A stretch of DNA of 35,059 nucleotides from Xanthobacteraceae bacterium. GTDB lineage: Bacteria; Pseudomonadota; Alphaproteobacteria; Rhizobiales; Xanthobacteraceae. Within the stretch, counting starts at the first letter, position 1. Each line of letters starts with the position of its first letter. Under the pieces are notes generated by a model, which did no database searches, was not told the origin of the DNA, and saw nothing but the letters and a program-made list of their open reading frames with translations. The stretch is from NCBI GenBank assembly GCA_019746355.1, contig JAIESC010000258.1, forward strand, positions 1 through 35,059, read 5' to 3'. The translations under genes were made by a program, and so were the position numbers. Positions 1-35,059 of the stretch are shown here, one piece after another.

Positions 1-617
1 ACGGCGATCTCCTTGCCTTCGAGGCGCTCGGGCCGCACGTCGCTCATGGGCGCGTCGCGCCGCGTCACGAAGCGCGCCGGCGTCCGGTAGTACGGATCGC
101 TGAAGTCGGCGAGACGGCGCATGTCCGGCGTCACGGCGATCGAGGCCATCACCGCGTCGCCGCGGTTTTCCGCAAGCGACGTGATCAGCGTATCGAAGCG
201 CCGCATCTGCACGGTGCACTGGACCTTCAGCTCCTCGCAGATCATCCGCGCCAGATCGACGTTGAAGCCGATCGGACTGCCGTCGGGTCCGGCATAGTTG
301 AACGGCGGGTAGTCGACCTCGGTCAGGAACCGGATCACGGTGATGCGGGAAATGTCCGGCCGCTCGGGCCGCCGCTTCGGATCCCAGAAGCCCGGGATGG
401 CGACCGGGGCTCCGGCGGCGGGTGCGGGTTGCGCCTGGGGCGTCGCTTGGGGCGTCGCTTGGGGCGTCGCTTGGGGCGCAGCGGGCGACGGCTGGTTCTG
501 TGCTGCGGCGGGCGCCATGGCGAGCAATGCCGCAAGGGCCGCAACGCCCAGGGCGGCACGGCAGCGGGCGATCTTGGAGTTGGCCGGGGCGCGAAATGTC
601 TCTGACGTCAATTGCAT
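1..617 (-). CDS. Transporter substrate-binding protein, family 3 (partial, C-terminus beyond window)
   Basis: This is the periplasmic solute-binding component of an ABC-type amino-acid or small-polar-solute importer, or a stand-alone sensor of that fold. Reading leftward from the ATG at 617, the first ~35 residues form a signal peptide (arginines, an Ala/Leu-rich core, then AAAQ). A Pro/Ala/Gln linker made of three APQAT-type repeats follows, then the family-3 (SBP_bac_3) lobe: RITVIRFLTEVDYPPFNY, a GFNVDLARMICEEL helix, and DAVMASIAVTPDMRRLADFSDPYY, the usual first-lobe signature. The frame is open to base 1, giving 205 codons of an expected ~270-300. No permease gene is in the window, so the substrate is unknown. 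The family call is firm; the transport role is inferred. Confidence 0.88.
   Translation of the reverse strand, partial: MQLTSETFRAPANSKIARCRAALGVAALAALLAMAPAAAQNQPSPAAPQATPQATPQATPQAQPAPAAGAPVAIPGFWDPKRRPERPDISRITVIRFLTEVDYPPFNYAGPDGSPIGFNVDLARMICEELKVQCTVQMRRFDTLITSLAENRGDAVMASIAVTPDMRRLADFSDPYYRTPARFVTRRDAPMSDVRPERLEGKEIA
439..474. repeat. Three 12-bp tandem repeats inside the solute-binding gene
   Basis: GGCGTCGCTTGG occurs three times end to end (439-450, 451-462, 463-474). On the coding strand this gives a repeated Ala-Thr-Pro-Gln linker between signal peptide and ligand-binding lobe. The 12-bp unit keeps frame, so copy number can change without breaking the gene. Confidence 0.9.
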
Positions 618-730
618 AGAATCGTCGGCACGCGTCGTTTCAGGTTGGTTATAGACGAAAACATCAAGGCGGTTCAGCGTCCATCGAACCTTATTGTTGG
701 AAAAGACCGGCAAGCCGCCGAAAAACCACC

Positions 731-873
731 GGCGTCATTCCGGGGCGCGCCCGCCAGCGCGTTCACGCGCGTCTTTGACGCGCTATGGGCGCGAGCCCGG
801 AATCCAGAAACACAGGAAATCCCCGATGCTCTGGATTCCGGGCCCGCCGCTTCGCGGCGTCCCGGAATGACCG
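731..873. repeat. Intergenic double inverted repeat (dispersed rhizobial type)
   Basis: Outer arms GTCATTCCGGGGCGC (734-748) and GCGTCCCGGAATGAC (857-871) pair with one mismatch. Inner arms CCCGGAATCCAGA (796-808) and TCTGGATTCCGGG (830-842) pair perfectly. The whole can fold as one long hairpin between the solute-binding gene and the SCO gene. I recall elements of this look in many Bradyrhizobium and Rhodopseudomonas intergenic regions; here only the symmetry is shown. It could also act as a transcription barrier downstream of the SCO gene. Confidence 0.75.
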
Positions 874-881
874 GGGGAGAG

Positions 882-1478
882 TCAGAGATAACGTTTCAAA
901 TCCTCCGCCGCCTCTTCCGGGCGGCGCTTCATCTTGAACGGCGCGACGAAGCGGCCGTCCTTGTCCATCAGATAGACGATGGCGGTGTGGTCCATGGTGT
1001 AGCCGCCGCCGTCGGTCGGGACCTTTTTGGCATAGACCCGGTAGGCCTTGATCACCGCGGCGATCGCCTCGCTGTCGCCGGTCACGCCGACGACACGCGG
1101 GTCGAAGCTCGCGAGATAGTCCTTGAGGACCTTCGGCGTGTCGCGCTCCGGGTCGACGGTGATGAACAGCGCGCGCGCGTCCTTCGCGGCCGGGCCCGCC
1201 GCGCGCAGGATTTCCGACACCTCGAACAGCGTGGTCGGGCAGACGTCCGGGCAATGGGTGAAGCCGAAGAACACCAGGAACGGGCGACCCTTCATGTCCT
1301 GATCGGTGATCGGCTTGTCGTTCTGATCGACCAGATTGAACGGCCCGCCGACCGCGGACGGCATCGCAATCGGCGCGGGGCTCTTGCCGGTGAGGATGAA
1401 CACCACCGTGGTGAACAGCACCAGGCCCGCGACAAAGGCGCCGAGCACGAGCAGGATACGGGCGGTGCGGGAGTTCAT
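882..1478 (-). CDS. SCO1/SenC/PrrC family copper chaperone
   Basis: A 198-residue, membrane-anchored, periplasm-facing thioredoxin-fold protein that delivers copper to the CuA centre of cytochrome c oxidase or acts as a thiol reductase. One N-terminal membrane helix spans about residues 8-29. The copper site is complete: Cys76 and Cys80 in FGFTHCPDVCPTTL, and His164 in MDHTAIVYL. ITVDPERDT is also typical. Length fits the family. The ATG at 1478 is chosen because it places the membrane helix at the very N-terminus; the frame continues upstream only through a palindromic repeat. The 57-residue membrane protein upstream may be cotranscribed. No oxidase subunit genes are in view, so the client is inferred from the family. 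Confidence 0.93.
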   Translation of the reverse strand: MNSRTARILLVLGAFVAGLVLFTTVVFILTGKSPAPIAMPSAVGGPFNLVDQNDKPITDQDMKGRPFLVFFGFTHCPDVCPTTLFEVSEILRAAGPAAKDARALFITVDPERDTPKVLKDYLASFDPRVVGVTGDSEAIAAVIKAYRVYAKKVPTDGGGYTMDHTAIVYLMDKDGRFVAPFKMKRRPEEAAEDLKRYL

Positions 1479-1516
1479 GATACTGATGCTTCTTGTTCTT
1501 GGATCGCGCCTTGTTT

Positions 1517-1565
1517 GAGCATGATCTCGTCCGAAAACCGCTTCACGCTTTTCGGGATCATGCTC
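1517..1565. repeat. Palindromic intergenic repeat (GAGCATGATC type)
   Basis: The ends GAGCATGATC and GATCATGCTC are perfect inverted copies, and GAAAA/TTTTC pairs inside them, making a 49-bp hairpin between the 57-residue membrane protein and the SCO gene. The right arm overlaps the stop codon of the membrane-protein gene (1565-1567). A related element with GCGCATGTCCC ends lies at 15345-15393, so the class is represented twice in this window. Confidence 0.85.
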
Positions 1566-1738
1566 TAGCCGAAGCAGGCGATGAGCCCGGCCCGGATGGT
1601 CTCGAAGAATACGGCCGTGCCGTAATGCACCCAGAGCGCAACGGTGCCGGCCAGCAGAACGCCGACGATGCTCGCCGCCGCCAGAAGCGCGCTCCGGCTC
1701 GGCGCGGCAATCTCCGAATTCGTCAGTTCCTCTGCCAT
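1565..1738 (-). CDS. Small single-helix membrane protein, function unknown
   Basis: 57 residues: a polar N-terminus (MAEELTNSEIAAPSRS), one hydrophobic helix at about residues 17-38, then a short amphipathic tail ending in Cys-Phe-Gly. It lies between the flavoprotein gene (68 bp upstream) and the SCO gene (87 bp downstream), all on the same strand, so the three may share a transcript. The position next to a copper chaperone is suggestive, but nothing in the sequence proves a link to oxidase assembly. I do not recognise a named family. Confidence 0.65.
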   Translation of the reverse strand: MAEELTNSEIAAPSRSALLAAASIVGVLLAGTVALWVHYGTAVFFETIRAGLIACFG

Positions 1739-1806
1739 GAGGCGCTCTATAGCAGTACAGCCTGGGCCACCCATCACATAGGACCGATCCGGCGCCCCGG
1801 CAACAG

Positions 1807-3066
1807 TCACAATGCCGTGACGCCCTGACCAGAAAGCCAGGCCAGCGCGCCGCGCGCGGCGGCCGCGCCGGTGGCAAACGAAGCCTGCAGCAGATAGCCG
1901 CCGGTCGGGGCCTCCCAATCGAGCATTTCGCCCGCCGCAAACGTGCCCGGCCGGCCGCGCAGCATGAAATGCTCGTCGAGCGCGGCGAACGAAACGCCAC
2001 CGGCGGTGGAGATGGCGCGTTCCAACGGCGCTGTGCCGACGAGACGCACCGGGACGGCGTTGATCAGCGCGGCCAGCGCTGCGGCATCCATCGACACCAG
2101 ACGCAGCGAGGCGGACGCGGCCGCCTCGTTGAGCAGGCCGATCGCGGGCGGAGACAGGTTCACGGTCTTGCGCAAAAACGTGGACAGCGATTGCTTGCCG
2201 CGCGGCGCGGCAAGCCGCTGCTGCAATTCCGCGGCGGACAGATCCGGTCGCAGCGCAATGTGCAGAACCGCTTCGCCGGATGCGGCGATGGTTTCGCGCA
2301 GCGCGGCCGACAGCGCATAGACCGCGCCGCCTTCGAGGCCGTCGCGGGTGATGACGGCTTCGCCGCGCGCGCGCCGGCCGCGAAACGCGAGCTCGATCCG
2401 CTTGAGCGGCTGGCCCTCGAAACGGTCGCGGAAGACATCGGACCAGTTGGCGATGAAGCCGCAGTTGGCCGGCCGCAGCGGGGCGATGGCAACGCCCGCA
2501 TGGGCGAGCGCGCCGGCCCAGCCGCCGTCCGAGCCGAGCCGCGGCCAGCTTGCGCCGCCGAGCGCGAGAACGGTTGCATCGGCTTGCACGCTGACGCGGC
2601 CGGCGGGCGTGTCGAACTGCAGATGGCCTGACGTGTCCCAGCCGATCCAACGGTGACGAAACACGAACTCGACACCGGACGCGGCCAGACGGCGGAGCCA
2701 GGCACGCAGCAGCGGCGAGGCCTTGAGCGACTTCGGAAACACCCGGCCGCTGCTGCCGACGAAGGTTTCCTGCCCGAGACCGTCGCACCAGGCGCGCAAG
2801 ACTTCCGGCGGCAAGGCTTCGATCGCGGCACGGAGGCTTTCCGCCGCGGCACCATAGCGATCGAGAAACGCCGGCAGATCCTCGCTGTGGGTGAGGTTCA
2901 GGCCGCCGCGGCCGGCCATCAGGAATTTGCGGCCGGCGGAGGGCATGCGGTCGTAAACGGTGACGGGCACGCCGGCGGCGGAAAGCACCTCGGCCGCCAT
3001 CAGGCCGGCCGGGCCTGCGCCGATCACGGCTGCTTTGGCGTCAGGAGGCATTGTCAGGAAGGCCAT
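1807..3066 (-). CDS. TIGR03862-type NAD(P)/FAD-dependent flavoprotein (HI0933/BaiN-like)
   Basis: A 419-residue soluble flavoprotein of the HI0933-like group. The N-terminus holds the dinucleotide-binding GAGPAGLMAAE motif followed by VTVYDRMPSAGRKFLMAGRG and GGLNLTHSE, the group's signature. ALGGASWPRLGSDGGWA is the mid-protein motif, and the C-terminus carries FAAGEMLDWEAPTGGYLLQ and the ATGAAAARGAL helix that close the FAD site. Length matches. Two starts are possible, 3066 and 3051; the earlier one adds five residues. The substrate is unknown for most members; some relatives reduce bile-acid intermediates, which should not be transferred here. Confidence 0.9.
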   Translation of the reverse strand: MAFLTMPPDAKAAVIGAGPAGLMAAEVLSAAGVPVTVYDRMPSAGRKFLMAGRGGLNLTHSEDLPAFLDRYGAAAESLRAAIEALPPEVLRAWCDGLGQETFVGSSGRVFPKSLKASPLLRAWLRRLAASGVEFVFRHRWIGWDTSGHLQFDTPAGRVSVQADATVLALGGASWPRLGSDGGWAGALAHAGVAIAPLRPANCGFIANWSDVFRDRFEGQPLKRIELAFRGRRARGEAVITRDGLEGGAVYALSAALRETIAASGEAVLHIALRPDLSAAELQQRLAAPRGKQSLSTFLRKTVNLSPPAIGLLNEAAASASLRLVSMDAAALAALINAVPVRLVGTAPLERAISTAGGVSFAALDEHFMLRGRPGTFAAGEMLDWEAPTGGYLLQASFATGAAAARGALAWLSGQGVTAL

Positions 3067-3120
3067 GGAGGGAACCAGCGCGCACGGTCGCGAATTTTAT
3101 CGGAGATGACGGAGAGCGCC

Positions 3121-3300
3121 ATGGATACGCATCAGCATTCGCATCCGGCCTTTGTCAGCGGCCGCAGGCTCGGGCTCATCGTTGCGCTTTCGATCGTGCT
3201 GCTCGTGGTGTTCGCAGCCGGAATGGCGATTGGGTATCACAGCGTCTATCGGCACAACACTGTTGCGTCGTTGATGCCGGAGGCAGGGCCGCAGCGCTAG
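3121..3300 (+). CDS. Small His-rich single-helix membrane protein, unknown
   Basis: 59 residues starting at the ATG preceded by GGAGA (spacing about 7). The N-terminal MDTHQHSHPAF stretch has three His in eleven residues; one membrane helix (about residues 17-41) follows, then a short basic tail. It is transcribed away from the flavoprotein gene. The His cluster could bind metal, but that is inference only. I do not recognise a family. Confidence 0.6.
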   Translation: MDTHQHSHPAFVSGRRLGLIVALSIVLLVVFAAGMAIGYHSVYRHNTVASLMPEAGPQR

Positions 3301-3312
3301 ATTCTGTAGACC

Positions 3313-3405
3313 CTATGCACGTCGGGCAGCAGCGGCGAGCGCGAACAGCAAGGCGGCTGCGACGGCGGCCGCGGAACCTGTCAATCGAGTGACCAGACTC
3401 TTCAT
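3313..3405 (-). CDS. Possible 30-residue hydrophobic peptide
   Basis: The ATG at 3405 has a strong Shine-Dalgarno just upstream (GGGGGAAG, spacing 4). It encodes 30 residues: MKSLVTRLTGS, then an Ala/Leu-rich helix ending in three Ala and two Arg. It could be a leader peptide or small membrane protein. It converges on the preceding gene with a 12-bp gap. The good ribosome site is the main support. Confidence 0.35.
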   Translation of the reverse strand: MKSLVTRLTGSAAAVAAALLFALAAAARRA

Positions 3406-3564
3406 GCGCTTCCCCCGGGCGTGGCGGGCTCTTGAGCGGCCCGCGTCTTGCGCAACGCTTATCCGCTCGAGACCTAAGCTGGCATGAGAGAAGCGGACGG
3501 ATCCTGTGCGAGCGATCATGCCGTCGCCCATGACGCGGTGGCGCGCGCTCCGGCTCAAGCCGCG

Positions 3565-4248
3565 CTACACCGGCGCGCCGAGGGCACGGAGCCTCGCCAT
3601 GATGTCGTTGTAATCCATGCCTTTCCTGGCGCGTTCGTTGAAGGCTTCGACGGCTGCCCGGCTCGCGCTTTGCGGAACGACAACCGGTGCTGCTGCATCG
3701 GTCGGATATGACGGGGGCGGACCGGGTTGCTCCGGCTCAGGCCTGGTCGTCAGAGACTTGCTCGTCAGAGGCATGCCAACCCACTTTTCCAGGTCGGCAA
3801 TGATTTCGGCCGGCGACTTCGCCGCGATCTCGGCCTTGATTCGGGCCCGCCGGGCCGCATCATCGTCGCGCGCGGGGTCGACAGCCGTCGCGGCGTCATC
3901 GGTCTGGGGTGGCGGGGGCGGGCCGGCGTCGTCCGGCCGGACATGAGCGGGCAGCGACAGACCGACAGCGCGGAGCGCCTGCTCCGCGGTGGCGGTGCCC
4001 GTGGTTCTCGACAGGATCGTAGCGTGCAGCGAGGCTGCGTGATCGCGCGGCATCGCGGCGTGGTGACGCCTGAAGCAGTCGTGCGGATCGCCGGTGCAGC
4101 CACGCTGTTTCCAGCACCTGTTGCTGCACTGTCGCCAGAACTCGAACAGGTTGCACTGGAAGCGCTTGCGGTTTTCCGCGATCTGCGCGCGAGCGCCCGG
4201 GCGCTGGTGCGTCGCACGATCGGAATAAGTAAAGCTGAAAGTGCCCAT
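3565..4248 (-). CDS. Hypothetical protein with Cys cluster and Pro-rich middle
   Basis: 227 residues, not recognised. The N-terminal ~70 residues hold four cysteines in a short stretch (CSNRCWKQRGC, then DPHDC) within an Arg/His-rich context, a spacing that could bind zinc or form disulfides. A Pro-rich stretch (GPPPPPQTDD) and an acidic/basic helix with many Ala and Arg follow. A second Pro-rich stretch leads to a C-terminal helix (VEAFNERARKGMDYNDIMARLRALGAPV). There is no signal peptide or membrane helix. The ATG at 4248 has GGGAAG at a suitable distance. It stands alone, with the hairpin-rich region on its upstream side. The frame is well supported; the function is unknown. Confidence 0.6.
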   Translation of the reverse strand: MGTFSFTYSDRATHQRPGARAQIAENRKRFQCNLFEFWRQCSNRCWKQRGCTGDPHDCFRRHHAAMPRDHAASLHATILSRTTGTATAEQALRAVGLSLPAHVRPDDAGPPPPPQTDDAATAVDPARDDDAARRARIKAEIAAKSPAEIIADLEKWVGMPLTSKSLTTRPEPEQPGPPPSYPTDAAAPVVVPQSASRAAVEAFNERARKGMDYNDIMARLRALGAPV

Positions 4249-4365
4249 CGTGTTTCTTCCCGAGTGCCCGCCCCTGGTTGCTTGCCCGGCGCATTCGCGG
4301 GCGCGGCTGCTCGTTGCCGCGACGCGTGGCGCCCGGGATTTGCAGAGGCTCTTCCTGTTGCTCGC

Positions 4366-4707
4366 CTCTTGAAGAGGGGAGCGGAGCGCCGAAAGGCGCA
4401 GGGGTTTGCGACCCCTTCCGGGCCGTTGCGTGCGGCCCGGAGAACACGCTTTGCGAAGCGTGTTCGGGTCCCCTTGCGATCGGAGACCCTCGCCTTTCGG
4501 CGCTCCACCACGGCGTTTTCGTGAGGCCTCGCCTCACACACCTCAGGCCGCGCTTCCCTGCCGGGTTACTGGCGCTTTCACCCGGCAGTCCAGCAGAGCT
4601 CCCTGCGCGCGAGTCGTAGTGCCCGCGAGGCGGGGTCCCGAGGCGCCCCGAGAGTCCGGTTGGATCGACCGGACGCGCAGGCGCCGCTCCTGCTTCTGCC
4701 AATGGTT
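4366..4707. repeat. Hairpin-rich structured element, possible ncRNA or dispersed repeat
   Basis: The gene-free stretch 4249-4836 is dominated by symmetric sequence. A perfect 16-bp inverted pair (4383-4398 and 4491-4506) encloses four successive hairpins: 4400-4416, 4418-4440, 4442-4465 and 4466-4489. Each has TTGCG in or at its loop. The left outer arm can alternatively fold alone with a GAAA loop (4386-4399). Further hairpins follow at 4521-4537, 4558-4588 and 4654-4674, and CCTCTT/AAGAGG precedes it near 4366. Short open frames cross the region but carry no recognisable protein. I have an unverified memory of similar sequence elsewhere in Bradyrhizobiaceae. Orientation and transcription are not shown. 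Confidence 0.6.
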
Positions 4708-4836
4708 CCCACCGGTTGGGCCCCTCAACTAAGCAGGATGAATAGAACAAATAAAGAACATAACGAAAGAGTCAACCCATCAGCTGGAGCTGCGACGAAG
4801 CCAAATTATCCAACGATGTCTGTTGCTTAGACGCGC

Positions 4837-5079
4837 CTAGTGGCGACGCGGCTTGGCCTCGCCGGCGACTTCGGGCGCCTCGCCCTTCTCCAGCACGAAG
4901 TGACCGAGATTCGCGACGATGTCGGCGAGCAGCGCGGTGCGGTCCTCGGGCTCGGCGGTCAGCACCAGATCGGCCAGCACCTCGGTGACCTTGGCGGCGA
5001 TCTGGGCGAGATCGGCCCCTTCGCGCCCGAGCTCCACGTCCAGCAGATCGTGAATGTCGCAGTGGATGCAGTCTGACAC
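4837..5079 (-). CDS. Small acidic cytosolic protein, unknown
   Basis: 80 residues starting at a GTG (5079) with GGAG seven bases upstream. The N-terminus MSDCIHCDIHDLLD holds a CxxC pair plus two His, followed by two acidic helices (LAQIAAKVTEVLADLVLTAEPEDRTALLADIVANLGHFVLEKGE) and a short basic end. It looks like a compact helical protein, possibly binding metal at the CxxC; I know no function. It lies on the far side of the hairpin element, diverging from the MntA gene. Confidence 0.65.
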   Translation of the reverse strand: MSDCIHCDIHDLLDVELGREGADLAQIAAKVTEVLADLVLTAEPEDRTALLADIVANLGHFVLEKGEAPEVAGEAKPRRH

Positions 5080-5224
5080 GAGGAAGCTCCGTTCGGCGGC
5101 GAGGACGGCCGCGCGGCGCGCGGCCAGGGCCTCACTGGTAATAGATGGAGGACAATGGCCGGGAGGGCAATGGAGGCTTGCCCACGCTCCCGCCGCTGCG
5201 GATGTCCCATGCTATATTTATCGG

Positions 5225-5521
5225 ATGAACAGAAGCGACGCTCTTGCCATTCTTCGCAAATCGGAGACGGCGCTCCGGGCGCGGGGCGTGCAGAGAATTG
5301 CCGTGTTTGGATCGGTGGCGCGGGGCGACAACCGCCCCGACAGCGACCTTGATATCATGATCGAGATCGCCCCCGACGCCCGGATCGGTGTTTTCGAATA
5401 TGTCGGGCTCAAGGAATACATCGAAGGCCTGTTCGAGGGACCGGTGGACGTCGTGAGCCGCGACGCGCTGAAACCGTATGTCCGCCCGGCGGCAACGGCC
5501 GATGCCGTCTATGCCTTCTAG
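5225..5521 (+). CDS. mntA: MntA-type nucleotidyltransferase antitoxin (MNT domain)
   Basis: 98 residues, a minimal nucleotidyltransferase. The catalytic signature is intact: Gly29-Ser30, then Asp41 and Asp43 (GSVARGDNRPDSDLD), with a third acidic strand at PVDVVS. In HepT/MntA toxin-antitoxin pairs such a protein AMPylates and silences the HEPN ribonuclease encoded next to it. Here the next reading frame, 5607-5956, is a HepT relic, so the identity rests on both motif and context. The start at 5225 gives the family's normal N-terminal helix; the ribosome site is weak. The stop codon lies within the arm of a palindromic repeat. Confidence 0.85.
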   Translation: MNRSDALAILRKSETALRARGVQRIAVFGSVARGDNRPDSDLDIMIEIAPDARIGVFEYVGLKEYIEGLFEGPVDVVSRDALKPYVRPAATADAVYAF

Positions 5522-5611
5522 AGCCGTTCCCGTTAATCGGGAACGGCTCTAGATTCTTTGTTTGGTCGCATTTTCTGCGGCGAACCGCTGCACACTTCGC
5601 CGGAAAATGCT
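5518..5611. repeat. Palindromic repeat inserted between mntA and hepT
   Basis: Arms CTAGAGCCGTTCCCG (5518-5532) and CGGGAACGGCTCTAG (5538-5552) are perfect around a five-base TTAAT loop. They continue into a second, weaker inverted segment (TTCTGCGGCGAACCG... CGCCGGAAAATGC). It begins inside the mntA stop codon and ends at the only plausible ATG of hepT. Part of the same left arm recurs at 30590-30600 upstream of the dCTP deaminase gene. It resembles a common rhizobial intergenic repeat. MntA and HepT genes usually abut or overlap, so this repeat splits the pair. Confidence 0.75.
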
Positions 5612-5956
5612 TGAAGCGTCGCGGACATCCCGATACGGCGCCTCCGCGACATTCATCATCATATCGAGCTGGCCGAGCGGTTTGCGGAAGGGTCCGACCA
5701 CGCGGCTTTCATCGCTGATGATCGCACGGTCTATGCGGTCACACGCTGCCTGGAAATCATTTCCGAAGCTTCGCGACGGCTGCCGGACGACATGAAGGCG
5801 CGCCACCCTTCCATTCCATGGAAACAGATGGCGGGTGCAGGCAATATCTACCGTCACGACTACGAAGACGTGGCGGCGCGCTATGTCTGGGAGACGCTCA
5901 AGCACGACCTTCCGCAATTGCGGCTGGTTGTGGCGCGCGAAATTGCGCGATCGTGA
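5607..5956 (+). pseudogene. hepT: HepT-like HEPN toxin (DUF86), frameshifted
   Basis: From about 5625 to the stop at 5956 the reading is a clear HepT/DUF86 protein: DIPIRRLRDI, RTVYAVTRCLEIISEASRRLP, HPSIPWKQMAGAGNIYRHDY and VWETLKHDLPQL. That frame has a TGA at 5611-5613 and no start before the internal ATG in DDMKARHP. The ATG at 5607 is in another frame; adding one base in the CGGAC stretch (5622-5626) would give MLEASRDIPIRRLRDI and a normal 116-residue protein. A one-base deletion, or the loss of the true start by repeat insertion, therefore explains it. A sequencing error is the alternative. The MntA antitoxin just upstream is intact. Confidence 0.75.
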
Positions 5957-5964
5957 TCTGCCAG

Positions 5965-6137
5965 TTGCGGTGACAGGGCACTTATTTTCCGCGGTTCACC
6001 GACATCGGCTGACGCTCGGCTGCGATAGCTTTCTCGCGCGCATCTAACGATCGACCGCGCGCCGTCTCAAGCCGGGCAGCGCGGATCGAAGCCAAAAGGC
6101 GCTGGCGGACGAGCCATTGAGTGAACTGTCACCGCAA
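5965..6137. mobile_element. IS-derived relic with terminal inverted repeats (173 bp)
   Basis: The ends TTGCGGTGACAGGGCAC (5965-5981) and GTGAACTGTCACCGCAA (6121-6137) are inverted copies at 15 of 17 positions. The left half (to ~6046) matches 22321-22401 and the right half (6052-6137) matches 15597-15685. Read on the minus strand, the left half can encode a transposase-like tail (DAREKAIAAERQP...) ending just before the terminal repeat. This suggests an internally deleted insertion sequence whose parts survive elsewhere in the window. Confidence 0.6.
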
Positions 6138-6180
6138 TTCAGCTCCATGAATGCCTCGGACACACCAAAGGAGGAGCACG

Positions 6181-6468
6181 ATGGGCAAGGCGGCATTTAA
6201 TGAGAGACTCAAACTGGCGGCCACGTATTGGAACAACCTTTCCGCAGGCCTCATGCTGACGGGTCTCATTCTCCCCTACCTGGCGCTCAATTATTGGATC
6301 GTCGATTTGATTGCCTGGGTGCCGGATTGGCTTGACGGACAGGCCAAGCTCAGCGACCCGGCAATCGTGGCGGCTGTATCCACCCTGGTGGCAACGGTGG
6401 CCGCGTACGTTGCGACAAGCGTGTGCCGTTCGTTTGCCGACAGACTTCTCACAAGAATCCAAGATTGA
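6181..6468 (+). CDS. Two-helix small membrane protein, unknown
   Basis: 95 residues with a near-perfect ribosome site (AAAGGAGGAGCACG before the ATG). An amphipathic start (MGKAAFNERLKLAATYWNNLS) is followed by a membrane helix at about 22-42, a short linker with DWLDGQAKLSDPA, a second helix at about 61-81, and a basic tail. It stands alone between the IS relic and the L,D-transpeptidase gene. The strong ribosome site and clean topology make it a real gene; the function is unknown. Confidence 0.7.
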   Translation: MGKAAFNERLKLAATYWNNLSAGLMLTGLILPYLALNYWIVDLIAWVPDWLDGQAKLSDPAIVAAVSTLVATVAAYVATSVCRSFADRLLTRIQD

Positions 6469-6685
6469 GGTCCCGGGCGCTTGCATGGTCGCACGCCTCT
6501 GTTGCCGAGGAGCCAGCGATGCATGGCACGACTCGATGTCTGCCCTTGCGGTCGTCATCAGCGGGCTCGTGGACCATCGAGGTACGGCCGGGCGGGCGCG
6601 ATTGACCCCAGGCGGACGTTCAAGTGAGCGCCGAGGCGGCGCGCGTCATTGCCGGCCTCGTGATGCCGGGCGATCTGGCGGCCGC

Positions 6686-7282
6686 CTACTTCACCACCAC
6701 GGTCGTACCGACCGATACCCGCTTGTAGAGATCGGCCACGTCCGTGTTCCTCATCCGGAAACAGCCGGACGACTCCGCCTCGCCGACCGAGTCCGGATCG
6801 CTCGAGCCGTGGATCCGGTAGAGCGTGCTGCCAAGGTACATCGCGTGTGAGCCGAGCGGATTGTCGGGATCGCCGCCCTTCATGTGCCTCGGCACATCCT
6901 TTTGTCGCGCGATCATCTCCGGCGGCGGCGTCCAACCTGGATTTTCTTTTTTCGCGGTGATCTTGTGCGTGCCCTTCCACTGGAAGCCGACCCGGCCGAC
7001 ACCGATGCCGTAGCGCAGCGCCGAGCCGTTTGCCTGAATGAGATAGAGCCGCCGCTCTTTCGTATCGACGACGATGGTGCCAGGCGCATATTTGCTTTCA
7101 TAGCGCACGGTGGTGCGGCCGAGGTCGGTGCCGTCGAAGCCAAAGATGTTGTAGCTGCCCTTCTTGGTCGCGCCGCCGCGCAGCATCTCCTGCCGCTCGT
7201 TGTCGGACTGGGCTTGCGCGAGACTGACGGGCCCAAGCAGGGCGGCGATAACAGCTACGGTCGCAATATGACGTGTCAGCAC
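6686..7282 (-). CDS. L,D-transpeptidase (YkuD/ErfK family)
   Basis: A 198-residue exported enzyme that would cross-link peptidoglycan 3-3, attach proteins to the wall, or exchange D-amino acids. The YkuD domain spans about 65-198, with TIVVDTKERRLYLIQANG at its start and the catalytic block His158...Cys174 (IHGSSDPDSV and SSGCFRMRN) at its end, all key residues present. The start is taken as GTG at 7282, because it puts VLTRHIATVAVIAALLGP, a good signal peptide, at the N-terminus; no ATG exists nearby and the ribosome site is weak, so the start is less sure than the identity. KKGSYNIFGFDG before the domain is common in alphaproteobacterial members. Confidence 0.9.
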   Translation of the reverse strand: MLTRHIATVAVIAALLGPVSLAQAQSDNERQEMLRGGATKKGSYNIFGFDGTDLGRTTVRYESKYAPGTIVVDTKERRLYLIQANGSALRYGIGVGRVGFQWKGTHKITAKKENPGWTPPPEMIARQKDVPRHMKGGDPDNPLGSHAMYLGSTLYRIHGSSDPDSVGEAESSGCFRMRNTDVADLYKRVSVGTTVVVK

Positions 7283-7432
7283 GGGTTCTATCCATCCGGC
7301 GGCAAATGGTGCGGCACTATCGGGACAGGCTACGGTCTCTCCGGTGCGAAGGCAATTGCCCCAGGCACGACACGGCCGTCGCGCTCCGATCGGCGCAAGC
7401 CGGGGGCCGCGCGCGATTTCGATCGGTGGGCC

Positions 7433-7460
7433 ATGTCCGCTATGCCTCACGAGCGGACAT
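7433..7460. repeat. Short intergenic palindrome
   Basis: ATGTCCGCT (7433-7441) and AGCGGACAT (7452-7460) are perfect inverted arms around ten bases. It lies in the 245-bp gap between the L,D-transpeptidase and sulfatase genes, 68 bp beyond the sulfatase stop, so it could help end that transcript, though no T-run follows. The rest of the gap shows nothing I can name. Confidence 0.5.
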
Positions 7461-7527
7461 CAGGTCTTTCGGATTGTCGACCATGGGAAGCCGGCACACG
7501 ACCGCATGCCGGCCCTGGCTCATTTCC

Positions 7528-9915
7528 CTATTGGCGCCCAACCGTGCCACTGCTCTCGCCTTTGAGATCGATCGTCACTTTGTCGATTTTGCCGGTGAAC
7601 CGGAAGGGCGGCTTATAGGTGAAGTCCACGGCCGAGCCGACGTCCTCGCCGATGTCCAGTCCTTCGCCAATGGACAGTTGAGCCGGAACGGTTTTCGGCA
7701 ATTGCCCTTCGGCAACCTTGGTGCCGTTCACGATCAGGGTCACGTTTGCCGCCTTCCCGAGTTCGCCTGCTTTGCCGTTGTAGACGAAGTCGACCTTAAG
7801 CTGGACCTTGCCCTTCGGGAGCGGGGCCGTGCCCGCGACCGTGTAGCGCTCCACCGCCAGGAAGTTATAGACAAACGTCGGTTTGCCCTCGCGGATGTAC
7901 AGTGCGTAGCCGCCTTCCAACCCTCCTTGGGTTGCGATCATGCCCTCGACGCCGGTCTGAGGCACTTCGATGTCGGCGGTCAGCATCCAGGACTTGTTGA
8001 GAATACGCGGCGATGCCCCGCTGGGCATGCCGATTTGTCCCGGGTAGTAGGTGAGTGACTTGCGGTCACCCGAAAGGCTCGGGCGGCCCGCGATTTCGTC
8101 ACTGAAGCGCTCAGCGACTCGCCAGTCGAGTGGAAGTACGTTGTATTTGGCGGCCTCTACCCACCAGAGGTCCTGCAGCTGTCGAAGCTTTTGCGGATTG
8201 CCGGCTGCGAGATCATCGGCCTGCGAGAAATCTTCAGCAACGTTGTAGAGCTCCCACTTCTGCTTGTCGGGATCGAAGCCCGTGCGCACTGGTTGCCACG
8301 GCACGAACGAAAGGGCCGACGCCATCCAGCCGTCGTGATAGATGCCGCGGTTGGCTCCCATCTCGAAGTATTGCGTCGTGCGCCGGCTTTTGGCGTTGGC
8401 ATCGTTGAAGGTGTAGGCGAAACTGATGCCTTCGATTGGTTTTTGCGGAACGCCGTTAAGCTCTGTCGGCGGAGTGATCCCGATTACCTCGTAGAGCGTG
8501 GGTACGATGTCGATGACATGCATGAACTGCTGGCGCAGTCCGCCGCGATCTCCGATATGGGCTGGCCAGGAGACGATCATCGGATTACGCGTGCCGCCGA
8601 AATGGCTGGCGACCTGTTTGGTCCACTGGAACGGCGTGTCCATCGCGTGCGCCCAGGCAGCCGGGAAGTGGTTGAAGTGTTTTGGCCCGCCCAGTTCGTC
8701 GATCACCTTGAGATTGTCCTGCCACTTCTCGATGAAGCCGTTGAAGAACAAGTTCTCGTTGAGCGAGCCCTCGAGGCCACCTTCGGCACTGGAACCATTG
8801 TCACCCGCGATATAAATAAAGATGGTGTTGTCCGCGTCCGGCAACTGCTTCACGGCATCGATGATGCGGCCCATTTCGTAGTCGCACTCCGCACCATAGG
8901 CGGCGAACACTTCCATCATGCGGGCATAGAGCCGCCGTTGATCGGCATTGAGGGTGTCCCATGCCGGCAGTCCCACCGACCGCTCAGTGAGCTTTGTGTT
9001 GGCGGGTATGACGCCGAGCCGCTTCTGTCGCTCAATCGTTTCCTCGCGATATTTGTCCCACCCCATGTCGAACTTGCCCTTGAACTTGGCGATCCAATCC
9101 GGTGGGACCTGGTGCGGGGCGTGCGTCGCGCCGGGCGCGACATAGAGAAGGAACGGTCTGTCGGGGGCGATGCTCTTCACCCTGCGCACCCACGCAATGG
9201 CGTGGTCGGCAAGGTCGGTCGTCAGGTAGTAATTCGGATCGCTGGAGGCGGGCACGAGGTTCCGGTTCTCGTAGAGCACCGGGTTCCAGTGGTTCATGTC
9301 GCCGCCGTTGAAGCCGTAGAAGTAGTCGAAGCCGAGGCCATTGGCCCACCGGTCGAATGGGCCGGCAACGCTCGCTTCCCAGACCGGCGTGTTGTGGTTC
9401 TTCCCGATCCAGGCCGTCATGTACCCGTTCTGCCGAAGCACTTCGCCAATCGTGCCTGTATTGCGCGGCAGGACCGTGGTGTAGCCATCATATCCAGTGG
9501 CTGCTTCGCCGATTACGCCGGCGGCCGCAGAGTGGTGGTTGCGCCCGGTAATAAGCGCAGCGCGTGTCGGACTGCACAGGGCCGTCGTATGGAAGCTGTT
9601 GTAGCGCAGGCCCTCTGTCGCGAGCTTGTCCATCGTTGGCGACGGTACGCCGCCGCCGAACGTGCTGAACTGGCCGAAGCCGGCGTCGTCGATCAGAATG
9701 AGCACGATGTTCGGCGCACCCTTGGGCGCCTGTACCGGCTGCGGGAACTGCGCCGGGTCGGAATCGGCATAAGTTCGTCCGACGTTGCCGGGGAAATGGA
9801 AGTCAGGACGCGGCAGTACACTTGGCGTCCCGCTCTCTTGAGCGATGGCCTCAGTTCCAACCAGGGCGCTTCCTGCAAGAAGCGCCGCAATACTTAGACT
9901 TGTCAGCATTCGCAT
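7528..9915 (-). CDS. Arylsulfatase (Cys-type, exported)
   Basis: 795 residues. A signal peptide (MRMLTSLSIAALLAGSALVG, cleavage near AIAQ) targets it to the periplasm. The type I sulfatase core follows: Ile-Asp76-Asp77 for the metal, and Cys114 in CSPTRAALITGR, the C-x-P-x-R signature in which the Cys becomes formylglycine. FIYIAGDNGSSAEGG is the second metal-site block. The C-terminal ~200 residues form an added beta-rich domain (GGYALYIREGKPTFVYNF), typical of the large ~780-residue arylsulfatases. AAGGGGAAAC-type ribosome site before the ATG. It sits 39 bases after the DUF1254 gene, so the two form an operon. No formylglycine-generating enzyme is in the window. The natural substrate is unknown. 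Confidence 0.93.
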   Translation of the reverse strand: MRMLTSLSIAALLAGSALVGTEAIAQESGTPSVLPRPDFHFPGNVGRTYADSDPAQFPQPVQAPKGAPNIVLILIDDAGFGQFSTFGGGVPSPTMDKLATEGLRYNSFHTTALCSPTRAALITGRNHHSAAAGVIGEAATGYDGYTTVLPRNTGTIGEVLRQNGYMTAWIGKNHNTPVWEASVAGPFDRWANGLGFDYFYGFNGGDMNHWNPVLYENRNLVPASSDPNYYLTTDLADHAIAWVRRVKSIAPDRPFLLYVAPGATHAPHQVPPDWIAKFKGKFDMGWDKYREETIERQKRLGVIPANTKLTERSVGLPAWDTLNADQRRLYARMMEVFAAYGAECDYEMGRIIDAVKQLPDADNTIFIYIAGDNGSSAEGGLEGSLNENLFFNGFIEKWQDNLKVIDELGGPKHFNHFPAAWAHAMDTPFQWTKQVASHFGGTRNPMIVSWPAHIGDRGGLRQQFMHVIDIVPTLYEVIGITPPTELNGVPQKPIEGISFAYTFNDANAKSRRTTQYFEMGANRGIYHDGWMASALSFVPWQPVRTGFDPDKQKWELYNVAEDFSQADDLAAGNPQKLRQLQDLWWVEAAKYNVLPLDWRVAERFSDEIAGRPSLSGDRKSLTYYPGQIGMPSGASPRILNKSWMLTADIEVPQTGVEGMIATQGGLEGGYALYIREGKPTFVYNFLAVERYTVAGTAPLPKGKVQLKVDFVYNGKAGELGKAANVTLIVNGTKVAEGQLPKTVPAQLSIGEGLDIGEDVGSAVDFTYKPPFRFTGKIDKVTIDLKGESSGTVGRQ

Positions 9916-9954
9916 GGTGTTTCCCCTTTGCTAGGGATCGTCAGGCAGTGGTGT

Positions 9955-11502
9955 TCATCTCCGTTCCAAGTTCGGAAGTTTGTAGTTGCCATCGAGGATC
10001 GACTGGCTCGGCACATAGGTTCGCACGATGAGGGCGAACTCGCCGTCCGGCGCCGGCAACCAATTGGCGCGCGCACCAGAGTCGGCAGGCTCATCGCGCG
10101 ACATGGTAATGGCGAGCGAGCCGTCGGCGGCGAACTTCAGTTCATTTGCATCAAGGTTCTTGGTGCCAATATTGGTGCGGCCATTGGTCGGTTTCGGTAG
10201 CATGAAATAGTCTTTGTCCTGCATGGTCAGCGACCAGAAGCCGCCGCGCGAGCGGTCCACTGGCGGCAGCCCGTCTTTCGTAAAAGTCCACGTGTAACGA
10301 TGCTTGCCGTCGAGCATGGCACCTTTGGCATCGGTGGCGCGGATAAAATACGTCGCTTCGTGGTAATCGTTGCCAAGGATGTAGATGACCGCGGCTTGTG
10401 CCCGCCCGAACCAGTCCGTGCCCCACAAGCCACCATTCCTCTGGCGTTGCCAGCCGTTGCCGGCGTCGACGCCCACCTGCTCGTATCGCGCGCTGCTGCG
10501 GAGCGAGGCGTTGGCTGCGAGCGCAACCTTGTCAAGCAGCACCTTCCAGGCGGGATCGGACTTGCGCAGCGCTATTAGACTGCGCGCCTGCTCGGCCATC
10601 GCGGCGTCGTCGTCGCCGACCTTGGGGTTGGCCGCGAGCATCTTTTCGAGATCGTCCCAGAAGCGTTCCGGAACCACCCATTCCGGCCTGGCGACATCAG
10701 GATCCCTGGCGATCATCTCCGCAGTGACGCCCGGCGGGTAGACTTTGTTTTTCGCCATAGCCTCGCAGTCGAACTTGCGCTGACCCGGCTGGTTCATGCT
10801 CAGCGGATAGGCGCCCATCTGGTCGAGCACAGCGATCGCTCTCGCGGTCGCCTCCGGCGTGCGCGCCGCGAAGCTGCGCGGGAAGACGCCGGCATAATTC
10901 GTCGGCACACGCAGGAGATCGACGAATCCTTCCGGCTTCGCTCCTTTCCAGTCGGGGCCGACGAGCAAGAACTTGCCACCCGGCGTCCGCGACGCCGAAC
11001 CGAGCTGATGGACGACAGTGGTGAAGATGTCGCTGATCTGGATGGTCCAGTAGTGTCCCTGCGGCGCCTGAGTTGGCGTCTGGATGACCACCGGTTCGCG
11101 ACCGAGATCCATGAATCCGGCGCCGTAAAAGGTGTCGTTGTTCGGCGAGACGACGATGCGTTGCTCGGCCGGCAGATAATCCGGGAGGCACGAGGTGGTA
11201 TTGACCGGCGCACCGGGAGCCGTGCCGAGCATCATGCCCGGCCCGTCTTTCATGGTCTGCCACATGCTGGTGCGGCTGAAGAGGTCGACTGCCGGATAAG
11301 CCCAGTAGTAGACGATGCGCGCAAGTCCCTCGACATAGGCTTCGTTGGCAAGCCGAGCCGGAATGCCCGCCGAGCGCGCAAGATCGGCGTGCGCAGGGTT
11401 GAACGCCCGCGCTATGGATGGATCCTGAGGATTGGTCTGCCCAAGGCCGGAGGTGGCCGTTGTCAGTGCAAACGCGATCCCCGCGAAGGCTGACCGTCGC
11501 AT
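9955..11502 (-). CDS. DUF1254/DUF1214 domain exported protein
   Basis: 515 residues starting at an ATG with GGGAGG eight bases upstream. The signal peptide is MRRSAFAGIAFALTTATSG. The DUF1254 part (about 50-190) shows ARIVYYWAYPAVDLF and VVSPNNDTFYGAGFMDL; the DUF1214 part (about 390-505) shows YTWTFTKDGLPPVDR, FWSLTMQDKDYFM and the ending ANWLPAPDGEFALIVRTYVP. Family members are periplasmic, often next to sulfatases or other hydrolases, with no settled activity. Here it precedes an arylsulfatase on the same strand by 39 bp. The open frame extends further upstream, but through inverted-repeat sequence that is probably not coding. Confidence 0.9.
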   Translation of the reverse strand: MRRSAFAGIAFALTTATSGLGQTNPQDPSIARAFNPAHADLARSAGIPARLANEAYVEGLARIVYYWAYPAVDLFSRTSMWQTMKDGPGMMLGTAPGAPVNTTSCLPDYLPAEQRIVVSPNNDTFYGAGFMDLGREPVVIQTPTQAPQGHYWTIQISDIFTTVVHQLGSASRTPGGKFLLVGPDWKGAKPEGFVDLLRVPTNYAGVFPRSFAARTPEATARAIAVLDQMGAYPLSMNQPGQRKFDCEAMAKNKVYPPGVTAEMIARDPDVARPEWVVPERFWDDLEKMLAANPKVGDDDAAMAEQARSLIALRKSDPAWKVLLDKVALAANASLRSSARYEQVGVDAGNGWQRQRNGGLWGTDWFGRAQAAVIYILGNDYHEATYFIRATDAKGAMLDGKHRYTWTFTKDGLPPVDRSRGGFWSLTMQDKDYFMLPKPTNGRTNIGTKNLDANELKFAADGSLAITMSRDEPADSGARANWLPAPDGEFALIVRTYVPSQSILDGNYKLPNLERR

Positions 11503-11563
11503 GAGCTTGTCCTCCCTAAGCTCAACGCAGGAGGAAATGTCGGAAATCCGGACGCGGACATCA

Positions 11564-11724
11564 AGTTGGACCCAAGTCCAATGTTGTCCGCTTCGGGTCA
11601 TTTTCGATGTTTTGGTCACATCTCCGCGACGTCTGCTTTGTTCAAGCGCCATTGACGGACATCGGCTGACGCCAACTTGATGCTGCCTTTTGACCCGACG
11701 CAGACATTGGACCTCAGTCCAACT
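11564..11724. promoter_or_regulatory. Inverted-repeat region with two TTGGAC-N4-GTCCAA dyads
   Basis: The 416-bp gap between the DUF1254 gene and the stress-protein gene holds two copies of TTGGAC-N4-GTCCAA (11566-11581 and 11707-11722). The flanks are also conserved but inverted, so each copy sits in a 21-bp block (11564-11584 and 11704-11724) that is the reverse complement of the other except in the central four bases. GGGTCA and TGACCC further inside extend the symmetry. A second inverted pair, CATCAAGTTGG (11559-11569) and CCAACTTGATG (11672-11682), overlaps it. Either a pair of operator sites for a dimeric regulator upstream of the divergent genes, or the ends of a ~160-bp MITE. Confidence 0.5.
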
Positions 11725-11918
11725 CGACAGACCAAGCACCCGGCGTAGCATTCGCGCGATATATCACAAGCTGCCGCTATGCCCGTGCGACGCGTCGATC
11801 GCCCGTGGGAAAAATGCCGTTCGAGTTCTCCGCGAAGCGGAAGAGGCTGTTATCGAGCTCAAGAACTGACGGCGGCGCGGATCGTTGGCAGTACGCTCGC
11901 CCAATCGAGAGGTGGAGC

Positions 11919-12353
11919 ATGTACCGGCATATTCTCATTCCAACGGACGGGTCCGAATTGGCGGATCACGGCGTGACGACCGGATTGGCGCTGGCGAAAT
12001 CCATAGGAGCCAAGGTCACGGTGATGATCGTCGAAGAACCATTCAACTGGCACGCTGCGGAATACGCGGGCATTGGCGAAATCGCCAGGCATGCCGAGCA
12101 AATGAAGAAACACGTTGCGAGCGAGCTGAATCGCGTGGCCAATGCGGCTCAGGAGGCCGGCGTGCCCTGCGATACGATCCAGGTGGAAGACGCGCAACCC
12201 TATCGAGCCATCATTGCAACAGCCGCGGACCGCGGCTGCGATCTCATCGTCATGGCATCGCACGGACGCAGCGGATTGTCCGCCGTCGTGCTCGGCAGTG
12301 TCACAAACAAGGTGCTGACGCACACAAAAGTTCCGGTGCTGGTGTGCCGCTGA
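11919..12353 (+). CDS. Universal stress protein (UspA family)
   Basis: 144 residues, single-domain USP starting at an ATG preceded by GAGAGGTGGAG. MYRHILIPTDGSELAD is the standard N-terminal strand and Asp/Ser turn; IVMASHGRSGLSAVVLGSVTNKVL is split here across residues ~108-131 as the nucleotide loop, with the first Gly of the G-x2-G-x9-G-S pattern replaced by Ala (ASHG), common in ATP-binding members. It ends in KVPVLVCR as usual. A cytosolic stress-tolerance protein; it stands alone and diverges from the DUF1254 gene across the twin-dyad region. Confidence 0.93.
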   Translation: MYRHILIPTDGSELADHGVTTGLALAKSIGAKVTVMIVEEPFNWHAAEYAGIGEIARHAEQMKKHVASELNRVANAAQEAGVPCDTIQVEDAQPYRAIIATAADRGCDLIVMASHGRSGLSAVVLGSVTNKVLTHTKVPVLVCR

Positions 12354-12396
12354 ATGTGCGGTCCGCTCGCGGCTTCTGAGCTCGATTGTGCCAAGA

Positions 12397-12585
12397 TCAG
12401 TCCTGTTCGCGCCGGCGGATCGGACTCCGCATCGCAAGCACGACCGCTGGAATTATTGGATCGTCTGACGCGATCTTGAATTCCGCCCCGTCATCGGAAA
12501 ATCCGCCGGCAGGACGTTTTGATCGACGTACGGTCGCTGGCCGCCATGGGTCACAGCAGCCCAGAACCAGGGCAGCGAGACTCAC
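12397..12585 (-). CDS. Doubtful small lipoprotein-like reading frame
   Basis: In the 325-bp gap 12354-12678 a GTG at 12585 opens 62 codons beginning VSLAALVLGCC, which looks like a lipobox with an unusually short n-region. The rest is polar without a known motif. The frame extends a few codons further upstream (NALLR) but meets a stop before any start, so this may be a decayed lipoprotein gene or chance. It lies immediately upstream of nothing on its strand. Nothing else is visible in this gap. Confidence 0.25.
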   Translation of the reverse strand: MSLAALVLGCCDPWRPATVRRSKRPAGGFSDDGAEFKIASDDPIIPAVVLAMRSPIRRREQD

Positions 12586-12678
12586 ACGAAGCAGGGCGTT
12601 TTCACACAGCCAGGGCCAAAGCCGTCATCCCCGACCTTAGAACCCAAGTCCGCTTGACCCCCACAATGGCGCGGCTGG

Positions 12679-15291
12679 TCAACTTCTGCGCAAAGCGCCA
12701 GCCGTGCCTGACGCCAGCGGCACGCCGGATGATTTCATTGATCTCGGCGGCATGATATCCGCGATAAAATCTCTTAGTGCGTCGGTATCGAACGGCTTGC
12801 GCAGTATCCTTAAATCCGGGGGAGCTGCTTTCGCCGCATCGCTGTAACCGGTCGTAAGGGCCATGGGCAAATTCGGATACCGCGACCGGACCTCTCTCGC
12901 CAGCCCGACGCCATCGATGGTCCCTGGCATGACGATATCGCTGAACACGAGATCGATCTTTGTCGTACCGGTTTCCAGCAGTTTCAATGCCGCTTCGGCC
13001 GAATCCCGATAGATGGTCTCATAGCCCAGATGCTCGAACAGCGTGGACGTCACATCCGCCACGGCGGCGCTGTCGTCGACAATGAGAACCGTCTGCCGCT
13101 GCGAATGCCGCGCTTTTGCTCTGGCAGCGGAGAGCTCTTTGCCGGTGATTTGCTCGTCGGCACAAGACGGCAGATAGACCGTAATCGTTGTTCCTTGTCC
13201 GACCTTGCTGTCTGCCGTCACCGTCCCGCCGGCCTGGTGCGCAAAACCATAAACCTGGGACAAGCCGAGCCCGGTCCCCTTGCCGACCTCCTTGGTCGTG
13301 AAAAACGGATCGAACATCTTGGACAGCAGATTCGGCGGAATGCCGGTGCCGGTATCGCCAAGCGCGATCGCAAAGAAGGTTCCCCCAAGGCGATTGGGGC
13401 CGATTTCCTGATCCACGGTCACGGCGTTGACGGACAACGTGAACGTGCCGCCGTTTTGCATCGCGTCGCGGGCGTTGACGGCGATGTTGACAATCGCAAG
13501 CTCCAGCTCGGCGAGGTCCACCTTGACCGGCGCAACACCGTCGCCGACGTTTTCCTTGTAGACGATGTTCCCGCGCAGCGAGCTCTCAATCATAGTCCGC
13601 ATATTCTTTATGGAATCATTCAAATCGACGACCGTCGGGCTGAGATGCTGATGACGGGAGAATGTCAACAGTTGGCGCGTGAGACTTTCTCCGCGCTTGG
13701 CCGCGGTCTGTATGGCTTCGATCGCTTTTGGCAATTTTGGATCAAGCAGGCGCGTGAAGATCTGAGCGCTGCCTCCGATGATCATCAACAGATTGTTGAA
13801 GTCGTGCGCAATGCCGCCGGTCAGTTTGCCGATGGCCTCCATCTTCTGCGACATCGCGAGCTGTTCGCGTGCCTGGACCAGTTTCTCCTCCGCGTCGCGT
13901 CGCTCGGTTGCGTCCCGGAGTATATTGATGAAGCCGATCGGATTCCCTGCGGCGTCACGGCTCGAAGAGACCGAGCCGGTGATGAAAAATGGCGTGCCGT
14001 TTTTTCGGATGCGCCAACCCTCCACTTCGTGCTTGCCTTTTTGGGTCGCCTGTTCCAATGCGCGGGTTGGCGAGCCGGCGCGGCGTTCATCCGGTCGATA
14101 AAATATCCCAAAATGCTTGCCGATGATTTCTTCCGCGGTGTAGCCGATGATTTTTTGTGCGGTGCTGTTCCAGCTCGTAACGTGCCCTTCCCGATCAAGG
14201 GCAAAGATCGCGTAGTCGACGACGCCTTCGATGAGAATTTGGAAGTGGCGTTTGACGCTGTCGAGCGCCAAATTGTTGCGTTCAAGCTGACGGTTCAGCT
14301 GGTCCTGAACAGAGAGCAGATGGGCTTCGGTGTTCTGGCGTGTCGCAATTGCTGCGGCCAAAGCAAGAGGCGGCACCGATACGCTGATCGAAAGCACGAG
14401 CAACGACAACAGCGCTCCATTCAGATCCGTTCTCGGAAACGGATCGTTACCCACCGAGAAACCCCACACGGCCATTCCGAAGAAAATGAGCGCGGCGGTC
14501 GCGACGTTGCACCGATGACCGCGCAAAACCGCCCACATCAAGGGCAGCAGGACCAGAAAGCCTGAAAGGCTCCGATACGGCAGCGGCATCGTGAGGCCGT
14601 TGCCGATGAGGTCACTGCCGATGAGCGGACTGTAAGCAACAATCCCGATGACGCTCACGAGAGCAGCGACTGCAATCAATTCCAACACGTTCCATTTGGA
14701 AGAGCCACGTAAAGGCATCATGGCCCAGAGCACGACGACCGGAGCAATCAGCAAGGTCCCGGCCGCGTCTGCAAGCCACCAGGTCACCCAGGTGACGACA
14801 AGATCGGAGAAATCCGGTTTGCCAGCGAGAATGAATCCTGCCACGACGATGGTTGAACTGATCATCGCGGTCGGCGCAAAGGAAACAATTGCAAACTTTG
14901 CGATACCGGAGGGGGTGGCAAACGCCTGGCGACCGTTCGCCCAGCGGCCCATCAGCCATGTCCCGGCAAACGCAGCAAGGAGAGTCCCGATACCGACGGA
15001 GCCAAACTCCAGGAGCGATCGGCCGGCGATGAGGCCAGGAGAAACCGACCCCACCAAGATCGCGGGCCAGATCCGGTGGCCGCGCAGCAGGACCAGCGCC
15101 AGTGAGAACCCGGTCGGTGGCCACAACGGCGTCGCGGCCGGGTTTATTGCGGGCAGAAGTCGCGCGGACTCGGCGAGGCCAATGTAAATCGCGGCGACTA
15201 TTGAAAGTTCAACCAGGTCGATGGCAGCACTCCGAGCGCTGCCAAAAGCAAAAATCCCGGCTTTGCCAAACCTTGCCCTTGCCCTTTCCAT
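12679..15291 (-). CDS. Hybrid sensor histidine kinase: MASE1, PAS, HisKA, HATPase, receiver
   Basis: 870 residues. About 20-300 is a multi-helix MASE1 membrane sensor (LWPPTGFSLALVLLRG is its signature). A coiled region (LNRQLERNNLALDSVKRHF) leads to a PAS domain with PAC end (FINILRDATERRDAE). The kinase core has the His in AIGKLTGGIAHDFNNLL, the N-box NIAVNARDAM, G1 DTGTGIPP and G2 GTGLGLSQVYGF. A receiver domain follows, with acidic pair VDDS, phospho-Asp in DLVFSDIVMPG, ALTTGYSD and the Lys in LRKPF. All catalytic residues are present. The ATG at 15291 is preferred; the frame runs 75 codons further upstream but only through a palindromic repeat. No separate response regulator is adjacent. 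The signal is unknown. Confidence 0.92.
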   Translation of the reverse strand: MERARARFGKAGIFAFGSARSAAIDLVELSIVAAIYIGLAESARLLPAINPAATPLWPPTGFSLALVLLRGHRIWPAILVGSVSPGLIAGRSLLEFGSVGIGTLLAAFAGTWLMGRWANGRQAFATPSGIAKFAIVSFAPTAMISSTIVVAGFILAGKPDFSDLVVTWVTWWLADAAGTLLIAPVVVLWAMMPLRGSSKWNVLELIAVAALVSVIGIVAYSPLIGSDLIGNGLTMPLPYRSLSGFLVLLPLMWAVLRGHRCNVATAALIFFGMAVWGFSVGNDPFPRTDLNGALLSLLVLSISVSVPPLALAAAIATRQNTEAHLLSVQDQLNRQLERNNLALDSVKRHFQILIEGVVDYAIFALDREGHVTSWNSTAQKIIGYTAEEIIGKHFGIFYRPDERRAGSPTRALEQATQKGKHEVEGWRIRKNGTPFFITGSVSSSRDAAGNPIGFINILRDATERRDAEEKLVQAREQLAMSQKMEAIGKLTGGIAHDFNNLLMIIGGSAQIFTRLLDPKLPKAIEAIQTAAKRGESLTRQLLTFSRHQHLSPTVVDLNDSIKNMRTMIESSLRGNIVYKENVGDGVAPVKVDLAELELAIVNIAVNARDAMQNGGTFTLSVNAVTVDQEIGPNRLGGTFFAIALGDTGTGIPPNLLSKMFDPFFTTKEVGKGTGLGLSQVYGFAHQAGGTVTADSKVGQGTTITVYLPSCADEQITGKELSAARAKARHSQRQTVLIVDDSAAVADVTSTLFEHLGYETIYRDSAEAALKLLETGTTKIDLVFSDIVMPGTIDGVGLAREVRSRYPNLPMALTTGYSDAAKAAPPDLRILRKPFDTDALRDFIADIMPPRSMKSSGVPLASGTAGALRRS

Positions 15292-15344
15292 CACGAGCCT
15301 TTGCGGTGGGGACCCCAGAATGCGGCGGCAGAACTCCTGCGTCT

Positions 15345-15393
15345 GCGCATGTCCCTTTCGGAAAACCGGTGCCCACGTTTCCGGGACATGCGC
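15345..15393. repeat. Palindromic intergenic repeat (GCGCATGTCCC type)
   Basis: GCGCATGTCCC (15345-15355) and GGGACATGCGC (15383-15393) are perfect inverted arms, with GGAAA/TTTCC pairing inside. It has the same architecture and central bases (GGAAAACCGGTGCCCACG) as the element at 1517-1565. Its position 54 bp before the kinase ATG argues that the kinase frame upstream of 15291 is not coding. Confidence 0.85.
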
Positions 15394-15494
15394 TGGCCCG
15401 CCATCCCATGTCACCCGAAAGAGGGCGGTCGCAATTCCACTGCGTCGCCGACCCCGCCAAACACTCAATGCAGATTTGACCAAAGCATGGCCGC

Positions 15495-15544
15495 ACGATG
15501 GTGAGTGGAGGGCCACTTGACGATGGTGCGTGGAGGGCCGCTTG
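15495..15544. repeat. 25-bp tandem duplication upstream of the kinase gene
   Basis: Two adjacent 25-base units (15495-15519 and 15520-15544) begin ACGATGGTG and match at 23 of 25 positions. They lie about 200 bp upstream of the kinase start and 210 bp before the divergent Hsp70 gene, so they may hold control sites or be IS debris. Confidence 0.6.
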
Positions 15545-15596
15545 TCGGCTTTCGGAACCCGGGGCGCTCGAGCGGCACCATTGATCCATTATTTTT

Positions 15597-15685
15597 GCGA
15601 CCGCGCGCTGTCGCAAGCCGGGCAAGCGCAGGTGGAAGCCACGGCGCCGGCGGACGAGCTATTGAGTGCATTGTCGCCGTAAATC
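15597..15685. mobile_element. IS relic matching the right half of 5965-6137
   Basis: This stretch aligns along its length with 6052-6137: the shared cores are CGACCGCGCGC, AAGCCGGGCA, GGCGGACGAG and ATTGAGTG, ending in the terminal-repeat-like CATTGTCGCCGTAA. The partner left end is missing here. It sits in the gap between the kinase and Hsp70 genes. Confidence 0.55.
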
Positions 15686-15753
15686 CCAGCCGGCGCACAT
15701 AAGAGTGGATCAAAGGCGACGAAGTGTTTAGACGGACGCTCTTCCCGGGGGCG

Positions 15754-17013
15754 ATGATGTCATCTTGCGGACTCGATTTTGGCACGTCGAACACGACGTT
15801 TGGTCAGACCGTTGAACGTGCGCCGGTGCTGATCCCGCTGGAATCGGAGAAATCCGCGATCCCCAGCGCAATCTTTTTCGAACGCGCCGGCCGCGTGGCC
15901 ATCGGGCATGCCGCCATCGGCGCCTATGTGGACGGCAATCCGGGACGCCTGATGCGGAGCCTGAAGTCCGTGCTCGGCACGGCGCTGATCGAGGAGACGA
16001 CGCCCGTGGGCCGCGAACGCCGCAGCTTCCGGGATGTGATCGCGTTCTATCTCCGCGCGGTGAAACATCGCGCCGAGCAGGCCGCCGGCCGCGAATTCCG
16101 CCATGTCGTTCATGGCCGCCCGGTTCATTTCGTCGACAATGCGCCGGACGCCGACCGGAAGGCCGAGGAGACGCTGCGCGGGATCGTCCGTGAGATCGGT
16201 TTCGACCACGTCACGTTTCAATTCGAGCCGATCGCGGCGGCGCTGGACTACGAACGGCAGATTTCCGGGGAACAGATCGCGTTGATCGCCGACATCGGCG
16301 GCGGGACATCGGATTTCTCCGTCGTGCGTCTCGGCCCGGGCCGTCATCAAAAGGCCGACCGGGAAAGCGACATTCTTGGAAACGACGGCGTGCGCGTGGG
16401 CGGAACGGACTTCGACCGGCGCCTGAGCCTGGGCGCGGTCATGCCCTTGTTCGGCTACGGCAGCGCGATGAAGCGCGCCGGCCTGGATGCGCCGTCGACG
16501 CACTTCCATGACCTCGCGACCTGGTCGAGCATCAACGGCATGTACGAGGCGAACGTCGCTGCCGAACTCCGCAGCGTCCGGCGTGAAGCAGCCCGGCCGG
16601 AGCTGTTCGATCGCCTGCTGCGTGTCGTCGAACAACAGCGCGGTCACACGCTGGCCATGGACGTCGAAGAGGCGAAGATCGCCCTGTCCCGGGCCGACCA
16701 GGTCAGAATTCCGCTGGCGTGGGTCGAACCGGGCCTGAGCGTCCGCATCGGTCGCGCCGATCTGGTCGCCCACACCAGGGAATTGGCGGCGCGCATCCGC
16801 ACGCGAATGGAGAATTGTCTTGGGCAAGCCGGCCTTGCTGCCGAAGACATCGATGTGGTGTTTCTGACAGGCGGCTCGATCCAACTGGCCCATGTGCGGC
16901 GCGCCATCGTCGAGGCCGTCGCCGATGCGCGGGTTGTCGAAGGCGACACGTTCGGCGCGGTGGGCAAAGGGCTGACCATCGAAGCCGCCAACAGATTTGG
17001 CGGCCCGGGTTGA
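15754..17013 (+). CDS. Hsp70-family protein, YegD-like
   Basis: 419 residues: an actin-fold ATPase domain without the usual C-terminal substrate-binding domain, as in E. coli YegD. LDFGTSNTTFGQ is the phosphate-1 loop, IALIADIGGGTSDFSVVRL the phosphate-2 loop, and VFLTGGSIQLAHVRRAI the adenosine motif; FEPIAAALDYER is the connecting helix. The start is taken as the ATG at 15754 with GGGGGCG just upstream; ATG 15757 and GTG 15724 are alternatives. The role of YegD proteins is not settled. It is a single gene diverging from the kinase across repeat-rich DNA. Confidence 0.9.
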   Translation: MMSSCGLDFGTSNTTFGQTVERAPVLIPLESEKSAIPSAIFFERAGRVAIGHAAIGAYVDGNPGRLMRSLKSVLGTALIEETTPVGRERRSFRDVIAFYLRAVKHRAEQAAGREFRHVVHGRPVHFVDNAPDADRKAEETLRGIVREIGFDHVTFQFEPIAAALDYERQISGEQIALIADIGGGTSDFSVVRLGPGRHQKADRESDILGNDGVRVGGTDFDRRLSLGAVMPLFGYGSAMKRAGLDAPSTHFHDLATWSSINGMYEANVAAELRSVRREAARPELFDRLLRVVEQQRGHTLAMDVEEAKIALSRADQVRIPLAWVEPGLSVRIGRADLVAHTRELAARIRTRMENCLGQAGLAAEDIDVVFLTGGSIQLAHVRRAIVEAVADARVVEGDTFGAVGKGLTIEAANRFGGPG

Positions 17014-17107
17014 TCCGCCCGGCAGCGACCTGGAGGGCAGCGCGTTCAGCAGTGGGAACGCAGGCCGAAGCCAAGGTGCTGGCGCAATTGACCCCACCCC
17101 GACCCTC

Positions 17108-17271
17108 ATAGGCGCTAAGTCAAGCGGCCTGCATCGGCCTCTCCGTTGTCATGCCCCGCGGAGGCGGGGCATCCAGTACACGCAAGCGCCGATTCCTTAT
17201 CGCCGAAGCCTGCGCTTACTGGATCGCCCGCCTTCGCGGGCGATGACGGCGGAGCTTAACTTAGCGCCTAT
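17108..17271. mobile_element. MITE-like element, 164 bp, with terminal inverted repeats and 13-bp target duplication
   Basis: The ends 17108-17125 and 17254-17271 are inverted copies at 17 of 18 positions (ATAGGCGCTAAGT is perfect). Directly outside, CACCCCGACCCTC (17095-17107) and CACCCCGATCCTC (17272-17284) are direct repeats at 12 of 13 positions. An uninterrupted version of the same target occurs at 22885-22905. Inside, two hairpins mirror each other: arms ATGCCCCGC/GCGGGGCAT (17151-17172) and ATCGCCCGC/GCGGGCGAT (17223-17244). The bases that differ between the two hairpins change in pairs. It lies between the convergent Hsp70 and sulfatase genes. Confidence 0.7.
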
Positions 17272-17280
17272 CACCCCGAT

Positions 17281-17301
17281 CCTCCCCCTTTCAGGGGGAG
17301 G
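17281..17301. terminator. Stable hairpin after the sulfatase gene
   Basis: CCTCCCCC (17281-17288) and GGGGGAGG (17294-17301) form an eight-pair stem with a five-base loop, 17 bp beyond the sulfatase stop and between two convergent genes. There is no T-run on either side, so it would slow polymerase or protect 3' ends rather than act as a classical terminator. The near-identical motif recurs at 22894-22916 next to the MoCo gene's 3' end. Confidence 0.5.
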
Positions 17302-17318
17302 GAGTACATCGCCCGCGT

Positions 17319-19016
17319 TCACTGACCCTGGCGGTTCTTGATCACCTCCTCGACCTTCTTCTTCACCGCCTCGAGATTGAACGATGCCGGATCCTGCATC
17401 GGCGGATAATCGATCCCCGTCTGCGCCAGCTCGCCCACGAACTGCTGGACCTGGACGAAGCGCCAGAACTCCCGGGCGTAGAAGTCGTTGCCGTAACCGA
17501 ACGCGCCGGTGTTGCTCGACTCGCCGCGAATGCTCGGCGTGCGCTCGAACGGATCCTGGCGGATGTTGACGATCGAAGGCATATCCGTGGTGACCTTCTC
17601 GCCCGGCCATCCGTAAGGCTGTGCGTAGAACGTGAACTTGAAGTTGTCGATGCGAACCGCACCGAGCTGCGCGCCGCCGAAGTAGAAGATTTCGCGGCGC
17701 TTGGACGGGCCCTTGCCGGTGAGCAGGTCCATCTGGTTGTAACCGTCGAGGTGATTCTTGTAGGTCCGGTCACCGAGCTGCACGCCCTTCAGAAGCTGCA
17801 CGGTGATGTCGGGGTTGCCCGCCGCGGCCATCAGGGTGGGGAACCAGTCGAGACCGGACATGATCCCGTTCTCGACGCGGCCCGGCCTGACCTGGCCCGG
17901 CCACCGGATGATGCACGGCACGCGGAAGCCGCCTTCGCCGACGGTGCCCTTGGTGTTCTTGAACGGCGTCATGCCGCCATCCGGCCAGGTGAACACCTCC
18001 GCACCATTGTCGGTGGTGAAGATGACGATGGTGTTGCTGGCCTCGCCGATGTCGTCGAGATGCTTGAGCAAGGCGCCAACGCTGTCATCGAGCTGCGCCA
18101 TGCCGGCCTCCTCGAGACCGTAGTTGGTCTCGCTGTTCTGCATCGCACTGTACTTCTTTGGGAGGAACGTCCAGACGTGCATGCGCGTGGTGTTGTGCCA
18201 GACAAAGAACGGCTTGCCGTCGCGCTTGGCCTTGTCCATGAAATCGGAGGACGCCTTGACCAGCACCTCGTCGAAGGTGGTCATATCGTATTTCGGCTTC
18301 AGGAACGGCAGGTCGTGCATGTTCGGCACGTTCGACATGTCCGGGAACGGCGGCAGCGGGCCTTCGTCGACGATCCTCTGCTTGCCGACCTTGCCCCAGC
18401 GCGGCATCTCGGCCGGGTCCTCGGCGTCGGTCGCGTAACTGCGGATCAGGCTGCGGGGACCGTACTTGTTGTAGTAATCCTGATTGGCCGGGAACGAGTA
18501 CCAGTACGGATCGGACATCGCGTCGAGGTGGTACAGATACCCGAAGAACTCATCGAACCCGTGCAGGGTCGGCAGATATTTGTTCAGATCGCCGAGATGG
18601 TTCTTGCCGAACTGCCCGGTGGCATAGCCCTGGGTTTTCAGGGCGGTGGCGAGCGTGACCGCCTGGGCCGGGATGCCGACGTCGGCGCCCGCCTGGCCTA
18701 CGGTGGTGAGGCCCGTGCGCAGCGGCAGCTCGCCGGTGATGAAGTTCGCCCGTCCCGCCGTGCAGCTTGCTTCGGCATAATAATCGGTGAAGCGCATCCC
18801 CTCGGCGGCGAGCCTGTCGAGGTTCGGCGTCCGGCCGGACATGATCCCTTGGTGGTAGGCGCCGATGTTGAACCAACCGACGTCATCACCCATGATGACG
18901 AGGATGTTCGGCCTTCTCGGTTGCGCTGGTTGTTGAGCCTCGACGGTCGTGCTCGCCACCGCGACGGCGGCAGCCGACGCCAGCAGGCCCAGACAGAGCG
19001 ATCTGAATACGCTCAT
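17319..19016 (-). CDS. Arylsulfatase, C-T-A-G-R type (exported)
   Basis: 565 residues. The start at 19016 has GAGGAGTGG upstream and opens a signal peptide (MSVFRSLCLGLLASAAAVAV, cleavage near VEAQ). The sulfatase core shows ILVIMGDDVGWFNIGAYH and Cys85 in ASCTAGRANFITG: the position after the spacer is Ala rather than Pro, still within the C-x-P/A-x-R rule for formylglycine formation. TTDNGAEVFTWPDGG supplies further metal ligands. It lacks the C-terminal beta domain of the sulfatase at 7528-9915, and their core sequences differ widely, so this is a different subfamily. A 22-bp direct repeat lies ~130 bp upstream. The substrate is unknown. Confidence 0.92.
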   Translation of the reverse strand: MSVFRSLCLGLLASAAAVAVASTTVEAQQPAQPRRPNILVIMGDDVGWFNIGAYHQGIMSGRTPNLDRLAAEGMRFTDYYAEASCTAGRANFITGELPLRTGLTTVGQAGADVGIPAQAVTLATALKTQGYATGQFGKNHLGDLNKYLPTLHGFDEFFGYLYHLDAMSDPYWYSFPANQDYYNKYGPRSLIRSYATDAEDPAEMPRWGKVGKQRIVDEGPLPPFPDMSNVPNMHDLPFLKPKYDMTTFDEVLVKASSDFMDKAKRDGKPFFVWHNTTRMHVWTFLPKKYSAMQNSETNYGLEEAGMAQLDDSVGALLKHLDDIGEASNTIVIFTTDNGAEVFTWPDGGMTPFKNTKGTVGEGGFRVPCIIRWPGQVRPGRVENGIMSGLDWFPTLMAAAGNPDITVQLLKGVQLGDRTYKNHLDGYNQMDLLTGKGPSKRREIFYFGGAQLGAVRIDNFKFTFYAQPYGWPGEKVTTDMPSIVNIRQDPFERTPSIRGESSNTGAFGYGNDFYAREFWRFVQVQQFVGELAQTGIDYPPMQDPASFNLEAVKKKVEEVIKNRQGQ

Positions 19017-19145
19017 CTTCCACTCCTCGATGTCTGTCGAAATGATCAAGAGCTTCGCAGTTGCCCTGCGCCTGACTTAATGCCCTTGGCGGCCGAACGA
19101 TACTGACATTCGGGGTAGCGGTGACGTCAGGACACTCGGCTTGGC

Positions 19146-19189
19146 CGCGTGCACTTCGGGAGGAGATCGCGTGCACTCCGGGAGGAGAT
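19146..19189. repeat. 22-bp direct repeat upstream of the second sulfatase
   Basis: Two adjacent 22-base units (19146-19167 and 19168-19189) both read CGCGTGCACT and then CGGGAGGAGAT, with one difference. They lie 130-173 bp upstream of the sulfatase start, where a regulator could bind side by side; the gap 19017-19431 shows no other clear control site. Confidence 0.6.
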
Positions 19190-19284
19190 AAAGAAGTACT
19201 CCAGCGTCGATCCATCAACACGCTTTGAACGTCGTGGTATAAACCATGTGTGGTGCATGGGGGCTTAAGTCATAGAGCGCCCAC

Positions 19285-19431
19285 ATGAAGAACCGAAAAC
19301 GAGTTTGGCGATTGGCACTCGCGGTTGCTGCCGGTGTCACGTGCATGTTCGTCAGCGACAACTGGTCGTCACTCCGGCAAGCCAACCTGGTCAGGCGCGA
19401 CCGGGGTAATCCTCTGTCAGGTTGCTGCTGA
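19285..19431 (+). CDS. Possible 48-residue secreted peptide
   Basis: ATG at 19285 opens 48 codons: MKNRKRVWRLALAVAAGV reads as a signal peptide or single membrane helix with a strongly basic start, followed by a short polar tail ending in two Cys. The ribosome site is weak. Its stop meets the stop of the membrane gene on the other strand (19432), leaving no gap. Length and good n-region are the only support. Confidence 0.3.
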   Translation: MKNRKRVWRLALAVAAGVTCMFVSDNWSSLRQANLVRRDRGNPLSGCC

Positions 19432-19668
19432 TCATCGACGCTCGCGCTCGGGTGGCTCGTCGTATCCTTTACGCGAACTGTAGAACACCAGTCCCATAAG
19501 ACCCACACCGACCACCAGCGAAAAGACGACACCCAGGATCATGGCCGCATAGCCGTGGCCGGATATTTCGACCGGACCTTCCGCATTCCACACCGCGACC
19601 GCCCACCAGACGGTCAGCCCCAGAAGGGCCAGCAAGATCGCGACAAGTGCATATTTGCCCATGCTCAT
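19432..19668 (-). CDS. Two-helix membrane protein, unknown
   Basis: 78 residues from ATG 19668 (ATG 19662 would remove two). Helix one is at about 5-25 (YALVAILLALLGLTVWWAVA), then a short periplasmic loop with EGPVEISGHG, helix two at about 38-60, and a charged cytosolic tail (SSRKGYDEPPERERR). No strong ribosome site. It is on the same strand as the second sulfatase, 415 bp upstream, so a shared transcript is possible but not shown. Function unknown. Confidence 0.65.
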   Translation of the reverse strand: MSMGKYALVAILLALLGLTVWWAVAVWNAEGPVEISGHGYAAMILGVVFSLVVGVGLMGLVFYSSRKGYDEPPERERR

Positions 19669-19742
19669 GAGGTAGGCGACATGTGCGTCGTTTCCAGGCC
19701 CTGCCGCGAACCAAATCTGACACCCGGCCGACGGGCTACCGT

Positions 19743-19796
19743 GTGCACTGCCGCCGTAATCCGGAGCCATTGCGTGCACTGTCACCGCAATTCCGG
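19743..19796. mobile_element. Two copies of the IS terminal sequence in tandem
   Basis: GTGCACTGCCGCCGTAATCC (19743-19762) and GTGCACTGTCACCGCAATTC (19774-19793) are near-identical and both resemble the right terminal repeat at 6121-6137. Two tandem ends with nothing between them suggest nested insertions that lost their bodies. They lie between the membrane protein and hemolysin III genes. Confidence 0.5.
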
Positions 19797-19887
19797 CTCG
19801 GACCGCAGACCGCCCGCGAAACACACATGCAATGTCTGATTTGGGCCAAAAACTCAGCTACAATCCTGTCGAGGACACCTCGGGCCA

Positions 19888-20544
19888 ATGCAGCCACGCT
19901 TTTCCCCTCAGTGCCGGCCATTTACGCAACCGTACGATCGGTCGGAGCTGATGGCCGATGCGCTTGTGCACGCGACAAGCGTGCTCATGGCTGTCGGCGG
20001 AACGATCCTTCTGCTTTCGGCAACGCTCGGCGGAGATCGGGCCGGTTCGGTGGCGATCTACGTCATCGGGCTGTGCGCCATGTTCGGCATCTCGGCGCTG
20101 TACAATGTCTGTCCGGTGTGCGGCTTCAAACTGATGCTGCGGCGCTTTGATCACGCCGTGATCTATCTGTTCATCGCGGCGACCTACACGCCATTTCTCG
20201 CCCTTGCAGATGAGAAGATGCTGCTTGGTGCCGTCTGGATTCTGGCGGCCGCGGGCGCAGGCCTGAAGCTGCTGGCGCCGAACCGGTTCGATCGAATCTC
20301 GGTCGCGCTCTATCTCTGCCTGGGCTGGAGCGGACTGCTTGCTTACGACAGTGTGTTTGGCTCGCTCTCAATCACGGCGCTGTCGCTGCTCGTCATCGGC
20401 GGACTTTTCTACTCCGCCGGCACGGTCTTTCACTTGTGGGATCGGCTGCGCTTCCAAAATGCCCTCTGGCATGCATGCGTGCTCGCAGCAGCAGGCGTCC
20501 AGTTTGCGGCCGTATTCGTTTCGGTAACCGCTTCATCCGGATAG
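19888..20544 (+). CDS. Hemolysin III / TrhA family membrane protein (PAQR superfamily)
   Basis: 218 residues with seven predicted membrane helices. The family pattern is visible: YDRSELMADALVHATSV at the first helix, SALYNVCP after the second, RRFDHAVIYLFIAATYTPF at the third, and LFYSAGTVFHLWDRLRFQNALWHACVLAA near the end, read here across residues ~170-200, containing the His residues of the conserved metal site. Such proteins are PAQR-like membrane hydrolase-fold proteins linked to membrane-fluidity control; the haemolysin name is historical. ATG 19888 gives a normal N-terminus. Single gene. Confidence 0.9.
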   Translation: MQPRFSPQCRPFTQPYDRSELMADALVHATSVLMAVGGTILLLSATLGGDRAGSVAIYVIGLCAMFGISALYNVCPVCGFKLMLRRFDHAVIYLFIAATYTPFLALADEKMLLGAVWILAAAGAGLKLLAPNRFDRISVALYLCLGWSGLLAYDSVFGSLSITALSLLVIGGLFYSAGTVFHLWDRLRFQNALWHACVLAAAGVQFAAVFVSVTASSG

Positions 20545-20605
20545 GAAACGGAGCTAATCTTCTGCCGCTACCCCGCCCGGATCGCACAGGCTTGCGGCCT
20601 CGATC

Positions 20606-20830
20606 TCGACCTTCAATTCAGGGGAGACAAGCGCCGATCGCCGCTGCACGATCCATTTCGACTACCCGGAATTGAAGAGTCAGAGGTCGTGGTGGCTGGT
20701 GGTCGACGACAAGACCGTCGATCTCTGCCAGGTCGATCCGGGCTTCGAGGTCGACCTCTACGTTCGCAGCAGTCTGCGAAGCATGACCGTGGTGTGGATG
20801 GGCCTGTCGACCTTGAAAGCCGTTGATGCC
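20606..20830 (+). pseudogene. Relic of an HxlR-type regulator, C-terminal SCP2-like segment
   Basis: In this otherwise gene-free 330 bp, one frame reads RRCTIHFDYPELKSQRS, then WWLVVDDKTVDLCQVDPGF and EVDLYVRSSLRSMTVVWMG. That closely resembles the C-terminal half of winged-helix regulators that carry an SCP2-like domain after their HxlR DNA-binding half. No DNA-binding half precedes it, no start codon is credible, and the end degrades into Arg-rich sequence running into the exonuclease start. I read it as a decayed remnant; the exact boundaries are approximate. Confidence 0.5.
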
Positions 20831-20874
20831 AGGCGCGGCCAGCGTCGATGCCGACCTGACGAAAGGCCTCGCCG

Positions 20875-21771
20875 ATGCCGACCAAGCCCGTGAAACCGGC
20901 GAGCAAACCCGCACGCCTTGCGGTGTCGAAAATCGCCGGACCTCTCCTGGCCGTTGACGGCGATTCATTCGCGCACCGCTCCTATCATGCGTTGCCCAAG
21001 ACGATTCGCATGGCCGCGAACGAGCCGGCCGGCGCCATCATAGGCTTCGCCAATGTCCTGCTGCGCCTCTTCGAGGCCGAGCAGCCCGGCGCGGTCGTGA
21101 TCGGGTGGGATACGCTGGAGGCACCAACCTACCGGCACAAGGCCTTCCCCGCCTATCAATCCGGGCGCCAGTTCGACAAAGAGCTGCTCCAGCAGTTTCC
21201 GCGGTTGCGCGAGTTCGTGTCGGCGTGCGGGTTTATCAATGCGCGGGCGCCCGGCTACGAAGCCGACGATTTTCTTGCCGCTGCCGTGGCGCTTGCAACG
21301 AAGCGCCGCATGAAGTCGCTCGTCGCGAGCGGCGATCGAGACAGCTTCCAACTCGCCTCGGAATCCAGCACCATTCTCTATCCGGTCCGCGCCGGCGAAC
21401 TCGCGCGCATCGGCCCGGAGCAAGTCGTGGAGCGCTATCGCGTGCTGCCCGAACAGGTGCCCGATTTCATCGCCTTGCGCGGCGACCCTTCCGACCGCGT
21501 GCCGGGAGCCAAAGGCGTCGGCGAGATCGGCGCGGCCGCGCTCCTGCTTCAATTCGGCACATTGGAAGGAGTCTTGCGGGCCGGACGTTTCGCGCGCGAG
21601 GCGGACCAACTACGGTTGTTTCGTCGCATCGCCACGATGGATGCCAAGGCGCCGTTGCCGCCGGTCCGGCCGACCAAGCCGACATGGGCCAAAGCCGCGG
21701 AGCTTGCGCGGGCATGGCGGCTTGGTCAGCTTGCCGAGCGGCTGGATCGCCTTTCCGTTGCCAAGCGATAA
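20875..21771 (+). CDS. Stand-alone 5'-3' exonuclease / flap endonuclease (Pol I N-domain type)
   Basis: 298 residues equivalent to the 5' nuclease domain of DNA polymerase I, without the polymerase. Metal-binding acids are in place: Asp28 and Asp30 (LLAVDGDSFAHRSYHAL), Glu129-Asp131-Asp132 (GYEADDFLAAA), Asp154 and Asp156 (ASGDRDSFQL), and Asp204/Asp207 in GDPSDRVPGAKGVGEIGA, the helix-hairpin-helix that holds duplex DNA. The N-terminal ~20 residues are Lys/Pro-rich and dispensable-looking. It would remove RNA primers or 5' flaps. ATG 20875 is the first in-frame start; the ribosome site is modest. Single gene. Confidence 0.93.
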   Translation: MPTKPVKPASKPARLAVSKIAGPLLAVDGDSFAHRSYHALPKTIRMAANEPAGAIIGFANVLLRLFEAEQPGAVVIGWDTLEAPTYRHKAFPAYQSGRQFDKELLQQFPRLREFVSACGFINARAPGYEADDFLAAAVALATKRRMKSLVASGDRDSFQLASESSTILYPVRAGELARIGPEQVVERYRVLPEQVPDFIALRGDPSDRVPGAKGVGEIGAAALLLQFGTLEGVLRAGRFAREADQLRLFRRIATMDAKAPLPPVRPTKPTWAKAAELARAWRLGQLAERLDRLSVAKR

Positions 21772-21821
21772 CCGATGGATTCGACGGCGATCGCGGCGTT
21801 GCCGCCGGCGGCTGCGGCGGG

Positions 21822-22085
21822 TCACGGCGTGCGCGGTGCGGCACCGGGCAGCCAGCGGATTTTGCGGCACTTGCCTTGATACGGTGCTTGCCCGCGTGGG
21901 CATCGGTTCACGATGCGGCCCCGGCTGTCGGCGTAGGGATATTGATACTGCGGCTCGTTCGGGTACGGATAATCCCGGCCGGCGCCACCGAACGTGAAGC
22001 CCTCCGCCATGGCAGCGCCGGAGCAGAACAATGCAATCGCGATCACGGCAAGCGCCCTCATGCCGAGCCAATTGTCGGCACGCAT
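21822..22085 (-). CDS. Small secreted protein, Tyr/Pro- and Cys-containing, unknown
   Basis: 87 residues from ATG 22085 (ATG 22061 is an alternative that removes eight). A signal peptide (MRALAVIAIALFCSGAAMA) is followed by EGFTFGGAGRDYPYPNEPQYQYPYADSRG, read in parts, rich in Tyr and Pro, then NRCPRGQAPYQGKCRKIRW, where two Cys could form a disulfide. A periplasmic or extracellular small protein; no named family known to me. It converges on the exonuclease gene. Confidence 0.65.
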   Translation of the reverse strand: MRADNWLGMRALAVIAIALFCSGAAMAEGFTFGGAGRDYPYPNEPQYQYPYADSRGRIVNRCPRGQAPYQGKCRKIRWLPGAAPRTP

Positions 22086-22320
22086 CGTTGTTCCCGGTCT
22101 TATCCCAAGGCGGATTGCCCGCGGCAACGACGCTCAAACCACGATATCGACCGCGGTGCTCTCAGACGGCTGAGCATCGGTCGCAGGCCCGGACGGAGCC
22201 TCCGTCGAAGCAACAGCAGCCGGAAAACGTCTGCCGATCCCGGGCCGAACAGGGCCGCCGGCATCGGGCTGCTTGCAATCGCCGTCGGCATGTTCATGTC
22301 ACGACACTGCAGGCCTGCCG

Positions 22321-22401
22321 TTGCGGTGTCAGTGCAGCTATTTTCCGCGGTTCACCGGCATCGGCTGACCGCACGGCGCCGATCGCTTTCTCGTGCGCAT
22401 C
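22321..22401. mobile_element. IS relic matching the left half of 5965-6137; rest of 22086-22681 featureless
   Basis: TTGCGGTGTCAGTGCA then TATTTTCCGCGGTTCACCG and CATCGGCTGAC, GCTTTCTCG and GCGCATC repeat the order seen at 5965-6046. On the minus strand it reads as a transposase-like tail (DAHEKAIGAVRSADAG). No right end follows. The remaining 596-bp gap between the small secreted protein and tRNA-Gly holds only weak, unrecognised frames. Confidence 0.55.
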
Positions 22402-22681
22402 AATCAGGCCGCCGATAGCTTTGCACTGGATCGACGGGCGGTTGATGAACGACTTCGGATCAATCATGAGGATTACGCGGGGTTCAATCCGAAGAACGGC
22501 CGGCAACGAGTGCGCGGCCTTCGTGCGACTTGCGCCTCCATCTGCGGGCGAACGGCGGGCGAAATCGAGGCTGCGTGCCACATAGCGACGGCACCTGACA
22601 GCAACGTTCCCAGCAGGCCAGAACGCGAATAAAAGCTGTAAAACCGCCTGTAAGACTTTCCGCAAGAGCGTCGCCAAGCGT

Positions 22682-22755
22682 TGGAGCGGGCGAAGGGAAT
22701 CGAACCCTCGTATGAAGCTTGGGAAGCTTCCGTTCTACCATTGAACTACGCCCGC
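22682..22755 (-). tRNA. tRNA-Gly (anticodon CCC)
   Basis: The minus strand from 22755 folds as a full cloverleaf: acceptor GCGGGCG with CGCCCGC, D-arm GTTC/GAAC around AATGGTA, anticodon stem GAAGC/GCTTC around loop TTCCCAA (anticodon CCC), a four-base variable loop ATAC, T-arm GAGGG/CCCTT around TTCGATT, discriminator T and an encoded CCA end (22682-22684). The loop reading puts CCC at positions 34-36, decoding GGG. No attachment-site copy of its 3' end was found in the window. Confidence 0.97.
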
Positions 22756-22959
22756 GCCGTTTTGCGGCGCACCCACCATAGACGCGGCCGCGCCGAGGGG
22801 GAAGCCCTTGGCGCGGCCGCGATAAATCATGGTGCGCGACTCCGGAACGCGCGGATTGCCGCAGTCGGACTCGGGGCGGACCCCCACCCCGACCCTCCCC
22901 CTTTCAGCAGGGGAGGAAGTGCACCGCCTGGGTTGCGCGACTTGCGCCAGCCGCGACGT

Positions 22960-25161
22960 CTACACCAGCTTCACGTTCTTCAGCGGCAGGCTGCGCACCG
23001 GCTTGCCGGTGGCAGCGTAGATCGCGTTCAGCACCGCGGGGGCCGCGACGCAGATGGTCGGCTCGCCGACGCCGCCCCAGAAGTCGTGGGTGGGCACGAT
23101 GACCGTCTCGACCTTGGGGAATTCGGCGAGCCGCATCAGCTCGTAGCTGTCGAAGTTGAGATTGGTCATGCGGCCCTTCTCGACGTTCATCTCGCCGTAG
23201 AGCATGGCGGAGAGGCCGTAGGCGACCGAGCCCTCGACCTGCGCCGCGATCTGGCTCGGGTTCACCGCGTGGCCGCAGTCGAGCGCCAGCACCATGCGAT
23301 GCACCTTGAGCACGCCCTTGTCGCTCACCGAGACCTCGGCCGTGGCCGCCGAATAGCTGCCGTAGCCCATGAACTGGGCGATGCCGCGATGCACGCCCGA
23401 AGGCAGCGGCTTGCCCCAGTCGCCCTTCTCGGCCGCGGCGTTCAGCACGCCGAGGTGCTTGGGATAGTCCTTCATCATGGCGCGGCGGAACTCGAGCGGG
23501 TCCTTGCCGGCCGTCTTCGCCACCTCGTCGATGAAGCACTCCAGGTAGATGCCGTTCTGGTTGGTGTTGACGCCGCGCCACGGGCCGACCGGCACGTGGG
23601 TGTTGCGCATCACGTACTCGATCAGCAGGTTCGGCACGTGATAGCCGAGCTGCGCGTCGCCGGGCTCGGCGTAGTAGCCCTGGAGCTGGCGCATGTCGCG
23701 GCCACCCTGGATGCCGCGCGGATTGAGCGTGGCATTGATCGACTGGCCGGAGACGCGCACGTGCAGTCCGGTGAGATTGCCGGCCGCATCGAGACCCGCG
23801 GTGAGCTTGCACTGCGAGATCGGGCGGAAGAAGTCGTGCGCCTGGTCCTCCTCGCGGCTCCAGATCAGCTTGACCGGGATGCCGGGGAATTGCTTGGCGA
23901 TGGCGGTGGCCTGCCTCGTGTAGTCCTGCGTGCCGCCGCGCCGGCCGAAGCCGCCGCCGAGGTCGTGCCGGTGCACCTCGCACTTGCCGATCGGAACACC
24001 GGACACCTCGGACAGCGCCGCAAGCGACGCCTCGAGGTTCTGCGTCGGCACCCAGCACTCCGCCTTGTCGGCGGACACCCGCGCGGTGCAGTTCATCACC
24101 TCCATGCAGGCGTGCGAGAGAAACGGCGTCGCATAGACCGCCTCGACCTTCTTCGCCGCCTCCTCGATCGCCTTCAGCGCATCGCCGTTCTTGCGGTCGC
24201 CGTTGGTCGTCGTCGCGGTGAGGCCTTCCTTGAGCTGCTCGGCGATGCCGGCGTTGGAGACATTGCCGTTGCCGGCCTCGTCCCAGACGATCGGCAGCAC
24301 GTCGAGCGCCTTCTTGGCGTGCCACCAGGTGTCGGCGACCACGGCGACGCCGGTGTCGAACACCTTCATCACCTTCTTCACGCCGGGCATGCCGCTGACC
24401 TTCGACTCGTCGAAGCTCACCACCTTGCCGCCGAACACCGGGCAGTCCTTGATCGCGGCGTTGAGCATGTCCGGCAGCTTCACGTCGATCGCGAAGACCT
24501 TGCTGCCGTTGAGCTTGTCGGCAGTGTCGAGGCGCTTCAGCCCCTTGCCGGCGATGGTCCAGGTCTTCGGGTCCTTGAGCTTGATCTCTTTCGGATCGGG
24601 CGGCGTCAGCTTCGCCGCGGCGGCTGCGACCTTGCCGTAGCGGATCGAGCGCTTGCTTGCGGCGTGGGCGATGACGCCCTTCGACACCGTCACTTCCGCG
24701 ACCGGCACCTTCCACTGGTCGGCCGCGGCCTGCAGCAGCATGATGCGGGCCGCAGCGCCCCCTCGGCGCACATAATCCTGCGAGGTGCGGATGCCGCGGC
24801 TGCCGCCGGTCGACATGTCGCCCCAGGCGCGCTTGTTGGCGAGATTGCGGCCGGGGGTGATGCCCTCGGTCCTGACCTTGCTCCAGTCGCATTCGAGCTC
24901 CTCGGCGACGAGCTGGGCCAAGCCGGTGAGCGTGCCCTGCCCCATCTCCGAGCGGGCGATGCGGACGATGCAGGTGTCGTCCGGCCGGATCGCGACCCAG
25001 ATGTTCACTTCGCTCGCGGCGGCGCCGTTCTGTGCCTGTGCTTCACGGGGGAACGGCACGTTCAGGCCGAGCGCCAAGCCGCCGCCGGCGGCCGCGGCCG
25101 AGCCGACGATGAACTTGCGGCGGGAGAGATGCTTGCCCTTGCCGAATGTCATCTTTCTCAT
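22960..25161 (-). CDS. Molybdenum hydroxylase large subunit (IorB-like, MoCo-binding, Tat-exported)
   Basis: 733 residues. The ATG at 25161 has AAGGAGGGCG upstream. LSRRKFIVGSAAAAGGG is a twin-arginine signal, so the folded enzyme is periplasmic. The xanthine dehydrogenase-family core shows RSEMGQGTLTGLAQLVAEEL, the cofactor-binding LGGGFGRRGGTQDY, PVGPWRGVNTNQNG, and the catalytic Glu in GGVGEPTICVAAPAVLNAI. It resembles isoquinoline 1-oxidoreductase-type beta subunits and aldehyde oxidases of that branch. The gene follows the 2Fe-2S subunit by 10 bp. No cytochrome c or maturation gene (XdhC-type) is adjacent, so the electron acceptor is unknown, as is the substrate. Confidence 0.92.
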   Translation of the reverse strand: MRKMTFGKGKHLSRRKFIVGSAAAAGGGLALGLNVPFPREAQAQNGAAASEVNIWVAIRPDDTCIVRIARSEMGQGTLTGLAQLVAEELECDWSKVRTEGITPGRNLANKRAWGDMSTGGSRGIRTSQDYVRRGGAAARIMLLQAAADQWKVPVAEVTVSKGVIAHAASKRSIRYGKVAAAAAKLTPPDPKEIKLKDPKTWTIAGKGLKRLDTADKLNGSKVFAIDVKLPDMLNAAIKDCPVFGGKVVSFDESKVSGMPGVKKVMKVFDTGVAVVADTWWHAKKALDVLPIVWDEAGNGNVSNAGIAEQLKEGLTATTTNGDRKNGDALKAIEEAAKKVEAVYATPFLSHACMEVMNCTARVSADKAECWVPTQNLEASLAALSEVSGVPIGKCEVHRHDLGGGFGRRGGTQDYTRQATAIAKQFPGIPVKLIWSREEDQAHDFFRPISQCKLTAGLDAAGNLTGLHVRVSGQSINATLNPRGIQGGRDMRQLQGYYAEPGDAQLGYHVPNLLIEYVMRNTHVPVGPWRGVNTNQNGIYLECFIDEVAKTAGKDPLEFRRAMMKDYPKHLGVLNAAAEKGDWGKPLPSGVHRGIAQFMGYGSYSAATAEVSVSDKGVLKVHRMVLALDCGHAVNPSQIAAQVEGSVAYGLSAMLYGEMNVEKGRMTNLNFDSYELMRLAEFPKVETVIVPTHDFWGGVGEPTICVAAPAVLNAIYAATGKPVRSLPLKNVKLV

Positions 25162-25171
25162 GGCGCCCTCC

Positions 25172-25642
25172 TTACGACCGGGTGCCGGTGGTCGCGCCAC
25201 CAGCCGCCATGTGGACCGCCTCGCGGATGCGCTGATACGTCCCGCAGCGACAGATGTTGGTCATCGCCTCGTCGATGTCCTTGTCGGTCGGGCGCGGCTT
25301 CTTCTTCAGGAGCGCCGCCGCCGCCATAATCTGGCCGGACTGGCAGTAGCCGCATTGCGGCACGTCGACCGCGGCCCAGGCCTTCTGCACCGGGTGCGAC
25401 GAGTTCGGCGACAGCCCCTCGATGGTGACGATCCTGTCGGTGGCCTTCACGCTGCCGACCGGGATCGAGCAGGAGCGCTGCACCTCGCCGTTGATGTGCA
25501 CCGAGCACGCGCCGCATGCCGCGACGCCGCAGCCGTATTTGGTGCCGGTCAGCCCGACCTGCTCGCGGATCACCCAGAGCAGCGGCGTGTCGTCCTCGAC
25601 CTTCACGTCGCGGACTTTGCCGTTGATGTTCAATTTCGCCAT
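25172..25642 (-). CDS. Molybdenum hydroxylase small subunit, (2Fe-2S)2 (IorA-like)
   Basis: 156 residues carrying both iron-sulfur centres of the enzyme. The plant-type ferredoxin cluster has [19 protein letters not shown] with a fourth Cys in QRSCSIPVG. The second cluster has [11 protein letters not shown] and [15 protein letters not shown], eight Cys in all as the family requires. GGGAGG precedes the ATG at 25642. It has no signal, so it should ride out with the Tat-exported large subunit encoded 10 bp downstream, whose ribosome site overlaps this gene's stop. The last residues ([11 protein letters not shown]) are disordered-looking. Confidence 0.95.
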
Positions 25643-25988
25643 TGATCGCCTCCCAATCTGCGAAACCTTGCGGCGCGCAGCCCGTAGCCGTCCTAAGGAC
25701 GGCGTCGCTTTGCTCGCCTATGCCGTTGCGGGGCTTACGGCCCGCGGCTCCTGTGCTTTTTTTGTTGTTGTTCGGGCGCGAGCTTAGCGCGGCCGGTGCG
25801 GGCTGCCTATGCAGTTTTGAGGCGTTCAAAGGTGAATCGGCCGCACCCGCGTCACGTTATCGTCAAATATCCCGCCGGCGGCGGCGATCGGCTTATTCGA
25901 AACAATTGGAGCCATCGGGCGGCGGATCGCCCCATTGCGGCCGCGGGAATTGCAAATTGCCGCCAAATCGGCAGGGCATCCCGCGACG
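25643..25988. other. Intergenic region between divergent MoCo operon and MscS gene
   Basis: 346 bp that must hold both promoters. It contains the palindrome GCCGTCC-TAA-GGACGGC (25688-25704) near the small-subunit start and a T-rich stretch (TTTTTTTGTTGTTGTT) around 25759-25775. I see no recognisable operator, riboswitch or small gene. Confidence 0.5.
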
Positions 25989-28331
25989 ATGAAGACACTG
26001 CCGCTGCTCCTGATCGTCCTGACCGCACTCGTCGCCGCGCAACCGGCCTGGCCGCAGACGCAGAAAAATGCGCCGGCGCGCCCGGCGCCGTCGGTGACGT
26101 CGACCGAGGCGCAGCAGGCGCTCGAGGTCCTGCAGGACGACGCCAAGCGCGGCCAGCTGATCCAGACGCTGCGGACGATCGCCAAGACATCGTCATCCGG
26201 GACACCGCCGGCGGCGTCGCAAACGCTGCCCGCCGACAATCTCGGCGTGCAGGTCATGGTGCAGGTGTCGAACTGGTTCGGCGAGGCCTCGAGCCAGCTC
26301 GCCACCGCCGCGCGCGCGGTGACCGACTTCCCGATGATCCTGCATTGGGTGGGCCACCTCGTGCAGGACCCCAACGCGCGGCATCTGCTGCTCGATACCG
26401 CCTGGAAGCTCGCGCTGGTGCTCGCCTGCGCGCTCGCCATCGAATGGCTCGTGTGGCGGGCCTTGCGACGGCCGCTCGCGGCAATCGTGCGCTATCTGCC
26501 TGCGCGCGCGCATCCCGCCACGCGGCTGCCGGAGCGCGGTGGCATGTCGCCACAAGACCTGCCGCCGCACGATATTGCGCCACAAGATTTGGGGCAGGAG
26601 CTGCGGCGGCACCGCAGCCTCGCCTATGCCTACCAGCTGATGCTCCGGTTGCCGTTCGTGCTCGCGCGCCTCGCGCTCGAGCTTGCGCCGGTGATCGCCT
26701 TCGCGGCGGTCGGCAACATGCTGCTCGCGACCGAGATCGGCAGCGCGCTGCGGCCGCGCATCATCATCCTCGCGATCGTCAACGCCTACGTGCTCTGCCG
26801 CTGCGTGATCTCCGCGACGCGGGCGCTGGTGTCGCCCGCCGCGAGCCAGCCGAGCCTGTTCGTCATCGGCGACGAGACCGCCGCCTATATCGAGGTGTGG
26901 GTCCGGCGCATCGTCGTGTTCGCGGTGTTCGGCGTGGCGCTCGCCAACGTGGCGCTGCTGCTCGGCCTGTACCGTCCGGCCTATTTCGCCGCGCTGCGGG
27001 TCGTGATCCTGATCGCCCACCTGCTCCTGGTCGTCGTGACCCTGCAATGCCGGACGGCCGTGGCCGACCTGATCAGGGCGCGCGACACCGAACGCGGGGT
27101 GATCGCTGCCGTCCGCAACCGGCTCGCGGACACCTGGCACATCCTCGCCATCATCCTCAATCTCGCGCTGTGGGCGGTCTGGGCGCTGCGCGTGCAGAAC
27201 GGCTACGCGCTGCTGCTGCAGTATTTCGTCGCCACCGTCGCGGTCCTGGTGATCGCCCGGCTGGTGCTGGTGGCGTTGACGGCGATCCTCGACCGGGTGT
27301 TCCGCATCAGCCCGGACTTCATCCGCCGCTATCCGGGGCTGGAAGCGCGCGCCAACCGCTACTTCCCGGCGCTGCGCTCGACGCTGTCCGGCATCGTCAC
27401 CGCGGTCACGATCATCGCGCTGCTCGAGGTCTGGGGCATCGGCGTCACCACCTGGTTCTCGTCGAGCCCGGTGGGGCGGCGCCTGCTCTCCGCCGTGGTC
27501 ACCATCGGCGTCGCGGCGGCGGTGGCGCTGGCGGTCTGGGAGGCGAGCAACGCCGGCATGGAGCGGCATCTCGCCCGGCTCGCGCGCGAGAACCGCTTCG
27601 GGCGCGCGGCGCGGCTGCGCACCTTCCAGCCGATGCTGCGCACCGCGCTGCTCACCATCATCCTCGCCGTCGTGGCCCTGACCGCGCTGAGCGAGCTCGG
27701 CGTCAACATCGCGCCGCTCCTCGCAGGCGCCGGCATCATCGGCATCGCCATCGGCTTCGGCTCGCAGAAGCTCGTGCAGGACCTCATCACCGGGCTGTTC
27801 CTGCTGCTGGAGAATGCGGTTCAGGTCGGCGACACCGTCACGGTCTCAGGCCTGTCCGGCGTGGTGGAGCACCTTTCGATCCGGACGATCCGCCTGCGCG
27901 CCGGCGACGGCTCGATCCACATCATCCCGTTCAGCTCGGTGACGAGCGTCACCAACACCAACCGCGGCATCGGCAACGCGGCGATCAGCGTCAACGTCGC
28001 CTATAAGGAGGACATCGACCACGTCGGCGAAGTGCTGAAGGACATCGTGGCGCAGATGCGGACCGAGCCGAAGTTCAGCGGCATGATCCGCGGCGACCTC
28101 GACCTGTGGGGCGTGGACAAGGTCGACGCCAACATGGTCACGCTTGCGGGCCAGATCCAGTGCACGGACTCAGGCCGCTGGCCGGTGCAGCGCGAGTTCT
28201 ACCGGCGCATGAAGAAGCGCTTCGACGAAACCGGCATCGAGATCGCGCGGCCGCAGGCGACGACGCTGGTGCTGCAGAGCCTGCCGATGCAGATTGCCGA
28301 CAAGCCGATCGGCGTGGCGAAGGCTGGCTAG
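25989..28331 (+). CDS. Large mechanosensitive channel, MscS family (YbiO-like)
   Basis: 780 residues. A signal peptide (MKTLPLLLIVLTALVAAQPA) opens a periplasmic Gln/Ala-rich segment, followed by about ten membrane helices. The MscS core starts near residue 550: pore-helix ALSELGVNIAPLLAGAG with IIGIAIGFGSQKLVQDLITG, then the beta domain FLLLENAVQVGDTVTVSGLSG, VVEHLSIRTIRLRAGDG and IIPFSSVTSVTN. The C-terminal alpha-beta domain ends with DETGIEIARPQ. The length and long N-terminal region resemble E. coli YbiO. It would release solutes on hypo-osmotic shock. The ATG at 25989 gives the signal peptide. Single gene, transcribed away from the MoCo pair. Confidence 0.92.
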   Translation: MKTLPLLLIVLTALVAAQPAWPQTQKNAPARPAPSVTSTEAQQALEVLQDDAKRGQLIQTLRTIAKTSSSGTPPAASQTLPADNLGVQVMVQVSNWFGEASSQLATAARAVTDFPMILHWVGHLVQDPNARHLLLDTAWKLALVLACALAIEWLVWRALRRPLAAIVRYLPARAHPATRLPERGGMSPQDLPPHDIAPQDLGQELRRHRSLAYAYQLMLRLPFVLARLALELAPVIAFAAVGNMLLATEIGSALRPRIIILAIVNAYVLCRCVISATRALVSPAASQPSLFVIGDETAAYIEVWVRRIVVFAVFGVALANVALLLGLYRPAYFAALRVVILIAHLLLVVVTLQCRTAVADLIRARDTERGVIAAVRNRLADTWHILAIILNLALWAVWALRVQNGYALLLQYFVATVAVLVIARLVLVALTAILDRVFRISPDFIRRYPGLEARANRYFPALRSTLSGIVTAVTIIALLEVWGIGVTTWFSSSPVGRRLLSAVVTIGVAAAVALAVWEASNAGMERHLARLARENRFGRAARLRTFQPMLRTALLTIILAVVALTALSELGVNIAPLLAGAGIIGIAIGFGSQKLVQDLITGLFLLLENAVQVGDTVTVSGLSGVVEHLSIRTIRLRAGDGSIHIIPFSSVTSVTNTNRGIGNAAISVNVAYKEDIDHVGEVLKDIVAQMRTEPKFSGMIRGDLDLWGVDKVDANMVTLAGQIQCTDSGRWPVQREFYRRMKKRFDETGIEIARPQATTLVLQSLPMQIADKPIGVAKAG

Positions 28332-28361
28332 GCGCGGAGCGCGCGTCTCCTGCTTCTGCCG

Positions 28362-28423
28362 CGAAACGGGTCAAATTTGGAGCGAAACGGGTCAATCCAC
28401 GCCGACGAGGCGAACGCGCCCCT
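28362..28423. repeat. Left copy of a 29-bp direct repeat, plus a 14-bp doublet
   Basis: 28395-28423 begins ATCCACGCCGA and ends GCGAACGCGCCCCT; the same 29 bases with two changes recur at 29416-29444, on the other side of the M15-like gene. Just before it GCGAAACGGGTCAA occurs twice (28362-28375, 28382-28395). CTCCTGCTTCTGCC at 28348-28361 also matches 4687-4700 at the end of the hairpin element. Confidence 0.7.
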
Positions 28424-28500
28424 GACGTCAAGCTCATCATTTAACGTTACCTGCCAGAACTGCTGGCCTTTTCATCCATAGCGCGAAAATTTCCGCCGCT

Positions 28501-29259
28501 ATGGACCCAATGGTCGAACCGTCTGATCCGAAACCTCTGCAGAGCTCGTCGAACGACGTGCGCGGTCGCATGCGCATGTTGTGCAAGAGCGACAATGCAA
28601 GAGCCATCTTTTTGGCGGTCGGAATTGCCGCGTTTTTCGCGCTGGCATCACACTATGCCGAATATCGCGGCGAGCACCAAACGTCAGTCCCGGGCTGCGA
28701 TAGCGATTCGTGCAGTCAGCCGGTTGCGAACGCCACGCCTGCGACCGGTAACCCTGAGGACACTCCTATTGTCGGTGACGACAAGTATCGCCAGCCTGCA
28801 CCTGACGCAGATACGCATCGCCAGCCCGCACCTGACGCCGATACGCATCGCCACCCCACGCGCAGCGCCAAGAGCAACATGCCCGGCATTGTGATATCGC
28901 GCAAAACGGGCGCGCGGGCGCGTGTTGGCATTGCTCACGCGGCGCGGTTCCAGGCCTATATTGATGACCTGGAAAACAATCACGGCGCCCGCATTCTCTT
29001 CATGGGCGGTGTTCGTCCGGGGCACTGTTCGTCTTCCGGCATGCATCCATGTGGAAAGGCTTTGGATGTGTGTCAGCTTAGCCGTGGCGTCGTAGACGCG
29101 CGTTGCCATCTGCCTCCTCGCCGGGCGCTTGCGCAGATTGCCGCCTCACATGGTCTGTTCGAAGGCGGGCGCTGGTGCAATTCGGACTATGGTCACGTCC
29201 AGCTTGGGGTGAGTGCGCGAGATTGTGGCGATCAACGAACCCGCATCGCGCGACGGTAA
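28501..29259 (+). CDS. Membrane-anchored M15-like (VanY/DacB-like) peptidase domain protein
   Basis: 252 residues. A charged N-terminus leads to one membrane helix (about 34-50), then a disordered stalk with a duplicated APDADTHRQP unit, then a folded domain from ~130. The domain shows HGARILFMGGVRPGHC, SSSGMHPCGKALDVCQ and SDYGHVQLG: the H-x2-G-x-A-x-D and final His arrangement of zinc-dependent M15 D,D-peptidases. Extra Cys (six in the domain) suggest a disulfide-stabilised periplasmic domain. Starts at 28501, 28510 or 28570 are possible. It is flanked by the 29-bp direct repeat, and may have arrived with it. Activity is inferred from motif spacing; the overall match to M15 is partial. Confidence 0.65.
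   Translation: MDPMVEPSDPKPLQSSSNDVRGRMRMLCKSDNARAIFLAVGIAAFFALASHYAEYRGEHQTSVPGCDSDSCSQPVANATPATGNPEDTPIVGDDKYRQPAPDADTHRQPAPDADTHRHPTRSAKSNMPGIVISRKTGARARVGIAHAARFQAYIDDLENNHGARILFMGGVRPGHCSSSGMHPCGKALDVCQLSRGVVDARCHLPPRRALAQIAASHGLFEGGRWCNSDYGHVQLGVSARDCGDQRTRIARR
28791..28850. repeat. Two 30-bp tandem repeats in the peptidase stalk
   Basis: Units 28791-28820 and 28821-28850 are alike except at two bases and encode the repeated Gln-Pro-Ala-Pro-Asp-Ala-Asp-Thr-His-Arg stalk. A partial third unit follows (CCACCCCACG). Confidence 0.85.
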
Positions 29260-29415
29260 ATGGCACCTCAGACTCGTCGCGAAGTTGCGGTTGCTTCCTT
29301 CGAATGATCAACGCGCGGCTTGGGCCGATAACCGGCACCAAGCGGTCATCGATCGGTTTCCCGCCAATCGCCTGGCATTTGAGGAGTCCCCCCGATGACG
29401 ACCATCGATTGCCGG

Positions 29416-29444
29416 ATCCACACCGATGAGGCGAACGCGCCCCT
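29416..29444. repeat. Right copy of the 29-bp direct repeat
   Basis: 27 of 29 bases match 28395-28423, in the same orientation and 1,021 bp away. It lies 33 bp beyond the stop of the dCTP deaminase gene on the other strand. Both copies can encode IH(A/T)DEANAPL in one frame, which may be the reason for conservation or a coincidence. Confidence 0.75.
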
Positions 29445-29476
29445 TATCCGCCATCACACATGTGCGGAAGCGCTGC

Positions 29477-30565
29477 TCAGACCTTGAAGTGCTTCGAAAG
29501 CTTCAGGCCCTGGGCCTGATAGTTCGAGCCGATGCCCATGCCGTAGAGCGTCTTGGGTCTTTCCAGCATCTTCTCGTAGACGAGGCGGCCGACGATCTGG
29601 CCGTGCTCGAGGATGAACGGCACCTCGCGCGAGCGCACCTCGAGCACCGCACGCGCGCCCTGCCCGCCGGCGCCGGCATAGCCGAAGCCCGGATCGAAGA
29701 AGCCCGCATAGTGGACGCGGAATTCGCCGACCAGCGGATCGAACGGCACCATCTCGGCGGCGTAGTCGGGCGGCACCTGCACGGCTTCCTTCGACGCGAG
29801 GATGTAGAACTCGTCCGGATCGAGGATCAGGCTCCTGTCGGCGCGCGCGGCGATCGGCTCCCAGAAATCCGCGATGGTGTGGCCGTCGCGCTTCTCCACG
29901 TCGATCACGCCGGTATGGCGCTTGGCGCGGTAGCCGACGAAGTTGTTCGGGCCGAGCCCCGCGAGATCGACGCCGACGGAGATGCCGTCGCTGAGATCGG
30001 CATCGGCGTCGTCGGTCAGCCGCTCCTTGTCGTGCAGCGCCTTGAGCGCCGCGCCGTCGAGCACCGACTGGCCGCGGCGGAAGCGGATCTGCGACAGCCG
30101 CGTGCCCTCGCGCACCAGCACCGGAAAGGTCTTCGGGCTGATCTCGGCATAGAGCGGCCCGTTGTAGCCCGCGCTGATCCGGTCGAAGCCGTTGGTGCGG
30201 TCGGCGATCACGCGGGTGAACACATCGATGCGGCCGGTGGAGCTCTTCGGATTGGCGGCGGCGGCGACGTCCTGCGGCAGCGCGAGGCTTTCCTGGAGCG
30301 GCACGATATAGACGCAGTTGGTCTCCAGCACGGCGCCCGCGGTCAGCGCGAACTCGTGCAGCCTGAGATCCTTGATGCGCTCGGCGACCGTGGTGCGCGG
30401 ACCCGGCAGGAAGCTCGCGCGGACCCGGTAGGCGACGCTCCCGAGGCGAAGGTCGAGGCTCGCCGGCTGGATCTGGTCGGGCGCGAAGGCGCGGACGGGA
30501 CGAATCCCACCGCTCGCCGCAAGCTCCGAGATCATGTGATCGGGCAGGATGCCCTTCGCCGCCAT
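29477..30565 (-). CDS. 2'-deoxycytidine 5'-triphosphate deaminase, two-domain type
   Basis: 362 residues, about twice the length of the E. coli enzyme, matching the alphaproteobacterial DCD family (PF06559-type) with two dUTPase-like halves. The N-terminal half shows IQPASLDLRLGSVAYRVRASF and VAAAANPKSSTGRIDVFTRVI; the C-terminal half shows VGEFRVHYAGFFDPGFGYAG, GARAVLEVRSREVPFILEHGQ and the ending MGIGSNYQAQGLKLSKHF. It would convert dCTP to dUTP and ammonia, feeding dTMP synthesis. The ATG at 30565 is preceded by a GAAGG ribosome site and, further up, half of a palindromic repeat also seen at 5518. Single gene, diverging from metZ. Confidence 0.92.
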   Translation of the reverse strand: MAAKGILPDHMISELAASGGIRPVRAFAPDQIQPASLDLRLGSVAYRVRASFLPGPRTTVAERIKDLRLHEFALTAGAVLETNCVYIVPLQESLALPQDVAAAANPKSSTGRIDVFTRVIADRTNGFDRISAGYNGPLYAEISPKTFPVLVREGTRLSQIRFRRGQSVLDGAALKALHDKERLTDDADADLSDGISVGVDLAGLGPNNFVGYRAKRHTGVIDVEKRDGHTIADFWEPIAARADRSLILDPDEFYILASKEAVQVPPDYAAEMVPFDPLVGEFRVHYAGFFDPGFGYAGAGGQGARAVLEVRSREVPFILEHGQIVGRLVYEKMLERPKTLYGMGIGSNYQAQGLKLSKHFKV

Positions 30566-30667
30566 CGCCGCGCCTTCAGGACTGCTAGAGCCGTTCCCGT
30601 TGCGACGATTGCTCTACCCGACAGGTGCCTTGACGGGAAGGCGGGCGGCTCGTATGACCACACCTAT

Positions 30668-30724
30668 CTCGTGGTCATTTGAGCCGGCCGGCTTGCTAGC
30701 CACGTAAAACAAGTAGCTAAAAGG
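30668..30724 (+). promoter_or_regulatory. SAM-II riboswitch upstream of metZ
   Basis: The conserved SAM-II (metA-motif) blocks appear in order: CGTGG (30670-30674) pairing with CCACG (30700-30704) as P1, the loop TCATTTGAGCCGGC and GGCTTGC, the TAAA after P1, and the 3' pseudoknot strand AGCTAAAAGG (30715-30724). Two bases (GC) seem added in the loop relative to the usual form (CCGGCCGGC). SAM-II aptamers are known in alphaproteobacteria before methionine genes, which fits metZ downstream. High SAM should switch metZ off. Confidence 0.92.
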
Positions 30725-30738
30725 CCGGGGACGCGTGT

Positions 30739-30769
30739 ACCCGGCCCGAATTATCGGCCGGGTTTTTTT
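30739..30769 (+). terminator. Rho-independent terminator of the SAM-II switch, with competing antiterminator
   Basis: ACCCGGCC (30739-30746) pairs with GGCCGGGT (30756-30763), followed by seven T (30763-30769): a classical intrinsic terminator 20 bp before the metZ start. Its left arm can instead pair with GGCCGGG at 30723-30729, which begins in the riboswitch's own 3' strand. SAM binding would tie up that strand and free the terminator. Confidence 0.85.
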
Positions 30770-30788
30770 GTTGGCCAAGGAGGCCGGA

Positions 30789-31979
30789 ATGTCCGCGTCC
30801 GTCACGTCCAAATACCGCCCCGAAACGCGCCTGGTGCAATCCGGCATATTGCGCTCGCAGTTCGGCGAAACCTCCGAGGCGCTGTTCCTCACCCAGGGCT
30901 ATGTCTACGACAATTCGGCGCAGGCCGAGGCGCGCTTCAAGGGCGAGGACCCAGGCTACCAGTATTCGCGCTTCGCCAACCCGACCGTGACGATGTTCGA
31001 GCAGCGCATCGCCGAGTTCGAGGGGGCGGAGGCGGCGCGGGCGCTGTCGACCGGCATGGCCGCGGTGACGCTGGCGATGATGGGCCAGGTCAAGGCCGGC
31101 GACCATGTCGTGGCGTCGAAGGCGATCTTCGGCTCGTGCCTCTACGTGATGGAAGAATACCTGCCGCGCTACGGCGTAAGCTCGACCATCGTCGACGGCT
31201 TCAACCTCGACGAATGGCGCGCGGCGATGCGGCCGAACACCAAGACCTGCTTTCTCGAGACGCCGACCAATCCCAACCTCGAGGTGCTCGACATCGCCGA
31301 GATCGCCAAGATCGCGCATGCGGCGGGCGCCACCCTCGTGGTCGACAACGTGTTCTCGACGCCGCTGTGGCAGAGCCCGCTCGAGCTCGGCGCCGACTGC
31401 GTGGTGTATTCGACCACCAAGCACATCGACGGCCAGGGCCGCTGTCTCGGCGGCGTGGTGCTGGGCTCGCAGAAGTTCATCATGGACAACATCCACACCT
31501 CCATCCGGCAGACCGGCCCGTCGATGTCGCCGTTCAACGCCTGGGTGATGCTGAAGGGGCTGGAGACGATGGCGGTGCGGGTGCGCGCGCAGACCGAAAC
31601 CGCAGGCCTGGTCGCCGAGGCGCTGGCGAAGCATCCGAAGGTGTCGCGGCTGATCTATCCGGGGCGGCCGGACCATCCGCAGGCCGACGTGGTCAAGAAG
31701 CAGATGCGCGGCGGCTCGACCCTGGTGGCGTTCGAGGTGGCGGGCGGCAAGAAGGGCGCGTTCGCCTTCCAGGACGCGCTGCGGATCGTGCGCATCTCCA
31801 ACAATCTCGGCGACGCCAAAAGCCTGATCACGCATCCGGCAACGACGACGCACCAGCGGCTCAAGCCCGAGCAGCGCAAGGATCTCGGCATCAGCGACGG
31901 CATGGTGCGGCTGTCATGCGGGCTCGAGCACGCCGATGATCTGATCGACGATGTGATGAACGCGCTGAAGGCGGTTTGA
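30789..31979 (+). CDS. metZ: O-succinylhomoserine sulfhydrylase
   Basis: 396 residues, PLP enzyme of the Cys/Met-metabolism family that makes homocysteine from O-succinylhomoserine and sulfide. The start at 30789 has AAGGAGG upstream. ETRLVQSGILRSQFGETSEALFLTQGYVY is the MetZ-type N-terminus, read across residues 12-40. The PLP pocket is complete: STGMAAVT, ETPTNPNLEVLDI, DNVFSTPLWQSPL and the Schiff-base Lys211 in YSTTKHIDGQGR. The ending LITHPATTTHQRLK and VRLSCGLEHADDLIDD are standard. The SAM-II riboswitch and the attenuator directly before it support methionine-pathway control. A terminator hairpin lies 85 bp downstream. Confidence 0.96.
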   Translation: MSASVTSKYRPETRLVQSGILRSQFGETSEALFLTQGYVYDNSAQAEARFKGEDPGYQYSRFANPTVTMFEQRIAEFEGAEAARALSTGMAAVTLAMMGQVKAGDHVVASKAIFGSCLYVMEEYLPRYGVSSTIVDGFNLDEWRAAMRPNTKTCFLETPTNPNLEVLDIAEIAKIAHAAGATLVVDNVFSTPLWQSPLELGADCVVYSTTKHIDGQGRCLGGVVLGSQKFIMDNIHTSIRQTGPSMSPFNAWVMLKGLETMAVRVRAQTETAGLVAEALAKHPKVSRLIYPGRPDHPQADVVKKQMRGGSTLVAFEVAGGKKGAFAFQDALRIVRISNNLGDAKSLITHPATTTHQRLKPEQRKDLGISDGMVRLSCGLEHADDLIDDVMNALKAV

Positions 31980-32014
31980 CGGCTGTTGCTGGGAAAGCCG
32001 GCGTTGCCTCTCGT

Positions 32015-32140
32015 GCCCTCTCCCCTTGTGGGAGAGCGCTACGCTGCATGTCCAACACCTTCGAATGGGTGAGGGGTGCCCCTCACCCATTCTTTTTATC
32101 GGATGGAGGTACGCAGCCCTCTCCCACAAGGGGAGAGGGC
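32015..32140. repeat. Long inverted repeat around the metZ terminator
   Basis: The 22-base arms 32015-32036 (GCCCTCTCCCC...) and 32119-32140 (...GGGGAGAGGGC) are perfect inverted copies, each also self-complementary around TTGTGG/CCACAA. They enclose the terminator hairpin at 32064-32091. This is the CCCTCTCCC repeat type that is common in rhizobial genomes between convergent genes. Confidence 0.85.
32064..32097 (+). terminator. Terminator hairpin after metZ
   Basis: AATGGGTGAGGGG (32064-32076) and CCCCTCACCCATT (32079-32091) form a 13-pair stem with a two-base loop, followed by CTTTTT. It is placed between the convergent metZ and SGNH genes and can serve metZ; A-rich sequence on the other side is too weak for the other strand. 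Confidence 0.85.
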
Positions 32141-32190
32141 GCAAATGCGAGCGTCGCGCTTGCGGATGCAGCCGAAGAGATAGGGTAACG

Positions 32191-33024
32191 TTACGGCCGC
32201 GCGCCGACGGTCGCGGTCAGGGTTGGCCGCGTCGCGGTCTCGTGGATCGCGCCGGCGAGCAGCCTGGCGATGCAGCCGTAGCTCCAGTCGTTCAGGTGCA
32301 GCTCGTCGGACGAAAGAAACGCGCTGAACGGCAGGCCTTCGGTGAGCTGCCAATAGCGCATCACCGCGAAGCGCTGGAACAGGTTGATGCTCTTTTCCTT
32401 CGCCGTCAGCGCGATCAGGTGCACCATGCCTTCGACATCGTGCCTGGTGAAAACCTTCGGCGCGTATTGCGGGTTCATCAGCACCACGTCGACGCCGTGC
32501 TCGCGCAGAAGCGCCAGGCCCTGGTTGAGTGGCACGGGCGCGTCCGTCAGCGGGCGATCGCGCAGCACCGAGTTGCTGCCGACCTGCCAGATCACCATGT
32601 CCGGATTTTCGGCAAACACGTCGCGCTCAAAGCGCGCCAGCATGTCGCGGGCTTCTTCGCCGTTCACGCCGCGATTGACGACGGTGATCGAAACGCGCGG
32701 CATCAGCTCCCGCAGCTCGGCCTCAAGCCGCGCCGGGTAGGTCAGCGCGGGCGAGCTTGCGCCGGCGCCCGCGGTCGAAGACGAGCCGATGGCGACGATC
32801 TTGACCGGCTGGCCCGCGGCGACCTTCTGCGACACGCGCTTGAAGGTGTAGTCGAGCCGGGTCAGCTCCGACGGCGCGGTGCAGCCGGCCTTCGGCGCCG
32901 CATGGACTGCCGTGTCGTTAACGGTCGCGTCCTGCGCTTTCGCGGAGGCAAGCGTCAGCGCTGCCGCTATGGCGGCGACGGCCAGCGCTGTCGCGCCTTG
33001 AAAACGAGAATGGTGCCCTCTCAT
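32191..33024 (-). CDS. SGNH/GDSL-family hydrolase, exported, catalytically intact
   Basis: 277 residues. A signal peptide (FQGATALAVAAIAAALTLASA) is followed by an SGNH fold: nucleophile Ser in VAIGSSSTAGAG, Gly block in NRGVNGEEARD, Asn block in WQVGSNSVLRD, and the Asp/His pair in SDELHLNDWSYGCIARLL. It should be a periplasmic esterase or acyl-hydrolase. It is the last gene of a three-gene cluster: its ATG overlaps the stop of the upstream SGNH gene by four bases (ATGA), so translation is coupled. With OpgC at the head of the cluster, it is likely to trim or transfer acyl groups on an envelope glycan; this is inference. Confidence 0.88.
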   Translation of the reverse strand: MRGHHSRFQGATALAVAAIAAALTLASAKAQDATVNDTAVHAAPKAGCTAPSELTRLDYTFKRVSQKVAAGQPVKIVAIGSSSTAGAGASSPALTYPARLEAELRELMPRVSITVVNRGVNGEEARDMLARFERDVFAENPDMVIWQVGSNSVLRDRPLTDAPVPLNQGLALLREHGVDVVLMNPQYAPKVFTRHDVEGMVHLIALTAKEKSINLFQRFAVMRYWQLTEGLPFSAFLSSDELHLNDWSYGCIARLLAGAIHETATRPTLTATVGARP

Positions 33025-33791
33025 CGCGGCGCGTGCCCCTCGTAAGCTTCAAGATGCGCCGCTTCGATGATCGAAGACGCCAGCGTCCGTCCAATGCAGT
33101 CGTGCACGGCTCGCGCCGTCTTCATGTCCTTGGTGGCCGCGTAAAGGTCGAACTGCCCCGCGTCGTACCAGTGCCGCATGATCGCCAGGCGGTCATACAC
33201 CGGAACCTCGCGCTCGCGCGCGACCCAGCGGATCGCCTCGGCATAAGTGCCGACCGCAACCACCGATTCCGTGCGTGGGCTGAATTGCATGTTCATCAAG
33301 ATGACGTCGACGCCGGCACCCTGCAACTTCTCTACACCGTAGGAGACGGCGGCGCGAAACTCTTCCGGGTCAGTTCCGCGCACGGCCTCATAGGTTCCAG
33401 TTTGCCATATCACCAAATTCGGCCTGTCGTCGACCAGCAATTTGTCAATGGCGTCAGCCATTTCCTCCGCAGACTGGCGGCTTCGCAGCTCGGTCTGCAC
33501 GGTCACTTTGATGCCCGGTAACCGGCGGCTGAGTGCGGCTTCTAGCCGCGCGGGATAGGCAAACTCCGCACCGTCCCGGCCCGGCAGCGTGGACGACGCG
33601 CCGCCGAGGACGGCGATCTTCAGGGCCTTGTCCCTGTTCACCGCCGCGCCGACGCGCTCGAGCTTGCTGTCGCCGAACAGCAGATAGCCCGGCACGGCGC
33701 ACGGGTCGGCCGGCTGGGCCCGCGCTGCTGCGGCGCACAAAACGATCGTACATGCTGCGGCCGCACGCCCCAGGGCGGTCCACGTGGTCAT
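33021..33791 (-). CDS. SGNH-like protein, exported, degenerate active site
   Basis: 256 residues, a diverged paralogue of its downstream neighbour: both share YPARLEAxLxxxxP near residue 75-90, LVIWQ/MVIWQ, GVDVxLMN, and RxAxMRxW in the same order. The Ser region (LGGASSTLPG) may keep the nucleophile, but the Gly block reads ELRSRQSAEEM, the Asn of WQVGSN is Tyr (WQTGTYEAV), and the Asp-x-x-His of the partner is replaced by Lys-x-x-Lys (ATKDMKTAR). The Cys-Ile-x-Arg that follows is kept. A signal peptide starts it (ACTIVLCAAAARAQP). It overlaps OpgC upstream by ATGA (33788-33791) and the intact SGNH gene downstream by ATGA, so all three are coupled. It may be a non-catalytic partner. Confidence 0.85.
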   Translation of the reverse strand: MTTWTALGRAAAACTIVLCAAAARAQPADPCAVPGYLLFGDSKLERVGAAVNRDKALKIAVLGGASSTLPGRDGAEFAYPARLEAALSRRLPGIKVTVQTELRSRQSAEEMADAIDKLLVDDRPNLVIWQTGTYEAVRGTDPEEFRAAVSYGVEKLQGAGVDVILMNMQFSPRTESVVAVGTYAEAIRWVAREREVPVYDRLAIMRHWYDAGQFDLYAATKDMKTARAVHDCIGRTLASSIIEAAHLEAYEGHAPR

Positions 33792-35059
33792 GCCTCGCCT
33801 CCGGCAAGGTCGGCATCGGGCGGCCGCTTGGGAGCGGAACCACCCCGTCCTTCGACCTTCTTGTACCACGAGATCAGCGCCGCGGTGCCCACCATGATCA
33901 GGATGCCGGCCATGCTGATGGCGACCTGCATCAGCATCCCGCCGAAGAATTCGACCATGATGAAATGGGCGGCAAACGCCAGGAATACGCCGAGGCAGAA
34001 AATCTCGAGCGAGTGCTGACCGCACAGGATCGCAGGCTTGAGGAAACGCGACTGCAGCGGCGGCCAGTCGCGCGGAATGAACCGCACCGTCAGCGCCGCC
34101 AGCGCCAGGAAATGCGCGAAGCGCAGCACATCGAGGTTGGTCTTGTCGATCGGATACATCCATTCGCCGAGCCAGCGCGGCACGAGAAAGCTGATCTTCG
34201 GAAAGTACCAGGTCATGGTGACGCCGAAGCAGAACAGCAGGTAGCCGATCGCCAGCCACATCGTGACCGGCGAACGCAGCACCGGAGCAAGCCGCTGCGC
34301 GCCGCCGAGCGCGCACCAGGCGCCGAATATGAACAGCAGTTGCCAGGCAAACGGATTGAAGAACCAGTGACCGGTCGGATGTGACGGGATGTTCCAGCCG
34401 TACTCCCAGGTCAGCGCGTAGAGCACGACCGACAGCAGCAGCGCGAGCGTCGCATTGCGAATGAGCAGCCAGAGCGCGACCGGAAACAAGAGCAGCAGCA
34501 CGATATAGAGCGGCAGCACGTCCATGTTGACGGGTTTGAACTTGAGCAGCAGCGCCTGGATGATGGTGACCTCCGGCTGCTTGAGGAATTCCAGCGCGTT
34601 CATCTCCTCGGTGTAGAGCGGGTTCTCGAAGCTCGAGGCGACATAGGAAATCTCCGCGATGAAGATCGCGAACAGGAACACGTGCGCGACGTAAATCTGC
34701 CAGGCGCGCTTGAGGATGCGGGCGCCGGCGATGACGAAGCCGCGCTGCACCATCGCGGCGCCATAGACGAAGGCGGCGGTGTATCCGGAGATGAAGATGA
34801 ATATCTCGGTCGCGTCGCTGAAGCCGTAATTGCGGATGGTGAACCAGGCGAGGATGTTGTTGGGCACGTGGTCAAGGAAGATCAGCCACAGCGCGATGCC
34901 GCGGAACAGGTCGAGCCGCAGGTCGCGGCCGGGCTTGGCCACAGCCTTGGCCACGGGCGTCGCCCGCTCGGCGCCGGCCGATACGGCCTCCGGCTCCGGG
35001 CCCGTTGAGCGCAATCCGGCCGCGGCCGCCGCGCCCTCTGTGAACGGGGTTTGCGACAT
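33788..35059 (-). CDS. opgC: OpgC-family membrane acyltransferase (start at window edge)
   Basis: At least 423 residues; ATG is the last three bases of the window, so an earlier start cannot be excluded. A Pro/Ala-rich N-terminus of ~45 residues precedes DLRLDLFRGIALWLIFLDHVPNN, seen in parts, the acyltransferase-3-like opening of OpgC, and FSDATEIFIFISGYTAAFVYG. About ten membrane helices follow. OpgC transfers succinyl groups onto osmoregulated periplasmic glucans in other Alphaproteobacteria. The stop overlaps the next SGNH gene by ATGA. The glucan-backbone genes (opgGH) are not in the window, so the acceptor is inferred. Confidence 0.9.
   Translation of the reverse strand: MSQTPFTEGAAAAAGLRSTGPEPEAVSAGAERATPVAKAVAKPGRDLRLDLFRGIALWLIFLDHVPNNILAWFTIRNYGFSDATEIFIFISGYTAAFVYGAAMVQRGFVIAGARILKRAWQIYVAHVFLFAIFIAEISYVASSFENPLYTEEMNALEFLKQPEVTIIQALLLKFKPVNMDVLPLYIVLLLLFPVALWLLIRNATLALLLSVVLYALTWEYGWNIPSHPTGHWFFNPFAWQLLFIFGAWCALGGAQRLAPVLRSPVTMWLAIGYLLFCFGVTMTWYFPKISFLVPRWLGEWMYPIDKTNLDVLRFAHFLALAALTVRFIPRDWPPLQSRFLKPAILCGQHSLEIFCLGVFLAFAAHFIMVEFFGGMLMQVAISMAGILIMVGTAALISWYKKVEGRGGSAPKRPPDADLAGGEA

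Follow-up and report, generated by a model that had tools for sequence, protein, structure and literature searches.

A multicopy structured RNA with CGCAA-tipped hairpins and a linked gene for a Cys/Arg-rich protein in Xanthobacteraceae

The window (the whole stretch of 35,059 nucleotides of Xanthobacteraceae DNA that was analysed) carries on its minus strand a structured RNA with approximate ends at 4310..4739 and, directly downstream of it, a gene encoding a 227-aa Cys/Arg-rich protein (3565..4248, minus strand). The 3' end of the RNA lies about 60 nt ahead of this conserved gene and was placed at the last segment common to the subtype, whereas the 5' end was placed from the promoter and a homology boundary. 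The promoter, on the same strand, has a -35 region (TTGACT..., 4764..4775; read in the sequence and from the homology boundary in relatives) and, close to the -10 region, a GTTC-N7-GTTC box (GTTCTTTATTTGTTC, 4745..4759) of the LexA/SOS operator type. The RNA comprises a 5' domain (4507..4739), delineated in alignment A4, with a closing hairpin, a long-range GCGGCG/CGCCGC helix, inner hairpins and a conserved loop CACTACGA, and a core domain (4383..4506), delineated in alignment A2, in which a 16-bp outer stem (4491-4506 with 4383-4398) surrounds four hairpins. These are, in minus-strand order, hairpin 1 (4466..4489, loop GATCGCAA, from the predicted fold and the sequence) and, all three read in the sequence, hairpin 2 (4442..4465, with a 10-bp stem and the tip TTCGCAAA), hairpin 3 (4417..4441, loop CACGCAA) and hairpin 4 (4400..4416, tip TCGCAAA). 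The core is followed by a 3' hairpin (CTCCCCTC...GAGGCGAG, 4361..4381), to which segments 3' of the core in many copies look alike by eye, and by a conserved 3' segment (CCCGGGCGC...GCGGCAACGAG, 4310..4337), recognised by eye, which is the final stretch common to the subtype. By eye, a GGCTGTTTGA[AC]A..TGAATC-like tail recurs 3' of different subtypes (L055, L050, L057), at times in tandem (L055). Other features of the window include a small ORF with a nucleotidyltransferase domain (PF01909) close to the RNA locus (5054-5521, plus strand), two sulfatase-family genes (7528-9915 and 17319-19049, both minus strand) and a SAM_alpha riboswitch with a gathering-level Rfam match (30661-30740, plus strand).

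The original prediction had concerned an ordered array of hairpins with TTGCG loops within a perfect 16-bp inverted pair. The arms 4383-4398 and 4491-4506 are indeed complementary at 16 of 16 positions, and the four TTGCG motifs lie exactly where they had been placed (4406-4410, 4426-4430, 4451-4455 and 4474-4478), and in the predicted fold every one of them caps a hairpin. Further hairpins had been noted beyond the array; out to about 4681 these agree with the predicted fold and with a covarying 5' domain. The proposed extent, 4366-4707, does enclose the array, but the RNA is longer, from about 4739 to about 4310. That first reading had not covered the strand, the promoter and its LexA-type box, or the 5' domain, and had left out the gene for the linked protein. 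TTGCG occurs 126 times in the whole window against 141 expected, i.e. without enrichment, so the signal resides in its clustering in loops. The region of 342 nt folds far better than its shuffles on both strands (z -6.9 on the plus and -7.8 on the minus strand). All four hairpins of at least 6 bp in the 92-nt interior of the core have CGCAA (minus strand) at their tip, and among 2000 dinucleotide shuffles of this interior 1981 contained no hairpin with the tip motif, 19 contained one and none contained two, in agreement with the claim that the repeated loop is not a product of chance. We consider it all but certain that the array is the core of a real structured RNA family.

The stems show the compensatory changes that had been proposed as a check on the prediction. 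In the core (alignment A2, 19 copies), 28 of 44 pairs have a compensatory change and 88.5% of the cells are paired against 77.2% in shuffles, a level reached by none of 500 shuffles; when the partners were slid by 1 to 3 columns, pairing amounted to only 39-51%. The A2 structure consists of RNAalifold helices to which hairpins 3 and 4 were added by hand from L034, and hairpin 3 is the weakest part (68.9% of its cells paired). In the 5' domain (alignment A4, 12 copies), compensatory changes were found in 19 of 54 pairs and 93.0% of the cells are paired, again unmatched in 500 shuffles. In short variants (e.g. L051 and L057) the core is present but the long 5' domain is missing. Covariation in both domains bears out the view that the region encodes a structured RNA and not a protein. 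Read on the minus strand, A2 contains 52 G.U pairs against 23 A.C mismatches (p 0.001), an excess that fits the minus strand as the RNA, and we infer from these sequence features that an RNA of about 430 nt is transcribed on this strand from about 4739, with CGCAA at its hairpin tips.

The loops appear to be selected for their sequence, as had been suggested. Among 96 non-redundant cores, CGCA tips were found on 123 of 235 hairpins, on unrelated stems, against 9% in shuffles (on average 10 of 108), and 41 of the 96 cores have three to five hairpins. This set was defined by outer arms complementary at 14 or more of 16 positions and by an orientation score, and may still contain false entries; a looser listing of inverted pairs (13 of 16, both strands) contained many spurious ones. 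Frequent tips are CUCGCAA and GAUCGCAA. That homologues would keep the loop holds as a strong preference but not as an absolute feature, since some subfamilies in the Xanthobacteraceae MAG G001 have four hairpins with other loops (CGTCA, CGCT, GCAA or GTAA, CGGTTT). Elsewhere, hairpins with a CGCAA-type loop are rare: 4 were found in 435 kb, of which 2 lie in a copy of the element from the single-contig genome G081 (L128) and 1 in the window element.

The box at 4745-4759 overlaps the window promoter, so that the operator by which members of the SOS regulon can be recognised in sequence is present at the position where it would be needed. We take GTTC-N7-GTTC to be the alphaproteobacterial LexA box; G001 and G081 both have this spacing 5' of their lexA gene, on the strand opposite lexA. 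In G001 the exact box is present in 18 of the 25 readable copies, 19 to 27 nt ahead of the RNA start, and in G081 in 23 of the 59 parsed copies, within 440 nt 5' of the core, against a background rate of about 0.002 per 120 nt on one strand. Five of 91 entries from other loci also have it, of which three are G001 or G081 places again and two belong to G013. By eye, the box was absent from single loci in five genomes of the same genus (L031, L032, L033, L038 and L049, from G150, G119, G135, G102 and G164, respectively). The LexA-type box was thus seen only in the window, G001, G081 and G013, and LexA control is therefore predicted, from the sequence, for the window copy and for some relatives and not for the whole family. 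A second promoter class in G081, with a TTTGC..GCAAA palindrome (27 of 59 copies matched a loose pattern, e.g. L099, L103 and L116), suggests another regulator. In this genome 60 stretches were fetched at copies, 59 of which could be parsed and 36 aligned at the 5' end; in the aligned copies homology begins about 45 nt 5' of the RNA 5' end and identity is at chance level (0.26) before that point.

The RNA family appears to be abundant within a narrow group of bacteria. A profile scan of genome contigs for relatives of the adjacent protein yielded two loci, L001 and L002, both in G001 and both with an array and an upstream region of the type found in the window. A DNA search of G001 gave 28 places, and a covariance model of the core gave 39 matches there (35 distinct after removal of opposite-strand duplicates) and 64 in G081 (61 distinct places). 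With a query from a third subtype, 2 to at least 20 matching segments per genome were found in nine other genomes, some copies being represented by two segments. The many dispersed copies per genome among relatives agree with the earlier suggestion of a repeat family. In the family to which G001 belongs, 52 of 119 sampled genomes had a model match (E 1e-5 or better), and a DNA query at E 1e-3 matched in 124 of 296 genomes. At the level of the order, 3 of 397 genomes had a model match, all three from the same family as G001, and at the level of the class 1 of 385, which was G001. Restriction of the RNA to one bacterial family is thus likely, though not proven, because eight candidates were scored per genome in the order and class searches against 28 in the family search.

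A 17-base word of the element was found in seven IMG/VR contigs, classed as viral, three of which look like carriers of short members of the RNA family: L062, L064 and L065 match the core model at 40.4, 40.4 and 30.8 bits, respectively, and have the outer stem and the 3' hairpin, L064 also the promoter and the 5' hairpin. The Cys motif of the linked protein was not found downstream of these three. When phage and plasmid records were searched with the window element, no relative was recovered, only three plasmid matches at chance level, and the L056 element had no match among plasmids. In searches of Rfam 15 with the window and eight further loci, the only matches were to tRNA and SAM_alpha and lay outside the element, and a permissive Rfam search of 4200-4900 gave two matches that were both far under the threshold.

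L001 is the positional counterpart of the window locus: the flanks upstream of the RNA are 94.4% identical over 356 aligned positions. The two RNAs, however, share only 81.6% identity, whereas the window RNA is 95.2% identical to L005 at another locus. L001 and L002 have identical RNAs over 370 nt, although the proteins encoded there share 70% identity. Among the copies, variants of promoter, body and core are combined in many ways, and a G081 copy beside what we take to be a dehydrogenase-like gene has no counterpart in the 420 nt 5' of the orthologue in five genomes of the same genus. Judged by these sequence comparisons, copies move or undergo conversion as units. The 61 places on contig C1 of G081 are spaced far more evenly than expected (mean 134 kb, CV 0.51 against 0.98 for random places, with none of 20,000 draws as even), and only 4 gaps are shorter than 60 kb where 21.8 were expected. 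In six other genomes even spacing was not significant by CV, so we do not claim regular spacing as a general property. By eye, the copies on this contig are mostly oriented with replication near the likely origin (from sampled GC skew) and mostly against it nearer the terminus.

Genes encoding the Cys/Arg-rich protein are linked to an RNA copy in most of the places found. A profile of the adjacent protein found 26 places in 19 of 292 genomes (a lower bound, as nine candidates were scored per genome), with the RNA directly upstream on the same strand in 21 of the 26, L001 and L002 included. A wider profile found 12 further places in 25 genomes, 11 of them with the RNA upstream, and a third profile, applied to 15 genomes picked for lacking a match to the wider one, found four places (E 2.7e-7 to 0.0024), all with the RNA upstream. 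In total, the protein gene is directly preceded by a same-strand RNA at 36 of 42 places. The linked RNA matches score 29.9 to 122.9 bits and, for 32 of these 36, a median of 207 nt separates the RNA and protein matches; in comparison, the model gave nothing above 22.5 bits over 435 kb outside known copies. Of the negatives, four (L251, L259, L267 and L276) lie close to a contig end, about 180 to 330 nt away on the upstream side, and L258 and L264 are true negatives in which the RNA is absent upstream of the protein gene. The protein searches were made without reference to the RNA, and the linkage therefore supports the RNA and the protein separately; its count does not equal a number of independent events, since two of the linked places (L242 and L261) had come to light before proteins were searched for and near-duplicate places (L257 and L265) are present.

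Most RNA copies nevertheless seem to be solo. RNA and protein places number 61 and 0 in G081, 35 and 3 in G001, at most 9 and 1 in G057 and at most 6 and 2 in G208. No protein homologue was found in G081 with two profiles among the best 150 of 197 and the best 150 of 167 candidates, which means that the protein either is dispensable in some genomes or has diverged too far in this one. With a strict Cys motif, the gene was found downstream of at least 4 of 120 distinct cores, each represented by a single locus, a lower bound because the motif misses at least one known case (L035, whose gene was found by profile), and never antisense or upstream; in the several hundred bases available 3' of the 59 G081 copies the motif was not found.

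In 20 homologues W38, C41, C45, C51 and C58 are invariant and lie in an Arg-rich stretch. The window protein has no Pfam match and no significant relative in PDB by sequence, and for 20 linked proteins Pfam, PHROGs, PADLOC and NCBIfam yielded no significant relative; weak matches of single members included SGM_3592 (E 0.0022), an HNH PHROG (0.012) and IS630 (0.026). No transposase, reverse transcriptase or nuclease of the kind expected of an autonomous transposon or intron was recognised among the linked proteins. The AlphaFold model of the window protein is poor (pLDDT 51), whereas that of a short relative, P0057, is a confident all-helical prediction (pLDDT 85.3) that had no match among PDB and viral structures.

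Sequence comparison has thus brought together a promoter-like start, covarying domains, kept CGCAA tips, many copies, exchange of units, an operator-type box at the window copy and linkage to a protein gene. The reading that we favour, tentatively and at somewhat below an even chance, is that of a new family of independently transcribed RNAs that form an RNP with the dedicated, linked Cys/Arg-rich protein. DNA damage would free the promoter from LexA, after which the RNA would be made, together with the protein where the loci are paired. The small basic protein with its four invariant Cys residues would then bind the RNA, for which the repeated CGCAA hairpins would be the likeliest docking or assembly sites, and solo copies would act in trans by providing RNA of this type. 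A protein sponge had been among the roles suggested in the original prediction. In CsrB, which titrates CsrA, the hairpins act as a sponge, and by analogy the tips could titrate an RNA-binding protein, either the linked one or a general one, with solo copies raising the dose. An identical tip on unrelated stems, the three to five hairpins in many cores and the multiple copies within genomes all fit such a role, but a sponge would not need a large conserved 5' domain with a conserved loop of its own, and G081 has many copies in the absence of a detected linked protein; we regard this explanation as unlikely. It is also rather improbable that unpaired CGCAA tips pair with many mRNAs, in analogy to the alpha-r14 sRNAs: hypervariable stems with kept loops would share that design logic, but the CGCAA loop is no anti-Shine-Dalgarno sequence and the complementary word TTGCGAG falls below expectation, irrespective of gene starts, in 400 kb of G081 (42 against 76.8 expected, both strands).

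The position of the RNA upstream of the protein gene on the same strand would suit a 5' attenuator or autoregulatory site of that gene, but most copies have no such gene detected and downstream of the copy at L005 lies an ORF of at least 365 codons in convergent orientation, with its end about 448 nt away from the 5' end of the copy, so a role as a cis leader seems very unlikely. We give equally little credence to a non-autonomous mobile DNA in which the hairpins are DNA ends or signals and the transcript is incidental. Dispersed copies, a sharp 5' boundary and the lack of the element upstream of the orthologous gene in the five genomes mentioned above are what such an element would leave behind, but the 5' boundary coincides with the promoter, G.U pairs are in excess and compensatory changes occur throughout, and no terminal inverted repeats or target duplications were noticed by eye. 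A selfish or domesticated element centred on the RNA itself is likewise a doubtful explanation. The transcription unit, from the promoter to the 3' end of the RNA, would spread and be homogenised between loci, possibly by way of RNA or an RNP, a process helped by the protein and triggered by DNA damage. The protein gene would be part of full elements, solo copies would be served in trans, and the even spacing in G081 would reflect exclusion of nearby insertions.

The locus adds an RNA family without an Rfam match and a protein family without a Pfam match that are mutually linked; the RNA is abundant in one bacterial family, some members of which have a DNA-damage-type operator in front of it. 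The RNA is undescribed in the literature searched (titles and abstract openings); a fragment may have been sighted before, most likely among the BjrC sRNAs (Madhugiri 2012). The array resembles those of the sponge RNAs CsrB and RsmZ, in which one loop motif, GGA, is also repeated over a series of hairpins, but the motif here is CGCAA, the window RNA has a large covarying 5' domain, and none of the 25 listed non-CGCA loop sequences contains GGA. Intergenic palindromic repeats, Br-REP1 and Br-REP2, occur in related bacteria; they are tens of bases long, and their published consensus sequences are, by eye, absent from the window element (PMC5082802). A repeat of about 100 bp at query positions 3589-3694 of L120, with many matches in the same genus, looks by eye like the Br-REP2 consensus (PMC5082802). 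A REP/BIME, i.e. a short promoterless palindrome, was ruled out for the window element, as the unit measures about 430 nt and starts at a promoter.

The alpha-r14/NfeR1 sRNAs share with the window RNA hypervariable stems, a kept loop motif and several genomic copies, and they expose anti-Shine-Dalgarno loops on these stems (PMC7143759). They differ in that the loop of the window RNA is CGCAA, which is not an anti-Shine-Dalgarno motif, and in that a protein gene is linked to it. The window RNA is presumably also longer than alpha-r14. GOLLD and ROOL are large ornate bacterial RNAs as well (PMC12286853), whereas the window RNA lacks an Rfam match; the element matched none of the OLE, GOLLD and ROOL Rfam models, which we assume to be present in the library. 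OLE RNA (with OapA/OapC) is a large ornate bacterial RNA with a biochemical role that is still unknown, and it forms an RNP with proteins, as the window RNA may do judging from its gene linkage. OLE is found in other bacteria, whereas the window RNA has no Rfam match, is dispersed in multiple copies and is linked to a small Cys/Arg-rich protein without known relatives. We know of no OLE-like RNP with tens of dispersed and homogenised copies, a LexA-type box, or hypervariable stems under kept tips. As a kind, the window RNA is nearest to large ornate RNPs such as OLE, and it offers a ready system for the role of large ornate bacterial RNAs, with copies open to deletion or recoding, a candidate partner protein and a predicted condition of induction.
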